A stretch of DNA of 64,000 nucleotides, from positions 329,638 to 393,637 of the forward strand of contig JAFDWU010000002.1 in assembly GCA_018268315.1 (NCBI GenBank). The letters are read 5' to 3'. The translations under genes were made by a program, and so were the position numbers. Shown one piece after another: positions 1 to 64,000 of the stretch. This stretch comes from Armatimonadota bacterium (lineage in GTDB: Bacteria > Armatimonadota > Fimbriimonadia > Fimbriimonadales > Fimbriimonadaceae). How positions within the stretch are numbered: position 1 is the first letter of the stretch; each line of letters starts with the position of its first letter. The notes below the pieces were generated by a model. That model did not search any database. It saw only the letters and a list, made by a program, of their open reading frames with translations, and was not told the DNA's origin.

Positions 1-714
1 TGCGAAATTTTGAACGCGGACGGCACGATGATGAGACTTGATGGCTTAACCGCTTACGCAGAAAAGCACAACCTCAAGCTCATCACCATTGCGGATCTGA
101 TTGCCTATCGGCGCAAAACTGAGAAGCTGATCACGCGCGTGGCAGGGCCTATCGACTTCCCCACCAAATTCGGTCACTTCCAGCTTTATGCCTACGAAAC
201 CAGCGTTGAGCCGCACCCGTACGTTGCCATCGTTAAAGGCGATGTGAACACCCCCAAGCCGGTCCTTGGCCGAATTCACTCAAGTTGCCTAACCGGCGAT
301 TTGCTGGGATCATTGCGCTGCGACTGCGGCGATCAGCTTGAGATGGCTCTCCAGATGATTGAAGAGGAGGGCTTGGGAGTTGTGCTCTACATTGCCCAAG
401 AAGGGCGCGGAATCGGGCTTGTGAACAAGCTGAAGGCGTATGAGTTGCAAGACCAGGGACTCGATACCGTCGAGGCCAACCATGCTTTGGGCTTCAAGGC
501 TGACCTTCGCGATTACGGCCTTGGCGCGCAGGTTCTCGCCGATCTGGGGGTTCGCAAGCTACGGCTCATGACTAACAACCCGAAGAAGATCGCGGGTCTT
601 ACCGGTCACGGGCTTGAGATCGTGGAGAACGTCCCGATCATCGCGCCGGCGAACGCAAAGCGTGAGCGCTACATGCAGACGAAGAAAGAGAAGATGGGCC
701 ACTTGATCAACTGA
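1..714 (+). CDS. ribBA: RibBA, GTP cyclohydrolase II part (5' end outside window)
   Basis: Riboflavin synthesis: GTP cyclohydrolase II opens the GTP imidazole ring to give the pyrimidine precursor. The reading frame is open from the first base, so the gene begins upstream. The first 40 or so residues look like the tail of a 3,4-dihydroxy-2-butanone-4-phosphate synthase domain ([22 protein letters not shown]), so this is most likely the bifunctional RibBA fusion. The GTP cyclohydrolase II domain follows, with the zinc-binding cysteines in SSCLTGD and LRCDCGDQL and the EGRGIGL motif. The C-terminus is complete. A convergent MFS gene ends one base beyond the stop codon. Confidence 0.93.
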
Positions 715-715
715 T

Positions 716-2035
716 CTAGGCGCGCCTCAAATTCTTCAGGCTCTCTTTGAAGGGTGTGCTGTTTTGCTCGCTGACTCGTAGGACAAGAAAAATTGCGATT
801 AGCCGAACAAGCAGCACAATGCCAAAGAGCACTTTGTAGGCGGTAACGGCGTCGACCATGCCCCGAAACGACTGAAGTAGGAACGCCCCGCCAAGAGGCG
901 CAAGCCCCACCATCATCGATTGTAGAGTTTGGCTTGTTCCGAGGTAAGTCCTCACCCGATCCTTCGGAGCGATCGCTAGCACCAGGTTCATTTGGCAAAG
1001 ATTCGCGCCACAGTAAGCGAACCCCGCAAACGTGTGAAAGATCGCGAGGATCAAGAAATTCCAACTGTCGCGGCCCGGGAAACAGAACAGCCAAGGTGAT
1101 CCCGACGCGATCAATGAGCATCCCGCCAGCACCAAACCCGGGCGACTTCCAAAACGATCGTTAAACCTGCCCCAGAACGGCGTCGACAGCACCGTCGACG
1201 CCGAAATAATGAGCATGAAGATAGAGAGAGTCGACAACGATAAGTGCAGCGATTCCAGTGCAAAAGCGCCGTAAAACGGCGCCGCTAGGTTCTGCCCTAT
1301 GAGCGTTATCGCGAGGAAAAGCAAGGTGCGCCGATAGTTCGGGTCGAGAAGCGGTTGCCTCATCTCGGAAAGCACCATGCGACCGGAAGTCGGCTTTGGC
1401 TCATGAGGCACGTCGCGCGTCAGCAGATAGAAAAGCTGGCTGATAAACGCGCAGATCACTCCGACCAGGAAGATCCATTGCAGCCCCACATTGGCCTGCC
1501 CCCGCCGCTGATAGTAATCGAAGGCAAAAGCAGCCAGCATCGCGATCGGAGCCGGGAAGGCAATGAGGATTGCGTTTCGGCGTGAGAAATAATAGCCGCG
1601 TGCGCTTGCGGGGACAAGGTCGGCGAGCCAGTTCGTGTAGGTTGCGTTGCCGATGTTGACGGCCGCCGTGCCTACCGTAAGGCAAGCCAGAGAAATCAGC
1701 AATCGATTCGGCGCGCTTGCCCAAACCACCGGCATGAAGATCAGGGGGATATAAAGCAGCCGCCAAAGGAGCGCGCCTGGCATCACGAAGAGCTTGGGGC
1801 TCCGAAACCGAAGGCTGATGACCGAGCCGGGAAACTGAAGAATTCCGGTGACGGTCGGAATCGCAACAAAGAGCCCGAGCCAAACATCGTTGCCACCTAG
1901 ATTTTTAACAAACGAAATCAGAAAGGTGCCGGTGAACAAGGCAAGAAAGGTGGTTGCGAACATGCCGTCCAGGTTCGCCATGCGAAGCGCTTTTAGGCGT
2001 AGCGCCACCTCTTCTGGCGGAAGTTGCTCGCTCAT
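716..2035 (-). CDS. MFS transporter, partner of kynureninase
   Basis: A 439-residue integral membrane protein with about twelve hydrophobic segments and the overall pattern of a major facilitator. A basic loop with the pattern GRFNDRFGSRPG, typical of MFS loops between helices, lies around the middle of the protein. The start codon overlaps the stop of the upstream kynureninase by 4 bases (ATGA), so the two are very probably co-translated. The substrate cannot be read from sequence. A role in moving tryptophan-catabolite acids such as kynurenine or anthranilate is an inference from the neighbour only. Confidence 0.8.
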   Translation of the reverse strand: MSEQLPPEEVALRLKALRMANLDGMFATTFLALFTGTFLISFVKNLGGNDVWLGLFVAIPTVTGILQFPGSVISLRFRSPKLFVMPGALLWRLLYIPLIFMPVVWASAPNRLLISLACLTVGTAAVNIGNATYTNWLADLVPASARGYYFSRRNAILIAFPAPIAMLAAFAFDYYQRRGQANVGLQWIFLVGVICAFISQLFYLLTRDVPHEPKPTSGRMVLSEMRQPLLDPNYRRTLLFLAITLIGQNLAAPFYGAFALESLHLSLSTLSIFMLIISASTVLSTPFWGRFNDRFGSRPGLVLAGCSLIASGSPWLFCFPGRDSWNFLILAIFHTFAGFAYCGANLCQMNLVLAIAPKDRVRTYLGTSQTLQSMMVGLAPLGGAFLLQSFRGMVDAVTAYKVLFGIVLLVRLIAIFLVLRVSEQNSTPFKESLKNLRRA

Positions 2036-3285
2036 GTGACGTGGGGGCGCGCACCCGCATAGTTTGCCGCCCGGCCATCCTTAACCACCGCCCGAATTCG
2101 CCTGGAAGCCTCGACCACATCCGCGAATGAGGTCGTAAGCGGCGAGATGCCAAGGCGCAGGTTGTCCGGCTCTCGAAAATCCGGAATCAGCTTGGCATCG
2201 TTGATGAGGGCGAGATCGATACTTAGCGCGTCGGGGTGGCCAAGCGAGACATGGCCGCCGCGATTCTCCGCCTCGCGTGGGCTGCGAAGGGCGAAGCCAA
2301 TGTCTTTGAGCTCTGCTTCCCAAAGCTGGACCATCAGGTCGGTCAACCTCTTCGACTTGGCCCGAATCCGGTCAATTCCCGCGCGCTGGACCATCTCTAC
2401 CCCAGGCTCAATCGCAGCTATCGAGAGAATCGATGGCGTTCCCACCATAAACCGCGAAATGTCCGGGTTGGGATCATATTTCAGCCCAAAGCGGAACGGA
2501 TCGCGCTGTCCCATCCAGCCGTTGATGGGCGACTGACATTGGGTGATGAGGTCTTCACGCACATAAAGAAAAGCCGGAGCGCCCGGCCCGCCATTCAAAT
2601 ATTTGTAGGTGCAGCCAATCGCAAAGTCTGCATCGGCCTTGTTAAGCTCAACCGGCACCGCGCCTACCGCATGGCTAAGGTCCCAAAGCACGAGCGCGCC
2701 CGCCTCGTGCGTAGCCCTTGTCATCGCCTGCATTGGGTAAATCCATCCGCTTTTGAAGGTGACGTGGCTGAGAGTGAGCAGCGCAACATCGGGGCCAAGG
2801 CGGCAAAGCACAGCGGCGACCCGGTCGGCATCCGGCTCAATTTGCACGATTTCCAGCTGAACTCCCCTCGTTCGAGCGATGCCCTGAAGCACATAGAGAT
2901 CAGATGGGAAATTCTCGTCGTCGGTCACGATTACGTTTCGATCTGGCCGAAGATCAAGCGCGGCGTTCACCAGCTTGTATAGGTTCACCGTTGTCGAATC
3001 GCTGATTACGACCTCGCCCGCCCGTGCTCCGATAAGGCTCGCTATCCGACCGCCAATTCGAGCGGGAATGTGCATCCACTCGGACCATCCACGAACTAGA
3101 TGGTGCTGCCATTCGGCCGCCGCTTCCGCGGCGCGGACCAGTGAAGCCTTGGGCGGAATACCCAGGCTATTGCCATCCAAATAAAGAAGCCCCTCTTCGA
3201 TGGGGGCAAACTCAGACCGAAAGCTGCGAAGCTCGTCGCTAGCATCCAACTCGGCGGCAAGAGCAACAAAGTCCATGAGGTGCAT
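2032..3285 (-). CDS. kynU: Kynureninase
   Basis: PLP-dependent hydrolase of tryptophan catabolism, cleaving kynurenine to anthranilate and alanine. The 417-residue length is normal. Family hallmarks are YLDGNSLG near residue 35, the PLP-aspartate region WDLSHAVGA (201-209), and GCTYKYLNGGPG with the Schiff-base lysine at K228. A second in-frame ATG three codons in is also possible as the start. It is the first gene of a two-gene unit with the MFS transporter. No tryptophan dioxygenase or formamidase is visible in the window, so the supply of kynurenine is not explained here. Confidence 0.93.
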   Translation of the reverse strand: MHLMDFVALAAELDASDELRSFRSEFAPIEEGLLYLDGNSLGIPPKASLVRAAEAAAEWQHHLVRGWSEWMHIPARIGGRIASLIGARAGEVVISDSTTVNLYKLVNAALDLRPDRNVIVTDDENFPSDLYVLQGIARTRGVQLEIVQIEPDADRVAAVLCRLGPDVALLTLSHVTFKSGWIYPMQAMTRATHEAGALVLWDLSHAVGAVPVELNKADADFAIGCTYKYLNGGPGAPAFLYVREDLITQCQSPINGWMGQRDPFRFGLKYDPNPDISRFMVGTPSILSIAAIEPGVEMVQRAGIDRIRAKSKRLTDLMVQLWEAELKDIGFALRSPREAENRGGHVSLGHPDALSIDLALINDAKLIPDFREPDNLRLGISPLTTSFADVVEASRRIRAVVKDGRAANYAGARPHVT

Positions 3286-3305
3286 AGCGTATCCGTTTCA
3301 TGGGT

Positions 3306-3334
3306 TCACTTGCCGCATCAAATACTGCTATCAT
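3306..3334 (+). promoter_or_regulatory. Candidate promoter for the KimA-like permease
   Basis: A -35-like TTCACT, a 17-base spacer and a -10-like TATCAT preceded by TG (extended -10) lie between the divergent kynU and permease genes. Transcription would start about 33 bases before the permease ATG. This is a consensus match by eye only. Confidence 0.35.
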
Positions 3335-3373
3335 CTGTCCTTGCGTGCTGCAATGTTTGTCGCATGCAAATGA

Positions 3374-5254
3374 ATGCCTGACAGAGATAAGAAACTGACG
3401 CCTTTCGGCAGGATTCGCCGAGTCTTCTTTGGACGCCCGATTCCAACCGCGCTGGCACACCACGAACGGCTTGGCCCGATTCTCGGGCTACCTGTATTTT
3501 CATCGGACGCGCTCTCATCGGTCGCATACGCTACTGAGGCGATTTTGGGCGTCTTGGTGCTTTATTCCGTCGCATTCCTTCAGCATCAGCTCCTGATCTC
3601 CGCGATGATCGTGCTGCTGATCTGGATCGTTGCGCTTTCCTACAACCAGACCATTCATGCCTACCCTTCCGGAGGCGGCTCCTACATTGTCGCAACCGAG
3701 AACTTAGGCGAGACCCCTGGCCTACTTGCGGCCGCTTCACTGCTTATCGACTATGTGCTGACGGTTTCGGTATCCGTGGCGGCGGGTGTTGCGGCTATTG
3801 CCTCTGCTTTCCCCGAAAGCATCATCAAGAATCATATCGTCGCCCTTTCCATCGTGCTGGTGCTCCTGGTCATGTGGGCGAACCTGCGGGGTCTTAAAGA
3901 ATCGGGAACCGTGTTTGCGGTGCCAACCTACGGCTTCATCGTTTCGATGGTGCTCCTCATCCTAGTTGGCGCGATCAAGGCAACCCATACCCCGGTGATC
4001 TTGAATCCAGTATTGACCGCCTTAGAAGACGGCAAGAATGTTATTGGCAAAGAGCTTAACTACGCCCAGCTCTTCATCATCTTGCGCGCCTTTGCCGCTG
4101 GCTGCACCGCGTTAACGGGTATCGAAGCAGTGAGTAACGGCGTCCAGGCATTTAAAGCGCCCGAGGCCGACAACGCAAGCAAGACGCTAAAATGGATGGC
4201 TGCCCTTCTGGCGCTGATGTTCCTCGGCACCGGCATCCTCGTCCGCCACCTGCCGGACATCACCCTCTACGATAGCGGCAAGACGCTTGTTTCTCAGCTC
4301 GCTGCCTGGACGTTCGGATACAAGACGCCGCTTTTCTACGTGGTCCAAGTCTTTACCGCCCTGATCTTGATCCTTGCCGCCAACACAAGTTTTGCCGACT
4401 TCCCTCGCCTCGCCAGCCTCATCGCACGCGATGGTTACCTGCCGCGCCCGCTTGCCCGCCAAGGTGACCGATTGGTGTTCCATAACGGCATCATCATCCT
4501 TTCAGCGTTTGCCTGCTCCCTCATCTGGTACTTCCAGGGTCAGCTGGATAACTTGTTGCCGCTGTATGCAGTGGGCGTATTCACCGCCTTCACGCTTTCG
4601 CAAACCGGCATGGTGGTGCACTGGTTCCGGCTGAAAGACCGGGGATGGCACACCCGAGCGGTGATTAACGGCGTTGGCGCGGTTGCCACGTTTGTCGTTA
4701 CCATCATCATCCTCGTAACCAAGTTCGCGGAAGGCGCGTGGATTGTCGCTATTCTTGTGCCGTTCATGTACCTGGGCTTCCGGGCGATCAAGCGCCGCTA
4801 CGACGAGATGTCACGCCAGCTTTCGCTGGATCTTGGCGCGCCAACCACCCCGACTAACCACACTTCGCTGATCCTGGTGCCACGAGTCCACCGAGGAATT
4901 CTCAGCGCGCTCGATTACGCGCTTCTCATGGGACTCGACTGCAAGGCCGTTCACGTCGCAATCGACAAGAAGGCGTTGCCGAATATCACCCACGACTGGG
5001 AGACCTACGGCAAGGGCGTGCCAATGGTCGTCCTGAAATCTCCCTATCGCTCGCTGATGCAGCCTGTCCTGGATTACATTGACAAGCTTCAGCGAGAAAA
5101 CCCGGACCAAGTCATTACCGTTATCGTTCCCGAAGCGGTTTCGCAGCGCACCATCCATCGTCTGCTGCAGGAAAATGTGGCGACGCAGCTGAAGAAAGCG
5201 CTCGGAGAACGCGATCACGTTGTCGTAACGAACGTGCGCTACTTCCTTGAATAG
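3374..5254 (+). CDS. APC-superfamily permease, KimA-like
   Basis: A 626-residue transporter. The N-terminal half holds about twelve membrane helices, beginning with the FSSDALSSVAYATEAIL signature seen in the KimA/YdaO branch of the APC superfamily. Roughly the last 130 residues form a soluble domain (from about HTSLILVPRVHRG) resembling a universal-stress-like fold. KimA proteins are high-affinity potassium importers controlled by cyclic di-AMP in Firmicutes. Extending that substrate to this protein is an inference, and an amino-acid permease is the main alternative. The ATG at 3374 is used because nearby ATGs are out of frame and stop at once. A cyclic-nucleotide-binding gene starts 14 bases after the stop. 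Confidence 0.75.
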   Translation: MPDRDKKLTPFGRIRRVFFGRPIPTALAHHERLGPILGLPVFSSDALSSVAYATEAILGVLVLYSVAFLQHQLLISAMIVLLIWIVALSYNQTIHAYPSGGGSYIVATENLGETPGLLAAASLLIDYVLTVSVSVAAGVAAIASAFPESIIKNHIVALSIVLVLLVMWANLRGLKESGTVFAVPTYGFIVSMVLLILVGAIKATHTPVILNPVLTALEDGKNVIGKELNYAQLFIILRAFAAGCTALTGIEAVSNGVQAFKAPEADNASKTLKWMAALLALMFLGTGILVRHLPDITLYDSGKTLVSQLAAWTFGYKTPLFYVVQVFTALILILAANTSFADFPRLASLIARDGYLPRPLARQGDRLVFHNGIIILSAFACSLIWYFQGQLDNLLPLYAVGVFTAFTLSQTGMVVHWFRLKDRGWHTRAVINGVGAVATFVVTIIILVTKFAEGAWIVAILVPFMYLGFRAIKRRYDEMSRQLSLDLGAPTTPTNHTSLILVPRVHRGILSALDYALLMGLDCKAVHVAIDKKALPNITHDWETYGKGVPMVVLKSPYRSLMQPVLDYIDKLQRENPDQVITVIVPEAVSQRTIHRLLQENVATQLKKALGERDHVVVTNVRYFLE

Positions 5255-5268
5255 GGGAAAATAGAACC

Positions 5269-5733
5269 ATGAGCGAACTTGTCGATAGCCTTAAGAAAAC
5301 CTACCTTTGCGCGGGCCTAACCGATGAAGAGGTCCAGCAGATCGCCGAGCTCGCCCAGGTGAACACCCATCTTGCCGGCGAGATGATCATCCGCCAGGGT
5401 GAGAAGAGCGGCGACCTGGTTCTGATTCTGGATGGCAAAGCCAACGTCATCACCCAAGGCGGCGAAAAGATCGCGGAAGCCGGTCCTGGCAACATGCTGG
5501 GCGAAGTCGCGTTGATTGACGATATGCCCCGCTCGGCCGACGTTGTGTGCATCGGCCAAACGAAGATTGCTCGCTTCCCCGCCCTCGCGTTCCGCTCGCT
5601 GCTGAATTCGAACCGCTCGATGGGGTTTGTTGTTCTCGCGAATATCGGACGAGTGCTTACAACCCGTCTTCGCGTCGCGACCGACCGCATCGATCACCTA
5701 ATGGGTCAAGACGTCTGGAAAGGCGCGCTTTAG
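5269..5733 (+). CDS. Cyclic-nucleotide-binding domain protein
   Basis: A 154-residue protein that is essentially a single cNMP-binding domain (about residues 12-130) plus a short C-terminal helix. The phosphate-binding cassette reads [16 protein letters not shown], with the expected Glu and Arg-Ser-Ala. There is no DNA-binding helix-turn-helix, so it is not a Crp-type regulator. It sits 14 bases behind the permease and is probably its regulatory partner. A cyclic-nucleotide-binding protein encoded apart from its channel or transporter is unusual. Its stop codon overlaps that of convergent proS by 4 bases. Confidence 0.85.
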
Positions 5734-7241
5734 TACGCCTTCGCGAAAACTACCCGTTGCTGACTCGGCTTGCCAGTTAGGATGCATGCCCCTGGCTCCG
5801 CGTCGCTGGGTTGCAGAGGCTTCAGCGGAATGCACCGGATGGTGGCCTTCGTAAGCTCCGTAATCTTCTCTTCCGTCTCTTCGGTGCCGTCCCAGTGAGC
5901 GACCACAAAGCCCGGGGCTTCGTCGGCCTTGAACAGGGCCTCAAACTCTGCCCAGGTGTCCACGCGCTGGGTGGATGCCTCGCGAAACTCAAGCGCCTTC
6001 TGATACAGGCGATCCTGCAGAGCCGGGAGGGCAGCCGTGATATGGCTGACTAGCTCTCCAAGCGGCACAAATGCCTTCTCTCCGCCATCGCGCATGGCGA
6101 CAACCGCAGTGCCAGCGTCGAGATCGCGCGGGCCTAGCTCAATTCGCAAGCATGCGCCGTGAAGCTCCCAATCGTTGTATTTGAAGCCAGGACTCTCCTT
6201 CTCGCGCTTATCGACCTTCACCCGAATTGGGGTGTCGTAGACGCGGGCGGCGCGAAGCTCAGCGGCAATCTTATCGGCAGCCTCATAAGTGCGTGCCCGC
6301 ACTTCCGGATCCTTGCCCATCGGCACAATCGCAACCTGAACTGGCGCGAGCCGTGGTGGCGCAACCAGACCCTTGTCGTCCGAGTGGGCCATGATCATCG
6401 TTCCCACCAAGCGAGTCGAAACACCCCAACTGGTCGCGTAAACGTATTCCAGCTTGCCCTCAGCGCTCGTAAACTGGGTTCCAAAAGCTTTTGCGAAGTT
6501 CTGCCCAAGATGGTGAGACGTGCCCGCCTGAATCGCGCGCTTATCCTGCACCAGCGCCTCAATGCAATAGGTGTGGTCCGCGCCGGCAAACTTCTCGCCT
6601 TCTGACTTCAAACCGGTTAGCACCGGCACTGCCATGAAGTCCTCTGCAAACGTGCGGTAAACCTCAAGCATCTGCATCGCCTCGGCTTCCGCCTCGTCGT
6701 AAGTAGCGTGGGCGGTGTGGCCCTCCTGCCAGAGGAACTCAGCGGTGCGCAAGAACAAACGAGTTCGCATTTCCCAGCGCACAACGTTTGCCCACTGGTT
6801 TATCAAAATGGGCAAGTCGCGATAGGATTGGATCCACTTGGTGTAGGTGTTCCAGATGACCGTCTCGCTGGTTGGGCGGATGATCAGTTCTTCTTCCAGT
6901 TTCGCCTCCGGATCGGGAATCAGGCCGCTTCCATCGGGGTTCGCCTTAAGGCGATGGTGAGTAACCACCGCGCACTCTTTGGCAAAGCCTTCCACATGCT
7001 CAGCCTCTCGCTCCAAGAAGGACTTCGGAACGAACAGCGGGAAGTAGGCATTCACATGGCCGGTGGCCTTGAACATGTCGTCCAGGCCGCGCTGCATCAG
7101 CTCCCAGATGGCGTAGCCATGCGGCTTGATGACCATGCATCCGCGTACCGCGGAGTGGTCGGCAAGGTCGGCCTTGACGACTAGCTCGTTGTACCAGTCG
7201 CTGTAATTCTTACTTCGGGGGGTTACTCCCAGTTCGCTCAT
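5730..7241 (-). CDS. proS: Prolyl-tRNA synthetase, archaeal/eukaryotic type
   Basis: Charges tRNA-Pro. The 503-residue length and the start ([19 protein letters not shown]) match the shorter archaeal/eukaryal-type ProS that some bacteria carry in place of the roughly 570-residue bacterial form with an editing insertion. Class II motifs are visible: RPTSET (motif 2 region), a tRNA-Pro recognition region, and a C-terminal zinc-type domain ending in the typical tyrosine (VVFAKAY). The ATG is preceded by a TTGACA-containing promoter candidate. Confidence 0.94.
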
Positions 7242-7256
7242 GGGCGTTCATTGTGA

Positions 7257-7285
7257 CATATCCAGGTTGATTCGAACCTTGTCAA
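7257..7285 (-). promoter_or_regulatory. Candidate proS promoter
   Basis: On the minus strand a perfect TTGACA (plus-strand 7280-7285) is followed after 17 bases by a weak GATATG -10 box, 15 bases before the proS start codon. Confidence 0.4.
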
Positions 7286-7324
7286 AATGCGCGTTACAGG
7301 GCCCATCGTGACTAGGGAACTTGA

Positions 7325-10300
7325 TTGAATCTGCCGAGAATTCTCGTGGGATTTTCCGTGTCGCTGAATTCTAATAAGCCTCAGAAAGAGTGGATATTGA
7401 TGTTCATTGCTGCGCTGGCCTTCGAGGTCGGCGTCGCAATGCCGTGGCTGCTTGCAAACCAGATCCCTCTCCTCAAGTGCATCGTCGGGCTCGTTGGCTT
7501 CTCCGCTTCCGCCACGTTCATCCTCACCATGGTTGGGGGTGTCCAACCTTCCAAGTGGATGCGAAAGCGCGCTCATTCCCAACGCGATGAATTCTTCGAT
7601 TTGACCGCCGACTACGGGTGTGAAGTGAGCCCGGATGGCAGAATTTTGCGGGTGAATGCCGCCCTTGCAGGCGTGCTGAGGCAGACGGCAACCGCGATGT
7701 CCACCAGCGACTTCATCTTTTGGATTCACCCCGATGATCGCGTGAGCGTAAAGCGAACCATCGCCGAGGCGAGCCGAAGCCGCAGCGCCGTCGAGTTCGA
7801 TGCGAGACTGAACGTTGACGACGAGCTAAGATGGGCTTCTTGGATCGCGCGATACGCTGAAACAAAGGGATGCCTGGTGGTTTCCGGCCGCGATACAACC
7901 TATCGCAAAGTCTCTGCCGATGAGCTGTTTGAGAGCGAGAACCAGTATCGACAGATCGTGCAGCAGGCGCATGAGGTGCTGTTCCGCCGCGACCAAAACG
8001 GCAAATGGCTTTTCCTAAATCCAGCTTGGACCGAGTTAACCGGTTACACCATCAAGGAAACTCTTGGCGACTCCTACCTTGACTACATTTGGCACGAAGA
8101 CGTCGAGTTCGCGCGCACCCAATTTGAGAGCCTGGAGAAGTTTGGCAAAACCCATGGCCGCCACGAAATTCGCTATCGGCACAAGGACGGTCACCCGGTT
8201 TGGGTCGAGAGCTCAATTCGGATTACCTACGACGAATTGGGGCAAGTAAAGAGCATCGAAGGCGCCCTGATCGACCTGCTTGAGCGGAAGCTTGCAGAAG
8301 ACGAGGTCAAGCACGAGCGCGACCTAACTTCCGCTATTGTCGACAACGCTGGCAGCCTGATCATGGTTACGGAAAGCAGCGGCAAGATCGTGCGCTTCAA
8401 CTCCGCCTGCGAAGAAGCCACCGGTTTTCGCTATGAAGAGGTCAAGAACTGCGAATTTTGGGACCTGTTTCTTGAAGAAGATGAGATTCCACGCCAGAAG
8501 TGGCTGTTCAGCCGCTTGACGGCAGGCATGTTCCCCAGCTTCTACGAAACCAACTGGCGAACCCGCAATGGTGATTTGAGGCTCATCGCTTGGTCGAACA
8601 CCGCCCTCGTCCGGCCGGACGGAACCATTCAGTACGTGATCTCGATGGGCATCGACGTCACGGAGAAGCGACGAGCGGAAATCGAGCTGCGCCAAGCGAA
8701 AGAGCAGTTTGAGCTTGCGGTCGCCGGCTCAAGCGATGCAATCTGGGACCTTGACCTGACGACTGACTGCCTGTACCTTTCCGAACGGGTGATGGATTTC
8801 CTTGGGTACGGCGCCGATGAACTTCCCGCAACCTCCGCGGATTACCGGGCCCTTATTCACCCGGAGGACTTTGCCCGCGCCACCGAAGCCTTTCAGAATT
8901 ACCTCTCAGGAAAGGCGCCGAACTACCAAGGCGAGTACCGTATTAAACACAAAGACGGAGGCTATCGCTGGATTCTCGCCCGTGGCGCGGCATCTCGCGA
9001 TGCAAATGGTGTCCCATACCGAATGGCAGGCTCCCTCAGCGATATCACCGACCGCAAAGTGGCGGAAGACGAGTTGGTCAAGGCGCGCGAAATGGCGGAA
9101 GAAAGCGCTCGCCTGAAGTCGGAATTCCTTGCCAATATGTCTCATGAAATCCGCACGCCGATGAACGGCGTGATCGGCATGACCGATTTGCTGATTGGCA
9201 CCGAGCTTGATAACGAGCAGCGCGAATTTGCATTCACAATCCGAAAGAGCGCAGAAGGGCTGCTCGGCATCATAAACGACATCCTCGACTTCTCGAAGAT
9301 CGAGGCGGGGAAGATGACGCTGGAAAGCCAGCCTTTCGAACTTCAATCCGCACTTGAAGACGTGGCGGCTATTCTGCGCCACGAAGCACTGCGCAAAGGG
9401 CTCGATCTGCGAGTTGCGATCTCGCAGGAAGCAAACCAGACTTTCCTCGGCGACTCGCTACGTTTACGGCAAGTTATTTTGAACCTGGCAGCAAACGGCG
9501 TTAAGTTTACGAATTCCGGCTGCGTGGAGATTCAGGCGTCAATCGCCAAGCCTTCCGAAAAGCTGCGAATTACTGTCCGAGACACTGGAATCGGAATCCC
9601 GCCAAACCGACTCGACACCATCTTCGAGAGCTTCGCGCAAGCAGATGGCTCTCACTCAAGACGTTATGGCGGCGCGGGCCTTGGTCTTACCATCGTGAGC
9701 CAGCTTGTCAACCTGATGGGCGGTGAAGTGGGCGTGCTAAGCGCCGAGGGTCAGGGCAGCGAATTCTGGGTAGAAATCCCGCTCCCGTTTGCAAGTCGAT
9801 CTTCGGACGACGAATCCGGACAAGCCGGTGAAACGCGAAAGCTGAAGGGTCTGCGCGTCTTGCTTGCGGAAGATAACGAAGTTAATCGGAAAGTGGCCAT
9901 GCGCCACCTCAACAACCTGGGTATCGAAGCCGATGTTGCGGCAGATGGCGTGCAAACGTTAGCGAAAGCAACAGGCGAGAACCCTTACGACGTGATCCTT
10001 ATGGATGTGCAAATGCCGGAAATGGATGGCCTTCAGGCCACCCGCGGCATTCGTGCGACCGAGCGCAAGCTGGGCCGCCGCACAAGAATCATCGCGCTAA
10101 CTGCCAATGCAATGGGTGGGGATCGCGAAAAATGCATCGAGGCAGGAATGGACGATTACATCACAAAACCAATCAAGGCCGATTCGTTGGCCAATGCGCT
10201 GGCGGGTCAAACCGTATCAGCGGCGAATCTGACGGGCGAGGTCCTAGACTTTGCTCACCTTGCGGACATCTCGGGCGGAGATAGCGAATTTGAGGGTGAA

Positions 10301-10570
10301 ATCCTTCAGATTTTCTTGGATACTGCGCCCGACTTAATCACTCAGCTAAGAGACGGACTGGAGAAGGGCGACTTTTCCGCCGCACAGGTTGCCGCGCATA
10401 CCCTCAAGGGCAGCGCGCGATCCGTAGGCGCAAACCGCCTTGGCGAGTATTGTCAGCAGATCGAAGTTGCGCTTCGCACTGAAAATCCGTGCGAATGGAG
10501 TCAGTTGGACCCGCTGTTCAACGAGCTCAAATCGGCGATTTTCGCTTCGTATTCTGATTTGGCAGCTTAA
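7325..10570 (+). CDS. Multi-PAS hybrid sensor histidine kinase with receiver and HPt domains
   Basis: A 1081-residue phosphorelay protein in one chain. Two N-terminal membrane helices (about 25-72) are followed by four PAS/PAC modules (about 88-195, 205-320, 330-450, 460-585). Next come a HisKA domain with FLANMSHEIRTPMNG (phospho-acceptor His near 607), an HATPase domain with N, G1 and G2 boxes (DTGIGIPP, GGAGLGL), a receiver domain with ILMDVQMPEMDG, and a C-terminal HPt domain with AHTLKGSARSVGA. The signal and output regulator are unknown, and no partner response regulator lies beside it. The annotated start is TTG; an ATG at 7400, just before the first membrane helix, is an alternative. 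Confidence 0.93.
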   Translation: MNLPRILVGFSVSLNSNKPQKEWILMFIAALAFEVGVAMPWLLANQIPLLKCIVGLVGFSASATFILTMVGGVQPSKWMRKRAHSQRDEFFDLTADYGCEVSPDGRILRVNAALAGVLRQTATAMSTSDFIFWIHPDDRVSVKRTIAEASRSRSAVEFDARLNVDDELRWASWIARYAETKGCLVVSGRDTTYRKVSADELFESENQYRQIVQQAHEVLFRRDQNGKWLFLNPAWTELTGYTIKETLGDSYLDYIWHEDVEFARTQFESLEKFGKTHGRHEIRYRHKDGHPVWVESSIRITYDELGQVKSIEGALIDLLERKLAEDEVKHERDLTSAIVDNAGSLIMVTESSGKIVRFNSACEEATGFRYEEVKNCEFWDLFLEEDEIPRQKWLFSRLTAGMFPSFYETNWRTRNGDLRLIAWSNTALVRPDGTIQYVISMGIDVTEKRRAEIELRQAKEQFELAVAGSSDAIWDLDLTTDCLYLSERVMDFLGYGADELPATSADYRALIHPEDFARATEAFQNYLSGKAPNYQGEYRIKHKDGGYRWILARGAASRDANGVPYRMAGSLSDITDRKVAEDELVKAREMAEESARLKSEFLANMSHEIRTPMNGVIGMTDLLIGTELDNEQREFAFTIRKSAEGLLGIINDILDFSKIEAGKMTLESQPFELQSALEDVAAILRHEALRKGLDLRVAISQEANQTFLGDSLRLRQVILNLAANGVKFTNSGCVEIQASIAKPSEKLRITVRDTGIGIPPNRLDTIFESFAQADGSHSRRYGGAGLGLTIVSQLVNLMGGEVGVLSAEGQGSEFWVEIPLPFASRSSDDESGQAGETRKLKGLRVLLAEDNEVNRKVAMRHLNNLGIEADVAADGVQTLAKATGENPYDVILMDVQMPEMDGLQATRGIRATERKLGRRTRIIALTANAMGGDREKCIEAGMDDYITKPIKADSLANALAGQTVSAANLTGEVLDFAHLADISGGDSEFEGEILQIFLDTAPDLITQLRDGLEKGDFSAAQVAAHTLKGSARSVGANRLGEYCQQIEVALRTENPCEWSQLDPLFNELKSAIFASYSDLAA

Positions 10571-10602
10571 AGCCGCAAGCCGGAGCGTCCTAATCATCAC
10601 CG

Positions 10603-11094
10603 ATGGTGATTTTGGGCGTCGATCCTGGGCTTGAGCGGATAGGCTACGGCCTTGTCCGGACGGAGGGTTCGCGCCTCGAAGTCCTCCGTCACGGACTCAT
10701 TCTGTCTCCTCGAATCAACCTGCCCGATCGCCTGGCGTTCATCCATCGCGAGTTCCGGACGCTTCTTTCGGAAACTAACCCCGACTCCCTTGCCACCGAG
10801 CGACTACTGTTCGCCGCCAACAAGACCACCGCCTTTCAGGTCGCCAAGGCGCTGGGTGTAATCCTCATGGTCGCCGGAGAGCAGGGTCTTCCGTGGGCAG
10901 AGTACAGCCCGCCCGAAGTGAAGCAGGCAGTTGTAGGAAACGGCAGCGCCGATAAGAAGCAGGTTCAGTTCATGGTTCGCAAGCTGCTATCGCTGCAGGA
11001 AGACCCGAAGCCAGACGACGTGGCAGACGCGCTCGCAATTGCGATCACTCACGCCCTTCGGAGCCGAATAACTAGTCTCGGGACCAAGCGTTAA
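10603..11094 (+). CDS. ruvC: RuvC Holliday junction endonuclease
   Basis: Resolves Holliday junctions made by RuvAB during recombination repair. The 163-residue length is standard. The acidic catalytic set is visible: D7 in GVDPGLERIGYG, E66 in TERLLF, and the C-terminal aspartates in KPDDVADALAIAITH (about 138-142). No ruvA or ruvB is nearby. The 3' end overlaps the convergent GH20 gene by 23 bases. Confidence 0.95.
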   Translation: MVILGVDPGLERIGYGLVRTEGSRLEVLRHGLILSPRINLPDRLAFIHREFRTLLSETNPDSLATERLLFAANKTTAFQVAKALGVILMVAGEQGLPWAEYSPPEVKQAVVGNGSADKKQVQFMVRKLLSLQEDPKPDDVADALAIAITHALRSRITSLGTKR

Positions 11095-13057
11095 CCAGGT
11101 TCCATGCGCCCTGGTCATGCGGCACGAAGTGCAGCGAGACAAGGTGCTCGAAGGCAGGCAGATAGCCCAGCGCGCCATCGCCAAAGTCTCTAATTCGGCG
11201 CACAACCCGCTCCACGTGCTCCTTCGCGAAGTGGCAGCGCTCAACATCGGCGAGCGAGCCGCCGCAGTTAAGATGAGTTGCCTGCGCGATCTTCGCAAGC
11301 TCTTCGAATATCTGCCGAGCGGGCGCTAGGCACGAGACTGCCACCCCCGGCAAGCTCTGAGCATACGCCTGATGGGCTTGCTCGGCAAGCACCACAAACT
11401 CGATGGAATACTTCAAGAACTGGCTGACCCCGCGCGCTGACGGGTTCGGAGCCATCTCAGTCGCACGCTCGGCAAGCGCAATCGCCCGCTCTCCCATTTC
11501 TCCGCCCAGCTCGCTAGCGTGATGCTTCCACGCCAGGAACGGGTTGCCTTGCAGCAGGAGGCGGCACTTAAGCGAACTTCGGTGAGAGGAAAAGGAAAAG
11601 GGGCCGCCGAGCGTTTGAAGCTCGATGCCCATGATGCGCGCCCACTCGCCGTAGCCTTCGGCTTCATCCTCGTAGGCGCCAAGCGAATCGACCGCCTGGC
11701 TGCTGAGATACTGCAGCATCGGCACCTTGTCCACCAACTCACCTTCAAAAGCCATGCCGCTATCGGTGTGATAAGTTCTCGTACGGTAAGAAAACTTATG
11801 GCTGCCGAGGGTGCCCTCGATCTGGCCAAATTGCTCGAGGTTCCGGCCCATCATGCTCATGCCGCTAATCGCCATCAAGCGACCGAGAAGCGGCGAGTAA
11901 AGGTTCGCGGGCATCGTAATGGCAAGCTCGGAGGCGCCGTTCTCCCATTCGTAAACCAGTTCCAGCAGCTTTCCAGCCTGCCGGAGCGTGAAGCGGCGAA
12001 CGGAATCCTGCACCGCTTCCGCGACGAGCGCATTCGCCAGCTTGACCACCGGAGGGGCGTGCTCGGTATCGGAGCTTTCATCATCTGGCGCTTTGATTTG
12101 CGCCTTGATGTGCGCAGTAGGATGAACGGGCGTTTCTTCGTTGATGAGCTTGCCGGCCATCTTCACCATGGGGAAAATGGTCTCGTAGTTGCCGAAGAGC
12201 GCGCATTCCCAAGTGGTTACGCAAACGCCAATGACCAGCGGCCGGGCATAGGCATCTTGCTCGTTCGAGCGCGCCACCGCCATATGAGCCCGGATGTTGC
12301 GCTCCGACTGCGGCACGTTGGCCCACATCGCGTTGTAGGTTTGAATCGATGGACAAAGCACCATCTGATGCTTGTTCGTTCCGCCCAAATTCGTTTGGGG
12401 AACGCCGAAGTAATCCCAGTGGAACAGAATCGTGTCGTTGGGGATGTAATCCAGCGCCTGCGGGTGCTTCGCTGCCATATCCGCCCAAATTGCGGGCCGC
12501 CTTCCCGACTCCAGCGCTTTGCGGGCTAGCTCGCCGAAGTGAAGACCGTAAAGGCGCGCCTTGCCGTCGATATTTTCACCCTGCTCGAACTCGGCGATTC
12601 GCGCCGCGCATTGCGGACATGCGCCAAGCTGATCAGTTTCATCTCCGCCAAGATGTATGAGCGGGCTCTTGAAGATGAGCATGATGTCCCGCAAAATCTT
12701 GTCGGCGAACTCAAGGAAATCCGGATTGCTTGGGCAGGCTTGCAGCCCCTTCAGCCGCTCCTCGGCAAACTTGCGGCCCTGCTCGGTTCTAAGGAAACCT
12801 TCCTGATGCCCAAGAAGGTTGATCATCGGGACAAGAGTCAATTCCGGGAATTCGTCTTGCAGCTTGTCGACCATTTCTGGGGTCAGCGCCCCGTTTCCCG
12901 CCGCCCAAGGCGCGCTTGGATAAGCGAAACGATGCTCCAGATAGAGGCCTAGAGCGTTGTAGCCCGAGGAAAGCGAAAGTTCGCAGATTCGACGAAGGTG
13001 GTCGTGGGTGGGCGCTTGCTCCCTTGCCAAGTCGTAAGACCACATTCGGAATTCCAT
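11072..13057 (-). CDS. Glycoside hydrolase family 20 (beta-hexosaminidase-like)
   Basis: A 661-residue predicted exo-glycosidase. The N-terminal 350 residues look like a GH20 TIM barrel with the catalytic Asp-Glu pair in HLGGDE (135-140), the second acid acting as proton donor in this family. There is no obvious signal peptide, so it probably acts on imported N-acetylhexosaminides or recycled cell-wall sugars in the cytoplasm. The C-terminal half is helical and not recognised. Two starts (M1 and M5) are possible. Confidence 0.85.
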   Translation of the reverse strand: MEFRMWSYDLAREQAPTHDHLRRICELSLSSGYNALGLYLEHRFAYPSAPWAAGNGALTPEMVDKLQDEFPELTLVPMINLLGHQEGFLRTEQGRKFAEERLKGLQACPSNPDFLEFADKILRDIMLIFKSPLIHLGGDETDQLGACPQCAARIAEFEQGENIDGKARLYGLHFGELARKALESGRRPAIWADMAAKHPQALDYIPNDTILFHWDYFGVPQTNLGGTNKHQMVLCPSIQTYNAMWANVPQSERNIRAHMAVARSNEQDAYARPLVIGVCVTTWECALFGNYETIFPMVKMAGKLINEETPVHPTAHIKAQIKAPDDESSDTEHAPPVVKLANALVAEAVQDSVRRFTLRQAGKLLELVYEWENGASELAITMPANLYSPLLGRLMAISGMSMMGRNLEQFGQIEGTLGSHKFSYRTRTYHTDSGMAFEGELVDKVPMLQYLSSQAVDSLGAYEDEAEGYGEWARIMGIELQTLGGPFSFSSHRSSLKCRLLLQGNPFLAWKHHASELGGEMGERAIALAERATEMAPNPSARGVSQFLKYSIEFVVLAEQAHQAYAQSLPGVAVSCLAPARQIFEELAKIAQATHLNCGGSLADVERCHFAKEHVERVVRRIRDFGDGALGYLPAFEHLVSLHFVPHDQGAWNLVNAWSRD

Positions 13058-13118
13058 GGGTCGGTAAGTTTACTGGGTTTACCGCTGGAAACTGTCAGTA
13101 CCTTGGGTGTTTGTTAAG

Positions 13119-13147
13119 GCTTGACGGCGCTTAAAGCGCCGTCAAGC
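13119..13147 (-). terminator. Hairpin terminator after the aldo/keto reductase gene
   Basis: A near-perfect inverted repeat (GCTTGACGGCGC, loop TTAAA, then its complement) begins 8 bases beyond the reductase stop codon. The following T-run is weak, but its position and GC-rich 12-bp stem fit an intrinsic terminator. Confidence 0.7.
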
Positions 13148-13155
13148 AACAGCGT

Positions 13156-14154
13156 TTACCGCTTTAGGAACGCCATGCCCGTCATACCATAGCGGTCGCC
13201 GGTTCCTTCCAGAGACTTGAGCTCATCCAAGTCCTCACTGGTTAGCTGGACCCCGGCGGATAGCGCATTCTGCTCCAGCCACTTCACGCGCTTCGTGCCA
13301 GGAATTGGGATAACGTGCTCACCTTGAGCAAGCACCCATGCAAGCGCAATCTGCGCCGGGGCTACGCATTTCCGAGCCGCGATCTCTTCCACCACCGATA
13401 CGAGCTTCAGGTTAGTCTCGAAGTTATCGCCTTGGAAGCGAGGCATGTTGCGGCGACCGTCGGTTTCGGCCAGGTCCTCAAACTTCTTGATCTCGCCAGT
13501 TAGGAAGCCTCGCCCAAGCGGGCTATAGGCCACAAACGTGATGCCGTTCTGTTCCGTGTACGGAAGCACATCGTCCTCGAAGTCGCGGGTCCAAAGCGAG
13601 AGCTCGTTCTGAACGGCGGTAATCGGCGCAACCTTGCGCGCTCGCTCGATGGTCTCAACCCCTACTTCCGAAAGCCCGATGTAGCGGACCTTGCCTTGAT
13701 CCACAAGCTCTTTCATCGCGCCGACGGTCTCTTCGATCGGCACACGATCGTCCACGCGATGCTGGTAGTACAAGTCGATGTGGTCCACTCCAAGCCGCTT
13801 GATGCTTTGATCAAACGCCTTTTTGATGTACTCGGGAGTGCCATCCACAATCCACGGGGCGTTTGCGGCAACCAAATCTTGGTGAGAAGTCATCGCGCGG
13901 TCGAAGACATTGCCAAACTTCGTGGCAAGGAACACGTCATCTCGGCGGTCCTTCAAGACCTTGCTAAGAAGCTCCTCATTCTTGCCTGAACCGTAAACGT
14001 CGGCGGTGTCCCAAAAGTTGATGCCAAGCTCGAGAGCGCGGTTGAGAGTGCGGATCGACTCCGCATCGTCCGGCGAGCCGTACGCCCACGACATCCCCAT
14101 GCAGCCTAAGCCAATCTCTCCAACAGAATCCAAACCAATTGTTCGATGCTTCAT
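13156..14154 (-). CDS. Aldo/keto reductase
   Basis: A 332-residue NADP(H)-dependent oxidoreductase of the AKR fold. GLGCMGMSWAYG marks the first strand, DTADVYGSGKNEELL holds the catalytic Asp and Tyr, and YYQHRVDDRVPIEETV and VPIAYSPL-like segments (here FVAYSPLGRGFLTG) are typical of the YakC/AKR13-type group. The frame stays open upstream to 14286, but the ATG at 14154 starts exactly at the conserved N-terminus and lies just after the queE stop, so it is preferred. The physiological substrate is unknown. Confidence 0.9.
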   Translation of the reverse strand: MKHRTIGLDSVGEIGLGCMGMSWAYGSPDDAESIRTLNRALELGINFWDTADVYGSGKNEELLSKVLKDRRDDVFLATKFGNVFDRAMTSHQDLVAANAPWIVDGTPEYIKKAFDQSIKRLGVDHIDLYYQHRVDDRVPIEETVGAMKELVDQGKVRYIGLSEVGVETIERARKVAPITAVQNELSLWTRDFEDDVLPYTEQNGITFVAYSPLGRGFLTGEIKKFEDLAETDGRRNMPRFQGDNFETNLKLVSVVEEIAARKCVAPAQIALAWVLAQGEHVIPIPGTKRVKWLEQNALSAGVQLTSEDLDELKSLEGTGDRYGMTGMAFLKR

Positions 14155-14182
14155 ACGCTTTCCGTTACGAATCCTAGCCCTG

Positions 14183-14869
14183 CTATGTTCCCCTGGTATT
14201 TCCAAACAAATCGATGTGCAACCGGGGCGACAACCTAAACCCGTGTTCGATGCAAATTGGCGTGAGTTTCTTCGCAGTGTCCGCAAGCTTTTCCGATTCC
14301 GTGCCCTCCGGCATCAGGAGAATTCGCTCCGAAGGCGCCTTCAACGCTCGCTGCAACTCAAGGATTTCTGGAAGGTCACCTGCTTCGGCGACCACGAACT
14401 TAAGCTGGTAATCGTAAGCGCCGATTAGCCTTCGCAAGGGCTCTACATTCTTCCTTGTTTCGCGATGCTTGGCAGTCAGGGCATCTTCGCTTAGTTCGGG
14501 ATCAGAATTGCTGAGCTTTGGACTGATCGACATCAAATCGCACTCCACCTGCCGGAAGACCGTGCCGGCGGTTTCAATCGTAATCACTTTTCCAGCGGCG
14601 CGTAACGATGTGGCCAGCGGTTCAATAGCATCGAACAGCATGGGCTCGCCGCCGGTGATTACAATATGCTTGGAACCCGCTTTGATGGCTTCTGCCGCCA
14701 CTTCTTCAATCTCCCGAATTGGGCCTTCGGGCTTCCAGCTCGCGTAAGGCGTATCGCACCAGCGGCAGCGCAAATTGCATCCACTGAAGCGGATGAAGAA
14801 GGAAGGCGTTCCTGCCCAGATGCCCTCGCCCTGCAGGCTCAGGAAGGTTTCCGCAATGCGCCCTTTCAT
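14183..14869 (-). CDS. queE: 7-carboxy-7-deazaguanine synthase
   Basis: Radical-SAM enzyme of queuosine/7-deazaguanine synthesis, converting carboxytetrahydropterin to 7-carboxy-7-deazaguanine. [11 protein letters not shown] provides the cluster cysteines C31, C35 and C38, and SLQGEG and TGGEPML follow the family pattern. The start overlaps queC by 4 bases. No queD or queF is in the window, so the pathway is only partly represented here. Confidence 0.94.
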
Positions 14870-15555
14870 CGCTTCATCAGATGAGCCAACGCGGGGTCAT
14901 GCAGGCCCAGCGCCTCGAAGCCCTCGCGACGAAGGGAGCAGGAGTCGCAGTGGCCACATGCCCGCCCATCTCGGTCGGGGTCGTAGCAAGAATGAGTCAA
15001 CGAGTAATCCACGCCAAGCTCAAGCCCCATCGCGATAATTTCCGACTTCGTGAGAGCGATGAGCGGCGTGTGAATGTGGAATCGGTGCCCCTCCACTCCT
15101 GCCTTGGTGGCGAACTGGGCAAGCGTCTCGAAGGCGGCGATGAACTCCGGGCGGCAGTCGGGATAGCCGCTGTAATCCACCGAGTTCACCCCGATGAATA
15201 GGTCGTGAATGCCTTCGGCTTCGGCAAGGCCAAGCGCCAGCGAAAGGAAAAGCGTGTTGCGAGCGGGCACGTAGGTGACCGGGATGCCCGCTCGATGCGA
15301 TGGCTCATCCTTGGGAACGCTTATCGAAGCATCGGTGAGCGCGGAGCCACCAATCTCGTTCAGGTTAACGGAAAGAAATACGTGCCGATGCGCACCAATT
15401 GAGGCCGAAACTGCTTTGGCGGCGTCCAACTCCGCGCGATGGCGTTGTCCATAAGAAACGGTAAGGCAGGTCGCCTCGTACCCCTCCGCCTTCGCCACCG
15501 CAAGACAAGTCGCAGAATCCAACCCCCCGCTAAGCAAAACAACGCATCGTTTCAC
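14866..15555 (-). CDS. queC: 7-cyano-7-deazaguanine synthase
   Basis: ATP-dependent enzyme making preQ0 from carboxy-deazaguanine, the step after QueE. The PP-loop SGGLDS is at residues 9-14, and the C-terminal zinc site reads [17 protein letters not shown]. The 229-residue length is normal. It lies upstream of queE and overlaps it by 4 bases, forming a queC-queE unit. Confidence 0.95.
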
Positions 15556-15569
15556 ACCCTAGAGTCTAC

Positions 15570-16076
15570 TTAAGAGCCAGGGAAAAGCTGTCGTATCGTC
15601 GCGACCGTCAAGTAAAGATGATTGGGATCATCCAGCAGCGCCATGAACCCGAAATCAAGGCCGAGATACCAATCCCGAGCCCGCTCATCCTTCGCGTGCA
15701 AAACCAGGGCATGAATGCCTATTTCGCGCGCAGCGCGCTCTACTTGCAGAATCGCTCTTGTGAGGCATAACCGTCCCAGACCCTTGCCCTGCATCGACTG
15801 ATCCACTGCAAGCCTGCCTAGCAAAACGACTCCAATGTCGCCTTTCGGCAAGTTTTTCTTGGGAACATCCGCGGCTTCCACGGTCCGCGTAACGAGCGTG
15901 TAGTAGGCCAGAATTCGTTCATGGCCCGGCTCGCTTACCGCCACATGCGTGACGCCAACATTGCGGTCGGCGTTTTGCCGTGCTTGGCGAAGTAGGAATT
16001 CGTTGAGAGCGGGAGTCCCGCAATCGAACGACTCGCGGTCATGATGTGCCGCGAGGGGTTCAAAAGCGAAGGTCAA
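15570..16076 (-). CDS. GNAT acetyltransferase, probable TacT-like toxin
   Basis: A 168-residue acetyltransferase with the GNAT acetyl-CoA loop in QSMQGKGLGRLCL. The opening CGTPALNEFLLRQARQN pattern is typical of toxins that acetylate aminoacyl-tRNA and block translation. It lies directly downstream of, and overlaps by 4 bases, a DUF1778 protein, which is the standard antitoxin-toxin order for this class. The toxin role is inferred from family and context. Which tRNA is targeted cannot be read. Confidence 0.85.
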   Translation of the reverse strand: MTFAFEPLAAHHDRESFDCGTPALNEFLLRQARQNADRNVGVTHVAVSEPGHERILAYYTLVTRTVEAADVPKKNLPKGDIGVVLLGRLAVDQSMQGKGLGRLCLTRAILQVERAAREIGIHALVLHAKDERARDWYLGLDFGFMALLDDPNHLYLTVATIRQLFPGS

Positions 16077-16366
16077 CGCTCGCCCGTCGCCTTTCGCAAC
16101 TCTTCGACCGACTTCTTCAGCGCGGCGGTCGGCGGGGCGGGCGCGGCGAGCGAATCGACGAATAGCTTGAAGTCGCGCTCTGTCAGAACGATTCGCGCAT
16201 GTTCGGCAAGCACCGCTTGCGCTTTGTCGGCAAGGGCTGACTCAGTGAAGTCGGTTATGGATTGACCCAAGAGCGCGGCTGCTTCTTCAGCCCTCTTCTT
16301 GATCTGAGTGCTGACCCGGCAGCTTAGGCGCGAATAGGCTCCGCCAGAATCGTGAGGTATCGCCAT
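16073..16366 (-). CDS. DUF1778 antitoxin, TacA-like
   Basis: A 97-residue protein with an N-terminal ribbon-helix-helix segment (RLSCRVSTQIKKRAEEAAALLGQSITDF) and a flexible C-terminal tail, the expected design for a DUF1778 antitoxin. Such proteins bind DNA to repress the operon and use the tail to neutralise the GNAT toxin. The tail (FKLFVDSLAAPAPPTAALKK) carries the FxxFxxxLxxPP-like toxin-binding pattern common in the family. Confidence 0.87.
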   Translation of the reverse strand: MAIPHDSGGAYSRLSCRVSTQIKKRAEEAAALLGQSITDFTESALADKAQAVLAEHARIVLTERDFKLFVDSLAAPAPPTAALKKSVEELRKATGER

Positions 16367-16397
16367 CTATGTGTCATTATGCCACACAAACAGGCTA

Positions 16398-17225
16398 TTA
16401 CGAGAAGCGTTCGATGCGATCAATCCGCACGACGATAACGGTTGTGTTATCCGAACCGCCTCCCTGCAATGCCGCGCCGACCAGCCGCCAGGCCGCCTCG
16501 GCGGGATGAAACTCGGCAAGCAACTGATGGATCGCGACGTCCTCCACATGGTTGATCAACCCATCCGAGCAAAGAAGATAGACATCGCCTTCCTGAAGAT
16601 CGTGCACCTCGACATCGGCTTCCACCGTGCCCTCGGTTCCAACTGCGCGGGTTAGCACATGCTTATAAGGGTGGTTTTCTGCTTCCTGCTCGCTTAGCAT
16701 GCCTTGGCGAATCGCTTCGTCCACCCACGTATGATCGTGAGTTAGCTGGTTCATCTCCGCGCCTCGCAGGCGATAAATGCGGCTATCGCCAACCTGCACG
16801 GTGTAAGCGCGGTCATTCAGCAGCACCAAAGCGCTTAAAGTCGTCCCCATGCCGCGACGCGCGGGAATCGCCTGACCGACATCGAACACGTACCGATTCG
16901 CAGCGGCAACCGCCGCGTGCATGGCGGCTTCGGGCTCAGCTGCCGGATGGTGAAGGTAAACGTCGATGAACGTCTTGGCGGTCAACTCGCTGGCGATTTG
17001 TCCAGCCGCATGCCCACCCATTCCATCACAAACCACGAAGACTTTGCCCCGAGAGGCAAGGATCGCGTTATCTTCGCTCTGGAAATACTCGAACTTGTCC
17101 TCGTTGTTCTCGCGAACCCGGCCAAGGTCGGTCTTGCAGGCGACCGTTACATGGGCAAGAGCGGTAAGGTCCTGGGCGGGAACGAGCTGTTCGACCGCGT
17201 AATCGGCAGTGATTTCTTCAGACAT
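16398..17225 (-). CDS. PP2C-type Ser/Thr protein phosphatase
   Basis: A 275-residue metal-dependent protein phosphatase of the Stp/PrpC type. Metal-binding and catalytic motifs are RENNEDKFEY, VVCDGMGGHAAGQIAS, GMGTTLSALVL, VGDSRIYRLR, LCSDGLINHV and GSDNTTVIVVR. It would dephosphorylate proteins modified by Hanks-type kinases in the cytoplasm, although no kinase gene is in the window. Three bases separate it from the upstream FHA gene, so the two are probably one operon. Confidence 0.93.
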   Translation of the reverse strand: MSEEITADYAVEQLVPAQDLTALAHVTVACKTDLGRVRENNEDKFEYFQSEDNAILASRGKVFVVCDGMGGHAAGQIASELTAKTFIDVYLHHPAAEPEAAMHAAVAAANRYVFDVGQAIPARRGMGTTLSALVLLNDRAYTVQVGDSRIYRLRGAEMNQLTHDHTWVDEAIRQGMLSEQEAENHPYKHVLTRAVGTEGTVEADVEVHDLQEGDVYLLCSDGLINHVEDVAIHQLLAEFHPAEAAWRLVGAALQGGGSDNTTVIVVRIDRIERFS

Positions 17226-17228
17226 CTC

Positions 17229-18140
17229 TTATTTTCCTGGGGCGCTGACCACGACGCGAAATTCCATGCTGCCAAGCCGGATAACGTCCTCTGGCGTGAA
17301 GCGCGTTCGCATGTTCGGCACAAGCTTGGCATCGTTCAGCATCGTGCCGTTGGTGCTTCCGATATCGGTGATGAAAAGGCCGTCGTCGGCAATCTCAATG
17401 ATGCCGTGCTTGCCGCTGACATAGGGATCGGCGATCACGATGTCATTGCCGTCCTTGCGGCCAAACGAGTTCATTCCCGCCTTCATCGCAAACTCCTTCC
17501 CTTCGCCGACCAGCTTTGCGGGGGCCGCCTCGACCTGGGGCGCGGCGGCCATCGCCGCCGTCTTGTTGCCGCCGAATGCCTGGGTCTGCTTGCCGGTTCC
17601 CTCGCCCGGCAGCGAAAGCTTCATTTCAAGCCCGCCAAAACTCAGCGTGTCTCCGCCGCTCAGTGTCTTTCGCTCGCCCTGCTGAATTCGATTGCCATTC
17701 AGTTTGGTGCCGTTCGTGCTGCCTAGATCTTCGAGAAGCAGCGAACCGTTCTCGTTCAAGATTTGGGCGTGGCGACGGCTTACTCGGCTGTCCGCCAGCA
17801 AGATATCCCCTTCGCGGCCAATCGAAGTCGAGCCAGGCCGGAGATGATACTCCTTACCATTCGAATCCACCAGCACCGGAAGCTGAATCGCAGGAGCGCC
17901 GAAGGCGTCATCCGGAAGCGCGCGGTCAAAGATGAGCCCGCAATCAACACAGAACATCACGCCCGCCGGATTGAAGGTCTTGCAAACGGGGCACTGAGTC
18001 GGCTTGATGGTGACGGTTGCGTTCAGGGTCGGCGCGGCGCCGAGCATAGTCTTATTGGGGTCAAACGAGCCCGGAGGTCCGCCCAGTTGGGTGCGGTTCG
18101 GATCGGATGACAGCATTTGGGTTCGGTTAGCGTCGCTCAA
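17229..18140 (-). CDS. Double-FHA protein with zinc ribbon
   Basis: A 303-residue protein built from three parts. A disordered start has repeated SDPNRTQ/FDPNKTM-like segments, plausible phospho-threonine sites. A zinc ribbon (CPVCKTFNPAGVMFCVDCG) follows near residue 50. Two FHA domains come next (about 100-170 and 215-295), each with the phosphothreonine-binding patterns SRRHAQI/GKHGIIE and GSTNGT. FHA domains read Thr phosphorylation, and the neighbouring PP2C phosphatase would reverse it. The N-terminal Thr-containing repeats could be bound by its own FHA domains after phosphorylation. That last point is inference. Confidence 0.92.
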   Translation of the reverse strand: MSDANRTQMLSSDPNRTQLGGPPGSFDPNKTMLGAAPTLNATVTIKPTQCPVCKTFNPAGVMFCVDCGLIFDRALPDDAFGAPAIQLPVLVDSNGKEYHLRPGSTSIGREGDILLADSRVSRRHAQILNENGSLLLEDLGSTNGTKLNGNRIQQGERKTLSGGDTLSFGGLEMKLSLPGEGTGKQTQAFGGNKTAAMAAAPQVEAAPAKLVGEGKEFAMKAGMNSFGRKDGNDIVIADPYVSGKHGIIEIADDGLFITDIGSTNGTMLNDAKLVPNMRTRFTPEDVIRLGSMEFRVVVSAPGK

Positions 18141-18235
18141 TTCTTCTCTCGCCGGGCTCGCGGCAATGTTGCGCCGCTGGGTTCATCATACTACGACGTA
18201 CTATCCTAGCGGAATCTCCCACTGATTCGCACTTT

Positions 18236-18244
18236 TGGTAGGAT
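18236..18244 (+). promoter_or_regulatory. Extended -10 box before the DUF3052 gene
   Basis: TG-N-TAGGAT ends 6 bases before the ATG at 18251. The predicted transcription start is therefore at or next to the start codon, giving a leaderless message. Confidence 0.4.
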
Positions 18245-18250
18245 GGGCAA

Positions 18251-18664
18251 ATGCAAAGCGCGGGATACTCGGGCACGCCGCTGGTGCAGAAACTCGGGAT
18301 CAAGCCCGGGGTCGCCGTCCACGCGCTTGACGCGCCTCCCCATTACGAAGAGCTTCTCGACCCACTGCCGGATGGCGCTCACATATTGCGCGACCACCTG
18401 TCCGGCCCCTCGACTTTCATCCACCTGTTCGCCAGTGAGCGAGCAAAGTTAGAACAACATCTTGAAGGCGTTATCAAGAACCTGGAGCCGACCGGGATTC
18501 TGTGGATTTCTTGGCCGAAGAAGGCGAGCGGCGTTCCCACAGACATCACGGAAGATGTGCTTCGCACAGTTTGCCTTCCAACCGGCTTGGTCGACGTTAA
18601 GGTCTGCGCGGTCGACGCCACTTGGTCCGGCCTCAAGTTTTATTGGCGGAATGAACTGCGATAG
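18251..18664 (+). CDS. DUF3052 family protein
   Basis: A 137-residue soluble protein. YSGTPLVQKLGIKPGVAVHALDAP and the later LWISWPKKASGVPTDITEDVLR match the DUF3052 family, whose members have no defined reaction and somewhat resemble the substrate-free part of methyltransferase-like folds. It stands alone, divergent from the FHA gene. No ribosome-binding site is visible. Confidence 0.8.
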   Translation: MQSAGYSGTPLVQKLGIKPGVAVHALDAPPHYEELLDPLPDGAHILRDHLSGPSTFIHLFASERAKLEQHLEGVIKNLEPTGILWISWPKKASGVPTDITEDVLRTVCLPTGLVDVKVCAVDATWSGLKFYWRNELR

Positions 18665-18755
18665 CCGTCAAGATTCAATCAGCGCGGTCTTGAGCCTGCA
18701 TCAAGAAAGCGTCAAACACCTATTAATGGCTCGGACCGGACCGTAATCTCTCCCT

Positions 18756-20134
18756 GTGAGGTACTTCCGACCGCATCTCGCCACCGCAGCAATTGCACTA
18801 TGCCTAACGCCGACGATCGGCCTTAGCGCTCGCCTTGATTTCGCGAAAGAAAGCCCCCTGCTGAAGGCGCCGCAAGCTCCCCCCGCCGCCGCGCCAAGCA
18901 ACGGCCGCGCGCTGCCCTCCCCGTTGCCATCGCCTCCCTTCCCCGGCTCGGATTGGCTCGGGTTCCCGCTGATTGGCGCTCCGTACAGCGCATCGCCCAG
19001 CTATCCGCTTTCCAATGCGCAGTTAAGGACAAGCTAGGCAAGCAGAACATCCTGCTTTATGGCTGGATCAACCCATCCATCAACAAGAGCAGCTCCAGCT
19101 ACTCGAACGTTCCGCTTTCTTACGATCTTGCTGCCAACAAGGTGGAACTTGATCAAGCAGTTCTCGTGTTTGAAAAGCAGCCAGACACTACGCAAACGGA
19201 CCATGTCGACTACGGCTTTCGGCTCCTTCAGCTTTACGGAACGAACTACCGCTACACGATCATGAAGGGCATATTAAGCGACCAGCTCTTGAAGCACAAC
19301 CACCTGTACGGCTACGACCCGGTTGAGATGTACGGCACGGTGTACTACCCGCACGTTGCGCAAGGCATGGTCGTTCGGTTTGGACGCTACATTTCCCCGC
19401 CCGATATCGAAGCGCAGCTAACGCCGCAGAACTACATGTACAGCCACTCGCTGATGTTCTCGGTCGACCCGTACACGTTCATGGGCGTAAACGCGATGAT
19501 CCGCGTGAGCAAGCAGTGGGAAATCATGGCGCAAATTCACGGCGGCAATGATATGGCCATTTGGTCAGATTCGGCTTCGCCTAATGTTGGATTGATGGCG
19601 CGCTGGGCTTCGCTAGATGGCAGGGACGGAATTTGGGCGGGCGTCAATTCCATTGGCGTGGGCAAAGCCCGGCACGAGCACGACAACCTTCAGCAGATCG
19701 TTGGCACCTGGGGCCACAAGTTCAACGAGAAGCTGCACATGATGACGGAGGCGTACTACATGTGGGAGTACGATGCGCCCCTCGGGGGAACCGGAATTGA
19801 TGGTCCACCCTTGCTTGGAACAGGCGGCGGAACCGGGCCGATCATGCCCGGAAAGTCCGACGCTACCGGCGTAGTGAACTACTTCCAGATACTGACTTCG
19901 GATAAGGATTACGTGTCGATTAGGAACGACTACCTAAACGATCCTCGCGGCTATCGCACCGGCTACAAGACTGCCTACAGCAGCCACACGCTTGGCTACG
20001 TGCGCTTTTTATCTCCGATGATCACAGTCCGACCCGAGCTTCGGTATGAGCACGCTTATGGCGCAACTCCGTACGACGTGGGAGCGCGGCGCGATCAGTG
20101 GACGCTGGCGGCGGACATAATCATCCGCTTCTAG
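18756..20134 (+). pseudogene. Outer-membrane porin (OmpL-like beta-barrel), frameshifted
   Basis: The 5' frame (GTG at 18756) encodes a signal peptide and a proline-rich linker up to YPLSNAQL near 19025. The rest of the protein, starting KDKLGKQNILLYGWINPS, lies in the -1 frame and runs to 20134. Adding one A in the TTAAGG at 19023-19028 restores a continuous 459-residue protein. The long part alternates polar and hydrophobic residues, has many aromatics and ends in IIIRF, typical of a C-terminal barrel strand. It is probably a putative beta-barrel porin-2 type protein. The break is either a real single-base deletion or a sequencing error in a short A run. Confidence 0.8.
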
Positions 20135-20173
20135 TTTTGACCCTCGGGCGGCCCCCAAGCTGTCGGCCAGCGT

Positions 20174-20674
20174 TCAAAAGGATGTTGGGTGAAACTTAGG
20201 AAACAAACCACTAGGGTCACCTTGTGCCAATTCCGCAGTTTTAGCTAGCAAGCGCTGCCGCCACTGCAATTGTGCATTCGATAGTCGCCCGAGCCATGGT
20301 CCCATATGGAACTCGTCGGTGGCACCGTCTATTTGCCGAAAAAGTATGTCGTCCTGATTTCTGACTTCAATGAGCTCCCTGCTATCTGACTTCCTAAAGA
20401 AGATCGTGAAATCTAACATGTGGTCATCCAGCCCCTGATTCTTAAGGAAGTCCAAAGCCTTTACGCCTTCAAGCACGGCATTGGCCACGTCATTGGCGAG
20501 CAGACGATGGAAGTTATCCACCGGATTGAAGATGAACGATCCTATGTTTTCATCCGTCAGATCGAGCAGTTCGAGGCTTTCGACAATTGGCTGATTCTCC
20601 ATTAGAACTAGTGCTTCGGGCTGATTTTCGAGCGGCAACCGAAGGGGCACCGTAGATCGATCGATGGTGATCAT
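20174..20674 (-). CDS. Hypothetical protein, 166 aa
   Basis: Not recognised. An acidic soluble protein with no membrane segment or signal peptide. It is mostly predicted mixed alpha/beta, with a leucine-rich first half (PIVESLELLDLTDENIGSF) and a basic, glutamine-rich tail. It is divergent from the MFS gene at 20775, with a 100-base intergenic region between them that contains a direct repeat. Its base composition looks more AT-rich than its neighbours, a possible sign of transfer. Confidence 0.6.
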   Translation of the reverse strand: MITIDRSTVPLRLPLENQPEALVLMENQPIVESLELLDLTDENIGSFIFNPVDNFHRLLANDVANAVLEGVKALDFLKNQGLDDHMLDFTIFFRKSDSRELIEVRNQDDILFRQIDGATDEFHMGPWLGRLSNAQLQWRQRLLAKTAELAQGDPSGLFPKFHPTSF

Positions 20675-20706
20675 ATACTTACTGGACGAATGATTTTGGA
20701 ATTTAA

Positions 20707-20738
20707 TTCCAGTCAGGCCAGAATATTTCCAGTCCAGG
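20707..20738. promoter_or_regulatory. Direct repeat upstream of MFS transporter
   Basis: TTCCAGTC followed by A/C and G residues occurs at 20707 and again at 20727, exactly 20 bases apart (about two helical turns), between two divergent genes. This fits a tandem operator site. No adjacent regulator gene is present. Confidence 0.3.
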
Positions 20739-20774
20739 GCGTTCTAAGAACCCGGTGGACCATACTATTCCGAG

Positions 20775-22043
20775 ATGAGCGAGCCGGTCACCTTTGCGAG
20801 CCCACGTAGCTCAATTCAGAAGCGCGTCTTTCCGATCTTCATCACGATTTTCGTGGACCTGCTTGGGTTCGCGATGTTCCTGCCAGACCTTCAGATCCGG
20901 CTCAAGACTTTCCTTGCAGAAGGAACGATGCTTGGCCTGGGCATGGCCGTTTATTCAATCGCCCAGTTGATGACCAGCCCATACCTCGGTAAGTTAAGTG
21001 ATACCGTCGGTCGGCGCAAGGTCCTGCTGATCACGACCTTCCTTTCCATTTGCGCCTATGTGCTGTACGCACATGCGGTGAGTTTGCCGATCATCCTTGC
21101 TTCTCGCATTCTGCTTGGGATTGCAGCAGGCAATGTTGGCGTGGCGTTTGCCTATGTCTCCGACGTGACCGAACCGGAAGAGCGAGCAAGAGGGATGGGA
21201 TTTCTCGGCATGGCTTTCGGCCTTGGGTTTGTGCTTGGACCGGGGCTTGGTGTCTTGCTGTTGCATCTTGGAAACGATTCCCCGCTGGTATTGGGCTATG
21301 CAGGCGCGGGTCTTTGCGTGATCAACTGGCTTTACATCTTCTTTGGGCTTCCAGAGGCTGCGCCCCACGTAGGGCCGAAGCCGTCATTGCGACGAAACTT
21401 CTCGATCGCATTTGGGAACCGTGAGCTGGCTGCGCTTCTCCTCATGTTCTTCGCCGTGAATTTCGGCTTTACGCACCTCGAAACAACTTTCTTTGTTCTG
21501 TTGTCCGACAGCCGTTCGATCTTCCACCTCGATCCGCTGACGGCGAAGAAGACGGGAGGCATCATTCTGGTCGTCGTGGGCCTAGTTCTCGCCTTCACCC
21601 AAGGCTTCCTAGTGCAGAAACTGAACCCAGTGCTAGGCGAAGTCAAGATGGTGAAAATCGGCTACTGGTGCATGTGCCTTGCGTTCCTCCTGGTTCCCTG
21701 GGCGCCGCTTTGGGCGCCCGCCCTCGGCGTGGTAGGGATTCTTGGAATGTCGAGCGGCATTGCAAACCCCAGCGTCCAATCGATCATCTCCCGCAAGGCG
21801 CCCTCGAACTTGCAGGGCGGGATATTCGGCATAACTCAGGCATTGGGGGCGGTTGCCCGCTGCGTCGGCCCGATTTCCGGCAATACACTGATCAAAATGG
21901 CCCCGTGGGGACCGTATGCCGCTGGCTCCTGCATTATTGGCATCGCCGCCGTTCTTTCCATGCGGCTGAAGCCGTTGCCGCTTGCGGTTCCCTTAGCGGA
22001 ATCAGAAGCCGGAGAGGTTGGCGCCGTAGTCCTTACCGATTGA
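20775..22043 (+). CDS. MFS transporter, TetA-like
   Basis: A 422-residue drug/metabolite exporter-type major facilitator with twelve predicted helices. The loop 2-3 signature reads GKLSDTVGRRKVLL, and motif C-like GFVLGPGLGVLL supports the 12-TM antiporter group. The substrate is unknown. A CATACT box lies 8 bases before the ATG. The 3' end overlaps the convergent zinc-ribbon gene by 42 bases. Confidence 0.85.
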   Translation: MSEPVTFASPRSSIQKRVFPIFITIFVDLLGFAMFLPDLQIRLKTFLAEGTMLGLGMAVYSIAQLMTSPYLGKLSDTVGRRKVLLITTFLSICAYVLYAHAVSLPIILASRILLGIAAGNVGVAFAYVSDVTEPEERARGMGFLGMAFGLGFVLGPGLGVLLLHLGNDSPLVLGYAGAGLCVINWLYIFFGLPEAAPHVGPKPSLRRNFSIAFGNRELAALLLMFFAVNFGFTHLETTFFVLLSDSRSIFHLDPLTAKKTGGIILVVVGLVLAFTQGFLVQKLNPVLGEVKMVKIGYWCMCLAFLLVPWAPLWAPALGVVGILGMSSGIANPSVQSIISRKAPSNLQGGIFGITQALGAVARCVGPISGNTLIKMAPWGPYAAGSCIIGIAAVLSMRLKPLPLAVPLAESEAGEVGAVVLTD

Positions 22044-23042
22044 GAACCACTTTTGCACGTGATACTTGTTGCAGATTCCGTTCAGCAACCCATCAGAGGC
22101 TAGCGCCGGCTGATCGATCCTCGCCCCGCTTTGTCCCTGCATCGCGCTGAGCGATTGGATTGCCGCCGTCGGATCGCTTCCTGCACTCTGCACGGCATGG
22201 GCAATCTCGGTGATCATCGCCCGGGTTTCTCCGAGCACGTGGTTATAGGCATCCGCCAACGCGCCGCACTCGGCGGGCGGATTCTTTGAAAGAAAGTCTT
22301 GCTCAAGGCTTGCCCAGGCGCTGTCGATATTCTGGGCGTTATTCACAACTTCTGACTTTCGCTGGCCAGAACGGTCGGTGCTGTCTTCTGACGAAGCCGC
22401 CGCCTGGTCCTGGGATTGATAGGAAATCAGCTGTTGAGCGGCGGCTGCAACCTGCGAATTGGCAAGCTTTGCGCGGCTTTCTTCGATTCGCTGAAGGTGC
22501 TGGAGCCATTCCTTGATATCAAGCGGCATCTGACCGATATCGGTAGGCTCGGCAAGAGTGACCGGCTTCTTTGTCGAATCGAGCGCGAGGGCGGGCGAGG
22601 TAACCGCCTGCTCCTTAAGCAAACTTGGCAGCGCCTGATGAGCTGCATTTGCAAGGGCGTTAATCGTTTCCGAATTTGCGGCAAGGCTGGCTGGCTGCCC
22701 CTCGGCATCGCTTGAAAGCGCGTTCACTTCTTTTTGAGCCTGCTTCGCGAGCTGGTCATTGGCTGCTCCGTTCCCACCAAGAAGCTTGGCGAGATCGCCG
22801 CCACCCTTGATTGCCGCGACTACCGGGCTCTTGCTTACCGTAAAGGCTAGCGCGCCCATCGCCACTCCTAGAAGGATCGCAGTGAACAGACCCTTAACTC
22901 GCTTCTTGGGCCGACGATAGACGATGTTTTGAACCTGATTCCGCTGGAATGAATGGGTCTGGGCAACGAACGCATAGTAGCAATTCGCACACATGTTAAA
23001 ACCGGCAGGAAGCGGCGCCCCGCAATGTTGGCAAGAACCCAT
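22002..23042 (-). CDS. Zinc-ribbon membrane protein, hypothetical
   Basis: A 346-residue protein starting with a zinc ribbon (CQHCGAPLPAGFNMCANC). A basic stretch (RRPKKRVKG), one membrane helix (LFTAILLGVAMGALAFTV, near residue 70) and a long, mostly helical, Gln/Ala/Ser-rich extracytoplasmic domain follow. The frame extends 13 codons further upstream, but the ATG at 23042 starts right at the zinc ribbon and is preferred. Function unknown. This layout (zinc ribbon inside, helical domain outside) suggests a sensor or envelope scaffold. Confidence 0.7.
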   Translation of the reverse strand: MGSCQHCGAPLPAGFNMCANCYYAFVAQTHSFQRNQVQNIVYRRPKKRVKGLFTAILLGVAMGALAFTVSKSPVVAAIKGGGDLAKLLGGNGAANDQLAKQAQKEVNALSSDAEGQPASLAANSETINALANAAHQALPSLLKEQAVTSPALALDSTKKPVTLAEPTDIGQMPLDIKEWLQHLQRIEESRAKLANSQVAAAAQQLISYQSQDQAAASSEDSTDRSGQRKSEVVNNAQNIDSAWASLEQDFLSKNPPAECGALADAYNHVLGETRAMITEIAHAVQSAGSDPTAAIQSLSAMQGQSGARIDQPALASDGLLNGICNKYHVQKWFSIGKDYGANLSGF

Positions 23043-23145
23043 CAATTCACCTCGACTCTTAATGGATTGTCGGCTCGTCATTCATTGAGGACCAGAGTCA
23101 AACGGCAGCGTTGTCGCTGGTTCTCGAAAGGCAAAATAGATTTAG

Positions 23146-23460
23146 ATGAAGCACAAGCGCGATTGGCTGGGTTCACTGGTGGGGATGCTCGTGTTTCTTG
23201 GGGGCATCGCCCTCCTCGTATTCACGTTCTACCGAGCCTACGCGCTCTTCACCACGCCACCGCAGACGGCGCTTGGCATTTCGAAAGGCTCAGCAATCGA
23301 TCTTGCAAAGACCGGTGAATCTGCCTTCGGAATTTTTCGAGACGTGATCCTGCTTGTAGTGATGAGCCTCATCAGTTCGCTCATCGCAACGCGCGGAATC
23401 AAGATGTATGCAGAAAGTCAGCACAGTGTGCAAGAAAGCGCGCGCGCATCGGCAAAGTAA
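23146..23460 (+). CDS. Small two-helix membrane protein
   Basis: A 104-residue hypothetical protein with two membrane helices (LVGMLVFLGGIALLVFTFY and FRDVILLVVMSLISSLIA) and short charged ends. Its stop is 21 bases before the M42 peptidase start, so they may be co-transcribed. No family recognised. Confidence 0.7.
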   Translation: MKHKRDWLGSLVGMLVFLGGIALLVFTFYRAYALFTTPPQTALGISKGSAIDLAKTGESAFGIFRDVILLVVMSLISSLIATRGIKMYAESQHSVQESARASAK

Positions 23461-23481
23461 CGAAGGTACGATCTCATTCAA

Positions 23482-24522
23482 ATGAATCTTCCCCTTTTTA
23501 AGAAACTGGTCGAAGCCCATGGTGTCTCAGGCTTCGAGGACCAAGTACGCGACATTGTCCGCGAGGAAATGAAAGGCATGGGCGACCTTCGCACCGACTG
23601 GATGGGCAATTTGATTTGCCATCGCAAGGGCAAGGGCAAGAAGAAGCTTATGATCGCCGCCCATATGGACGAAATCGGCTTCCTTGTCAAGCACATCGAC
23701 GACAAAGGTTTCATTCGTCCGCAGGCCATCGGTGGCTGGGACGCGCGCCAAATGGCCAGCCAGCGAGTTTTGGTCCACACCAAGAAGGGCCCTCTCCCTG
23801 GAATTTTGACCTTGAGCTCAAAGCCGAAGCACTTGCTGACGCCGGAAGAAGCCAACAAGGGACCACAGTTCGATAACTATTTCATCGACCTCGGCATGAG
23901 CGCAGAGGACGTTAAGAAGAAGGTCCAGATTGGCGACATGGTCACCATGAACCGCGGCCTCCAGCACACCGGCGATCTGCTTACCTGCAAGGCGATGGAC
24001 GACCGAGTTGCCGTCTATGTGATGATTGAAGCCATGCGCATGGCTAAGAGCAACGAAGTAGATGTCTACGGAGTTGCCACCGTGCAGGAAGAGATCGGAC
24101 TCCGCGGAGCGGCAGCGGCGGGTTCCGCAATTGCTCCCGACCTTGTCGTTGCGATCGACATTACGCTTGCTAACGACATTCCGGGAATTCCCGAGCAAGA
24201 CCACATCACCAAGCTTGGTGAAGGCGCAGCGATCAAGATCATGGATAGCTCCTTGATCTGCCATCCCAAGATGGTTTCCCACTTCAAGTCGCTTGCCGAG
24301 AAGAACAAGATCAAGCATCAGATTGAAGTTCTGCCGTTAGGTGGCACCGATGCCGGCGGCGTTCAGCGCCTGCATGGCGGCATCCCCGCCTTCACGCTGA
24401 GTGTGCCAACTCGCTATGTTCACACCGTAAACGAAACGGTTCACGGAGACGACGTGGACAACGCTGTTAAGCTGCTGGCTAAGTACATCGAAGACGCCCA
24501 CAACGGCGATTACTCCTACTAA
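23482..24522 (+). CDS. M42 family aminopeptidase
   Basis: A 346-residue metallo-aminopeptidase of the M42 (PepA/FrvX/endoglucanase M) family, forming large tetrahedral complexes that trim cytosolic peptides. Metal ligands and catalytic residues are visible in AAHMDEIGF, KAMDDRVAVY, VQEEIGLRGA, DITLANDIPG and PLGGTDAGG, with the final histidine in RYVHTVNE. The length is normal. The gene ends just before a strong intrinsic terminator. Confidence 0.93.
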   Translation: MNLPLFKKLVEAHGVSGFEDQVRDIVREEMKGMGDLRTDWMGNLICHRKGKGKKKLMIAAHMDEIGFLVKHIDDKGFIRPQAIGGWDARQMASQRVLVHTKKGPLPGILTLSSKPKHLLTPEEANKGPQFDNYFIDLGMSAEDVKKKVQIGDMVTMNRGLQHTGDLLTCKAMDDRVAVYVMIEAMRMAKSNEVDVYGVATVQEEIGLRGAAAAGSAIAPDLVVAIDITLANDIPGIPEQDHITKLGEGAAIKIMDSSLICHPKMVSHFKSLAEKNKIKHQIEVLPLGGTDAGGVQRLHGGIPAFTLSVPTRYVHTVNETVHGDDVDNAVKLLAKYIEDAHNGDYSY

Positions 24523-24540
24523 TAACCACGACAAATCGGG

Positions 24541-24581
24541 GAATTGGGAGTTGGTAAGATGGTCTTACCAACTCCCAATTC
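24541..24581 (+). terminator. Intrinsic terminator after the M42 peptidase
   Basis: A perfect 19-bp inverted repeat (GAATTGGGAGTTGGTAAGA and its complement) with a 3-base TGG loop, followed by TTTT, 18 bases beyond the stop codon. Confidence 0.9.
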
Positions 24582-24596
24582 TTTTAAGGTCCAGCA

Positions 24597-25859
24597 ATGT
24601 TACAACTCTTAGGCCCCACGCGAATCCGGTTTATGGACCACTTTGAAGAGCCTCCCCACGCCATTGTTTATGCACCCGGCAGGGTCAATCTCATGGGCGA
24701 ACATACGGATTATCAGGAGGGGTTCGTGCTACCGGTGGCCATCAACCGATACGTGGTCATCGCCTTGCACCAGGCGCCAGGGGCGCAGTCCCGCTGGTTT
24801 ACAAGTTCGAGCCTCCGGCCCGTCACCTTTGATATCTCCAACCCGGACGCAGGCAAAGACACCTGGGCAAGGTATGGCGTTGGAGTAGCGCATCAATTCA
24901 TTAAGGCTGGCCACGCAATTGACGATACAAGGGCTTTTGTTGAGAGCAACATCCCGGTTGGCGCCGGCCTAAGCAGCAGCGCGGCGCTTACATGCGCGTT
25001 CGCGGTCTATTACAACGAGATCACCCAAGCCAAGTACGACGCCTTGACGCTCGCTAAGATGGCGCAGGCAGGCGAAAACGAATTTGCCGGCGTCCCCTGC
25101 GGGTTAATGGATCCTTTAGCGGTCCTTGGCGGAGAGGCGGGTTGCGCAATGTTCATTGACCTGCGCGATCCGGGCCACTACCACAGCGTGAAGCTGCCAG
25201 AAGGGTTCAGCATCGTAGTTTGCGATACCGGGATTCGGCATGATTTAGGCAGCGGCGACTACGCAAAGCGCACCGCCGAGAGCGCCGCCGCCGCCAAGGC
25301 TCTAGGTAAGCCTATGCTGCGAGACGTAACGCTGGGAGACGTTGAAGCGGCAAAGTCGCAACTGGGCGATGTGCCCTATCGGCGAGCGAGACACGTTGTG
25401 TCGGAGAACAAGAGGACGGCTCTCATGGCCAATGCGCTTCTAAAGCAAGACCTGGCATCCATCGGCGGCCTGATGAAGGAAAGTCACCTGAGCCAGAGCC
25501 ATGACTATGAAGTGAGTTGCCAAGAGGCGGATACGATGGCGGAAATCTGCTGGGCGGCGGAAGGATGCATAGGGGCTCGGCTCACTGGGGGCGGCTTCGG
25601 TGGTTCCTTAGTGGCGATTATCCGATCAGAAGCTTTTCCACAGTTCTCCGCCGAGGTTTCGGAAAGGTATCTGGGCCAGACCGGAAAGCAGGCGAAAGTT
25701 CTGCAATGTGCCGCCGTCAATGGCGCCGGCTTTACGAGGGATTTGGGAACCGAGCCGCCGCATATCGAGCCGCATGTGCGCTTCCGAAAGACCCTCTTTC
25801 CTCTTGCGGAATACACCTATCCAACCGCATGGAGTGGATTGAGCGACGGGCTCTTGTAA
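24597..25859 (+). CDS. galK: Galactokinase
   Basis: GHMP kinase phosphorylating galactose to galactose-1-phosphate in the Leloir pathway. The family signature PGRVNLMGEHTDYQEGFVLP is near residues 27-46, the ATP-binding PVGAGLSSSAAL near 118-130, and the third motif is LTGGGFGGSLVA. The length of 420 residues is slightly over the usual 380-390, with an extended C-terminus. AAGG 7 bases before the ATG is a plausible ribosome-binding site. No other gal gene is adjacent. Confidence 0.93.
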   Translation: MLQLLGPTRIRFMDHFEEPPHAIVYAPGRVNLMGEHTDYQEGFVLPVAINRYVVIALHQAPGAQSRWFTSSSLRPVTFDISNPDAGKDTWARYGVGVAHQFIKAGHAIDDTRAFVESNIPVGAGLSSSAALTCAFAVYYNEITQAKYDALTLAKMAQAGENEFAGVPCGLMDPLAVLGGEAGCAMFIDLRDPGHYHSVKLPEGFSIVVCDTGIRHDLGSGDYAKRTAESAAAAKALGKPMLRDVTLGDVEAAKSQLGDVPYRRARHVVSENKRTALMANALLKQDLASIGGLMKESHLSQSHDYEVSCQEADTMAEICWAAEGCIGARLTGGGFGGSLVAIIRSEAFPQFSAEVSERYLGQTGKQAKVLQCAAVNGAGFTRDLGTEPPHIEPHVRFRKTLFPLAEYTYPTAWSGLSDGLL

Positions 25860-26012
25860 GCAGCATTGAATATTTAAGCTTTTGACCCACCTTATCGGAC
25901 TGGTTGAGTGCGCGTAACCTTTGCAAACCTCCCAATCTCTGCTATCCAGCACAGTTAGCGATTGTTATAGGGAAGAATTGAAATTTATGGACAATTCCCG
26001 CCGAAAACTGCA

Positions 26013-26036
26013 ATAACATTGTAGTTCTCTTGTTAT
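26013..26036. promoter_or_regulatory. Inverted repeat before the first YkgJ-family gene
   Basis: ATAACA and TGTTAT are separated by 12 bases, and the right arm overlaps the -10 box. TTGTTAT also occurs about 70 bases upstream. It is a possible operator, but the arms are short. Confidence 0.25.
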
Positions 26037-26039
26037 GAT
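26031..26039 (+). promoter_or_regulatory. Extended -10 box of the first YkgJ-family gene
   Basis: TG-T-TATGAT ends 6 bases before the GTG start at 26046, so the predicted message would begin at the start codon. No -35 box is apparent. Confidence 0.45.
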
Positions 26040-26045
26040 AGTGGT

Positions 26046-26771
26046 GTGCAGAAGATCAGCGGCGCACAAGCACAGATCGATGCCCAACTCGACGGCATCC
26101 GCTTGGTAGCGAGCGCCTTCGCCGGTTCTTGGTTGCACCACAGCAATCCGTCAGATCGGTTGCCCAAAGTCTTTTCAAAGCTCGCCATCTCGTGCGACGA
26201 CGCGATCAGCGAGTTTGAACGTCAGCGGGTCGCGACAGGAGATACCTTTACCTTAGCTTGCAAAAGCGGCTGCGATTACTGCTGTCGGCAATTCGTGGTA
26301 GCCACTCCGATGGAGGTATTTGCATTAGTTGCTTGGCTCAAGGAGAACAGAACCCCATCGGAAATTGACCAAATTAGACAGCGAGCAAACAGTTACTTAG
26401 AACTCTTTCTGGACAACGACCCTTCGTTGTTGAACTATCCTTGTCCTGTCCTAGAAGGCGGCATGTGCCAGGGGTATGGTGGCAGACCCTTCATTTGCCG
26501 CGGATATCACTCGTTCAACTTGGAAGCGTGCGAAAAGAAGTACGAGAAAGGGGATTCCTCGACCACTATTCCCTTCAATCGGCCCGCCTATCTTACGGCA
26601 GCGTACATGCGCATCTCGGTTGCCGCGAGAATCGCTGATCTGAAATACCCTTCCGCTCAAGTGTTCCTCGGCCCGGCCTTGGCGGTTGTGCTTCGCTTGG
26701 ATGACGGCCTTGAACGTTGGTTAAAGGGTGAGAACCTCTTTAGCGGCCTTGAATTCAAAGGTTCAACTTAA
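26046..26771 (+). CDS. YkgJ-family CxxxCxxCC protein, paralogue 1
   Basis: A 241-residue member of the YkgJ zinc/iron-chelating family (PF03692 type). An N-terminal helical region of about 70 residues precedes CKSGCDYCC (C72, C76, C79, C80). A second cluster follows: CPVLEGGMCQGYGGRPFICRGYHSF, with C133, C141 and C151, then C162. These eight cysteines probably hold a metal or cluster. The C-terminus ends in a conserved GENLFSGLEFK. It is the first of four tandem paralogues. The biochemical role of the family is unknown. GTG start, no ribosome-binding site seen. Confidence 0.87.
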   Translation: MQKISGAQAQIDAQLDGIRLVASAFAGSWLHHSNPSDRLPKVFSKLAISCDDAISEFERQRVATGDTFTLACKSGCDYCCRQFVVATPMEVFALVAWLKENRTPSEIDQIRQRANSYLELFLDNDPSLLNYPCPVLEGGMCQGYGGRPFICRGYHSFNLEACEKKYEKGDSSTTIPFNRPAYLTAAYMRISVAARIADLKYPSAQVFLGPALAVVLRLDDGLERWLKGENLFSGLEFKGST

Positions 26772-27079
26772 AGCTATCCGTCAAGAGCCTTGAACGGACC
26801 AAAGGAGGCTCTTCAGCTACTGCCTGCGCTTATCCATAAGATATTGCCTGCCCTTACGGATCTTCTCCTATTCTCTTAGGGGACAAGCCTCCGGCCCTAT
26901 TGCACCACCAGTTTGTTTGAAGGAGAGGGCAACTAACCCAGCTCTCATACTCTCAACGCACGGAGTCAATGTACTTACTATCCAGGTGTTATATATGTCA
27001 GACATTGAACCTGACTGAATCCAAACGGAATACTTACTGTTTTCAAAAGATCTGGGCCTCATTTGAAATGTTGTCACAC
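26772..27079. other. Long intergenic gap inside the YkgJ array
   Basis: About 300 bases with no supported gene. It holds a hairpin at 26783-26813 and AT-rich stretches (GTTATATATG near 26978) that could be promoter elements for paralogue 2. An open frame on the opposite strand across this gap and the next gene has no coding signature and is not called. Confidence 0.4.
26783..26813 (+). terminator. Weak hairpin after YkgJ paralogue 1
   Basis: AAGAGCCT pairs with AGGCTCTT across a 15-base loop, starting 11 bases beyond the stop. There is no T-run, so termination is uncertain. Confidence 0.35.
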
Positions 27080-27096
27080 TTTTCCTTTTAGGAAAA
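27080..27096 (+). promoter_or_regulatory. Hairpin over the start of YkgJ paralogue 2
   Basis: TTTTCC-TTTTA-GGAAAA is a perfect 6-bp inverted repeat. It contains the only Shine-Dalgarno-like AGGA and the first base of the ATG, so folding in RNA would mask initiation. Confidence 0.35.
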
Positions 27097-27842
27097 TGAG
27101 AGACACACAAGCAAGAATCAACGCCCAAATTGACGGCATTCGTTCGGTGGCAACTGCCTTTACCGGGTCGTGGTTGAGGCACAGCAATGCGCCTGATCGC
27201 CTCCCACAAGTCTTCTCGAAGTTGGCGGTCGTGTGCGACAAGGCCATCACCGATTTTGAGCGTCAAAGGATCGAAACGGGCGATCAGCACACCCTGGCAT
27301 GTAAGAGCGGCTGTGATCATTGTTGCCGTCACGAAACAGTTGTTGCAACACCTTTGGAAGTCTTCGCATTGGCCGCATGGATTCGCGAGAACCGAACAGT
27401 CCTCGAGATTCACCGGATCAAGGAGCGCGCGGAGGCGTACCTTGAGCACTTTCGGACAAACGATCCCTCCTGCCTTCCGTGTCCGGTTCTGGAAAATGGT
27501 GGCTGCCAGGGCTACGGCGGACGCCCGCTTATCTGCCGAGGCTATCACTCTTTCAGCCTCGACAGCTGCAGAAGGAAGTATCGAGGGCTGGACGACACCA
27601 TCCCGCACAACCGGCCAGCATATTTAGCCGCGGGGCACATGCGGGGATCAATCTCCGCAAAGATCAGCGAGCACAACCTTCCCGCGCCACAAGTCGTGCT
27701 TGGAGCCGCGCTTGCAATTGCGCTACGAGATGAGCAAGGCTTGGAGAGGTGGCTTTCCGGTGAAAACCTCTTTGAAGGGCTTGAATTCAAACTTCCCTAC
27801 GGCGCGCATCGTTCGGAAATTGAGTATATCAAGACACACTAA
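27096..27842 (+). CDS. YkgJ-family CxxxCxxCC protein, paralogue 2
   Basis: A 248-residue paralogue of the preceding gene, with the same layout: helical N-terminus (ARINAQIDGIRSVATAF), CKSGCDHCC, then CPVLENGGCQGYGGRPLICRGYHSF and the GENLFEGLEFK end. It carries one extra residue after the first cluster (RHETVVATP against RQFVVATP) and a unique tail of about 15 residues. The frame opens at a TTG at 27063, but the ATG at 27096 aligns with the paralogues and is preferred. Confidence 0.86.
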   Translation: MRDTQARINAQIDGIRSVATAFTGSWLRHSNAPDRLPQVFSKLAVVCDKAITDFERQRIETGDQHTLACKSGCDHCCRHETVVATPLEVFALAAWIRENRTVLEIHRIKERAEAYLEHFRTNDPSCLPCPVLENGGCQGYGGRPLICRGYHSFSLDSCRRKYRGLDDTIPHNRPAYLAAGHMRGSISAKISEHNLPAPQVVLGAALAIALRDEQGLERWLSGENLFEGLEFKLPYGAHRSEIEYIKTH

Positions 27843-27869
27843 GAACCCGATAGCCTAGTCATAATCGAG

Positions 27870-27879
27870 TTCTTAAGAA
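27870..27879. promoter_or_regulatory. Palindrome before YkgJ paralogue 3
   Basis: TTCTTAAGAA is a perfect 10-base palindrome directly before the GTG start, overlapping the AAGAAGG ribosome-binding site. A CATAAT -10-like box lies at 27860-27865. Confidence 0.3.
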
Positions 27880-27880
27880 G

Positions 27881-28597
27881 GTGAAAGAAGAACAGGAGAA
27901 GATCAAGGGGCAACTCGATGGCATTCGCATGGTAGCGAGCGCGTTTGCCAATTCATGGCTGCGCCATAGTGACCCAGCGAGCCGGCTCCCAACGGTCTTC
28001 TCGAAACTTGCAATCTCCTGCGACGATGCGATTTTTGCATTCGAGCGGCAGAGAGTTGAGTTCGGTGATCAAAACACCGTTGCGTGCAAAAGCGGGTGTG
28101 ATTACTGCTGCCGCCAACTGGTGGTTGCAACACCAATGGAAGTCTTCGCGCTGATTGCCTGGATTCGCGAAAACCGAACCGATGGAGAGATAAACGAGAT
28201 TAAAGATCGAGCGGAGCGCTACCTCGAACTCTTTCTTTCAAATGACCCATCTCTGCCCACTTCCCCCTGCCCGGTGCTGAAAGATGGACTCTGTTCCGGA
28301 TATGGTGGGCGTCCCTTTATTTGTCGCGGCTACCACTCCTTTGATTTGGGAGCTTGTGAAACGAAGTTCAAGCAGGAGAATGCTGATCTAGGCATCCCGC
28401 ACAACCATCCCGCCTATTTAACTGCCACTCTCATGCGAAATGAGGTGGCAGCGAAAATCAGTGAACTCAGTCGCCCTTCGCCGCAGGTCTACTTGGGGCC
28501 CGCAGTTGCAATCGCACTCAGAGAAGAGTGCTGCTTGGATAGGTGGCTAGCGGGCGAGAATGTCTTCGCCGGTCTGGAATACAAACCTTCCCCATAG
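27881..28597 (+). CDS. YkgJ-family CxxxCxxCC protein, paralogue 3
   Basis: A 238-residue paralogue closest to paralogue 1 (shared DGIRMVASAFANSWL, SKLAISCDDAI, CDYCCRQLVVATPMEVFAL). All eight cysteines are kept: CKSGCDYCC, then CPVLKDGLCSGYGGRPFICRGYHSF and the following Cys. It starts at GTG 38 bases after paralogue 2, behind an AAGAAGG ribosome-binding site. The array reads as recent duplication, with divergence concentrated outside the cysteine clusters. Confidence 0.87.
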   Translation: MKEEQEKIKGQLDGIRMVASAFANSWLRHSDPASRLPTVFSKLAISCDDAIFAFERQRVEFGDQNTVACKSGCDYCCRQLVVATPMEVFALIAWIRENRTDGEINEIKDRAERYLELFLSNDPSLPTSPCPVLKDGLCSGYGGRPFICRGYHSFDLGACETKFKQENADLGIPHNHPAYLTATLMRNEVAAKISELSRPSPQVYLGPAVAIALREECCLDRWLAGENVFAGLEYKPSP

Positions 28598-28623
28598 CGC
28601 GCCTCCGCAAGTTCAAATGGCGA

Positions 28624-28643
28624 ATGTATACTGATTGATACAT
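28624..28643. promoter_or_regulatory. Inverted repeat and -10 box at the start of YkgJ paralogue 4
   Basis: ATGTAT-N8-ATACAT is a perfect 6-bp inverted repeat whose right arm overlaps the ATG at 28642. TATACT (28627-28632) inside it resembles a -10 box 9 bases before the start codon, again implying a nearly leaderless message. Confidence 0.35.
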
Positions 28644-29379
28644 GCGTCCAGGGCAGAACCAGGCAGTTCAACAGAAAATCGACGGCAACCGGCAATTCGC
28701 AAGCGCCTACGTTGGCACATGGCTCGCGAAGGAAGACGCGCTGGAACGAACCGGTAAGGTGTTTTCCAAGCTTGCCTTGGCGGCCGACGCGGCACTGGAA
28801 GAGTGGGAAGAGATGCGCAAGCAATCCGGCGACTCCCACGAAATGGCCTGCAAAGACGGTTGCGATTATTGCTGCCGCCAACCGGTGATGGTTACGCCCC
28901 TTGAAGTCTTCGCGCTCGCCGATTGGCTGAAAGCCAATCTGAAGAAGCCCGACCTTGATGATCTTTCAAAAAGAGCAAGCGAATATCTAAACGCAATGCA
29001 GAAATGCGAAGGATTCGGCGAATACCCGGATGTCGCGAGAACGGCCTGTCCGGTTCTGAAGGATCACCGTTGCTCCGGCTATGAGGCTCGCCCCTTTATG
29101 TGTAGGGCATATCACTCATTTAGCTTGGAGCAGTGTATCGAGCGTTTCGAGCATGGTGATTCAAAACCAGTCGATCACAATAGCCCGGCCCTCTATGCCG
29201 CAGTGATGCACCGCGTTGGCGCCGCCCAAAAGATCCACGAAATGGGCAAGCCATCCCCTCAAGTCGTTCTCGGGGGAGCAATTGCGATTGCGCTAACCGA
29301 AAAAGACGTCGAACAAAGATGGCTTAACGGCGAGAATGTATTCGCGCGCGCCGAAGTAAAGTCGCCCAATCAGGCCTAA
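28642..29379 (+). CDS. YkgJ-family CxxxCxxCC protein, paralogue 4
   Basis: A 245-residue protein, the most diverged of the four tandem paralogues. The first cluster is CKDGCDYCCRQPVMVTPLEVFAL. The second has CPVLKDHRCSGYEARPFMCRAYHSF, with an inserted loop (KCEGFGEYPDVARTA) before it that adds a cysteine. The N-terminus keeps the Gln-rich helix and the tail keeps GENVFARAE. It is older or under different constraints than the first three. No known reaction. Confidence 0.86.
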   Translation: MRPGQNQAVQQKIDGNRQFASAYVGTWLAKEDALERTGKVFSKLALAADAALEEWEEMRKQSGDSHEMACKDGCDYCCRQPVMVTPLEVFALADWLKANLKKPDLDDLSKRASEYLNAMQKCEGFGEYPDVARTACPVLKDHRCSGYEARPFMCRAYHSFSLEQCIERFEHGDSKPVDHNSPALYAAVMHRVGAAQKIHEMGKPSPQVVLGGAIAIALTEKDVEQRWLNGENVFARAEVKSPNQA

Positions 29380-29380
29380 A

Positions 29381-29394
29381 GCCGGACGTCCGGC
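29381..29394. repeat. 14-base perfect palindrome
   Basis: GCCGGACGTCCGGC is fully self-complementary and sits between the YkgJ array and the next gene, directly before an AAGGAG ribosome-binding site (29395-29400). It could be an operator or a short hairpin in the mRNA. Confidence 0.4.
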
Positions 29395-29409
29395 AAGGAG
29401 TCGTCAGAA

Positions 29410-29931
29410 ATGTCGTTGAATGCGTTGACTCTCATAGTTTTGGTGTCCGCCCAGACTCCAAACCAATCGACAGACATTATCGACAAGGTCTTGCATGGCG
29501 ATCATTTCCGAACCGCCTCGGCAAGCACCTCTCCAAGCCCTCTGCTCTCATTTCAACTCAGGATGAAGATCCTTGGTGGAATGCCGCGAACCAAGATCTG
29601 GGATTCATTGAATATTTATCTCGGCCGCGCCAAGCCAACCAGGAAGGATTACGAAATGGGAACAGAACTGGCGTTGCGAGAGGAGGACATCTTTGTGCTC
29701 AGCCAATTTATCTACCGCAGCATCCTCGCTCCGCCCAAAGCGGTCGGCAATGGGCATTGGGTCGCAAGCCCAACCGACATTTTGGGAAATCATTGGTTCC
29801 TCTCGGACACCGGCTGGAGGCTATTGCCTTACGGCGCGGTTTCGATTAAAGGCGCGCCGCTTGCGCTCGATGCCTCCTCCCATTTCATGGACCTAGAAAA
29901 GAAGCTCCTTGCCAGCCGCAAGAAGAAATAG
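29410..29931 (+). CDS. Hypothetical secreted protein, 173 aa
   Basis: Not recognised. It starts with a very short hydrophobic leader, MSLNALTLIVLVSAQTP, that lacks the usual basic residues. The mature part is mixed alpha/beta and ends in a Lys-rich tail (LLASRKKK). A good AAGGAG site lies 9 bases before the ATG. It may be read through from the YkgJ array 30 bases upstream. Confidence 0.65.
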   Translation: MSLNALTLIVLVSAQTPNQSTDIIDKVLHGDHFRTASASTSPSPLLSFQLRMKILGGMPRTKIWDSLNIYLGRAKPTRKDYEMGTELALREEDIFVLSQFIYRSILAPPKAVGNGHWVASPTDILGNHWFLSDTGWRLLPYGAVSIKGAPLALDASSHFMDLEKKLLASRKKK

Positions 29932-29945
29932 CAGGTGAGTTGAAT

Positions 29946-30276
29946 TCAGGCGAGTCGGCCTGTAAGCCGGATTCTGTCTTTGTGTGACGATTTGTCTATG
30001 CGACCAACCCGGAGGGTCCGCGAGCAGCCTCATCCCCTCCCTATTTGGTCTTGCTTCCAGTGGGGTTTGCCCGGCAACCCGGTTACCCAAGGTTCCGGTG
30101 AGCTCTTACCTCACCTTTTCACCCTTATCCTGGGTTTCCCCAAGACGGTTTAGTTTCTGTGGCACTTTCCGTCGGGTCGCCCCGCCCCGGCTTGCGCCGG
30201 GCACTGCGCTCTTTGAAGTCCGGACTTTCCTCCCCTGGACCGAAGCCCAGCAGCCGTCACCCGGCCGACTCGTGGA
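29946..30276 (-). ncRNA. rnpB: RNase P RNA (bacterial type A)
   Basis: Catalytic RNA that cuts tRNA 5' leaders. Read on the minus strand it has the conserved GAGGAAAGTCCGGAC near the 5' end, then GGAAAGTGCCACAGAAA, GGGTGAAAAGGTG, and the 3' ACAGAATCCGGCTTACAGG. The ends pair as P1 (CGAGTCGGCC with GGCCGACTCG), fixing the limits to within a few bases. A CATAAT box at plus-strand 30280-30285 is correctly placed for a start near 30273. Confidence 0.96.
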
Positions 30277-30279
30277 GGA

Positions 30280-30285
30280 ATTATG
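30280..30285 (-). promoter_or_regulatory. Candidate -10 box of rnpB
   Basis: CATAAT on the minus strand lies 6 bases upstream of the predicted RNase P RNA 5' end. Confidence 0.4.
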
Positions 30286-30332
30286 ACCCAGCCTGGAACC
30301 TTCGGACGGGTTCGAAGTGTAGAAGAAGGTGC

Positions 30333-32072
30333 GTGGGGATAATTCAAGAACCGATAAGAGGGGAGCCGCTTAACCTGAATTCGGCTAATTCGCTGATCCG
30401 CGAGATTCGCGGAAAGGATATCGGCGCGGTTGATGCTGGGTCTCTGGCCCAAGCAACCGGCCTTAGCTACGCGCTTGTTTCGACCACGCTTCAGCAAATG
30501 CGCGAGGCAAACGACCTCGACAAGCACGACAGTTTTCTGAAGGACTCGCGCAAACTGGGCGATTACGTGAGAGACCTCGCCTCGCGATTGACCGCAAGAC
30601 CGGTTCTCTTCACGGCAGCTAGTTCCGCCGTCTGTATCGGCGTTTGCTTAGGCCTTAAAGCGGCCTCCGTGGCACATCCCGCGCTTGCCAATGGCATCTA
30701 TGCCGCGATGCTGCTCACCCTCGCCGCCCAGCTTTCGACTTACTATCATCACGGACTGGCCCGGGTCGCTTTATACGGGTCGCTTGTCAATTGGCTGATG
30801 ATCGTGGGTCTGGCAACCTTTGAACTCTGGGATCAAGAGCCTGACCACCAACTGCATTGGCTAGCTGCGGTATCTCTCACCACATTCCTGCTGATGACGC
30901 CCTACGTGCTTGCCTCCTCGTTGGCGGCAGTCGCTGGTGGCTATCGGTGCTGGAAATCGGTTGAACATCATCTAGCCAACCTTACGCGCCACGAAAAACT
31001 TCAGCGCCTCTTCGAAATCCGCCGGATCATTCGGGACCAGCAAGTTAAAGACAAGCCCGTGCGGCCAGCTCGCATGACGGCAGTCTGGCAGGCACAGTAT
31101 CGCGCTCGGCCATGGCTTCACTCTGCAGTTTTAGGGGTCTCCAGCAGCCTTCTGGGACTTGCGGTTCTGCGCCTTACAAACACTTCTATTCAACCTGCCT
31201 CGCTTCCGTCGCTCACTCAGTTGATGGCGCTCACCTCGCTTGCCACTCTTAACCTCACGATGGTGGTCGGAATTGCGTTCCTGCTTGGGCGCTTTAGCCG
31301 TGCGGCAATCAATCTGATTTGGCTAACCGCGTGGAGCACCGCTACGATGTACATCCCGATCGCCCCCTATGGAAGCGCGTTCGCCCAACGGTTCTTGAGC
31401 GCGGAGATGCTTATTCCCCAAATGGCCCTGCTATTCGCGGCGACGGTGCTTGGTTCGGTGGGCGCAGCGGTAGAAGAGCGGGCAGCGAAATCTCGGCGAT
31501 TGCACGAGAATGACCCCGCCGCGCTCCTCGCCGAGCTTGCCCGATTGGAGCTTAGCCTTGCTGCCGGTGAGCGAGAAGTCACCGTGCTCGTGGTCGATGT
31601 GGCGAAAAGCACGGAAATGAAGGCGAACTCCGATCCGCTCGATGCCGAGTACAGCTTCCGCGAGTACCAGCAGTTACTGGCGCGAATCACGCACCTTTAC
31701 GGCGGCACCGTGCATTCAACCGCGGGCGATGGCGCGGTGCTTACGTTCGAAGAGCCATCCTCGGCGTTTAGAGCGGCGAAAGAAATCCAAACCAAGATCA
31801 GCGAGTTCAACGAGAGCGTGAACCGATTGCCGTCGAAATTCCGCCTTCGAGTGGGAATCCACGCCGGGCAAGTGCCGGGCGAGCTTTCCGAAGTCCAGTT
31901 CAGCGAGGTCATTGATATCGCCGCCCACGTCCAGGCAAAAGCGCCCCTCCGCGGCATTCTCGTTACAAAAGAAGTTGCGGAGCAACTGGGCGACGAGGAG
32001 CTGATTCCGCTCAAAGAGCCGGTAGACGGCCACGAAGTGCTGCTGGCGTACAATCCTGTCGTTGACGAATAA
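30333..32072 (+). CDS. Membrane class III adenylate/guanylate cyclase
   Basis: A 579-residue protein. The N-terminal 60 residues look like a small helical, HTH-like domain (SLAQATGLSYALVSTTLQQM). About eight membrane helices follow to residue 370, then a class III cyclase domain from about 412 to the end. The metal-binding Asp is in VVDVAKST, and AGDGAVLTF supplies the second. The usual VNxAxR is replaced by VIDIAAHVQ, so the catalytic Asn and Arg look like Asp and His. Activity is therefore uncertain. The GTG at 30333 follows AGAAGAAGG; a longer frame would overlap rnpB and is rejected. lipB overlaps its end by 11 bases. Confidence 0.8.
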   Translation: MGIIQEPIRGEPLNLNSANSLIREIRGKDIGAVDAGSLAQATGLSYALVSTTLQQMREANDLDKHDSFLKDSRKLGDYVRDLASRLTARPVLFTAASSAVCIGVCLGLKAASVAHPALANGIYAAMLLTLAAQLSTYYHHGLARVALYGSLVNWLMIVGLATFELWDQEPDHQLHWLAAVSLTTFLLMTPYVLASSLAAVAGGYRCWKSVEHHLANLTRHEKLQRLFEIRRIIRDQQVKDKPVRPARMTAVWQAQYRARPWLHSAVLGVSSSLLGLAVLRLTNTSIQPASLPSLTQLMALTSLATLNLTMVVGIAFLLGRFSRAAINLIWLTAWSTATMYIPIAPYGSAFAQRFLSAEMLIPQMALLFAATVLGSVGAAVEERAAKSRRLHENDPAALLAELARLELSLAAGEREVTVLVVDVAKSTEMKANSDPLDAEYSFREYQQLLARITHLYGGTVHSTAGDGAVLTFEEPSSAFRAAKEIQTKISEFNESVNRLPSKFRLRVGIHAGQVPGELSEVQFSEVIDIAAHVQAKAPLRGILVTKEVAEQLGDEELIPLKEPVDGHEVLLAYNPVVDE

Positions 32073-32754
32073 GCTGCGCCTCATCCGCCTAGGCCTTGTG
32101 CCGTACCAGGAAGCTCTCCAGTTTCAGGAGAAGATTCACGCCGAGGTTCTTTCTGGCGCGCCCGATACGCTTATTCTGCTTCAGCACCCGCCTGTGCTCA
32201 CCCTTGGCGCAAGCTTCCACGAGCAAAACCTGCTGTTCAAACCCGACGACTACGCCCGACGCGGAATTGAAGTTGCCCCCACCCGCAGGGGCGGCGACGT
32301 GACCTACCATGGCCCCGGCCAGCAGGTCGCTTACCCAATCTTCAATCTTGCCAAGCATAAGCAAGACCTCCACTGGTACCTGCGCGGCCTCGAGGAAGCG
32401 CTTATTCAGACTTGCGGCGCCTTCGGGCTTTCTGCCCGTCGTTTCGCCCCCCACACGGGTGTCTGGATCGGCGATCGCAAGATCGCGGCCATCGGCATCC
32501 AAGCCCGAAAGTGGGTGAGCATGCACGGAATTGCGCTAAACGTTGAAAACGACTTGAAGCCCTTCCAGCTCATCGTTCCGTGCGGCATTCAAGGCTATGG
32601 CGTTACCTCCTTAACCGAAGAGCTTGAGCGGCATGTCTCACTGGAAGAAGCTGAGCCAAAGCTGATTCAAGCCTTTATTGAGGTGTTCGGCTTTGAGGGA
32701 GTTGGTCCGTCGCTTGCCGGCGAAGCGTCCCTACCCTTGAAGCATGAAAGTTGA
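32062..32754 (+). CDS. lipB: Octanoyltransferase LipB
   Basis: Transfers octanoyl groups from acyl carrier protein to lipoyl domains, the first step of lipoate synthesis. Motifs are RRGGDVTYHGPGQQVAYP, with the Lys in KIAAIGIQARKWVSMHGIALN, and the catalytic Cys in PCGIQGYGVTS. The length is normal. A TTG start overlaps the preceding cyclase by 11 bases, and its end overlaps the next gene by 11 bases, so the three are probably one operon. No lipA is visible. Confidence 0.93.
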   Translation: MTNKLRLIRLGLVPYQEALQFQEKIHAEVLSGAPDTLILLQHPPVLTLGASFHEQNLLFKPDDYARRGIEVAPTRRGGDVTYHGPGQQVAYPIFNLAKHKQDLHWYLRGLEEALIQTCGAFGLSARRFAPHTGVWIGDRKIAAIGIQARKWVSMHGIALNVENDLKPFQLIVPCGIQGYGVTSLTEELERHVSLEEAEPKLIQAFIEVFGFEGVGPSLAGEASLPLKHES

Positions 32755-34138
32755 GTCCCAAACCCACAAACTGCTCCTAGTACTGGCGGCGCTCGGCTTC
32801 GGCCTCGTCATATTTGCCGTTCTTCCCCACGGGGCGGGTATCACGCCCGATTCCGTGGGCTACATCTCGGTTGCCCGTCATATTCTGAGTGGGCAAGGCT
32901 TTGTGGATTGGTCCGGCCAACCGTTTGTTGAGCAACCACCGCTATTTCCCGCCTTGCTTGCCGCCATTTCCTTTGTAACGCGCCAGGACCCCGCTTCCCT
33001 TGGCGGCGTACTCAACGCCTTGCTCTTCGCCTGCACCATCTACTTTGGTGGGTTGCTAGCCGCGCAACTGGCCACACCACGAATCGCCGTGCTTATTGCG
33101 GGCACGATTCTGTTTTCCCGCCCCTTATTTGAGACCTCGATAGAGACCTGGACCGAACCGCTCTTCAATGCCCTGCTCATCGGGGTTTTGACGGTCGCGC
33201 TAACCAAGCGCAACTCTGGATGGCTCATCGCCTTCTCGATCGGGCTGACGCTCACACGCTATGCGGGAATCGCGCTTGTGGGATGCGTTGGGCTCTATTT
33301 CATCCTTGAGCGAGAGCGCCCGGCCCTAGTCGCCCGCTATTTCATTCTCTCTCTGCTTCCCGTTGCCTTGTGGATGGTTCGCAATCAGCTTCTCACCGGC
33401 CACGCCGCAGGCGAGCGCGCCCCGTCGATCACGCCTTTCTCGCGGCAAGTGGTGGACGCGGGGATGGTGGTCGCCAAATGGGGCATCGTAAGCCTGCTCG
33501 GAATCTCCGCTTACGCAGTGAAGCGCACCCCTGCCCGCGATCTGTTCGGCTTAGTGGCGGCGGGCAACTTGCTTTTCATGATTCTTGCCGCTTCCCGAAC
33601 AGGTATCGACACATTGAACGATCGCCTGCTGAGCGCCAGCTTCTTGCCGCTTGCGATCCTTGCCGGTATCGCAATCCAGCAAGAAGGGCGATTGATCTTC
33701 CGCCGCGCAGCGGCGGGTTTGCTGGCTCTTTCGACCTGCGTGATGGGCGCCTATGCCGGAGCGAATGCCTTGAAGATGCGAAGGCACGGCAATTTCTACA
33801 CCGACCCCGCTCGCATCGCCCAATCCAAGCTCGACGTGCCGCTTGACCCTGCCAGCAAGATCTTTAGCAACGACCCATGGGGCATCTACCTCATCAACGG
33901 GCGGGAGTGCAGCTTCTCGCCCAGACAGCACTACTACCAATCCAGCAAGCCCGACCCCGACTCCCTGCCGAACTTCAAGAAACGAATAGAAGCAGGCGAA
34001 CGCGCGACCCTGGTTTGGTACGACCCTAACCCGGAAAGCTTCCTGTGGGACGCCGACTCGGTTGCGAGCGGTTTGCGATACCGCTCGCATCCGGGCAGCC
34101 AGAACTCAACCCTTTACGAGTTCAACGAGCCGCATTAG
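32744..34138 (+). CDS. ArnT/PMT-like glycosyltransferase membrane protein
   Basis: A 464-residue protein with roughly ten membrane helices. The early loop PHGAGITPDSVGYISVARHILSG carries the acidic residue placed as in the GT-C superfamily (ArnT, Dpm-using mannosyltransferases), and SGQPFVEQPPLFPALLAA follows as in that group. A soluble C-terminal domain of about 100 residues ends it. Donor and acceptor are unknown. It overlaps lipB at the start and converges on the dienelactone hydrolase with a 4-base stop overlap. Confidence 0.7.
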   Translation: MKVESQTHKLLLVLAALGFGLVIFAVLPHGAGITPDSVGYISVARHILSGQGFVDWSGQPFVEQPPLFPALLAAISFVTRQDPASLGGVLNALLFACTIYFGGLLAAQLATPRIAVLIAGTILFSRPLFETSIETWTEPLFNALLIGVLTVALTKRNSGWLIAFSIGLTLTRYAGIALVGCVGLYFILERERPALVARYFILSLLPVALWMVRNQLLTGHAAGERAPSITPFSRQVVDAGMVVAKWGIVSLLGISAYAVKRTPARDLFGLVAAGNLLFMILAASRTGIDTLNDRLLSASFLPLAILAGIAIQQEGRLIFRRAAAGLLALSTCVMGAYAGANALKMRRHGNFYTDPARIAQSKLDVPLDPASKIFSNDPWGIYLINGRECSFSPRQHYYQSSKPDPDSLPNFKKRIEAGERATLVWYDPNPESFLWDADSVASGLRYRSHPGSQNSTLYEFNEPH

Positions 34139-34974
34139 CGGCCGAGATTCGCCTTGAAGAACTCCATCAAGTGCTTCCAGGCGTCTTCTGTTGCTGCCTT
34201 GTCGAATATCGGATTGCTTGGATTAGCAAAGCCGTGGTCGGCATCGTAATTCAAGACCTTGATCGACTTGTGCTCCTTGGTCATCTCCGCCGAGAGCGCA
34301 TTCACCACGTCGTTATTGATCCACTTATCCTTGTTCGCATGGATGAACAGCACCGGCGCTTTGAGCTTGGAAACCACTTCCGGGCTGGAATCTGGCATTC
34401 CGTAGTAAATGGCGCACGCCTGCACGTTGTTGCCGCCAAGCGCCGCCGTCCAGTAAGACCATCCGCCGCCGAAGCAGTAGCCGACGGTGCCAATCTTGGC
34501 TGGCTTAAAGCCGAATTTGCCGCCCTTAAGCGCCTTTACCGCCTCCTGAACCTTAAGCCGGGTGGTGACGTTGTCCACCGCGCCCATCAGCTTGCCCGCC
34601 TCGTTTCGATTCGAGGTGGACTTGCCGTTGTAAAGGTCGATGGCAAGCACGCCGTAACCCGCTTCCTGATTCAGCTTTTCCGCGGTGAGCTTAATCTGCT
34701 CATTCAATCCCCACCATTCGTGGATCATGATAACGGCGGCATACGATCCCGCCTTCGGGGCGACCCAGTACGCGCCGACTTTGCCGACGGTCGGGACATC
34801 AAAGGTCCGCATCTTGCCGCCGGTGGCGGGCGTCGCGGGGGCGATTGGCTCCATGTGGGCGGCTAGGAAAGCCGGGTCGTTCAGGAACTGGCTCATGTCG
34901 CCGCTGCAGCAGGACTTAACTTCATTGCTTGCCGCTAGCAAGCAGAAAGCAGGCAGAATTGCGGTAATCGTCAT
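34135..34974 (-). CDS. Dienelactone hydrolase family protein, probably exported
   Basis: A 279-residue alpha/beta hydrolase. The nucleophile is the Cys in GTVGYCFGGGW, the acid is the Asp in the preceding-to-His segment, and NYDADHGFANPSNPIFD carries the catalytic His, as in carboxymethylenebutenolidase. The N-terminus has a short hydrophobic leader (MTITAILPAFCLLAAS) before a Cys pair, so export is likely. The frame extends 22 codons upstream, but the ATG at 34974 fits the leader best. The substrate is unknown. Confidence 0.85.
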   Translation of the reverse strand: MTITAILPAFCLLAASNEVKSCCSGDMSQFLNDPAFLAAHMEPIAPATPATGGKMRTFDVPTVGKVGAYWVAPKAGSYAAVIMIHEWWGLNEQIKLTAEKLNQEAGYGVLAIDLYNGKSTSNRNEAGKLMGAVDNVTTRLKVQEAVKALKGGKFGFKPAKIGTVGYCFGGGWSYWTAALGGNNVQACAIYYGMPDSSPEVVSKLKAPVLFIHANKDKWINNDVVNALSAEMTKEHKSIKVLNYDADHGFANPSNPIFDKAATEDAWKHLMEFFKANLGR

Positions 34975-35032
34975 ATCTCTCGTATACCACGGTTTCTGCC
35001 GAGAGTTGGCCGTTCTCGGTAGAATTGAACCA

Positions 35033-36079
35033 ATGATCATCGTGATGCAGCTGGGTGCGACCGACCAGCAGGTTAACGCTGTCGCGCAAATCCTTAAAGA
35101 TCACGGGGTCGAGCCACTCATCCTGCCTGGCGAAGATAGAGTCGCCATCGGCATCCCCCAAAGCCTAACGCCGGACCAGCGCGAAAACATCGAATCCGCT
35201 CTCGCTCGCGCCGAAGGCATCAGCAAAATTTCCCAAACCTCAAGGCCCTACAAGCTAGCAAGCCTTGAGTTTCAGCGCGCCCGCACTACGGTCAACGTGA
35301 AAGGCGTTTCCATTGGCGGAGACTCGTTCACCGTCATGGCCGGGCCGTGCTCCATTGAATCCTACGAGCAGCTGGCGAGGACCGCCGAGATCGTGCAGAA
35401 AGCAGGCGCAACCGTGCTTCGCGGAGGCGCATTCAAACCCCGAACTTCGCCCTATAGCTTCCAGGGCCTTGCCGAAGAAGGGCTGAAGATCATGCAGCGC
35501 GTCGGCAACGAGACCGGCCTTGCCACGATTACCGAAGTGATGAGCCCGGACGCCGTCGACATGGTGGCAAGTTATGTCGATATCCTTCAGATCGGCGCGC
35601 GCTCGATGCAGAACTACCCGCTGCTGATTAAAGCGGGTGAGAGCCAGAAGCCGGTCTTCCTGAAGCGCGGGCCTTCGGCGACCATCGACGAATTCCTGCT
35701 TGCCGCCGAGTATTTGCTCTCGAAAGGCAACCGCAACATCATCCTTTGCGAGCGCGGCATCGTCTCAATCGACCGTAGCTATACCCGCAACACCCTCGAT
35801 CTTGCCTCCGTGCCGGTGCTGAAGAATTATTCGCACCTGCCGGTGTTCGTCGATCCGTCCCATGGAACCGGCGTCGCCAAATACGTGCCGCCGATGGCGA
35901 AAGCCGCAGTGGTGGCAGGCGCGGATGGACTCATGATCGAGGTCCACCCGAACCCGGATGAGGCGCTAAGCGACGGCAGCCAGGCGCTGCTGCCCAAGCA
36001 GTTTGAACTGCTGATGCAGGACCTGAGGCAGCTTGCAGAAATCTGCGACCGCAAGATGGCGGCCGCAGTCTCTCGCTAA
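35033..36079 (+). CDS. aroF: DAHP synthase (3-deoxy-7-phosphoheptulonate synthase)
   Basis: First step of the shikimate pathway, joining phosphoenolpyruvate and erythrose-4-phosphate. A 348-residue enzyme of the type with an N-terminal ferredoxin-like regulatory domain (about 1-75), as in Thermotoga. The barrel shows [43 protein letters not shown] and FVDPSHGTG. Feedback control by aromatic amino acids through the N-terminal domain is known for this type and only inferred here. The frame extends far upstream, but the ATG at 35033 begins exactly at the family N-terminus. Confidence 0.94.
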
Positions 36080-37899
36080 TCCATTTCCTTCTCGACCATC
36101 TCGACGAACGCCTGAAGCGTCATCGCGCCAAGGTCCTTGCCGCCTTCTTCGCGCGAACGAACGCCAACGGTTCCGTTTTCGATATCCTTGTCGCCAAGGA
36201 TCAGCATGTAGGGGATCTTCTGAAGCTGGTTCTCGCGAATCTTCTTGCCGAGCGTCTCGCGTCGATCATCGACCGAAACGCGCAGCTTCGTGCCGAGGTC
36301 GCCGGAATAGCCCTTTAGCTGAGAAGCAAGGTCCATGGCATGATCCACGTGGCGATCCGCAATCGGCAGCACCGCGACCTGCACCGGCGCGAGCCACAGC
36401 GGGAACGCCCCTGCATACTGCTCGGTCAGCAGGCCAATCATACGCTCCAGCGAGCCGAACGGCGCGCGGTGAATCATGATCGGGCGATGCGGTTTGCCGT
36501 CTTCGGCGATGTATTCCAGCCCAAAGCGCTCGGGCAGGTTGTAATCCACCTGCACGGTTCCCATCTGCCAATCGCGCCCAAGCGCATCCTTGATGATGAG
36601 GTCGAGCTTGGGCCCGTAGAACGCGGCGTCGCCAGGCGAGATTTCGTATTCCATGCCCATCTTGTCGCACGCTTCCATAATCGCGTTGGTGGCGGCCACC
36701 CAGTTGTCATCGTGCCCCACATACTTATCGCTCTTCGGATCCTTGGTGCCAAGGCGCGCTCGAAAGTCCGTCAAGCCAAGCTTTCGCAGCACAGTGTTCA
36801 TGATGTCCACCACTCCGATGAATTCGTCCAGGAGCTGATCCGGCGTGACGAAGAGGTGAGCGTCGTCCTGCGTAAAGCCGCGCGCCCTCAAGATGCCGGT
36901 GACTTCACCGCTCTGCTCGTATCGGTGCACAGTTCCAAACTCGGCGTAACGAATCGGCAGATCGCGATAAGACCGAATCTGCGACGCGTAAATCTCGATG
37001 TGGAACGGGCAGTTCATCGGCTTGAGGATGTAGGTCTCTTTCTCTTCATCCTCCATGAACGGGAACATCTTCTCGCGGAACGTCAGGATGTGGCCGGACT
37101 TCTCGTACAGCTTGATGCTCGCGATCTGCGGCGTAATCACCGGCTCGTAGCCGCGCTTTAGCTGCTCGTCGCGCAGAAACTCGATCATCGTCTCGCGAAG
37201 CTGCGCGCCTTTCGGCAGCCAAAGGGCCAAGCCGGGGCCGACGCGCGGCGAGAACATGAAGAGACCAAGCTCTTTGCCGAGGATGCGGTGGTCGCGCCGA
37301 CGCGCTTCCTCCAAGTTGTGCAGGTATTGCTCCAGTTCCTCTTGCGATTCGAACGCCGTTCCGTAAATACGCGTGAGCTGCTTATTCTTCACGTCGCCGC
37401 GCCAATAAGCGCCGGCAAGAGACATCAGCTTGAAGTGCTTGATCTCCTTGGTGGAATCCACATGCGGGCCACGGCATAGGTCGATAAACCGGTGGAACGT
37501 GCCCTCACGGTCGGTCCGCTGCTGGTCGTAAAAGCTAATGTCCTCGCCCTCGGGCACGGCATCCAGAAGCTGCAGCTTATATTCAGCCACCGCTTCACCT
37601 TGGCCCAGCGTGCATTCCTTCAGCACAATTTCGCGGGCTTCGTCGCGAGACTTGGCGACCTTGCGCTCGATGCGCTGATCCAGCTTGGAAAGCTCCTTCA
37701 TCCGCTTTTCGATGGCGGCAAAATCTTCTTCTTTCAGGGCTTCGGTCGTCTCGACGTCGTAGTAGAAACCGTTCTCGATAGGTGGCCCGATAGCCAGCTT
37801 AACGCCGGGATAGAGTTCGGTGAGAGCCTGCGCCATTAGATGGGCGGCGGAGTGCCGCAGGCGATACAGGTACGACTGTTCGTAAGATTCTTTGTTCAT
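36076..37899 (-). CDS. thrS: Threonyl-tRNA synthetase, lacking TGS domain
   Basis: Charges tRNA-Thr. The 607-residue protein begins at the editing domain (HSAAHLMAQAL, which carries the HxxxH motif), so the roughly 60-residue N-terminal TGS domain of most bacterial ThrS is absent. The catalytic core has class II motifs (MNCPFHIEIY, RYAEFGTVHRYE, and GSLERMIGLLTE). The C-terminal anticodon-binding domain is complete. The ATG sits behind AAGGAAA, and a TATAAT is well placed upstream, so the short start looks genuine. Confidence 0.95.
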   Translation of the reverse strand: MNKESYEQSYLYRLRHSAAHLMAQALTELYPGVKLAIGPPIENGFYYDVETTEALKEEDFAAIEKRMKELSKLDQRIERKVAKSRDEAREIVLKECTLGQGEAVAEYKLQLLDAVPEGEDISFYDQQRTDREGTFHRFIDLCRGPHVDSTKEIKHFKLMSLAGAYWRGDVKNKQLTRIYGTAFESQEELEQYLHNLEEARRRDHRILGKELGLFMFSPRVGPGLALWLPKGAQLRETMIEFLRDEQLKRGYEPVITPQIASIKLYEKSGHILTFREKMFPFMEDEEKETYILKPMNCPFHIEIYASQIRSYRDLPIRYAEFGTVHRYEQSGEVTGILRARGFTQDDAHLFVTPDQLLDEFIGVVDIMNTVLRKLGLTDFRARLGTKDPKSDKYVGHDDNWVAATNAIMEACDKMGMEYEISPGDAAFYGPKLDLIIKDALGRDWQMGTVQVDYNLPERFGLEYIAEDGKPHRPIMIHRAPFGSLERMIGLLTEQYAGAFPLWLAPVQVAVLPIADRHVDHAMDLASQLKGYSGDLGTKLRVSVDDRRETLGKKIRENQLQKIPYMLILGDKDIENGTVGVRSREEGGKDLGAMTLQAFVEMVEKEMD

Positions 37900-37943
37900 T
37901 TTCCGTTTCCTTCCCTTACCAAGGGATTGAGTTGTGAGGCACG

Positions 37944-37949
37944 ATTATA
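37944..37949 (-). promoter_or_regulatory. thrS -10 box
   Basis: A perfect TATAAT on the minus strand, about 44 bases before the thrS ATG. The leader between them contains a small CCCTT-GGT-AAGGG hairpin at 37913-37925. No T-box or long leader is present. Confidence 0.5.
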
Positions 37950-38029
37950 GCTTTTCGGGCTAGGTTCTAAGCAACCTCGGGAGCGTTCGGCACAACATTT
38001 GCGTTGCAAAGAGCGTCAGAATAGGCCAG

Positions 38030-38767
38030 ATGTCTCAGAACCGCCCTGAGGTCTCGGTGATCATGCCGGCCCTCAATGAAGAAAACACCATTCGCGAAGT
38101 TGTTTCGCGAGTGCTGGCGGTTCCTTTGTCCGTCCAGGTCATCGTCATCGATGATGGCAGCACCGACCGAACCCCCGAAATCCTTGCCGAGTTTGGCGAC
38201 AAGATCATATTTCTTCAGAATGCAAAGCCGGGCGGCAAAGGCGCGGCAATCCGCAAGGGCCTTCCTTACGCCACGGGCAAGGTGACCATCATTCAGGACG
38301 CCGATCTTGAATACCTTCCCGAAGAGCTTCCGCAGGTCGTCGCGCCAATACTTTCCGGGCACGAGACGGTGGTTTACGGCACCCGGTTTGCCCATGGCTT
38401 GCCGCCGAAGATGGCTTTGCCGAACAAGATCGTAAACGTGCTGCTGGCGCTTTCCGTGCGCCTGCTCTTCTTCCGGCGGATGACGGACGAGGCGACTTGT
38501 TACAAGGCGTTCAGCACCGACCTGCTGCAAGGAATGGATCTGCAATGCACGCGCTTCGAGTTCTGCCCAGAGGTCACTGCGAAGGCGTTCCGCATGGGGC
38601 AGCATATCGCGGAAGTGCCGATTAGCTACACGCCGCGCACCACCCTTGAAGGCAAGAAGATCAAGTGGACGGATGCGCCTCAGGCGTTTTGGACCCTGTT
38701 CCGATACCGCTTCTGGCGTCCTTCGGCGGATCCTGCTGCCGTTCGGGCCGCTTCGAAAGCCACCTAG
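38030..38767 (+). CDS. Family 2 glycosyltransferase, DPM-like
   Basis: A 245-residue GT-A-fold enzyme resembling dolichol-phosphate mannose synthase-type transferases. SVIMPALNEENTI opens the nucleotide-binding fold, VIDDGSTDRTPEI and the DXD-like QDADLEY bind the sugar nucleotide and metal, and GGKGAAIRKG is typical of the group. There is no C-terminal membrane anchor. It would load a sugar on a polyprenyl carrier for cell-surface glycans. Its stop overlaps the convergent ArsR-like gene by 4 bases. Confidence 0.88.
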   Translation: MSQNRPEVSVIMPALNEENTIREVVSRVLAVPLSVQVIVIDDGSTDRTPEILAEFGDKIIFLQNAKPGGKGAAIRKGLPYATGKVTIIQDADLEYLPEELPQVVAPILSGHETVVYGTRFAHGLPPKMALPNKIVNVLLALSVRLLFFRRMTDEATCYKAFSTDLLQGMDLQCTRFEFCPEVTAKAFRMGQHIAEVPISYTPRTTLEGKKIKWTDAPQAFWTLFRYRFWRPSADPAAVRAASKAT

Positions 38768-39306
38768 TCGGCGGTTAGGCTCGAAATCGCAATCGTCACG
38801 CTGTATTTATTCCCGTCGCCCTGCTGGCGCTCGTGCAGCCAGGCCGTAATTTCGCGAAGCTTTGCGCTCAGTTCTCGCCGCTCATCCTCGCTCAGCATTG
38901 CGGTTAGGCGGAAGAGCGAGCATTCTTCGTCCGCCTTCTGACGGCGGACCTCGATGGCTTTTGCGTACTCCTTTGCGGCCGTGCTCAGCACGGTCGAGAC
39001 GTTCTTAGTGATCTCGCGACGTGTCTGCTCATCTTCGTAGTCCAGCCCCTCCATTCTGCTCGGAGGACCAGCGGCATAAAGAGTCTCCGGCTTTGTTGAG
39101 CCAGGGCGGGCTCCAGACTTTTGGATTAAGCCGACCTCGGTCATCTGGGCCAAGTGGTAGTAGATGAGATGCTCCTCGATACCAAGCCGTGCGGCGATTT
39201 GCGCGGCTGTCAGAGGCTCGCTGCTGCGCAGCAAAGTCAGGAGTTCAATCCGCACTGGATTGTTCAAGGCTCGAAGCTGGCGAAGACCCAAGGGCATTTC
39301 ATTCAT
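38764..39306 (-). CDS. ArsR-like winged-helix transcription regulator
   Basis: A 180-residue regulator. The first 85 residues form a winged helix-turn-helix (LRALNNPVRIELLTLLRSSEPLTAAQIAARLGIEEHLIYYHLAQMTEVGLI), and a helical C-terminal domain with no metal-binding cysteines follows. It is divergent from an aspartyl protease gene. Two inverted repeats fill the 56-base gap, one of them 5 bases before this start codon, so autoregulation is likely. The ligand is unknown. Confidence 0.85.
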   Translation of the reverse strand: MNEMPLGLRQLRALNNPVRIELLTLLRSSEPLTAAQIAARLGIEEHLIYYHLAQMTEVGLIQKSGARPGSTKPETLYAAGPPSRMEGLDYEDEQTRREITKNVSTVLSTAAKEYAKAIEVRRQKADEECSLFRLTAMLSEDERRELSAKLREITAWLHERQQGDGNKYSVTIAISSLTAD

Positions 39307-39311
39307 AAGTT

Positions 39312-39346
39312 TTTCTAATTATTAGAAACTTTCTAGAATTACTAGA
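39312..39346. promoter_or_regulatory. Twin palindromic operators between regulator and protease
   Basis: A perfect 17-base palindrome TTTCTAAT-T-ATTAGAAA (39312-39328) is followed by TCTAG-AATTA-CTAGA (39332-39346), 20 bases centre to centre. Both share a TCTA-type half-site. They sit between divergent genes, one of which encodes a winged-helix regulator. Confidence 0.65.
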
Positions 39347-39362
39347 CGTTCCCCGGTTTAAT

Positions 39363-40205
39363 ATGGTCTTACCCTTCCTTACCCTCGCCCTTTTGTCCCA
39401 ACGCTCTGAGAAGGTTGTTGTGGACCGCGCAACCTGCATTGGCAAGGTCATCGCACCTATTCTTCCCGGCAGGCGTAAAGCGCCGCTGATTGCCGTCAAG
39501 ATTGGCGGAAAACCGTATCGCATGCTTCTGGATACCGGGGGCCAGGGCGGGCGTATTTCGGAAGATGTAGCCAAAGCCCTCGGCCTGCAACCCATCGGAG
39601 AGGTCCGCGCCGGCGATCCGAGCGGCAAGAACTCTCAGCGACTGTTCCTTTACAAGATTCCAGAGATCGTGATTGGTAACGCGCACCTTTACGGCGTGCG
39701 TATGATTGGCTCCAAAGGGCGGGATCATGGAGTTGATTCCGATGGCGTGCTTGGCACGAACGCGTTTGGAGACCTCCTTGTAACCCTTGACTTTCCGCGC
39801 AAGCAGATCGAGATTGAGAATGGGTCGTTGCCGTCCGACTCCATGCCATATCGAGTTCTGAATGGAGTACCCGCGTTGACCGTTGAAGTTGGAAAAGTGA
39901 AGATCGATGCTCACGTTGACTCCGGCTCCGACGGCGGATTGATGATTCCCCTAAGCTATCAGGACCAGCTTCCGTTGGCGGAAAAGCCACATGTCGTTGG
40001 CCATGCCCGTTCCCTGTTCAACGATTTCGATATCTACGCGGCAAAGCTCAATGGCAAAGTTAAGATAGGCGGGGTTCCCTTCGATATAACAACCGTTGAA
40101 ATGCACAATGCCTTCCCGATGGGCAACATCGGCGGGCGTGTTCTCCAGAACTACGCGGTGACGATCGACCGGAAGAACAAGAGAATCCGGTTCAAGAAGG
40201 GCTGA
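39363..40205 (+). CDS. Retropepsin-like aspartyl protease, exported
   Basis: A 280-residue protein with two aspartyl-protease motifs, LLDTGGQG near residue 57 and HVDSGSDG near 180, as in retropepsin-like bacterial proteases in which two lobes are encoded in one chain. The N-terminus is a short hydrophobic leader MVLPFLTLALLSQ without basic residues. It is divergent from an ArsR-like regulator and probably controlled by it. The natural substrate is unknown. Confidence 0.82.
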   Translation: MVLPFLTLALLSQRSEKVVVDRATCIGKVIAPILPGRRKAPLIAVKIGGKPYRMLLDTGGQGGRISEDVAKALGLQPIGEVRAGDPSGKNSQRLFLYKIPEIVIGNAHLYGVRMIGSKGRDHGVDSDGVLGTNAFGDLLVTLDFPRKQIEIENGSLPSDSMPYRVLNGVPALTVEVGKVKIDAHVDSGSDGGLMIPLSYQDQLPLAEKPHVVGHARSLFNDFDIYAAKLNGKVKIGGVPFDITTVEMHNAFPMGNIGGRVLQNYAVTIDRKNKRIRFKKG

Positions 40206-40214
40206 AAGTAAAAA

Positions 40215-40239
40215 GGCCCGTCGGGAAAACCGACGGGCC
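40215..40239. terminator. Bidirectional terminator
   Basis: GGCCCGTCGG and its complement around a GAAAA loop, between two convergent genes. On the minus strand the hairpin is followed by TTTTTAC, so it is strongest for the PEP-CTERM gene. Confidence 0.85.
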
Positions 40240-40266
40240 AAGAAATGGCTTGCAAAGAATTGGTGC

Positions 40267-40923
40267 TTAGGAGGATCGCTTGCGGCGAACCAAAGCGGCG
40301 ATGCCCGCGCTAATGGCAATCATCGAAGCCGGCTCGGGGACGGCGCTTCCTCCCTCGAGGTCTACGTTGTCGAGGCCAATGTAATTCGTTCCACCCTTGG
40401 GGCTTGCGCCAATAAAGCTAATGATGGTGGAAGTTCCCGTTGCCACGAAGTCAAGGTCAACTCGGTTATAGGTATTGCTGTTATCAGCAAAGGTATCGTA
40501 GTTCACCTGATCCAGCAGAACCGCCGAAGTAGAGCCATCAACGGCAGTTGCTTCAACACCGGCGTTGCCGGAGTACAGGACCAATCCGCCGTAGTAGTAG
40601 CTGAGGTGATACTTGCCTCCAGCCACCGTAGAAACGGTCTGCGACACACCGCCATAGGGGTAAGCGTCGTGGTAGCCGGTCAGGTCCAGCGAATATGAGC
40701 CGTCCTGTGGAATCACGTAATATGAATTCGTCGCATTGAGCCAAACAAGTTCATTTGAGACCGTGGTCCAACCCGTGATGGCCGTGCTACCGAGGGCAAG
40801 TGAGTCAGCGCCGCCACCATTGTTCTGGAAATCTCCGTTCTCGAACGACCCATTGACAAGAAGATTTGCCGAAGCAAGCGAAGCTACTCCGACAGCCACC
40901 AAGGAAGCCACAAATAAACGCAT
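40267..40923 (-). CDS. PEP-CTERM sorting-domain surface protein
   Basis: A 218-residue exported protein. A signal peptide (MRLFVASLVAVGVASLASA) precedes a beta-rich domain of about 170 residues that begins NLLVNGSFENGDF, as in DUF642-like carbohydrate-binding modules. The end is VPEPASM, a hydrophobic helix and RRKRSS, the PEP-CTERM sorting signal cut by an exosortase. No exosortase gene is in the window. It probably belongs to the cell surface or a secreted matrix. Confidence 0.9.
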   Translation of the reverse strand: MRLFVASLVAVGVASLASANLLVNGSFENGDFQNNGGGADSLALGSTAITGWTTVSNELVWLNATNSYYVIPQDGSYSLDLTGYHDAYPYGGVSQTVSTVAGGKYHLSYYYGGLVLYSGNAGVEATAVDGSTSAVLLDQVNYDTFADNSNTYNRVDLDFVATGTSTIISFIGASPKGGTNYIGLDNVDLEGGSAVPEPASMIAISAGIAALVRRKRSS

Positions 40924-40992
40924 GAAGATAGTGTATCTGCGAATGCCATTCCTTAACGGAAAGCGGAGATTGAAACCAGCAATTCTTCCTGG

Positions 40993-41490
40993 TTAAGACT
41001 CGTTTCCGGTTCGAAGAAGTTGCTTCAAGTGTTCAGAATATAACGTTAGGGCTTCTCGGCACCGCTGGATGCGCCAGTTCAAATCGTCGCGGTCGTTGGC
41101 TAGCAACTCCCACAAGGTTGGCGAAACCACCAACGCCTCGAACGCATCCGTGCCAAGCCCACGATAGCGTAGGCCCATGGCGGCATCCGTTGAACTGTAT
41201 CGCAGATAGGCGACCACGTACGGCTGGATACAACCATAGTTGGCATCGAAGCGCTTCTGGCAAACCTTGTAAGCAATTCCTAGCCGCTCGTCTTCGCCGA
41301 GTTCGTCGGACATCTGGATGACATCTACCAAGTCCTCAAAATTCCTGAAGAACCTCAACAACTCTTCCTGCCGCGTTTGAATGAGCTCGGGGTCGGTGCG
41401 ATACGGGTCACCAGCCAGCGAGCCCTTCAGCCAATTTGCGGCTTTCCCTGTAATTTCAAGCGCGGCTTTCACCGGTTTGGAACGATCCAT
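40993..41490 (-). CDS. Hypothetical helical protein, 165 aa
   Basis: Not recognised. A soluble, mostly helical protein (NFEDLVDVIQMSDELGEDERLGIAYKVCQKRF), with no signal peptide or membrane helix. Its ATG overlaps the stop of the DUF1844 gene by one base (TAATG), so it is translationally coupled to that gene and to pafA upstream. A role in the same process is inferred only from this linkage. Confidence 0.7.
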   Translation of the reverse strand: MDRSKPVKAALEITGKAANWLKGSLAGDPYRTDPELIQTRQEELLRFFRNFEDLVDVIQMSDELGEDERLGIAYKVCQKRFDANYGCIQPYVVAYLRYSSTDAAMGLRYRGLGTDAFEALVVSPTLWELLANDRDDLNWRIQRCREALTLYSEHLKQLLRTGNES

Positions 41491-41774
41491 TAGCTTTGAC
41501 CCCCAGATTTCTGAACGTAGTTGAGACGAAGATCGCGGATGAGGTTCTGAACTTCCCGCCGGTCACTTTCATCGAGCTTCCCCTCAAGATGCTTAGCAAG
41601 ATCGACGGTGACGTCGATGGCGACTTTCGCCTGGGCGAAATCGGCGTGTATGGTTCCCGTGATGAGGTCGGGCTGCAAGCCGAGCTTCTGCCATGCGATG
41701 GAGGCAGACTGCTCCAACATCATCATCAAGACTTGGAAGAAATCAATGGGTTCCTTCTCGGTTTGATCTGCCAT
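41490..41774 (-). CDS. DUF1844 protein with a Pup-like C-terminal tail
   Basis: A 94-residue protein whose body (EPIDFFQVLMMMLEQSASIAWQKLGL) and helical end match DUF1844, a family without a known reaction. The C-terminus reads LRLNYVQKSGGQS. This resembles the YVQKGGQ end of mycobacterial Pup, though it carries two extra serines and the rest of the protein is not Pup-like. It is immediately downstream of the pafA-type ligase and coupled to the next gene. The ATG at 41774 is preferred over a TTG 10 codons upstream. Confidence 0.78.
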   Translation of the reverse strand: MADQTEKEPIDFFQVLMMMLEQSASIAWQKLGLQPDLITGTIHADFAQAKVAIDVTVDLAKHLEGKLDESDRREVQNLIRDLRLNYVQKSGGQS

Positions 41775-41810
41775 GCACTGGTAATAACGGGCCAGCAGGC
41801 TCAAACGAAG

Positions 41811-43286
41811 CTAGTTTTCGTGCGCGTAGGTCTCATAGGGGTCAGGCATATCGTAAACATGGCTTCCGATAACCACCCCGTTCCAGTCGATGAGATAATC
41901 CCTCGGACCCTTAGGTTTCGCCACCTTTTCAACCAGCTTCGCGCGACCCTTTGCGCGCGTATCTTGGGGCGGATCGGTCATCGCGGTAACGATGTCCATT
42001 TCGCTTACCACGCGCTTGGTTTCGCCCATCTCTTGCAGAGCGTAGAACAGCCCTTCGGCGGGGTCGATGTTGTGATATTCGAGGTCAACCGAGTGGAGGG
42101 CGTCGTCGCTCCAGTCGGTACCCGCGTCTTCGATGTACTGCTCCACCACCCGCTTCTTGGCGACCCAGTCGATGCGGTCCCCAAGCTCGAGCGGGTTCTT
42201 CTCAAGGCCGTCGAGGATCGACTCCCATTCCGCCAGCACCCAGTTAGTCTGTTCACTTTCGCCTTTGTAGGCATCGGTTGCCAGCTTCAGATAGATTCGC
42301 TGGACGTCCACCGCCCGGATGGTGACGCCGTCCGCCATCATCACAAGCCACTTGTATTCCGGGTCGCGGCTAACCTCACGCAGGGCAATCAGCGGCTGCG
42401 CAAGCACGAGGTCAGGCGGAACAAGGCCATCTTGCAGCAACCTGATTACCAGCGCGGTCGTGCCGACCTTGAGGGCATACGCGTACTCGTTCTGGTTCCC
42501 TTCGCCGAACAGAAGGTGCAAACGGGTCATGCCGTCGTTGCTGTAGAAATGCTCCCACTTGGGGTTGATCAGGGCGCGGTTGAATCGCACCCTCGTGGCC
42601 AGGGTTTTGATGATGTGATCCGCGCGTTGGCTTAGCTGGAAATGGATGCGGTCATCGGCAATCACGTTGTAAACGTTGCTCACCCAGATGTAATCCACTG
42701 GGTTTGCGTTCATTTCGTCGATGTTCGGGCGTCCGCCCGCGGTGAGGATATGCCCGCCAACGCGGCCAACTCCGGCAAATATCTGCCGGGTTACAAGGAA
42801 CGGATAGAACTGGAAGACCTGGAGGTTGTAGAACTCGTCCGAAGCGTAGATTTGATAGTTCTCGTGGCAGCCAAAGGTGTGCCCGCTGAAGTGATCGACG
42901 CTGTTGTTGTAAACCCGTACGCCCTCGCTTAGCCCAAGCTCTTTGATGGCTCTCACAATGTGGCGCTGCCCGGCACGGTCGTTGGCCACAAGGTCTTTAA
43001 GCTGGCGGCACTCGGCGGTCGCGTATTCAAGGTGGCTGCCGACGGCGTCGATATAGAGCCGCGCGCCGTTCATCAGGAAGCCGCCCGCTTGGGCGGGCTC
43101 GAAGACCATGTCGCGGGAGTGCATGTCGATCGCGCCGATGCGCGATTCAAAGAAAAGGTGGTCCTTGATCGCCTCGACGGCCTGTTCGGGGTTTCTGATC
43201 TTGCTGCCGGAGGCGGCAAGCGCTTCGTCATCGACCAGGCAACCGAATTCCGTTTCAACCCCGAAGATGCCTGATCCGTGCTTCAC
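41811..43286 (-). CDS. pafA: PafA-type Pup/UBact protein ligase
   Basis: A 491-residue carboxylate-amine ligase of the Pup ligase/depupylase family. The first strand carries GVETEFG, with the nucleotide-binding Glu. MNGARLYID, SHLEYATAEC and GCHENYQIY follow, and SQRADHI, NEYAYALKVGT and DPPQDTRAKGR mark the C-terminal half. ETEFG and ATAEC are more like PafA than Dop. In such systems the enzyme attaches a small modifier through its C-terminal Gly-Gly-Glu to lysines, marking proteins for a proteasome. No modifier, Mpa or proteasome subunit gene is in the window. GTG start. Confidence 0.88.
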   Translation of the reverse strand: MKHGSGIFGVETEFGCLVDDEALAASGSKIRNPEQAVEAIKDHLFFESRIGAIDMHSRDMVFEPAQAGGFLMNGARLYIDAVGSHLEYATAECRQLKDLVANDRAGQRHIVRAIKELGLSEGVRVYNNSVDHFSGHTFGCHENYQIYASDEFYNLQVFQFYPFLVTRQIFAGVGRVGGHILTAGGRPNIDEMNANPVDYIWVSNVYNVIADDRIHFQLSQRADHIIKTLATRVRFNRALINPKWEHFYSNDGMTRLHLLFGEGNQNEYAYALKVGTTALVIRLLQDGLVPPDLVLAQPLIALREVSRDPEYKWLVMMADGVTIRAVDVQRIYLKLATDAYKGESEQTNWVLAEWESILDGLEKNPLELGDRIDWVAKKRVVEQYIEDAGTDWSDDALHSVDLEYHNIDPAEGLFYALQEMGETKRVVSEMDIVTAMTDPPQDTRAKGRAKLVEKVAKPKGPRDYLIDWNGVVIGSHVYDMPDPYETYAHEN

Positions 43287-43362
43287 TTACCCATTCTACG
43301 CAAATGCGGGCGAGTTCAAAGCGGATCAAATCGACGGCCGAACTCGTAGGTACAATCAACTC

Positions 43363-43803
43363 ATGCAGGGAACGTATCTCGGTCTTCTGTTTCTCATCGT
43401 AATTGCCGCGATCGTGTGCGGCGCGATGGTGACCCTGAGCTGGCTGCTTGGCCCCAAGAAGAAGACACCCTACAAGGAAGCTCCCTACGAGTGCGGCGTA
43501 ACCCCGGTCGGAGACGCCCGCGAGCGCTTCCCCATCAAGTTTTATCTCGTCGCCATTCTCTTCATTCTGTTCGACATCGAAGTCGTGTTCCTGTGGAGCT
43601 GGATGACCGCTTTCAAGAAGGCGGATACCAATTTCATGGTGTTCAGCTTCTTCGAGCTACTGGGCTACATGGCCACCTGGGTCGTAGGCTACGTCTACGC
43701 CCTCCATGTGGGAGCGATCGACTGGGATGAGACGACTTCGCTTGCGCCGGAAAAGCTTGGCAAGAAGCACAATGCCGATGAGCAGAAGGAGAACGTGGCC
43801 TAA
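43363..43803 (+). CDS. nuoA: NADH-quinone oxidoreductase subunit A
   Basis: A 146-residue membrane subunit of respiratory complex I with three helices and the conserved loop YKEAPYECGVTPVGDARERFPIKFYLVAILFILFD, here cited by its ends YKEAPYECG and FDIEVVFLW. It is longer than the usual 120 residues because of an acidic/basic tail. The ATG at 43363 fits; an upstream frame extension overlaps pafA and is rejected. nuoC follows with a one-base overlap (TAATG). Confidence 0.94.
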   Translation: MQGTYLGLLFLIVIAAIVCGAMVTLSWLLGPKKKTPYKEAPYECGVTPVGDARERFPIKFYLVAILFILFDIEVVFLWSWMTAFKKADTNFMVFSFFELLGYMATWVVGYVYALHVGAIDWDETTSLAPEKLGKKHNADEQKENVA

Positions 43804-44396
43804 TGGCGAAAGCCGCCGCCGACCGCACCGAAGCGTCGAAGATCAAGTCCGCCTTCCCGAAGGCCTTCGTGAGCTCTAAGGTTGAACGGGGCGAGCTTTA
43901 CGTCTGCGTTAAGCGCGAAGCCATCGTGGACGTTCTTCAGTTTCTGAAAGACGACCTCGGCTACGAATATTTCAGCGAGTGCCTGGGTGTGGATTACAGC
44001 ACCTGGAAGCATGAGAGAGATTTTACCGAGCGGTTTGAGGTTGTTTACAACCTGATGACCCTGAACGGCTACCACCGCATCTTTGTGAAGATCGGCGTGG
44101 ACGATGGCCAGAAGGTTCCAACGGCCAAGCACGTTTATCTTGGCGCTGAGTACCCGGAGAAGGAGATCGCCGATCTGTTTGGCGTCATCTTCGAGGGTAA
44201 CGAGCTTCGCGGCGAGCGGTTCTTACTGCCCGATGACTGGTCTGGTTTCCCGTTGCGCAAGGAGTACCCGCTCGGCGGCGACGACGTAATCTTCGATCAG
44301 AACACCCGCGGCCCGGCGGTGGAAGACATGAGCAAGCCTCACGCTGGTGAGAGCTTCGAAGGCAAGACGGGCAGCGGCGACGTTTCCGGCCGTTAG
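43803..44396 (+). CDS. nuoC: NADH-quinone oxidoreductase subunit C
   Basis: A 197-residue 30-kDa-type subunit of complex I, in the peripheral arm by the quinone site. Signatures are YFSECLGVDYSTW and the characteristic YPEKEIADLFGVIFEGNELRGERFL segment followed by DDWSGFPLRKEYP. The C-terminus has an extra polar tail. nuoB normally lies between nuoA and nuoC and nuoD follows nuoC, but neither is present here. Confidence 0.93.
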   Translation: MAKAAADRTEASKIKSAFPKAFVSSKVERGELYVCVKREAIVDVLQFLKDDLGYEYFSECLGVDYSTWKHERDFTERFEVVYNLMTLNGYHRIFVKIGVDDGQKVPTAKHVYLGAEYPEKEIADLFGVIFEGNELRGERFLLPDDWSGFPLRKEYPLGGDDVIFDQNTRGPAVEDMSKPHAGESFEGKTGSGDVSGR

Positions 44397-44417
44397 ATAC
44401 CTATTCAGTTGGAATTA

Positions 44418-44442
44418 GTGAGCCGGATTGCATCCGGCTCAC
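44418..44442. terminator. Hairpin between convergent nuoC and secreted-protein genes
   Basis: A perfect 10-bp stem (GTGAGCCGGA and its complement) with a TTGCA loop, 21 bases beyond nuoC and 13 bases beyond the opposite gene. T-runs are weak on both sides. Confidence 0.6.
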
Positions 44443-44454
44443 TGTCATCAACCC

Positions 44455-45168
44455 CTACTTCTGCTTCGAAGTCTTCTTGGCATCGCTTGGGGCGGCTGCG
44501 GCAAATCCGCGGAGATAGAACGCTACGCCGTAGCCCGTGTCACACGGAAGTATCAACTCGAAGATTAAGTTCTGACCCGCATGAGCTCCTAAGACCGCAG
44601 CAGGGAACGTAACGGTGAAGTTCTTGTAGTCGCTGGTGTCTGGGAAGAACTTGCCCGTTGAGCTTGAGGTAATTACCGGCGTGAACTGCGTGCTGAACGG
44701 AGCCGCGAGATCCTTGTATCCAATGTACACGGGGAAGCCATCTGGCACATAGTACGGATTGGCTGTAGTGAAGCTCAACGTGATCGTCCCGGTTAGCGGG
44801 CCGCTGACGAGATCCCCTTGACCGGTGATTGGGATTGGGCCACCGGAGTGGATATCCCTGGGATGAGGAGGTCCACTGACGGGTCCTGCGGCATGTGTCG
44901 ATCCGCCCGAACTTGTCTTCTTCTGCTTTCCGCTCTCCTTATCGCAGGAACAGCAGCAACTGCAGCCATGCTTGCAGCAGCTACGCATCTCCTCATGCCG
45001 AGAAGACTTCTTCGAATGCTCCTGGTGCATAGAAGTCTTCTTCTTTGCCTGGGTCTGCTTGGTATGCCCGCTGTGGTCGGCTTGGGCCGGAGTTCCATGC
45101 CCAAGACTCACGCTGGACAAAGCCAACGCAAAAAGCGACGCCACTAAAAATCTCTTACAAAGTCTCAT
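44455..45168 (-). CDS. Secreted Cys/His-rich protein, hypothetical
   Basis: A 237-residue exported protein. A typical signal peptide (MRLCKRFLVASLFALALSS) is followed by a His/Lys-rich stretch (HGTPAQADHSGHTKQT, MHQEHSKKSSRHEEM), then CCKHGCSCCCSCDKE, seven cysteines within about 12 residues. A Gly/Ser linker leads to a C-terminal beta domain of about 110 residues. The Cys/His block looks designed to bind soft metals such as copper or zinc. No homologue is recognised. It is convergent with nuoC and lies next to the cyclase/TPR regulator gene on the same strand. Confidence 0.75.
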   Translation of the reverse strand: MRLCKRFLVASLFALALSSVSLGHGTPAQADHSGHTKQTQAKKKTSMHQEHSKKSSRHEEMRSCCKHGCSCCCSCDKESGKQKKTSSGGSTHAAGPVSGPPHPRDIHSGGPIPITGQGDLVSGPLTGTITLSFTTANPYYVPDGFPVYIGYKDLAAPFSTQFTPVITSSSTGKFFPDTSDYKNFTVTFPAAVLGAHAGQNLIFELILPCDTGYGVAFYLRGFAAAAPSDAKKTSKQK

Positions 45169-45210
45169 GATCCACCGGACGATATCGTACCATTGTTGCA
45201 GGCAAATCCT

Positions 45211-47838
45211 TCAAGAACTTGGCGAGCAACCCTCTAGCCAGGCACGGGTTGTACTTGCTAGCCGGGCAGGGCTCAGAGTTCGGCCCTTGCGCTTTAGCTC
45301 CTTCAATTTGCTAAGCCCTAGTCCATCCAACAGCATCGATTCCAAGCTTGCACGCAGGGCAAGGGCATGGGCGTCTGGCTTCTCGGCCACCGACTGCCAC
45401 AGATGCTCCGCCGCACCCGATAGAGTTGCCGACCGCTCAAAGTTGCCGGTTTTTCCCGCTAAGTAAGCAATCCCCTCTAGAACCCCTGGAAACCACGCTT
45501 CGCTCTCACAGCCGGAGACTTGAAGCGCTTCCAGGAAAAGGGATTCCGCCGCCCGGTATTCACCCAGCAGCATCATTACGTCGGCCAAATTTGTGGTTGC
45601 CCGAATGTAAAGATCAGGCTCTCCAACCTTGTGCGCCAGCAGGCGGCCCTTTTCAAATTCGATCTTCGCCGTCTCAAATTCCGACTTGGTTTTAGACAAA
45701 TACGCCAGGTTGGTTAGCACCTTGGCGGAGTTCGCCAAATCATCCTGAGACTCGTAAAAGCGAAGGCAAGTTTCAAGGTAGCCCCTTGCCGACTCTGTGT
45801 TCCCACGATCCATCTCCACTAAAGCGAGGTTGTTCAGAGTCGCCGTCTCCCGAGATGACAGATTTGCCTGCGCAAAGATGTCTCGGGCTTGAAGGAAATA
45901 TTGCTCGGCATGTGCCATAGCGCCTAGTCTCCACTTCAGCACCCCAGCAATGTTCAAGCACCGCCCAACCGACTCGGGTTCAGCCTCTCCTGCGCATGCG
46001 AGAGCCTGTTCGATCGCATTTACGCCCAGCACGTACTGAGCCCTTGCCAGCCACCAAATGTGGATGAGCAAGCATAGGGTCAGCGCGCTTTGGCGATCAC
46101 CAAGTTCAATGAGTTCCTGAACGGCCGCATGCAGATTCTGCGCCTCGTCACCGACAGCCGCCAGCCAGTTTTCACTCCCAATCGAGCCTTCCTTCTGCCT
46201 GAGCCACTCCAAGAACCATCGAGCGGCACGCTCCGCCATTGCGGTTTCTTCCGCGGCCTTGCGAACCGCAAATTCGCGAACGGGTTCAAGAAATCGATGC
46301 CTTGCCCCAAGCGGCCCTTGGTGGGAGATTACGAGCGACTTTTCGATAAGTGACTCAAGCCCATCAAGCACTCTAGTAGGCTCAATTTCGCCAAACCCAC
46401 AAATGCCTTCCGCCGCCTCCACTGTCCATCCATCGCGAAATACTGCCAGCCGATTGAACAGCGCCCGCTCATCATCCTCAAGAAGCTGGTAGCTCCAATC
46501 GATGGCCGCCTCGATGGTCATATGCCGGGGCAAGCTCTCGCGAGGGCCGCCCTGCAGCACGCCGAAAACGTCCTTCAGGCGCTTCAGAAGCTCCCCCGCG
46601 CTAAGCACGGCAAGCTTCGGCGCCGCAAGTTCTAGCGCCAGCGGCAACCCATCTAGCCGACGGCAAATCTCTGCAACGGCGTCGGCATTATGCCCATCGA
46701 GCTTGAAAGAATCGTTTCTCAGCCTCGCGCGATCAAGCAATAGCTGAACAGCTTCAAATGCCAAAAGTTCGGTCGGGTCGTGGGACGACCCAGTGGGAGG
46801 AACCGAAAGCGGATCGACCCGATAAGTCTTCTCACCCGCCACCCTCAGCGCCTGGCGGCTGGTAACGAGTAACCGCGTCTCAGTCGTCTGCTCAAGAATT
46901 CGTGCGGCAAGATCGGCAACCGCATCCACAAGGTGCTCCGCGTTGTCTACTACCAGAAGCAACTTTCGGTTTCCAATTGCCGCCGCAACCGAACTGGCGT
47001 CAACGTGCAGAGTGGGGTCAACGCGCATGGCTTGCGCCACCGTCATCGGAACCAAGCCGGGGTCTTCTAACGCGGCCAGCGGCACAAACCAAACGCCGTC
47101 AGGGAACGCCTCAAGAAGCTCTGCCCCAACTTGCAGCGAGAGCCTGGTCTTGCCGCTTCCACCTGCCCCCATCAGGGTCACGAGCCGATGGGCGTGAACC
47201 TCCTCAACAAGCCTCTCAATGTCCGCTGCCCGCCCAATGAAGCTGGTGTGCTGGAGCGGCAAGTTATTCGGCGTGTAATCCAGCGAAGCCAGTTCCGGGA
47301 ACGCTTCTGGGAGCCCTTCGGCTTTGAGCTGCCAAACCCGCTCAGGCTCAAGAAGATCCTTCAAGCGATGGCGGCCAAGGTCAATAAAGGCAAAGCCCTC
47401 TTCACGGGCTTCGGCGAAGATTTGGTGAGCAGCGTCTGAAAGCAGCACCTGAGCGCCATGCGCTAAACCGCGCAGACGGGCGCAGCGGTTAACGGTCGGA
47501 CCGTAGTAGTCGCCGTCGCGCTGGATCGCCTCCCCGACGTGAATGGCGCACCGCACACTCAGCACCATCTGATTCTCGCCGGGATTGAGAAGCGCGCGCT
47601 GCAAAGCTGCGGCCGCTCGAACCGCGTTCGCAACGGAGGTGAAGACCATGAAGGCGCTATCGCCCTCGCCGCGCTGCTTGATCCACTTGCCCATGAACTC
47701 GCTGGCAACACGCTGAACAAGGAGGTCGTGGCGTTCGAGAGCTTGGCTAACCTCGCGGCGCTGAGTTTCCCAGAGCTTGGTGCTGCCCTCGATATCCGTG
47801 AGAAGGAACACCAGCGTTTTTGCTTCGTTTACCGCCAA
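45211..47838 (-). CDS. Class III cyclase / AAA-type ATPase / TPR regulator
   Basis: An 875-residue protein with three modules. The N-terminal class III cyclase domain (about 5-180) has LTDIEGST, RGEGDSAFMVF, and YYGPTVNRCARL, retaining the catalytic Asn and Arg. An NB-ARC/AfsR-like NTPase follows, with Walker A GAGGSGKTR (near 240), LLVVDNAEHL, and LPLALELAAPKL. The C-terminal 330 residues are TPR repeats (LNNLALVEMDRGNTESARGYLE). Related proteins are common in Actinobacteria and Chloroflexi as signal regulators. No LuxR or other DNA-binding domain is present. TTG start. Confidence 0.9.
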   Translation of the reverse strand: MAVNEAKTLVFLLTDIEGSTKLWETQRREVSQALERHDLLVQRVASEFMGKWIKQRGEGDSAFMVFTSVANAVRAAAALQRALLNPGENQMVLSVRCAIHVGEAIQRDGDYYGPTVNRCARLRGLAHGAQVLLSDAAHQIFAEAREEGFAFIDLGRHRLKDLLEPERVWQLKAEGLPEAFPELASLDYTPNNLPLQHTSFIGRAADIERLVEEVHAHRLVTLMGAGGSGKTRLSLQVGAELLEAFPDGVWFVPLAALEDPGLVPMTVAQAMRVDPTLHVDASSVAAAIGNRKLLLVVDNAEHLVDAVADLAARILEQTTETRLLVTSRQALRVAGEKTYRVDPLSVPPTGSSHDPTELLAFEAVQLLLDRARLRNDSFKLDGHNADAVAEICRRLDGLPLALELAAPKLAVLSAGELLKRLKDVFGVLQGGPRESLPRHMTIEAAIDWSYQLLEDDERALFNRLAVFRDGWTVEAAEGICGFGEIEPTRVLDGLESLIEKSLVISHQGPLGARHRFLEPVREFAVRKAAEETAMAERAARWFLEWLRQKEGSIGSENWLAAVGDEAQNLHAAVQELIELGDRQSALTLCLLIHIWWLARAQYVLGVNAIEQALACAGEAEPESVGRCLNIAGVLKWRLGAMAHAEQYFLQARDIFAQANLSSRETATLNNLALVEMDRGNTESARGYLETCLRFYESQDDLANSAKVLTNLAYLSKTKSEFETAKIEFEKGRLLAHKVGEPDLYIRATTNLADVMMLLGEYRAAESLFLEALQVSGCESEAWFPGVLEGIAYLAGKTGNFERSATLSGAAEHLWQSVAEKPDAHALALRASLESMLLDGLGLSKLKELKRKGRTLSPARLASTTRAWLEGCSPSS

Positions 47839-47920
47839 AACTTATTTGTCCCCGTCCGATGAGGATAGCCTATATTCCTTGGTATACAAAGCCCAGTGTG
47901 AGGCTTTCGTTCTGTTGAAT

Positions 47921-48547
47921 TTAGCAGACGCTTGGGGCGGTCGGTTGATTGATCGATGCGATGTAATCGCCCACCAGCTTCAAAACCTTGCCGCGGTGGC
48001 TGATCGCATGCTTCTGCTCGGCGGTTAGATCCGCCATCGTGCAGCCAAGCTCAGGCAGATAGAAGATGGGATCGTATCCAAAGCCGCCGCCGCCGCTTGG
48101 CTGCTCGGCAATCTGTCCCTCGCAGGTTGCCTCGAACACTTCTCTTATGGTGTCGCCAAGGCGTACGGCAACGCAGCAGCGAAAACGCGCGGAACGTTTC
48201 TCCAGCGGCAAGCCCTCCAGTTCGCGAAGGATGATCGCCATCTTTTCAGGAAACGGCAACCCCTCACCTGCGAACCGCTTTGAGTGAACGCCTGGCTGCC
48301 CGCCCATCGCGTCGATTTCAAGGCCGGCGTCATCGGCTACGCATAATTCGCCGGTGAAGGCGGCAGCAGAATCCGCCTTGATCATCGCGTTTTCGGGATA
48401 AGTGCTTCCGGTCTCTTCCGGCTCCGGCGCGCCCGGGAAATCAGCGAGTGTGAGGAATTGAATTTCTGGGAAGCGGGCGCCGAGGATGGTCAGCATCTCG
48501 CCCGCCTTCTTTACGTTATGGGTAGCGATGACCACCCGCTTGATCAT
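47921..48547 (-). CDS. rdgB: XTP/dITP diphosphatase (RdgB/HAM1)
   Basis: House-cleaning nucleotide pyrophosphatase that removes deaminated purine triphosphates. The 208-residue length is normal. [11 protein letters not shown] is the N-terminal motif, [24 protein letters not shown] holds the metal/base site, and [15 protein letters not shown] and SHRGK close the pocket. It overlaps rph by 4 bases; the rph-rdgB pairing is common. Confidence 0.94.
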
Positions 48548-49257
48548 GCGATTTCGAGAACTTCCTTTTGAGCCTTGATCAGCTCATCGATGCCTTTCTT
48601 CGCAAGTTTCAGCAACTTACCAAGGGTCTCCGGACTGAACGGCTCGGCTTCGGCGGTGCCCTGAATCTCAATGAACTTGCCCGACTCCGTCATAACAACG
48701 TTCATATCCGTATCTGCCTGGCTGTCCTCGTCGTAGTTCAGATCCAGAATTTCTTTGCCGCGGTAAACGCCCACGCTAACCGCTGCCACTGGCTCGCGCA
48801 GCAGGATTTGATCGATCATCCGCTGCTTCTTCATGTAAAGCATCGCGTCGTAGGCGGCAACATAGGCGGCGGTAATCGCCGCTGTGCGCGTTCCGCCGTC
48901 CGCCTGGATGGCGTCGCAGTCCAGCGTGATGGTGCGTTCGCCCATGCGGTCGAGATCAACCACCGTTCGCATCGCCCGCCCAATCAGCCGCTGGATTTCC
49001 ATCGAGCGGCCGTTCGGCTTCATCTGATCACGTTGGTTTCGCTGCCGTCCGCTACGCGGAAGCATTGCGTACTCGGCGGTGAGCCAGCCCTTGCCCTGTC
49101 CTTTCATAAACGGGGGGACGCGCTCTTCCACGGTTGCCGTCACCAGCATGTGGGTTTCGCCCATTTTGACTAGGCAGGAGCCTTCCGCAAACTTGGAAAA
49201 GCCGCGTTGAAAACTGTAGGATCGTAGTTGATCGAGGTCTCGCCCGTCAGGTCGCAT
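48544..49257 (-). CDS. rph: Ribonuclease PH
   Basis: Phosphorolytic 3' exoribonuclease trimming tRNA precursors. The 237-residue length fits. [13 protein letters not shown] opens the protein, [11 protein letters not shown] is the RNA-binding segment, RAMRTVVDL and [16 protein letters not shown] complete the phosphate and active site. Directly upstream of rdgB with a 4-base overlap. Confidence 0.95.
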
Positions 49258-49266
49258 CGGGCAAGT

Positions 49267-49797
49267 TTAGCCGATTGCCACAAGAACTTCTTGCAACAGT
49301 TCGTTAAGCCTTTCGGTAGGCGCGGGCGGGATCCCTGCGGGCGCGTCTGGGCAAAAGCTGTGGCCAGAAATGTGGTCTCTCACGGTTGCGGATTCCAAAG
49401 AATCGTAGTAGAGTCGTCCGCCGCTCCCGCTCACGTCGATTCGCTTCAAATCTTGGTAGCCGCTGGCGCACTCGATGTGGACCACTGCGCCGCCCTTGGT
49501 CTTCAGCACCGCTAAGACGCCCGAGCCATCTGCGAAAGTGCTGACATCCATATTTTCGACTTCTCCGAGAGCCTCAAGGACCCAATCCAGCGCCCGTGAC
49601 AAGTGGCGTTCTACAAGTTCTTTGATGGGGATGCGGTTGGGAATCTGGATGATCAAGCGGCCATGCGCAGGCTTTCCAATGCCTCCGGCAGCGACCATCG
49701 CCGCTACTTGCTGAAATCCGGGCTCAAGGCGCAAGGAACTTCCCACGCTCATCATTATTCCCGGCTGCATTCGCCCGGCGTATACTCGCGGCTGCAT
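49267..49797 (-). CDS. Gfo/Idh/MocA C-terminal-domain-like protein
   Basis: A 176-residue protein resembling only the C-terminal substrate domain of Gfo/Idh/MocA oxidoreductases: VGSSLRLEPGFQQVAAMVAAGGIGKPAHG, then RALDWVLEALGEVENMDVSTF and a beta sheet (VLAVLKTKGGAVVHIECA, RIDVSGSGGRLYYDS). No Rossmann NADH-binding domain is encoded. It could be a degraded dehydrogenase or a stand-alone fold. The start is uncertain; an internal ATG near 49752, before VGSSLRLEP, would leave room for the promoter of the divergent gene. Confidence 0.5.
   Translation of the reverse strand: MQPRVYAGRMQPGIMMSVGSSLRLEPGFQQVAAMVAAGGIGKPAHGRLIIQIPNRIPIKELVERHLSRALDWVLEALGEVENMDVSTFADGSGVLAVLKTKGGAVVHIECASGYQDLKRIDVSGSGGRLYYDSLESATVRDHISGHSFCPDAPAGIPPAPTERLNELLQEVLVAIG
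49781..49786 (+). promoter_or_regulatory. -10-like box before the first GT4 gene
   Basis: TATACT lies 13 bases before the ATG at 49800, implying a very short leader and no ribosome-binding site. Confidence 0.35.
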
Positions 49798-49799
49798 CC

Positions 49800-50921
49800 A
49801 TGGCAAAGCCGCGCATTCTCATCCTAACCCACGAGTATTCGTTGACGGGTGCGCCAAAGCTCATTCTCGACATCGCCCGAACGTGGCAGGAGAAGGCCGA
49901 AATGCGAGTGATCGGCGGGCGGCCGGGCCCTCTCCGCGCCGAATTCAACGCCTTCGCGAAGACCGCCGAGTTCTCAGAATTCTTCCATCCCGAGCCGAAA
50001 TATGCGGTGTTCAAGCCGGTGACGCGGTCCGGCTTGCGGCAGGCTTTCTTCGATGACTTCGTAACGAGTTTCAAACCCGATCTGATCTACTGCAACAGCC
50101 TAAGCTCACTCGAAATGGTGGCGAAGCTGCCTTTGCCAGCCGCCAAGCGTCTGCTGCACGTTCACGAGATGGGCTTAAGCGTCGAGCTGGCGCAGAAGGA
50201 ATTCCCTGGCCTCATTTCAAGCTGGCCGGACCATGTAATTACCGTCTCCGACGCCGCTAGAGATTCCTTGCTTGAGCGAGCGCCGCTTGACCCGGCGATC
50301 GTGAGCCGGATATTTGCCTCGATTCCAGCTCACAAGCCCGCCGCGAAGCCCATGAACCCGGATGAAAAGACGTTTCTGGTTGGCGGAAGCGGCCAGACGA
50401 ACTGGCGCAAGGGATGCGAGCTATGGCTGATGGTCGCTGCCGCGCTTCGCGAAAGACTGGGCGACACGGTGCGCTTTGAGTGGGTTGGAATCGGCGATGC
50501 CCACAGCGACAAGCAGTTCAAAATCATGGCCCAGACGCTTGGCCTGGAGGTCAGCTTTGTGCAAGCCACCAGTAAGCCACTCGACTACTACAAGAATTTC
50601 GATATCTTCCTGCTTTCGTCTTGGATGGACCCGTGCCCCCTGGTTGTTCTTGAGTGCATGCAGCTAGGCATTCCGTGCGCGGGTTTCGCGGGAAGCGGCG
50701 GAGCCGGGGAGGAGATCGGCGATACCGGCATCGTGGTCCAGAACTTCGATATTGAGGAGATGGCTTCCCGTCTGGCAGACTTACTTCAAAACCCTGCTGA
50801 GCGCCAGCGCTTTGGCGAAATGGCCCAAGCCAGAGTACAGGCGGAGTTCAACACGGAAAATCAGGCGGGCAAGATTTGGCAGGTAGTTGAATCTATGCTT
50901 GACGCGAGGAACGTAAAGTGA
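49800..50921 (+). CDS. GT4 family glycosyltransferase, copy 1
   Basis: A 373-residue GT-B-fold enzyme. The N-terminal domain has HEYSLTGAPKLILDIARTW and an acceptor-side histidine in LHVHEMG. The C-terminal donor domain has NWRKGCELWLMVAAALRERLGDTV, FLLSSWMDPCPLVVLE, and GAGEEIGDTG, the EX7E-type nucleotide-sugar site. It is a close paralogue of the next gene, which overlaps by 4 bases (GTGA). It is probably involved in surface polysaccharide synthesis with manC nearby. Confidence 0.88.
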   Translation: MAKPRILILTHEYSLTGAPKLILDIARTWQEKAEMRVIGGRPGPLRAEFNAFAKTAEFSEFFHPEPKYAVFKPVTRSGLRQAFFDDFVTSFKPDLIYCNSLSSLEMVAKLPLPAAKRLLHVHEMGLSVELAQKEFPGLISSWPDHVITVSDAARDSLLERAPLDPAIVSRIFASIPAHKPAAKPMNPDEKTFLVGGSGQTNWRKGCELWLMVAAALRERLGDTVRFEWVGIGDAHSDKQFKIMAQTLGLEVSFVQATSKPLDYYKNFDIFLLSSWMDPCPLVVLECMQLGIPCAGFAGSGGAGEEIGDTGIVVQNFDIEEMASRLADLLQNPAERQRFGEMAQARVQAEFNTENQAGKIWQVVESMLDARNVK

Positions 50922-52018
50922 AGGTTCTTCTCGTAGTCCACGATCTCTCGCTCACCGGCGCGCCTCGCGTCATCCTCGATCTTTTCGAAGGCTTTGGCCG
51001 CGCCATTGAGCTAAGAGTTCTGGCGCTTCGCGGCGGACCACTATCCTCACGGCTGAGCAAGACCGATTGGCGAGAAATCAGCGCACTCATCGGCCCCCAA
51101 CCGCGCCGGCCAGATCGCAAGCTAAAACTGCTCCGCCAGCGCAACAGTGTGAAGTCTTGGATGGCGAACTTTGCGCCGGACGTGGTCTACATTAATTCGG
51201 CAGCTTCGCTGCCGGTGTTGAACCAAGACTTATTGCCTTTAGCTCCAGTTCTTTTCCACGCCCACGAAATGGGGTTTGTCTTAAACGAATACGTTCGGCC
51301 TGTTCGAGAGCAGTTCCTAAGCCTGCCCGCTAAGTACGTCACGGTGTCGCAAGCCGCCGCCAACGACCTCTTGCGGCTGGGAGTTGATGAATCCAAAGTT
51401 GAGATCATCAACGCCTGTATTCCGTTCGAATCCTGGACGCCTAAGCCGCGCAAGGAAGCCCATCCCGTGGTGGGTGGCGCGGGGTTGCCGCAATGGCGCA
51501 AGGGGGTCGATTTGTGGCTGCTGGCCGCCAAGGAAGTTGCGACCCGCCTTGATGGCAAGGTGAAGTTTCGCTGGGTCGGCTACGCTGACGATTACGATTC
51601 CTGGACCGCCAAGGAGAAATCAAAAATTCTTGGGCTAGAGAAGGTTGTAGAGTGGATCCCGCTCTGCGAAAACCCCGGCGATCACTACCAGGCGTTCGAC
51701 ATCTTCCTGATGACCTCCTGGGAAGACCCCTGCCCGCTCGTCGTGCTTGAGAACATGGCGCTTGAAAAACCGGTAATCGCGTTTCCGGATGGCGGCGGCG
51801 CCGCGGAAGAACTAGGCGAAACCGGGGTTCTCACCTCGCGGCGAAACGTGCATGAGATGGCGGATAAGGTTTGCGAGCTGCTTGCGGACCCCGAAGGAGC
51901 GAAACGCCTCGGCGAGGCCGCGCGCCTGCGAGTTCAAGAACACTTCACGGTTGAAAAGCTCGCTCCCAGGCTGCTGGAAGCGGTGCGAACTACTGCTCAG
52001 TCGCGCGATCGGCGATAA
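50918..52018 (+). CDS. GT4 family glycosyltransferase, copy 2
   Basis: A 366-residue paralogue of the preceding gene, with matching landmarks: HDLSLTGAPRVILDLFEGFG, FHAHEMGFVL, QWRKGVDLWLLAAKEVATRLDG, FLMTSWEDPCPLVVLEN, and GAAEELGETG. The two arose by tandem duplication and probably add two different sugars, or the same sugar to different acceptors. GTG start overlapping copy 1. The 3' end overlaps convergent manC by 29 bases. Confidence 0.88.
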   Translation: MKVLLVVHDLSLTGAPRVILDLFEGFGRAIELRVLALRGGPLSSRLSKTDWREISALIGPQPRRPDRKLKLLRQRNSVKSWMANFAPDVVYINSAASLPVLNQDLLPLAPVLFHAHEMGFVLNEYVRPVREQFLSLPAKYVTVSQAAANDLLRLGVDESKVEIINACIPFESWTPKPRKEAHPVVGGAGLPQWRKGVDLWLLAAKEVATRLDGKVKFRWVGYADDYDSWTAKEKSKILGLEKVVEWIPLCENPGDHYQAFDIFLMTSWEDPCPLVVLENMALEKPVIAFPDGGGAAEELGETGVLTSRRNVHEMADKVCELLADPEGAKRLGEAARLRVQEHFTVEKLAPRLLEAVRTTAQSRDRR

Positions 52019-53051
52019 GCCGAACGTTCTGCGATTGCGAGCGCGGGCAAATCAACACGTGCTTGCCGCTTACCACCACAATGAAATCTTCCAGCCCAAG
52101 GGCATCCACTTCGATATCGTCCCTTTGGTTCACTATCAGGCTGCCGCGCACCGATTCCAGCCGCGCGCAACCGCGGACATGATTGCCATGCTCATCAGGC
52201 GGAGCGTTGCGAAGCATCGCCTCCCAAGAGCCTAGATCGTCCCATTCGAATTCGCCCCTCACCACCTTGAGGAGCAGGGTTTTCTCAAGCACCGCGTGAT
52301 CAAACGATTGCCGCGGAATCTGACCGAAGAGCTTGGCCAACACCGCCGTTTCCTTGAACGGCATCGCATCCGCCAGCATCACCAACGTGTTGGCGGTGTC
52401 CGGAGCAACATCTTGGAGCACCCGCATTAGCGTATCGAGCCGGAAGAAAACTGTTCCCGAATTCCAAAGGAACCGTTTAGCCTGCACATACTGCTCGGCC
52501 AGCTCTAAGTCGGGCTTTTCGTGAAACCGCAAGACGCCCTCAGCGTTCTCAGCGGAAGAACCCTTTACTTCTATGTAGCCATACCCGGTTTCCGGGCGCG
52601 ATGGAGGAATGCCCAAGAGGCAGAAAACCTGACCCTCTGAGGCGACCGAGAGGCAGTGACCCATTTGCTTGCCGAACACGTCGCCGGATATAAGGTGATC
52701 TGCTGGAAAGACGCCTACAGTAATTTCCTGCCACTTGCCAGGATTCTTGGCAATAAGGTTGGCAACTCCCCACAAAATGCCGCCCAGCGAATCTCGTGGC
52801 TCCGGCTCCTCAAAAATAGATTCAGCAGGAGCAATTCCCAGTTCGACAATCTTGCGGGCAACCGAGCGCCCGGCCACCGAATACACTTTTGAGCCAAAGA
52901 CCGGCTTCAGGCGATCAAGAGTGTCGGTAAGGAGCGGCTGGCCCGATGGCCCAAGCGCCAGCAATTGCTTGGGAACCTCGGCTGAACTAAGCGGCCAAAA
53001 CCGTTTACCGCCGCCTCCGGCCAGTACAATCGCTGCGAAATTCCCGCTCAC
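51990..53051 (-). CDS. manC: Mannose-1-phosphate guanylyltransferase
   Basis: Makes GDP-mannose from GTP and mannose-1-phosphate. The 353-residue protein has the pyrophosphorylase signature LAGGGGKRFWPLSSAEVPKQ, FPADHLI, and the sugar-phosphate lysine region in FHEKPD. It lacks the C-terminal isomerase domain of bifunctional ManC/AlgA, so only nucleotidyl transfer is expected. The neighbouring GT4 genes are likely users of its product. GTG start. Confidence 0.9.
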   Translation of the reverse strand: MSGNFAAIVLAGGGGKRFWPLSSAEVPKQLLALGPSGQPLLTDTLDRLKPVFGSKVYSVAGRSVARKIVELGIAPAESIFEEPEPRDSLGGILWGVANLIAKNPGKWQEITVGVFPADHLISGDVFGKQMGHCLSVASEGQVFCLLGIPPSRPETGYGYIEVKGSSAENAEGVLRFHEKPDLELAEQYVQAKRFLWNSGTVFFRLDTLMRVLQDVAPDTANTLVMLADAMPFKETAVLAKLFGQIPRQSFDHAVLEKTLLLKVVRGEFEWDDLGSWEAMLRNAPPDEHGNHVRGCARLESVRGSLIVNQRDDIEVDALGLEDFIVVVSGKHVLICPRSQSQNVRLIADRATEQ

Positions 53052-53108
53052 CTCCCTATTCTGGCTTAGAAGCGTCCTGGTTCATCGCGGGTACATTCAA
53101 TCTTCATT

Positions 53109-53594
53109 ATGGTGAGCACATCGGAAGCCCTGGCGATCCTTCATGCAGTTCAGGTTGCGCCATTTCGTGGCGCCGCGCTTCGCAAGTTTGCCATGGAGCG
53201 TCTTGCGGAACTGCCGAACTACAACTGGTGCGGAATCTATCGCCTGGAAGGAGAAGAACTTATCCTCGATGAGTTCGTCGGCGAAGCCACGGATCATACG
53301 AGAATCAAAGTTGGCGTAGGCGTTTGCGGCACGGCCGTAGCAAAGAATGCCAACCAAGTGGTCGACGATGTCTCTCAAGTAGGCAATTACCTGGCCTGCA
53401 GCATCAAAACAAAGAGCGAGATTGTGGTTTTGATCCGAGAGGGGCAGACGATTCTTGGCCAAATAGATATCGACGGCCATACCCCCCGCGCATTTGACGG
53501 AACCGATGAGGCGCTCCTAAACGAAATCGCGGTCGTTTTAGCAGACCGCTGGACGGAAAAGGCAACCCCGGAGCCGATGTCGGCAACATCCTGA
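53109..53594 (+). CDS. GAF domain protein, free-methionine-R-sulfoxide reductase-like
   Basis: A 161-residue single GAF domain very similar in layout to fRMsr (MsrC/YebR): YNWCGIYRLEGEELIL, VGVGVCGTAVAKN, YLACSIKTKSEIVV, and GQIDIDGHTPRAF. Two of the three redox cysteines of fRMsr are kept (in GVCGTA and LACS), but the third, in the KIACVRI position, is replaced (here ATDHTRI). Activity is therefore uncertain; it may be a sensory GAF protein. Confidence 0.75.
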   Translation: MVSTSEALAILHAVQVAPFRGAALRKFAMERLAELPNYNWCGIYRLEGEELILDEFVGEATDHTRIKVGVGVCGTAVAKNANQVVDDVSQVGNYLACSIKTKSEIVVLIREGQTILGQIDIDGHTPRAFDGTDEALLNEIAVVLADRWTEKATPEPMSATS

Positions 53595-53631
53595 AGCGAA
53601 GAAGCAACGTCCTTCCTTTAAGTTCGGTGAT

Positions 53632-54186
53632 ATGAGAAGTCGAGGCATCCAACAAGCAACGGTTCCCCTCATTTGCCTGGCATTTGGCCTCGCCGGTTGG
53701 CTAGGCGCGCTGAAGAATCATCGCCTTAGCCCGTTTGTCGGCCTTGCGTACGTGCTCCTTGCGATTGGCGCCTTTCTACTGCCCTCAATTTCTTCGAATA
53801 GAACACTGAAACGGGCAACGCCGCTCATTGCGGGTATCGGGGTTGCCTTGGCGGTGTGGAGCATTAACCAACCGGCGATCCAGATAAACGACAAACTTCT
53901 GGTCATCGGCCTTTGCGTTTTTGTGTTCGCCGCGGTGATCGACATTTATCTAACGCAATTTGGACGGCTGCTTGCTTACGGCTGCGGGCTTTTATTCCTG
54001 TGGGCGTCCTACGCCCTTTACTACTTGTCCCCCGCTTACGCGGCCTTGTACGTAGGCGATGGATCCCGGTATGCCCCTCTTGCAATTTCACTCTTGGCAA
54101 CCGCGGTAACGGTGTTCATTCTTCTTACCGGAATTCAGCGTCGTCCAAAACCTGCCACCCAAGTAAACTCTCCACCGGAAGAGTGA
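53632..54186 (+). CDS. Six-helix membrane protein, hypothetical
   Basis: A 184-residue integral membrane protein with about six helices and a charged C-terminal tail ([15 protein letters not shown]). No family recognised. Its stop overlaps the mnmG GTG start (GTGA), so the two are translated from one message. Confidence 0.7.
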
Positions 54187-56054
54187 ACTCATTTGAAGTA
54201 GTTGTGGTTGGGGCGGGCCATGCCGGCATCGAGGCGGCCCTCGCATCCGCGCGCCTTGGGGTGCGGACGGCATGCGTCACGATGCGCAAAGATCGCATTG
54301 GCCACCTTCCGTGCAACTGCAGCATCGGCGGCCCGGCAAAGGGGCACATCGCCCGCGAGGTCGATGCGCTTGGCGGCCAAATGGGACTGACTGCCGACCG
54401 AGCAATGACCCACATCCGGCGGGTCGGAACCGGCAAGGGCCCGGCGGTGCAGACCGCACGCGCCCACGTCTGTAAATCGCTTTATCCGCAGCTGATGCGA
54501 GAAACGCTAGAGGCGGAACCCAATCTGACGGTCATCGAAGCGACGGTGGAATCCATCGAGCGCTCCGACGGATGCCTGAGCGCAGTCTTGTTGGGCGACG
54601 GTAGCCGCATTGAGACCCGCGCGGTAGTGCTCACCACCGGTACCTTCCTCAACGGCGTCTGCCATGAGGGACATACTCAGACCTCGGCGGCTCGGCATGA
54701 CGATAAGCCCAGCATCGGGCTGGCGGGATTCCTCTTGGACATCGGCATTCGGGTCCGCCGCTTCAAGACCGGCACTACGCCGCGAATAGCCCGAAGCTCC
54801 ATCGATTTCTCCAAAAGCCTGGAAATGCCAAGCGAGCCTGAAGCCGGCGCAATCAGCTTTCTTAACCAGCGACCCCAAGTAGACCGCGAGCTATATCCGT
54901 GCTGGCAAATCCATACAAACCCCGAGATGCACGAATACGTGCGCGCGCACCTTGGTGAAAGCGCGATGTACGGCGGGGCGATCACTGGCGTCGGCCCCCG
55001 ATACTGCCCATCAATTGAAGACAAAGTTGTTAGATTCGCCGAGAAGGAAAGCCATCCGGTCTTCTTTGAAATCGAAGAGTGGGACTCCGAATCGGTTTAC
55101 GTGCAGGGCGTCTCGACCTCGCTGCCAGCGGATGTCCAACTTCAGATGCTCCGGATGCTGCCCGGCCTGGCAAATGTTGTCATGCTGCGGCCCGGCTACG
55201 CCGTGGAGTACGACATGGCCGATCCGCTACAGCTAAACAGCACCCTGATGTCGCGTCAGTTGGACGGCCTCTTCCTTGCCGGGCAAATCAACGGGACCAG
55301 CGGCTACGAAGAAGCCGCCGGGCAGGGGATTGTTGCGGGCATCAATGCCGCCTTGCTATCTAAGGGTGAGGAGCCGCTTGTTCTGAGCAGGGCCAACTCG
55401 TTCATCGGCGTGATGATCGACGATCTCGTGACAAAGGGCGTCGAGGATCCCTACCGAATGCTTACCGCGCGCGCCGAACACCGGCTTGTGCTGCGCCACG
55501 ATAACGCGGATACGCGGCTAACACCTATTGCCCGTTCTATCGGCCTTTGCGACGACCATCGCTGGCAGTCGTTCTCGGAAAAACAGGAAGCGGTGAGCAA
55601 AGGCGTGGAGGAGTTAAAGCGGTACGAAGTCTCCACCGCCAACATGGAAGCACTGGAGCGCGTTGAAATGCGTCCGCCGGTGAACAAGTGCTCCTTCCTC
55701 GACCTCTTGCGCCGACCCGAGGTCGACCTTGAGAACGTTGAGGCGCTTGCTAGCGCAATGGACATCTCCCTTGACCTACCAGAGCGCGAAGACATCCGTG
55801 AGCAGATTCAGCTTACGGGCAAGTTCGCGGGTTTCTTCGAGAAGCAAATCGCCTTGATCGAGCGCTCCGGCAAAACCGAGGCGATGAAGATTCGCAAGGA
55901 CTTTAGCTACCACAAGGTGAAAGGCTTAAGCTACGAGAGCCTGGACAAGCTTTCTCGTGTACGGCCGGAGACGATCGGGCAAGCAAGCCGGATACCCGGC
56001 ATTCGCCCAACTGACATTGCATTGCTGGTTGGCCACATCAAAGCGAACGCATAG
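54183..56054 (+). CDS. mnmG: tRNA uridine-5-carboxymethylaminomethyl modification enzyme
   Basis: FAD enzyme that, with MnmE, modifies U34 of certain tRNAs. The 623-residue length is standard from the GTG at 54183. The dinucleotide-binding [74 protein letters not shown] and RAEHRL are all family motifs. A longer upstream frame overlaps the membrane-protein gene in another phase and is rejected. No mnmE is nearby. Confidence 0.95.
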
Positions 56055-56081
56055 CCCTATCGTACGCGTCAGTTCAGAGAC

Positions 56082-56845
56082 ATGCTTTTGCCTCTTGCCC
56101 TAGTTCTGCTTAGCCAGGACAGCCCGAAAGGAACGAATGTGCCCGCGGTGAGGCCAGGGGTTGGCGCTCCGCGAAAGACTATGCAAATCGTAATGCCTCC
56201 TGCCGATTTGCAGGCTCAAAATGCCATCCTCTTCGCGAACGTCCCGATCTTGGTCCAGCCAAAGGTTCACGCGCTCGCAGCAACAATCGCCCGCAACTAC
56301 TTAAGTGGCAAAGAACCCAGGTTATGGGCGGTGGCCCAACAGGAGATTCTCAAGGCGTTCCCAAAATTTGACGACCTCAACACCGCCCTTCATGCGCTTC
56401 TCTACAGCGAGATAGCCCTTCGCACCGACGCTGATCTCCACCTTGTCCAGACCGAGCGACGGCAAGCGGATCTTGACCTGGTCAGCCTGATGGACCAGGA
56501 GCTCTCGCTCACCAACAAGTCCCCGGCGTTGTTAACCAAGAAGTGGCCGGAAAGCAAACCGCCAATTGCCAATAACTTGGCATTTAGCGGGATCAGCTAC
56601 ATTGCCTGGGTCGGCCAAGCGCACTCCGCAATCAGCAAGCCGGGCGCATCTGAGCTTGAGAAGGTCGAAGTCGCGTACGAAGAGCTTCTTCGCAACCGAG
56701 CGAACGCCAAATTTGCAATCGCCAGCCTCACATCGGTGGCGGATAAGTTGGTTGCGCTGAGATCGACCGCCCTCGAAGCCTACAACATGGCCTTCCCGCA
56801 CATCTCGCCAACATCAAGCAAACTGCTTGCCAAAATTGGCCCGCC

Positions 56846-56849
<4 letters not shown>
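56082..56849 (+). CDS. Hypothetical secreted helical protein, 255 aa
   Basis: Not recognised. A short hydrophobic leader, MLLPLALVLLSQDSPKG, without basic residues, precedes a mostly helical domain with a regular pattern of leucine and alanine. No cysteines are present. It is read in the same direction as mnmG, 27 bases after it, and converges on an ArsR gene with a 4-base stop overlap. Confidence 0.65.
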
Positions 56850-58726
<1,877 letters not shown>

Positions 58727-58729
58727 GCA

Positions 58730-59137
58730 ATGTCGACACCTTTCACTTTGTCAATCGTAGCGCCGGATCGGCTGGTGGCGGAAGTCACCGCCGTATCCGC
58801 GGTTGCGCCCGGTGTTAACGGCTACTTCGGCGTGATGGCCAATCACGAACCGATGATCAGCGCGATCCGCGCCGGCGTGATGACCTACACTGAAACCAGT
58901 TCGGTCACCCACGCGGTGGTCGTAGGCGGAGGCTTCGTTGAGGTCTCGGGTACGAGGATGACGGTGCTTGCCGATAGCGCGACGCTGGCCGGCGAAATTG
59001 ATATCGCGAAGTCGAAGGCTGACCTTGAGCAGGCTCACCGCGCGCTGCGAGGCGAGGACTCCTCGATGACCAGCGAGCAGGCGACACGAGTCATTGAGCT
59101 TGAGACTCAGAAGCTGAAAGCCGTAAAGGCTATCTAA
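58730..59137 (+). CDS. atpC: F1Fo ATP synthase epsilon subunit
   Basis: A 135-residue regulatory subunit of F1 that inhibits ATP hydrolysis. The N-terminal beta barrel shows APDRLVAEVTAVSAVAPGVNGYFGVMANHEPMISAI, here cited by its ends, and a C-terminal helical hairpin follows (DIAKSKADLEQAHRALRGED). Immediately after atpD. Confidence 0.93.
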   Translation: MSTPFTLSIVAPDRLVAEVTAVSAVAPGVNGYFGVMANHEPMISAIRAGVMTYTETSSVTHAVVVGGGFVEVSGTRMTVLADSATLAGEIDIAKSKADLEQAHRALRGEDSSMTSEQATRVIELETQKLKAVKAI

Positions 59138-59178
59138 ACGCGCTTCAAAACGCGCTTTCGCTGTCGTAGAATTGAGGG

Positions 59179-59556
59179 ATGGCGGTTGCAAAGACCCGGA
59201 TTGATCCAAGCCCGGTCGCTACATTGCGCCTGAGTCGGCTCTCCAAGAGGGATATTGGCTTCCGCGAGGCGGTCATCTACCTTGACGGTATCGAGGTGGC
59301 AAACCTTGCCTATGAGGATGACCTCACACTCTCACTTCCGCCTGGCCAGCACGCCGTTTACGTCCACAATCGACTGCGAAAGTCGAAGACCATTAAATTC
59401 TTTGCCGAACGAGACGAGGTCATCCACATCGAAGTCGGCAATAAGGGCAATTGGCTCTTCGCGCTCATGATGGTGCTGATTCAAATTGGACCACCTACCG
59501 TGTTTATCCGACTGCTTAGCCACACACGCGCCAGCATTGGCGTAAATTCTGAGTAA
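59179..59556 (+). CDS. Hypothetical PEGA-like membrane-associated protein
   Basis: A 125-residue protein with a beta-rich domain (YLDGIEVANLAYEDDLTLSLPPGQHAVYVH) resembling a PEGA/DUF2846-type fold. One membrane segment (WLFALMMVLIQIGPPTVFIRLL) lies near the C-terminus. TAGAAT ends 6 bases before the ATG, another candidate leaderless start. Function unknown. Confidence 0.6.
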   Translation: MAVAKTRIDPSPVATLRLSRLSKRDIGFREAVIYLDGIEVANLAYEDDLTLSLPPGQHAVYVHNRLRKSKTIKFFAERDEVIHIEVGNKGNWLFALMMVLIQIGPPTVFIRLLSHTRASIGVNSE

Positions 59557-59607
59557 TCCTTCGGGACTTTGGGCGGGAGCCCTGGGAACCATCCATCAAA
59601 CTCATCG

Positions 59608-59613
59608 TTATAA
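59608..59613 (+). promoter_or_regulatory. msrA -10 box
   Basis: TTATAA, 9 bases before the msrA ATG, placing transcription start at or beside the start codon. Confidence 0.4.
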
Positions 59614-59622
59614 GAAACTGAA

Positions 59623-60105
59623 ATGAACAACGAAAGACAGCTTGCCACCTTCGCCGCCGGATGCTTCTGGGGCGTCGAAGAATACTTCCGCACCATGCCG
59701 GGCGTTGTCGGAACCCGCGTCGGCTATACGGGCGGCAAGACCGATAACCCAACCTACCGAGAGGTGTGCTACAACGACACCGGCCATGCCGAGGCCCTTG
59801 AGATCACCTTCAACCCGTCGGAGATTTCATACGCAACCCTTGTTGGCCATTTCTTCGAAATGCACGACCCCACCCAGCTAAACCGCCAGGGCCCCGACAT
59901 CGGCGATCAGTATCGCTCCGCCATCTTCACCCATGACGATGCCCAGGCGGAGATCGCGAAGGCGGCAATCGTGGAGTACGGGCCGAAGTTCAAGAAGCCG
60001 ATCGTGACACAGGTCGTGCCGGCAGGCAAGTTTTACGAGGCTGAGGAATACCACCAGAAGTATCTGGAGAAGCGCGGCGCGCCGAGCTGCCACATCAAGC
60101 GCTAA
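59623..60105 (+). CDS. msrA: Peptide methionine sulfoxide reductase A
   Basis: Repairs methionine-S-sulfoxide in proteins. The 160-residue enzyme has the catalytic AAGCFWGVEEYF, GYTGGKTDNPTYREVC, HAEALEITFNP, HFFEMHDPTQLNRQGPDIGDQYRS (cited by its ends) and the Tyr/Glu substrate-site residues. The C-terminus is short, with a CHIKR end that may carry the resolving cysteine. The stop overlaps the anti-sigma gene by 4 bases. Confidence 0.95.
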   Translation: MNNERQLATFAAGCFWGVEEYFRTMPGVVGTRVGYTGGKTDNPTYREVCYNDTGHAEALEITFNPSEISYATLVGHFFEMHDPTQLNRQGPDIGDQYRSAIFTHDDAQAEIAKAAIVEYGPKFKKPIVTQVVPAGKFYEAEEYHQKYLEKRGAPSCHIKR

Positions 60106-60344
60106 GCGGAATCGAGTGCGCGGCCGAGCCGCGCACTAAGCTCTTGCGGGACCTGCATCTTTCGCATCTTCTCTTTAATGCCGTCCACTATGGCGGCCTC
60201 AAATTTGTATTCCGCTAGGCAGTGGGCGCAGACATTCAAATGCTCTTGCACCAGCTGTTGTTCAACTGGAGACAGTTCGCGGTCAATGAAGTCGTCCAGC
60301 CGCGCGAACGCTTCTTCACAATTTAGCGGTTTCATCTCAGGCAT
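60102..60344 (-). CDS. Zinc anti-sigma factor, ZAS type
   Basis: An 80-residue protein with the H35-x3-C39-x2-C42 zinc motif (HLNVCAHC) of ZAS anti-sigma factors. It has no membrane helix, so it should act in the cytoplasm, binding the sigma factor encoded just upstream and releasing it on a redox or metal signal. It overlaps the sigma gene by 8 bases. The start could also be the ATG three codons in. Confidence 0.87.
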   Translation of the reverse strand: MPEMKPLNCEEAFARLDDFIDRELSPVEQQLVQEHLNVCAHCLAEYKFEAAIVDGIKEKMRKMQVPQELSARLGRALDSA

Positions 60345-60918
60345 TCACTGCTCCATTAATCGTAATCCCTTTTGCCACCGCAAGTTCCCAAAGCGCCTTC
60401 TGAAGTAAGCGACGGCCACGGTGCAACCGCGATCGCACGGTACCGATCGGCACCTCCAGCACTTCGGCAATCTCCTGGTAGGGCGATTCTTCCAGAAAGT
60501 AGAGCGAGCAGGCCGTCCTGAATTCATCCGGCAATGTGTCGATGGCGGCGGCAATCTCCTCCACCCCAAGCTTATTCATCAGAACGGAGGCGGGATTCTG
60601 ATCATCCTCTTCGATGCCGTTCTCCAGCATCTTACGGGCGATGTAGGCTTCCTCAACTTCGTCAAACGCAACCTGAACCGCCCTTGCCGCCCGCTGACGG
60701 TCCTTCAAGAACTTGTTGGTGAGGATGCGCAGCAGCCAAGCTTTGAAATTCGTGCCCGGCGTGAAGTTCTCGAAGTGGCGGTAGGCCAGCACGACGGCGT
60801 CTTGGACCAAATCCATGGCCGATTCAGAGTCGCGCGTGAGGCGCAGGGCATAGCGGTAGGCTAGGTCCACCACCGGCTCAAGCTCCCGGTCAAATCGCTC
60901 TCTTAATGTTTGATCCAT
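60337..60918 (-). CDS. ECF RNA polymerase sigma factor
   Basis: A 193-residue sigma-70 family protein of the ECF type: region 2 (DLVQDAVVLAYRHFENF, GTNFKAWLLRILTNKFL) and region 4 (YFLEESPYQEIAEVLEVPIGTVRSRLHRGRRLLQKAL, cited by its ends). The linker is long and acidic (ENGIEEDDQNPAS). Together with the downstream ZAS protein it forms a typical sigma/anti-sigma pair, possibly a redox-stress unit because msrA is convergent to it. Confidence 0.93.
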   Translation of the reverse strand: MDQTLRERFDRELEPVVDLAYRYALRLTRDSESAMDLVQDAVVLAYRHFENFTPGTNFKAWLLRILTNKFLKDRQRAARAVQVAFDEVEEAYIARKMLENGIEEDDQNPASVLMNKLGVEEIAAAIDTLPDEFRTACSLYFLEESPYQEIAEVLEVPIGTVRSRLHRGRRLLQKALWELAVAKGITINGAVNA

Positions 60919-61019
60919 GACCGCTTGAACTTATCCTACCTTTCAGGCATGTTAACCCCGCGTTAGCGAATGTTCATCAACCCGTAATCTAAAGCCCGCT
61001 TTTTGCAGTTGGGTTCCCG

Positions 61020-61931
61020 TTACGGCGCAACGTATAGCGAAACCTTCCCTGCCTGAATTCGCTTTAGCCAGGTCTCGATGCCGTTGTACTCGTTCTGCCC
61101 GATCACCCGCGGGATGCGATAGCGATTGAAGTGCTTGTTCGTCGGCGAGGGAGCAGGGCAATCGCCCGCCAGCGCCACCGTCGTGTTCGTGTAAATCTTG
61201 CCGTTGTATTTGAACTGTTTGGTTAAAGCGTGGTTGCGGGGGAACGCTCCGTAAGGCAAAGCAAAATCCGCGCCGTCAACATGGTGCTTCGTCAGGTAAA
61301 CCGCCGCGCCGGCAATTTCCTTTCTCGCCTTCTCGTCGCTGCACTTGTTCAGAAACGGGTGGTGCATTGTGTGGTTGCTGACCTGCGAGCCGAGCGATTT
61401 CAGTAGCTCAATCTTCTTATCCACCAGCTTCGGCTGCGCCCACATCATCGTGGTCACCACATAGAACACGCCCTTCACCGGAAAGTCAGGGTGCAGCTTG
61501 GCAAACTTCTGCCAGATCGCCACCGCGCAGTTGGGATCGATCGAACCATCTTTCAAGAAGCGCAGTTGGCTCGGATGGGCATCGTCAAAGGTAAGGACCA
61601 CCGGGCTCGAGCCAGGCGGCAAGTTCATCTTGTTATCCGCATACTCCCGGATCGTCACCGGGCGAAAGCCCATCTTGTAAAGCCGGTCGAGGTCGTTCCA
61701 GAAGTGGTTGTAAGTACGCGTATACCGGCTCTCGTGCGCGCCAAACTTGTGATACATCAAGATCAGCACTTTGCCGTCGGTGTTGGCGGGCCGATTCGTT
61801 ATGCGAAGCGGCACGGGAGGCGTAACCGGTTGCTGAGGGGTAGGAGGCGTTAGCCCCTGATGCCGAGCGCCCGGATGGGAACCAGAGATCAAAGCGAGCA
61901 GAGAAAGGAATGCTGGACGAATCCAGTTCAA
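61020..61931 (-). CDS. Polysaccharide deacetylase, exported
   Basis: A 303-residue NodB-type carbohydrate esterase. From the TTG at 61931 it has a signal peptide (NWIRPAFLSLLALISGSHPG) and a proline-rich linker. VLTFDDAHPSQL carries the catalytic base and metal Asp, and SNHTMHHPFL supplies the metal histidines. PYGAFPRNH and YRIPRVI follow. It would remove acetyl groups from a surface or cell-wall polysaccharide. The TTG overlaps the RNase G stop (TTGA). An upstream frame start at 62006 is less likely because it overlaps the RNase gene by 79 bases. Confidence 0.87.
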   Translation of the reverse strand: MNWIRPAFLSLLALISGSHPGARHQGLTPPTPQQPVTPPVPLRITNRPANTDGKVLILMYHKFGAHESRYTRTYNHFWNDLDRLYKMGFRPVTIREYADNKMNLPPGSSPVVLTFDDAHPSQLRFLKDGSIDPNCAVAIWQKFAKLHPDFPVKGVFYVVTTMMWAQPKLVDKKIELLKSLGSQVSNHTMHHPFLNKCSDEKARKEIAGAAVYLTKHHVDGADFALPYGAFPRNHALTKQFKYNGKIYTNTTVALAGDCPAPSPTNKHFNRYRIPRVIGQNEYNGIETWLKRIQAGKVSLYVAP

Positions 61932-63712
61932 GCACGAGCCCCCGTTGGGACTCCAGGCAGAATCAGATCCGCCACCGCGTAGCTGCGGCGAATATCCTGC
62001 AAGCAAACCTTTGCGCGATGGCCCACGTACTGGGAGCCATCCAGAAGCTCGACATAGTAGCCGCTGTCGGTCCAGCCAACGATCTTGTTCAAGTTCTCGA
62101 ACGATGAGCGGCGGACGTTCACTTCCAGCACCTGCGCGCGGCGGTAGGACATATAGGCGTGCTCGAACTCTTCGATGGTGCCGGAGCGGATGTCGTACTC
62201 CTCGTACTCCATGTCGAAGTTCGCGCGGATGAAAATTCCGCGGCGCATTTCGTGCTCAAGCTCCTCAACATTCTCACCATCGGCCCCAATGATCGCTTCT
62301 ACAACAGACGGATGGCATTCGACAAAGAACGCATTGCCCTGATCGCCAATCTTGCGCCACAGATCGCGCTCGATCCACAGGGAAACGGTGTCCTTGCTTG
62401 AGATGCGACCGCGGCCGAGGCACATCGGGCACGTGTCGCTGATGGTTTCGGTCACGGATTCGCCTGTGCGCTTGCGCGTCAACTCAACCAGGCCGAGGGA
62501 TGAAATCTTTCCAACACGGGTTCGCGCGCGGTCTCGATCCAGGCCGTCAGTGAAGTAGTTGATAACCTTCTTGCGGTCCTCCGCGCCTTCCATGTCGATG
62601 AAATCGACCACCACAATGCCGCCCATGTCTCGAAGGCGAAGCTGACGGAGCACTTCCTCAGCAGCTTCCATGTTCGCTCTCAAAATGGTTTCGTTTAGCG
62701 AGGTGTTGCCGACCAGCTTGCCGGTGTTGATATCGATGGCGGTAAGTGCTTCCATCTCATCGACCACCAAGTAAGCGCCCGACTTGAGATGCACCTTGTG
62801 CTGAAGCAGGCGGGCCAACTCGCGCTCTACGTTGAAGTAGTCGAAAATCGGCACCTCGCCGTCATAGAGCTCGATCTTGTCCTTGAGGTTTGGCGCAACC
62901 GCGCTCGCCACAAGGTTGACCTTCTCGTACTCATCGGGGTCGTCGATCACCATCCGCTTGATTTCGTCGCCGAACATATCGCGCAGGGTGCGGAAAAGCA
63001 GAGTCTGGTCGCGGTGGACGCAAGCCGGCGCGCGCATTCGCTTTGCGCCGTTAAGAACCTGAGCCCAAAGCTGGACAAGATACTGAACGTCGGCATGAAG
63101 CTCTTGCTCGGTGCGTCCCTCGCAGTCGGTGCGAAGGATGAGGCCGAAACCTTCGGGGATGATGCGATCTCCCACTCGGCGAAGGCGCTCTCGCTCGGAG
63201 CGATCTTCGATCTTACGGCTGACGCCGACATGATTCGCTTCCGGCATAAGCACCACATATCGGCCGGGCAGGGCAATTCGGGTGGAAACCCGCGCACCCT
63301 TGGTTCCATGTGCGCCCTTGATGACCTGCACCATGAGCTGCTGGCCTGGCTTAAGGAGATCTTTGATCTTGCGGCGGCGCAACTCGCTGCGCTTAAGGCT
63401 GGCGGGGCTGCCATCGTTCTCATCCGGCAGGATGTCGGCGACGTACAGGAAGGCGTTGCGCTCCAGGCCGATGTCCACAAACGCGGCATCCATTCCCGGA
63501 AGCACGTTTTGAACAATTCCCTTGTAGATGGAGCCGACCACTCGCTCCTCGCGCTCAACGCGATACTCCATCAGTTTGCCGTCCTCAAGGAGGGCAATTC
63601 GCGTTTCTCGATTGGAAACGTCAACGACGATTTCGGTTACGTTAGCGCCATGCGTAGGAGTTGAAGCGGTCTTGGGACTCCTGCGGCGACGCCCTTTGAT
63701 ATTTGTAGGCAT
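61928..63712 (-). CDS. rng: Ribonuclease E/G
   Basis: Endoribonuclease for rRNA and mRNA processing. The 594-residue protein has a basic tail at the N-terminus (NIKGRRRRSPK), an S1 domain (VGSIYKGIVQNVLPGMDAAFVDIG), the catalytic DNase I-like domain with DINTGK and VVDFIDM, and the zinc link CPMCLGRG. A small domain after it completes the core. It lacks the long C-terminal scaffold of RNase E, so it is closer to RNase G in size. Confidence 0.94.
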   Translation of the reverse strand: MPTNIKGRRRRSPKTASTPTHGANVTEIVVDVSNRETRIALLEDGKLMEYRVEREERVVGSIYKGIVQNVLPGMDAAFVDIGLERNAFLYVADILPDENDGSPASLKRSELRRRKIKDLLKPGQQLMVQVIKGAHGTKGARVSTRIALPGRYVVLMPEANHVGVSRKIEDRSERERLRRVGDRIIPEGFGLILRTDCEGRTEQELHADVQYLVQLWAQVLNGAKRMRAPACVHRDQTLLFRTLRDMFGDEIKRMVIDDPDEYEKVNLVASAVAPNLKDKIELYDGEVPIFDYFNVERELARLLQHKVHLKSGAYLVVDEMEALTAIDINTGKLVGNTSLNETILRANMEAAEEVLRQLRLRDMGGIVVVDFIDMEGAEDRKKVINYFTDGLDRDRARTRVGKISSLGLVELTRKRTGESVTETISDTCPMCLGRGRISSKDTVSLWIERDLWRKIGDQGNAFFVECHPSVVEAIIGADGENVEELEHEMRRGIFIRANFDMEYEEYDIRSGTIEEFEHAYMSYRRAQVLEVNVRRSSFENLNKIVGWTDSGYYVELLDGSQYVGHRAKVCLQDIRRSYAVADLILPGVPTGARA

Positions 63713-63794
63713 AAAAAGCTTGAAAAGCGGAACGCTTTGACGCCGGTAAGTTTACCTTTGCGAAGCTGGTTTCAAGGAGCGGATTTCGACTAAG

Positions 63795-64000
63795 ATGGGG
63801 GCGGTGCGTTATTTCGTAATCGGACCTGACGGTGCAGCTTACGGACCCGCAGATGTTGCCACTCTTGCGCAGTGGGCTGCAGAGGGCCGGATTGAAGCAA
63901 GCACTATCCTTCGCGAAGAGGAGAGCGGCGAGACGGTTGAGGCTTCGACGGTCGAGGGAGTCATCGCTAAGACGCAAACCGCGGCTGTACAGAACACGGC
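63795..64000 (+). CDS. GYF_2 domain protein (3' end outside window)
   Basis: The first 68 residues of a protein that continues past the window. VRYFVIGPDGAAYGPADVATLAQWAAEGRIEASTILR matches the GYF_2 (DUF4339) pattern at the start of many bacterial membrane or signalling proteins, here cited only as a family resemblance. The start could be the ATG at 63795 or the GTG at 63804. It is divergent from rng. Confidence 0.6.
   Translation, partial: MGAVRYFVIGPDGAAYGPADVATLAQWAAEGRIEASTILREEESGETVEASTVEGVIAKTQTAAVQNT

Follow-up and report, generated by a model that had tools for sequence, protein, structure and literature searches.

The window, i.e. the whole stretch of 64,000 nucleotides that was analysed, contains four genes that follow one another on the forward strand at 26046-29379: P1 (26046-26771, 241 aa, GTG start), P2 (27096-27842, 248 aa), P3 (27881-28597, 238 aa, GTG start) and P4 (28642-29379, 245 aa, ATG start). 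All four products are stand-alone eight-Cys CxxxCxxCC proteins. A sequence-only reading had described four paralogues of 238-248 residues, running in the same direction and sharing the CxxxCxxCC cluster, and the open reading frames together with the matches to the PF03692 profile (E 8.6e-5, 1.9e-4, 2.9e-5 and 4.7e-6 for P1 to P4, respectively) bear this out. The curated PF03692 cut-off was passed by P1, P3 and P4, and P2 was 0.5 bit below it (22.5 bits vs 23); when the whole genome was scored for PF03692, all four were above the cut-off. PF03692 was the sole family matched, and the catalytic domain of GT41 glycosyltransferases is absent from P1-P4. As had been proposed, the aligned proteins have in common all eight Cys (C72, C76, C79, C80, C133, C141, C151 and C162 in P1 numbering), a second Cys block with CR[GA]YHSF and a GEN[LV]F tail; the CxxxCxxCC motif and the four further Cys are invariant in all three alignments examined.

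The amino-acid sequences of the copies differ by 33-57%. P4 is the most diverged, being 43-45% identical to the other copies as compared to 63-67% for all three pairs among P1-P3, and its extra Cys-bearing loop is a 5-residue insertion with one added Cys (KCEGFGEY) ahead of the second Cys block. P2 is extended at the C-terminus and has one residue inserted directly after the CxxxCxxCCR motif. The suggestion that P1 and P3 are nearest to each other fared less well, as the tree supports this pair weakly (93/75) and the identities within P1-P3 fall into one narrow range. In a tree with outside homologues the four copies form a single clade (support 100/99) rather than falling into distant clades. 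DNA identity between copies is at most 78% in every 90-base window, therefore there has been no recent gene conversion. Maximum likelihood dN/dS among the copies is about 0.03-0.13, values that are rough because dS is saturated, and all four copies have probably been kept by selection. P1-P4 arose by old tandem duplications of a gene for an eight-Cys, probably metal-binding protein.

A consensus scan found no promoter-like sites upstream of P1-P4, and the number of terminator-like sites at the array was not above chance; TATGAT and TATACT end 6 nt ahead of the P1 start and 9 nt ahead of the P4 ATG, respectively. A remnant copy in the gap between P1 and P2 was considered and rejected, the tblastn matches being weak (best E 0.15). 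An open reading frame of 173 aa (29410-29931, forward strand) starts 30 nt after P4 and is possibly co-transcribed with the array. Its product matches no family and has no homologue in 40 related genomes, so it offers no functional clue, and as an orphan it was rejected as a partner of the array. The array neighbours are unrelated housekeeping genes and no GT41 gene adjoins the array.

The proteins share with the YkgJ / PF03692 family the CxxxCxxCC cluster, the CPxL..C..Y..RPxxCR block and the eight conserved Cys, and they score close to or over the cut-off of its profile. The differences are in size and architecture: E. coli YkgJ has 109 aa (calculated from coordinates), whereas P1-P4 have about 240, including a pair of long helices at the N-terminus and a helical C-terminal region that ends in GENxF, and they correspond to a full-length module that is also found in GT41 fusions. 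An AlphaFold2 model of P3 (mean pLDDT 84, pTM 0.86) places helices at residues 2-27 and 32-60, in support of the N-terminal helical region that had been read from the sequence. Foldseek gave no match to this model below E 0.48 in the PDB or 0.34 in BFVD, and no PDB fold match indicated the function of the module; the best VIA-align Z, 4.6, was to an unrelated protein. These fold comparisons are not evidence of a new fold. The P1-P4 profile found no match among the sequences of solved structures. The module is a protein of about 27 kDa, mostly helical and presumably cytoplasmic, and its eight-Cys core probably holds a cluster whose type, Fe-S (or Zn), we infer.

The whole module of about 235 residues, well beyond the Cys core, also forms the N-terminal half of protein glycosyltransferases of the GT41 (OGT/SPINDLY-type) family. 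Two such PF03692-GT41 fusions are encoded in the genome of the array, and ten full-length fusions were found in 5 of the 291 genomes of the phylum, namely this one and four others. HHalign joined the profile of the stand-alone proteins to the N-termini of the fusions end to end with the Cys blocks matched (probability 100, E 3.9e-44, 229 columns). The GT41 halves hit the structures of OGT and SPINDLY (E 4e-38 to 1e-29), and an invariant Lys aligns with the catalytic Lys of OGT. A sister GT41 clade has TPR repeats where the fusions carry the Cys module. The fusions resemble OGT, SPINDLY and Caulobacter FlmG in the catalytic half and in having a module at the N-terminal, acceptor-binding position, but this module is the eight-Cys one and not TPRs; P1-P4, in turn, differ from all of these enzymes in having no catalytic GT domain. 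The Cys module of the fusions is a replacement for the TPR acceptor-binding domain of related GT41 enzymes. In FlmG, the TPR half by itself binds the acceptor flagellins (PMC7591256). The idea that a decayed Cys module is hidden in the long GT41 proteins of relatives was rejected, since these carry TPRs instead. GT41 proteins that belong to the fusion clade but have neither TPRs nor the Cys module are encoded by G019 and G012, two of the four genomes with the closest stand-alone kin of the array; the genome of the array has no GT41 protein lacking an N-terminal module, despite its four stand-alone copies. One of its two fusions lies near UDP-amino-sugar genes of the RmlD, PseB/FnlA, WecB and NeuD type. 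Among the literature searched, no paper joins YkgJ with GT41. The sequence-only reading could not have noticed that GT41 enzymes encoded elsewhere in this genome carry the full-length module.

Stand-alone homologues are present in 14 of the 113 genomes of the class, mostly as single, scattered genes, in line with the expectation that YkgJ-type genes are usually single, and the four-copy array was found in one genome only. No neighbourhood common to the homologues was seen among the class genomes. The array is therefore a lineage-specific expansion and not a conserved locus. The sequence-only reading thus stands as regards the tandem paralogues, their single clade, the unusual copy number and a role not previously described, whereas its defence-type variable array is not supported and nothing found speaks for a metal store or a maturation factor. 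By the refutation criteria of that reading the outcome is mixed: the four copies share one clade, but the outside homologues are scattered and have no neighbourhood in common. The closest stand-alone kin of the array (clade A) occur in four genomes and form a supported clade with the fusions (95/98). All four clade A genomes carry fusions, as compared to 5/113 overall (naive Fisher p 8e-7, a count from five fusion genomes with clades picked after the tree was inspected), whereas no link of this kind is seen for the remaining types of stand-alone protein (fusions in 1/11 genomes, p 0.41). Mapped on an RpoB tree, the fusion trait has 4 changes and clade A has 3, not enough for a sign test. A fragment at the end of a contig of G048 could not be placed in the tree and its inclusion loosened the deep branches; no full fusion was found in that genome.

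Since a full-length twin of the module is built into GT41 enzymes of the same bacterium, P1-P4 are probably helper components of protein glycosylation, and not a defence array or a metal store. More specifically, our preferred explanation, at a probability of roughly 0.45, is that they act in trans within a cytoplasmic system for protein O-glycosylation, as cluster-containing partners or as subunits that bind the acceptors. The copies would work with the GT41 fusion enzymes. Each would bind a set of acceptor proteins of its own, perhaps with redox or iron control through the cluster, and would either present the acceptors to the glycosyltransferase or regulate it; copy-specific acceptor sets would widen the acceptor range. 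What the sequences show is the homology over the whole module, the fusion itself, the replacement of TPRs, the co-occurrence, the module-less GT41 proteins and the low dN/dS; the UDP-amino-sugar genes near one fusion and the acceptor binding by the TPR half of FlmG also speak for this explanation. Against it stand the location of the array apart from GT41 genes, the lack of a module-less GT41 protein in the array genome and the fact that the co-occurrence comes from five genomes. A more far-reaching scheme, in which interchangeable eight-Cys modules, sensitive to redox or iron and either joined to an OGT-type catalytic domain or free and present as tandem copies, pick the acceptors instead of TPRs and make cytoplasmic protein glycosylation cluster-dependent, is tentative and on balance unlikely.

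The main rival explanation comes from FliB, which holds one [4Fe-4S] cluster via the first four of its eight conserved Cys (a CX4CX3CC motif) and requires SAM and a reducing environment (PMC8598068). P1-P4 might be protein methylases that, like FliB, use a [4Fe-4S] cluster and SAM, or Fe-S enzymes that modify proteins in another way; a fusion would then combine two activities, methylation and glycosylation, on one acceptor, and the array would be four enzymes for four acceptor sets. The invariant Cys of FliB (C18, C23, C27, C28, C81, C90, C105 and C127) and of FliB-like proteins of this phylum follow the same 4+1+1+1+1 order as those of the module, and HHalign connects the Cys cores when intermediates are included with FliB (probability 90, E 1.5e-6, 81 columns), but comparison with two clear FliB sequences alone was not significant. 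An NCBIfam search of P1-P4 gave no match at E <= 1, hence the FliB model NF038110 is unmatched, no FliB (NF038110) was found in the array genome at E <= 0.01, and the part of about 300 residues behind the Cys core of FliB has no counterpart in the module. The array genome encodes four flagellins. Flagellin is present in 98/113 class genomes, but it is missing from 2/5 genomes with clade A or fusions (G059, 99% complete, and G012, both with clade A and fusions), and it was rejected as an obligatory target. We consider a FliB-like enzyme a conceivable but improbable explanation.

Somewhat more doubtful is a role of P1-P4 as carriers, scavengers or sensors of metal or Fe-S (a store, a cluster donor or a redox switch), with the likeness to the N-terminus of the GT41 proteins reflecting only the reuse of a metal-binding domain. 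PF03692 is annotated as a domain that putatively chelates zinc or iron, and stand-alone members elsewhere, some of them plasmid genes with a YkgJ family annotation, sit in varied contexts. Nevertheless, eight Cys per about 240 residues are few for a store, a role that we disfavour; conservation spans the whole module, helical parts included, the distribution of clade A follows that of the fusions, and there is no metal-transport or regulator gene among the array neighbours examined. Plain tandem duplication, retained by dosage or drift with no special partnership, would fit the single, scattered homologues and the occurrence of the array in one genome, but we think it quite unlikely, given that the copies are old and yet have kept their eight Cys and motifs at low dN/dS, and that tandem pairs arose independently among the fusions of G019 and G060. 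The notion of a defence-type variable array, or of a phage origin, was rejected, as PADLOC, run on P1-P4, the 29410 product and both fusions of this genome, gave no match at E <= 0.01, and viral contigs and phages yielded no relative.

YkgJ-type proteins occur widely, yet hardly any function is known for them, and FliB is the sole biochemically studied comparison that our searches turned up. What is new here is that a whole module, beyond the Cys motif, is swapped in for the TPR acceptor-binding domain of OGT-type enzymes, which gives the YkgJ-type family a concrete functional context, i.e. protein modification. Should P1-P4 indeed work in trans with the GT41 enzymes, the array would represent a new means of setting the range of glycosylated proteins, and the choice of what is glycosylated would perhaps be controlled by an Fe-S cluster.

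The array comprises four tandem stand-alone genes of the CxxxCxxCC (YkgJ-type) family PF03692, all on the same strand: P1 (26046-26771, 241 residues), P2 (27096-27842, 248 residues), P3 (27881-28597, 238 residues) and P4 (28642-29379, 245 residues). All four match the family model, with P2 scoring half a bit below its curated cut-off. In the alignment, eight cysteines and the motifs CR[GA]YHSF and GEN[LV]F are invariant, and pairwise identity is 63-67% among P1, P2 and P3 but 43-45% between these and P4, which bears out the sequence-only reading that all four paralogues keep the eight cysteines and that P4 is the most diverged. The intergenic gaps are 324 (P1-P2), 38 (P2-P3) and 44 bases (P3-P4), an orphan ORF starts at 29410, 30 bases past P4, and the GC content of the array is near that of the window. 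Given the divergence, the saturated dS, the ML dN/dS of 0.03-0.13 and no sign of recent gene conversion among the four, the sequences indicate old tandem duplicates, and selection has apparently maintained all of them. The AlphaFold2 model of P3 consists mostly of helices around a Cys core and is fairly confident (pLDDT 84; the other four models reached 53-60); a fold comparison with the PDB found no solved relative of it. The GTG of P1 is preceded at 6 nt by TATGAT (26034-26039), and the ATG of P4 at 9 nt by TATACT (28627-28632); the consensus scan made no promoter call at either, and the two would fit leaderless or near-leaderless transcripts, i.e. separate promoters within the array.

The neighbours have functions unrelated to the array: galactokinase and M42 peptidase genes upstream, and downstream a class A RNase P RNA (29947-30272, minus strand, 262.6 bits), which lies just past the orphan ORF, and a long ORF for a cyclase-domain protein (30159-32072). 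The earliest start codons of this ORF lie inside the RNase P RNA, so its true start is probably near 30339 or later.

The genome of the window (2.8 Mb) holds six PF03692 matches. Four are the array genes; the other two, frames of 720 and 743 aa, are fusions, with PF03692 at the N-terminus and a GT41 (OGT/SPINDLY family) half at the C-terminus. The profile of the stand-alone proteins (n=18) aligns end to end with that of the fusions (E 3.9e-44 over 229 columns). The alignment takes in the helices, the Cys core and the tail, so what the two have in common is the whole module and not merely a motif. The eight cysteines are kept in 10/10 fusions. The catalytic halves match human OGT, SPINDLY and bacterial OGTs in the PDB (best E 4e-38 to 1e-29), and the lysine aligned with the catalytic lysine of OGT, which we take to be position 842, is invariant in the fusions. 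Within the same bacterial family there are related GT41 proteins with N-terminal TPR repeats, and in the tree of GT41 halves the fusions form one clade (99) beside these TPR forms. Nested within it are three GT41 proteins that lack both TPR and the Cys module, one from G012 (cut by the contig end) and two from another relative, G019 (499 and 501 aa). One G019 protein follows two adjacent fusions in the stretch L026:6482-12357, the other lies elsewhere (L211:4781-6286); since they nest among fusions of their own genome, both have probably lost the module. In the relative G059, which has no flagellin, a TPR-GT41 gene is split into two ORFs (L212:4913-7201); the profile match there runs through two TAA codons in frame.

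The array-profile search found relatives in 15 of the 113 genomes of the class. The earlier view that a multi-copy array is unusual holds, as no second array of stand-alone copies was found in these 113 genomes, but a conserved setting does not emerge: the stand-alone homologues are scattered genes, and inspection by eye saw no gene common to the listed neighbourhoods. Fusions occur as tandem pairs in G019 and G060. A search of 291 genomes of the phylum found full-length fusions in at least five, all of one family, with three candidates scored per genome, so that copies could escape in rich genomes. A single broad scan by organism name gave two stand-alone relatives in Polyangiaceae. A 248-aa CxxxCxxCC ORF also lies on a Pseudomonas syringae plasmid (NZ_CP005971.1, L102:3809 onwards, + strand) and is absent from the collection's incomplete gene table.

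When outside homologues are included, P1-P4 form a single clade (100/99) in the careful Cys-module tree, within an 18-row clade (support 95/98) that also holds stand-alone proteins of G059, G019 and G012 and the fusions. We call these stand-alone proteins, with P1-P4, clade A; that they form a group of their own is not firmly supported. A contig-end fragment from G048 had no stable placement, and including it loosened the deep branches. Fusions are found in 4/4 clade-A genomes versus 5/113 in the class (naive Fisher p 8e-7; clade A was defined after the tree was seen, and the genomes cannot count as independent). No comparable link is seen for the stand-alone proteins outside clade A (fusions in 1/11 genomes, p 0.41). 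With four changes of the fusion trait and three of clade A, the RpoB tree offers too little for a test; no informative pair is contrary.

How might the free and fused forms be connected? FlmG, the TPR-GT41 protein of Caulobacter, divides the work between its halves: acceptors are bound by the TPR half on its own, and sugar transfer falls to the other (PMC7591256). The fusions carry the eight-Cys module at the position of that TPR half. On the simplest reading, the module brings in acceptor proteins for GT41 or prepares them, and P1-P4 would serve the same purpose in trans, each with acceptors of its own; we give this a probability of roughly 0.45. UDP-amino-sugar genes (RmlD-like, PseB/FnlA-like, WecB, NeuD-like) close to one of the fusions could provide a donor pathway, an arrangement seen once only. 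Against this glycosylation role, the array is located apart from the fusions, and every GT41 protein found in the genome has its own module, a genome search having found none besides the two fusions. The free copies would then need to share or regulate module-bearing enzymes, or be separate enzymes.

The genome has four flagellins, a suggestive match to the number of array genes. As a general acceptor flagellin is rejected: it is nearly universal in the class (98/113 genomes) and missing in 2 of the 5 genomes with clade A or fusions, one of these 99% complete. It may be one acceptor among others. In several relatives (e.g. G009, G067, G075, G080, G097, G098 and G100) GT41 and flagellin genes are neighbours within a few kb, which suggests FlmG-like flagellin glycosylation there.

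Separate enzymes resembling FliB are a less probable alternative. FliB methylates flagellin lysines using SAM and a single [4Fe-4S] cluster held by CX4CX3CC, and has eight conserved cysteines and no other known domain (PMC8598068). In the FliB and FliB-like proteins of the phylum, collected with the model NF038110, eight invariant cysteines follow the same order as in the array module, and the two profiles match over 81 core columns (probability 90, E 1.5e-6). The comparison with the two clear FliB sequences alone is not significant, and P1-P4 have no NF038110 match, so they do not qualify as FliB members. Matches to NF038110 above its curated cut-off occur in three genomes of the phylum outside the class (G133:C1:2517951-2519114, i.e. 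L200, and L201 and L202). A distant common core of FliB and the array module is likely from these profiles, and for this reason an Fe-S cluster in P1-P4 seems a better guess than zinc. A role of the four proteins in metal handling is unlikely, somewhat more so than FliB-like activity, and plain duplication is the least likely explanation.

Neither PF03692 as a family nor GT41 as an enzyme class is new, and our literature search found no paper joining PF03692/YkgJ with GT41. What appears new, judged from the genomes, is the replacement of TPR by the eight-Cys module, the coexistence of free and fused forms within single genomes, and the array of four copies.

Follow-up and report, generated by a model that had tools for sequence, protein, structure and literature searches.

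A covarying dyad across an ECF-type promoter-like motif between an ArsR-like regulator gene and a divergent aspartyl protease gene in Armatimonadota: a candidate dedicated repressor switch

An operator-like dyad overlaps a promoter-like motif of the ECF sigma type in the 56 bp that separate a gene for an ArsR-like winged-helix regulator from a divergent gene for an aspartyl protease, within the 64-kb stretch of Armatimonadota DNA studied here (hereafter the window). We consider it probable, on balance, that the regulator is a dedicated autorepressor and shuts off an ECF-type promoter of the exported hydrolase, one with almost no leader. The components are each of a known kind; what is new is how they are arranged and that the arrangement recurs with various exported enzymes, for which no description was found. 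In particular, a literature search at the level of records returned no account of an ArsR-family regulator divergent from an aspartic protease.

A regulator gene facing the gene of an exported hydrolase

The regulator gene (38764-39306, minus strand) encodes 180 aa that match HTH_20 (PF12840, E 1.2e-11) with 44.8 bits for a cut-off of 27, and PF01022 with 35.4 bits for a cut-off of 22 (E 9.9e-9). With HTH_5 and HTH_20 scores above the curated cut-offs, the protein belongs to the ArsR-type winged-helix regulators. Against the curated metalloregulator model NF033788 it scored 34.1 bits, under the cut-off of 55. In ArsR/SmtB metalloregulators, the sets of metal ligands lie in helix 3 or helix 5, and sites made of His, Asp and Glu only are possible. 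Our regulator has a single cysteine, C129, and none within the HTH region, so that the label "metal-free" given in a first-pass annotation of the same DNA appears compatible with its sequence. The AlphaFold model (pLDDT 93.9) was matched over its full length by structure 4g6q (Z 15.1, rmsd 3.5, 169 aligned of 177 residues).

The facing gene (39363-40205, plus strand) encodes 280 aa with a hydrophobic N-terminus and two stretches that match PF13650 (E 8.2e-16). D57, in a DTG triad, and D186, in a DSG triad, are invariant among the 8 homologues aligned, and the presence of D-T/S-G in each half points to a clan AA aspartyl peptidase. The protein had been called retropepsin-like. It does look like a clan AA aspartyl protease, but the term is only loosely right, because the predicted model (pLDDT 87.7) has two lobes in a single chain. 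Retropepsins of family A2 have one lobe per chain and work only as homodimers; the model instead matches two-lobed enzymes over its full length. Its closest structure is 9iy9, a putative endopeptidase of Bacteroides fragilis (Z 21.2, rmsd 4.3, 270 aligned), followed by pepsins at Z 15-17, and tethered-dimer HIV proteases were among the Foldseek matches. Downstream, a terminator-like hairpin (40215-40239) lies between the protease gene and a convergent DUF642/PEP-CTERM gene (40267-40923); shuffled sequences gave 2.2 such hairpins per region. Further on, a DUF1844 gene (41490-41804) adjoins a gene of the Pup-ligase family (41811-43286, PF03136, E 1.3e-123), likely part of a pupylation system.

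In the 85 genomes of the family that were searched, with protease homologues taken at E 4.8e-38 or better, 8 close full-length homologues were found at 6 loci of 5 genomes, all Fimbriimonadaceae-like Armatimonadota: two loci in the window's own genome (G000), one each in G018, G020 and G059, and one in G044. The last (L049:4889-7578) carries three tandem copies on one strand, behind one divergent regulator. A gene for a regulator related to ours stands divergent to the protease gene at each of the 6 loci; in G044 it faces the first of the three copies. Longest ORFs are 51-78 bp apart, except in G044, where that of the protease crosses the gap and the distance is 0. The divergent pairing of the two genes is thus kept in relatives. 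Left out of this count were G012, with a protease remnant of 88 aa, and G030, with a relative of 31% identity; for both, the scanned stretches contained no regulator of this kind. Phylum-wide (291 genomes), the remaining protease matches were in open frames of 364-735 aa. The flanks, mostly 1.5 kb, of 29 distinct places with a protease homologue (33 loci with repeats) contained the regulator once, at the second pair of G000.

Relatives of the regulator face other enzymes. Matches to the regulator at E <=1e-8 numbered 66, of which 51 entered a first analysis and the other 15 were examined later. By ORF alone, 28 of the 51 were divergent from a neighbour at less than 140 bp; 25 were retained and three (G034, G045 and G068) set aside by judgement, the first two because the neighbouring ORF appeared spurious. 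Exclusion of G068 (L012) was unjustified, since Pfam shows its neighbour to be a genuine gene: there, a regulator of the other clade described below faces a PF04655 phosphotransferase gene (aminoglycoside/hydroxyurea kinase-like) at 75 bp, with no significant dyad (p 0.54) and no promoter motif in between. All three were counted among the 26 controls of the dyad test and the 28 controls of the promoter motif. Two members of the 25, G049C5 and G069C81, also have regulators of the other clade and are divergent to PF13354 proteins; in the test of the promoter motif they were placed among the 28 controls.

Partners at the 25 divergent loci are 6 aspartyl proteases (PF13650), 13 beta-lactamase-like proteins (PF00144), 2 PF13354 proteins, 1 trypsin, 2 redoxin-like proteins and 1 DUF3291 protein. 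The PF13650 assignment was made by Pfam for our protease, for G000C6, for G020 and for one of the tandem copies of G044, and by alignment for the others. The later 15 rows added two divergent loci at less than 140 bp, G027, where the partner is a PF00144 protein, and G001C11, where the gap is 120 bp, the first 60 residues of the partner had no Pfam match and the regulator is among the non-module rows. The annotation had called a dedicated repressor for such a protease unusual. A dedicated-looking pairing is indeed kept, but the description was too narrow, as related regulators face PF00144 proteins, a trypsin, redoxins and a DUF3291 protein.

A tree of the 51 rows split with support 100/100 into 25 rows, 23 of them divergent, and 26 rows, 24 of them not counted as divergent. 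In a tree of all 66, which took in the 15 weaker rows, module rows were scattered (6 changes), and 26 of the 28 other rows formed one clade (100/99) together with 5 added rows. This tree does not bear out a single clade of module regulators, so "the 23" is used below as a label taken from the 51-row tree. All partners of this set (23/23) and none of the regulators (0/23) have a strongly hydrophobic stretch within residues 1-45, with the proviso that the stretch of the DUF3291 partner derives from a probably over-long start. Five aspartyl-protease regulators formed a clade in the 51-row tree (100/98), and the regulator of the second pair of G000 grouped with redoxin regulators (98/91). Both groupings persisted with 66 rows. 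As the second pair's regulator sits with redoxin regulators, the pairing of regulator and protease arose or changed at least twice.

The window's own genome holds seven such modules: two with an aspartyl protease, three with a PF00144 protein, one with a redoxin-like protein and one with the DUF3291 protein. Of its 13 PF00144 matches, 3 are direct partners. At G000:C1:281191-285471, three PF00144 genes follow one another on one strand, first a module partner and then, within 4 kb of it, two more, a tandem growth like that of the protease copies of G044.

A dyad that takes one half from each palindrome

The gap extends from the regulator start at 39306 to the protease start at 39363 and is 71% A+T. 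As annotated, it contains a perfect 17-base palindrome, TTTCTAATTATTAGAAA, that is TTTCTAAT-T-ATTAGAAA (39312-39328, centre 39320), separated from the regulator ATG by exactly 5 bases, and a second 5+5 palindrome, TCTAG-AATTA-CTAGA (TCTAG-N5-CTAGA; 39332-39346, centre 39339). The distance between centres is 19 bp and not the 20 first given. Thus the palindromes are real, and their description needs correction. When the 56-bp gap was shuffled 3000 times by dinucleotides, 16 shuffles gave a palindrome like the first (8-bp arms, loop of at most 1). Arms of at least 5 with a loop of at most 5, as in the second, occurred in 1427 of 3000, for which reason palindrome 2 carries no meaning by itself. 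Of the two, only palindrome 1 is improbable as chance. The gap also contains five TCTA/TAGA words, a count that 3 of the 3000 shuffles reached. The whole window has just 4 palindromes whose arms are 8 or longer and whose loop is at most 1. A perfect 29-bp palindrome with 14-bp arms (GCTTGACGGCGCTTAAAGCGCCGTCAAGC) lies at 13119-13147, between two ORFs of the same strand, and may be a terminator or an operator. The 2.8-Mb genome, of which the window is G000:C2:329638-393637, has the exact 17-mer of palindrome 1 once. Allowing up to 3 mismatches adds one place, compared with 5 on each strand for the reversed control.

These figures bear on the reading of the gap as two independent operators, each palindrome (centres 39320 and 39339) bound by one dimer, the two dimers cooperating over an ordinary housekeeping promoter. 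In its favour are the perfection of palindrome 1, improbable as chance, and the excess of TCTA/TAGA half-sites. Relatives with the same gene pair set it back: neither palindrome is retained in the other five protease gaps, the closest relative G018 included, palindrome 1 is not palindromic there, and another register is kept. Nor was a sigma-70-type promoter found between 38700 and 40300, an absence that says little, as shuffles yield just 0.7 on average. We regard two cooperating operators as unlikely.

The register that is kept is fixed by a core shared between loci. This core, [AT]AGTT, is present upstream of the regulators at 17 of the 25 loci with divergent genes, and 12 of the 17 have it 20-26 bp ahead of the start. 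The arms around the core vary from locus to locus and yet mirror each other, with N12 between them: ATTCTAGA-N12-ATTAGAAA at our locus, AATCTAAA-N12-CTTAGAAA in G018, AATTCAAA-N12-TTTGAATA in G019, AATTTGAA-N12-TTCGAATT in G044C72 and AATTAAAG-N12-ATTTAATT in G049. At our locus this register reads, in regulator sense, ATTCTAGA-AAGTTTCTAATA-ATTAGAAA (39312-39339, minus strand) and joins the outer arm of palindrome 1 to the near arm of palindrome 2, TTTCTAAT (39312-39319) being paired with TCTAGAAT (39332-39339). The conserved site is probably a single imperfect dyad of 23-28 bp, half of it from each palindrome, rather than two independent operators.

Covariation of the arms was measured with the register set by the core alone, right arms being redealt among the 17 loci in 20000 permutations. 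Matching arm pairs numbered 82 of 136 over the 17 loci, for a permuted mean of 58.1 (sd 4.8), and no permutation (0/20000) reached 82. By spacer, the signal peaked at 12, followed by 13 (26/20000), and the observed values at the other spacers from 7 to 17 were reached by at least 631 of 20000. After removal of G081 and G049C5, in which the core is not between the arms, 2 of 20000 reached the observed value. A free dyad search compared with shuffles gave a combined p of 2.5e-4 for the 25 divergent loci, versus 0.99 for the 26 other regulators; adding the three divergent loci that had been set aside gave 4.6e-4.

Our own locus is no proof of the conserved register when taken alone, because its best free dyad matches at 6/8 with a p of 0.79 against shuffles. 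In the conserved register just 5 of 8 arm pairs match, and the perfect palindrome 1 suggests a different centre. Of the 23 loci, 7 gave no AGTT core within the range searched, and G081 has its core elsewhere than between the arms. With as many as 3 mismatches allowed, the pattern TCTARAAAGTTYCN6TTAGA has a single match in the genome, our site, and its reversed control has 6. Thus an operator-like site does lie between the genes, as annotated, and it is unique in the genome at that tolerance; the twin arrangement is the part that is probably wrong, since the conserved site spans half of each palindrome.

Striking dyads stand in two other gaps. That of G000C5 is TATCTGGTGTAAA-N10-TTTACACCAGATA. 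In G081 (L008), the gap between regulator and trypsin-like gene has perfect inverted arms of 16 bases each with 12 bases between them, and one arm contains a start codon of the trypsin-like gene; together they read as one large symmetric control site. G027, which was found after the model had been formed, has GTCAAA-N12-TTTGAC around an AAGTTTC core. Similarity between operators tracks overall similarity between regulators (r 0.19, 39/5000). An extra signal from the recognition helix was not detected by a partial Mantel test (partial r 0.06, 1214/5000), a weak test here, because automatic placement of the dyad set at least two loci, ours and G044C73, at other centres.

It could be that the palindromes are chance structure of an AT-rich 56-bp gap, which its base composition and the insignificance of palindrome 2 alone would allow. 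Given the covariation of the arms and the dyads across loci, we hold this to be very improbable. A symmetric, covarying site between divergent genes is what the operator of an autorepressor would look like, and the regulator is the protein expected to bind it.

A promoter-like motif across the dyad

Read in the direction of the partner gene, the asymmetric dyad core AAGTTCC becomes GGAACT, or GAAACT at our locus, and resembles the -35 of a promoter of the ECF sigma type, GRAAC-N17/18-NGTT. The putative -35 of the protease gene is GAAACT (39325-39330, plus strand; GGAACT in several relatives). The putative -10, CGTT (39347-39350, plus strand), begins 16 bases past it and ends 12 bases before the protease ATG. 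The spacer is then 39331-39346, and palindrome 2 fills the last 15 of its 16 bases.

The motif recurs. CGT follows the 7-mer core at 15-16 bases in 8 of 17 loci, a number reached in 0 of 5000 shuffles and 0 of 5000 rotations. GRAAC-N17/18-NGTT in partner sense occurs at 11 of the 23 loci (shuffle mean 0.12, maximum 2; 0/400 reach 11) and near none of the 28 other regulators, with the caveat that it was first spotted on the very loci later tested. The strict form GGAACT-N16/17-CGTT is present at 4 of 23 loci, for a shuffle mean of 0.01. The remaining 12 of the 23 lack GRAAC-N17/18-NGTT, and so does the later-found G027. A slightly broader motif is present at 12 of 23; for the 11 with a reported frame, an in-frame partner ATG lies 8-12 nt downstream in 8 loci and 32-48 nt downstream in 3. 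The short distance in those 8 suggests very short or absent leaders. In regulator sense, GRAAC-N17/18-NGTT is found at 5 of 23 loci, ours included (GGAAC-N17-AGTT, 39327-39352, minus strand). These would be opposing, overlapping promoters, and the possible one at our locus overlaps the protease motif and is less well supported.

The same words may have a different meaning, GGAACT...CGTT being an additional part of the regulator's binding site or the site of a second regulator, with transcription from an unrecognised promoter. Genome-wide, neither GGAACTTN{14,17}CGTT (7 versus 9 in the control) nor GGAACTN{16,17}CGTT (9 versus 31) is enriched, and the motifs of our locus and G049 end in GTTCC, the reverse complement of GGAAC. 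Such an ending is lacking in 9 of the 11 motifs, however, an in-frame ATG lies 8-12 nt past the motif in 8 loci, and the motif equals, with the same spacing, the ECF consensus given in the part of the published work that we consulted (PMC10012870). A non-promoter role seems rather unlikely to us, and we continue to favour an ECF-type promoter. The 9 genome-wide matches to the second pattern include the second protease pair. With neither pattern enriched, a wider sigma regulon is not visible, and a wide ECF regulon was dropped as a proposal. Sigma70_r2 matches number 21 in the genome, and one such protein is encoded within the window (60682-60870, minus strand, in a 197-aa frame; G000:C2:390319-390507).

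The position of the dyad also bears on the direction of control. Some ArsR-type proteins activate (HlyU, for example, is called an activator by its depositors), and our regulator could likewise activate the hydrolase gene. The site overlies the -35 and the spacer instead of lying upstream of the -35, and an operator over the -35 and spacer is in a position typical of repressors. Activation is in our estimate quite improbable, and repression is retained below.

A candidate switch and its likeness to known systems

We propose that the regulator, a winged-helix protein acting as a dimer, is an autorepressor devoted to the adjoining protease gene. A dimer would bind the imperfect dyad of roughly 24-28 bp at 39312-39339, the core of which is also the -35 of GAAACT-N16-CGTT (GGAACT-N16/17-CGTT in four relatives), and this promoter would yield an almost leaderless transcript for the exported aspartyl protease. 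Once bound, the dimer would cover the -35, the upstream part of the spacer and the bases immediately ahead of the start of the regulator gene. With a dimer over the -35, RNA polymerase carrying an ECF sigma factor would be kept off the promoter, and both genes would be shut until an inducer binds. Sensing of the inducer, which would lead to release, would probably fall to the helical part at the C-terminus of the regulator. Expression of the protease would then need both the ECF sigma factor and release of the repressor.

The same cassette may be reused around other exported hydrolases, with different half-sites. More tentatively, and with clear reservations, we suggest a lineage-specific plug-in cassette in which an operator is built around an ECF -35, so that production of a hydrolase would require both an active envelope-type sigma factor and a specific inducer. 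It would have been copied and re-fitted with an aspartyl protease (twice), beta-lactamase-like hydrolases, a trypsin and a redoxin, half-sites changing along with it such that seven copies work in one genome without cross-talk.

If this is true, these little-studied Armatimonadota run exported hydrolases through many parallel specific repressors on top of one type of stress promoter. Paralogous repressor-operator pairs would then occur together in one genome, a natural series in which to study how specificity diverges. Promoters and near-leaderless starts would become testable predictions for Armatimonadota, a phylum for which no promoter map was among the matches listed. The scheme would also give a route to the signals that switch on bacterial pepsin-like and beta-lactamase-like enzymes.

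As to known systems, the part consulted of an account of Corynebacterium glutamicum describes SigE/SigH promoters as GGAAC-N17-18-cGTT, for instance GGAACT-N16-CGTT, some of those listed being very near the start codon (PMC10012870). The -35 and -10 words and their spacing are identical to those of our loci with the strict motif. Our own locus has the spacing, as GAAAC-N17-CGTT, but its -35 word is GAAAC where several relatives have GGAAC, and here an operator-like dyad overlaps the motif. RloA proteins, bacterial retropepsin-like proteases, belong to clan AA and are secreted, as our protease would be, but are homodimers according to the part of the report consulted (PMC12239564), whereas our protease is predicted to have both lobes in one chain.

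The modelled regulator shares its whole-length fold with Kfla_6221 of Kribbella flavida, a protein of unknown function (PDB 4g6q), at an identity of about 13%. To our knowledge, Kfla_6221 has no known target. With ArsR/SmtB repressors our regulator shares the HTH_5/HTH_20 domain and a dyad near the regulator start codon; it differs in being longer, with a helical C-terminal part, in scoring under the metalloregulator cut-off and in having one cysteine.

A similar arrangement is that of the BlaI/MecI penicillinase repressors, small winged-helix dimers encoded divergently from an exported hydrolase, which repress both genes through dyad operators. A winged-helix gene facing an exported hydrolase gene with a dyad site between them is common to both systems, and repression would be the further likeness. 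The DNA-binding family differs: ours is PF12840, and PF03965, which we take to be the Penicillinase_R domain of BlaI/MecI, was absent from the 22 Pfam families listed at E <=1, setting the regulator apart from BlaI/MecI. In our system, moreover, the site overlies a putative ECF-type promoter.
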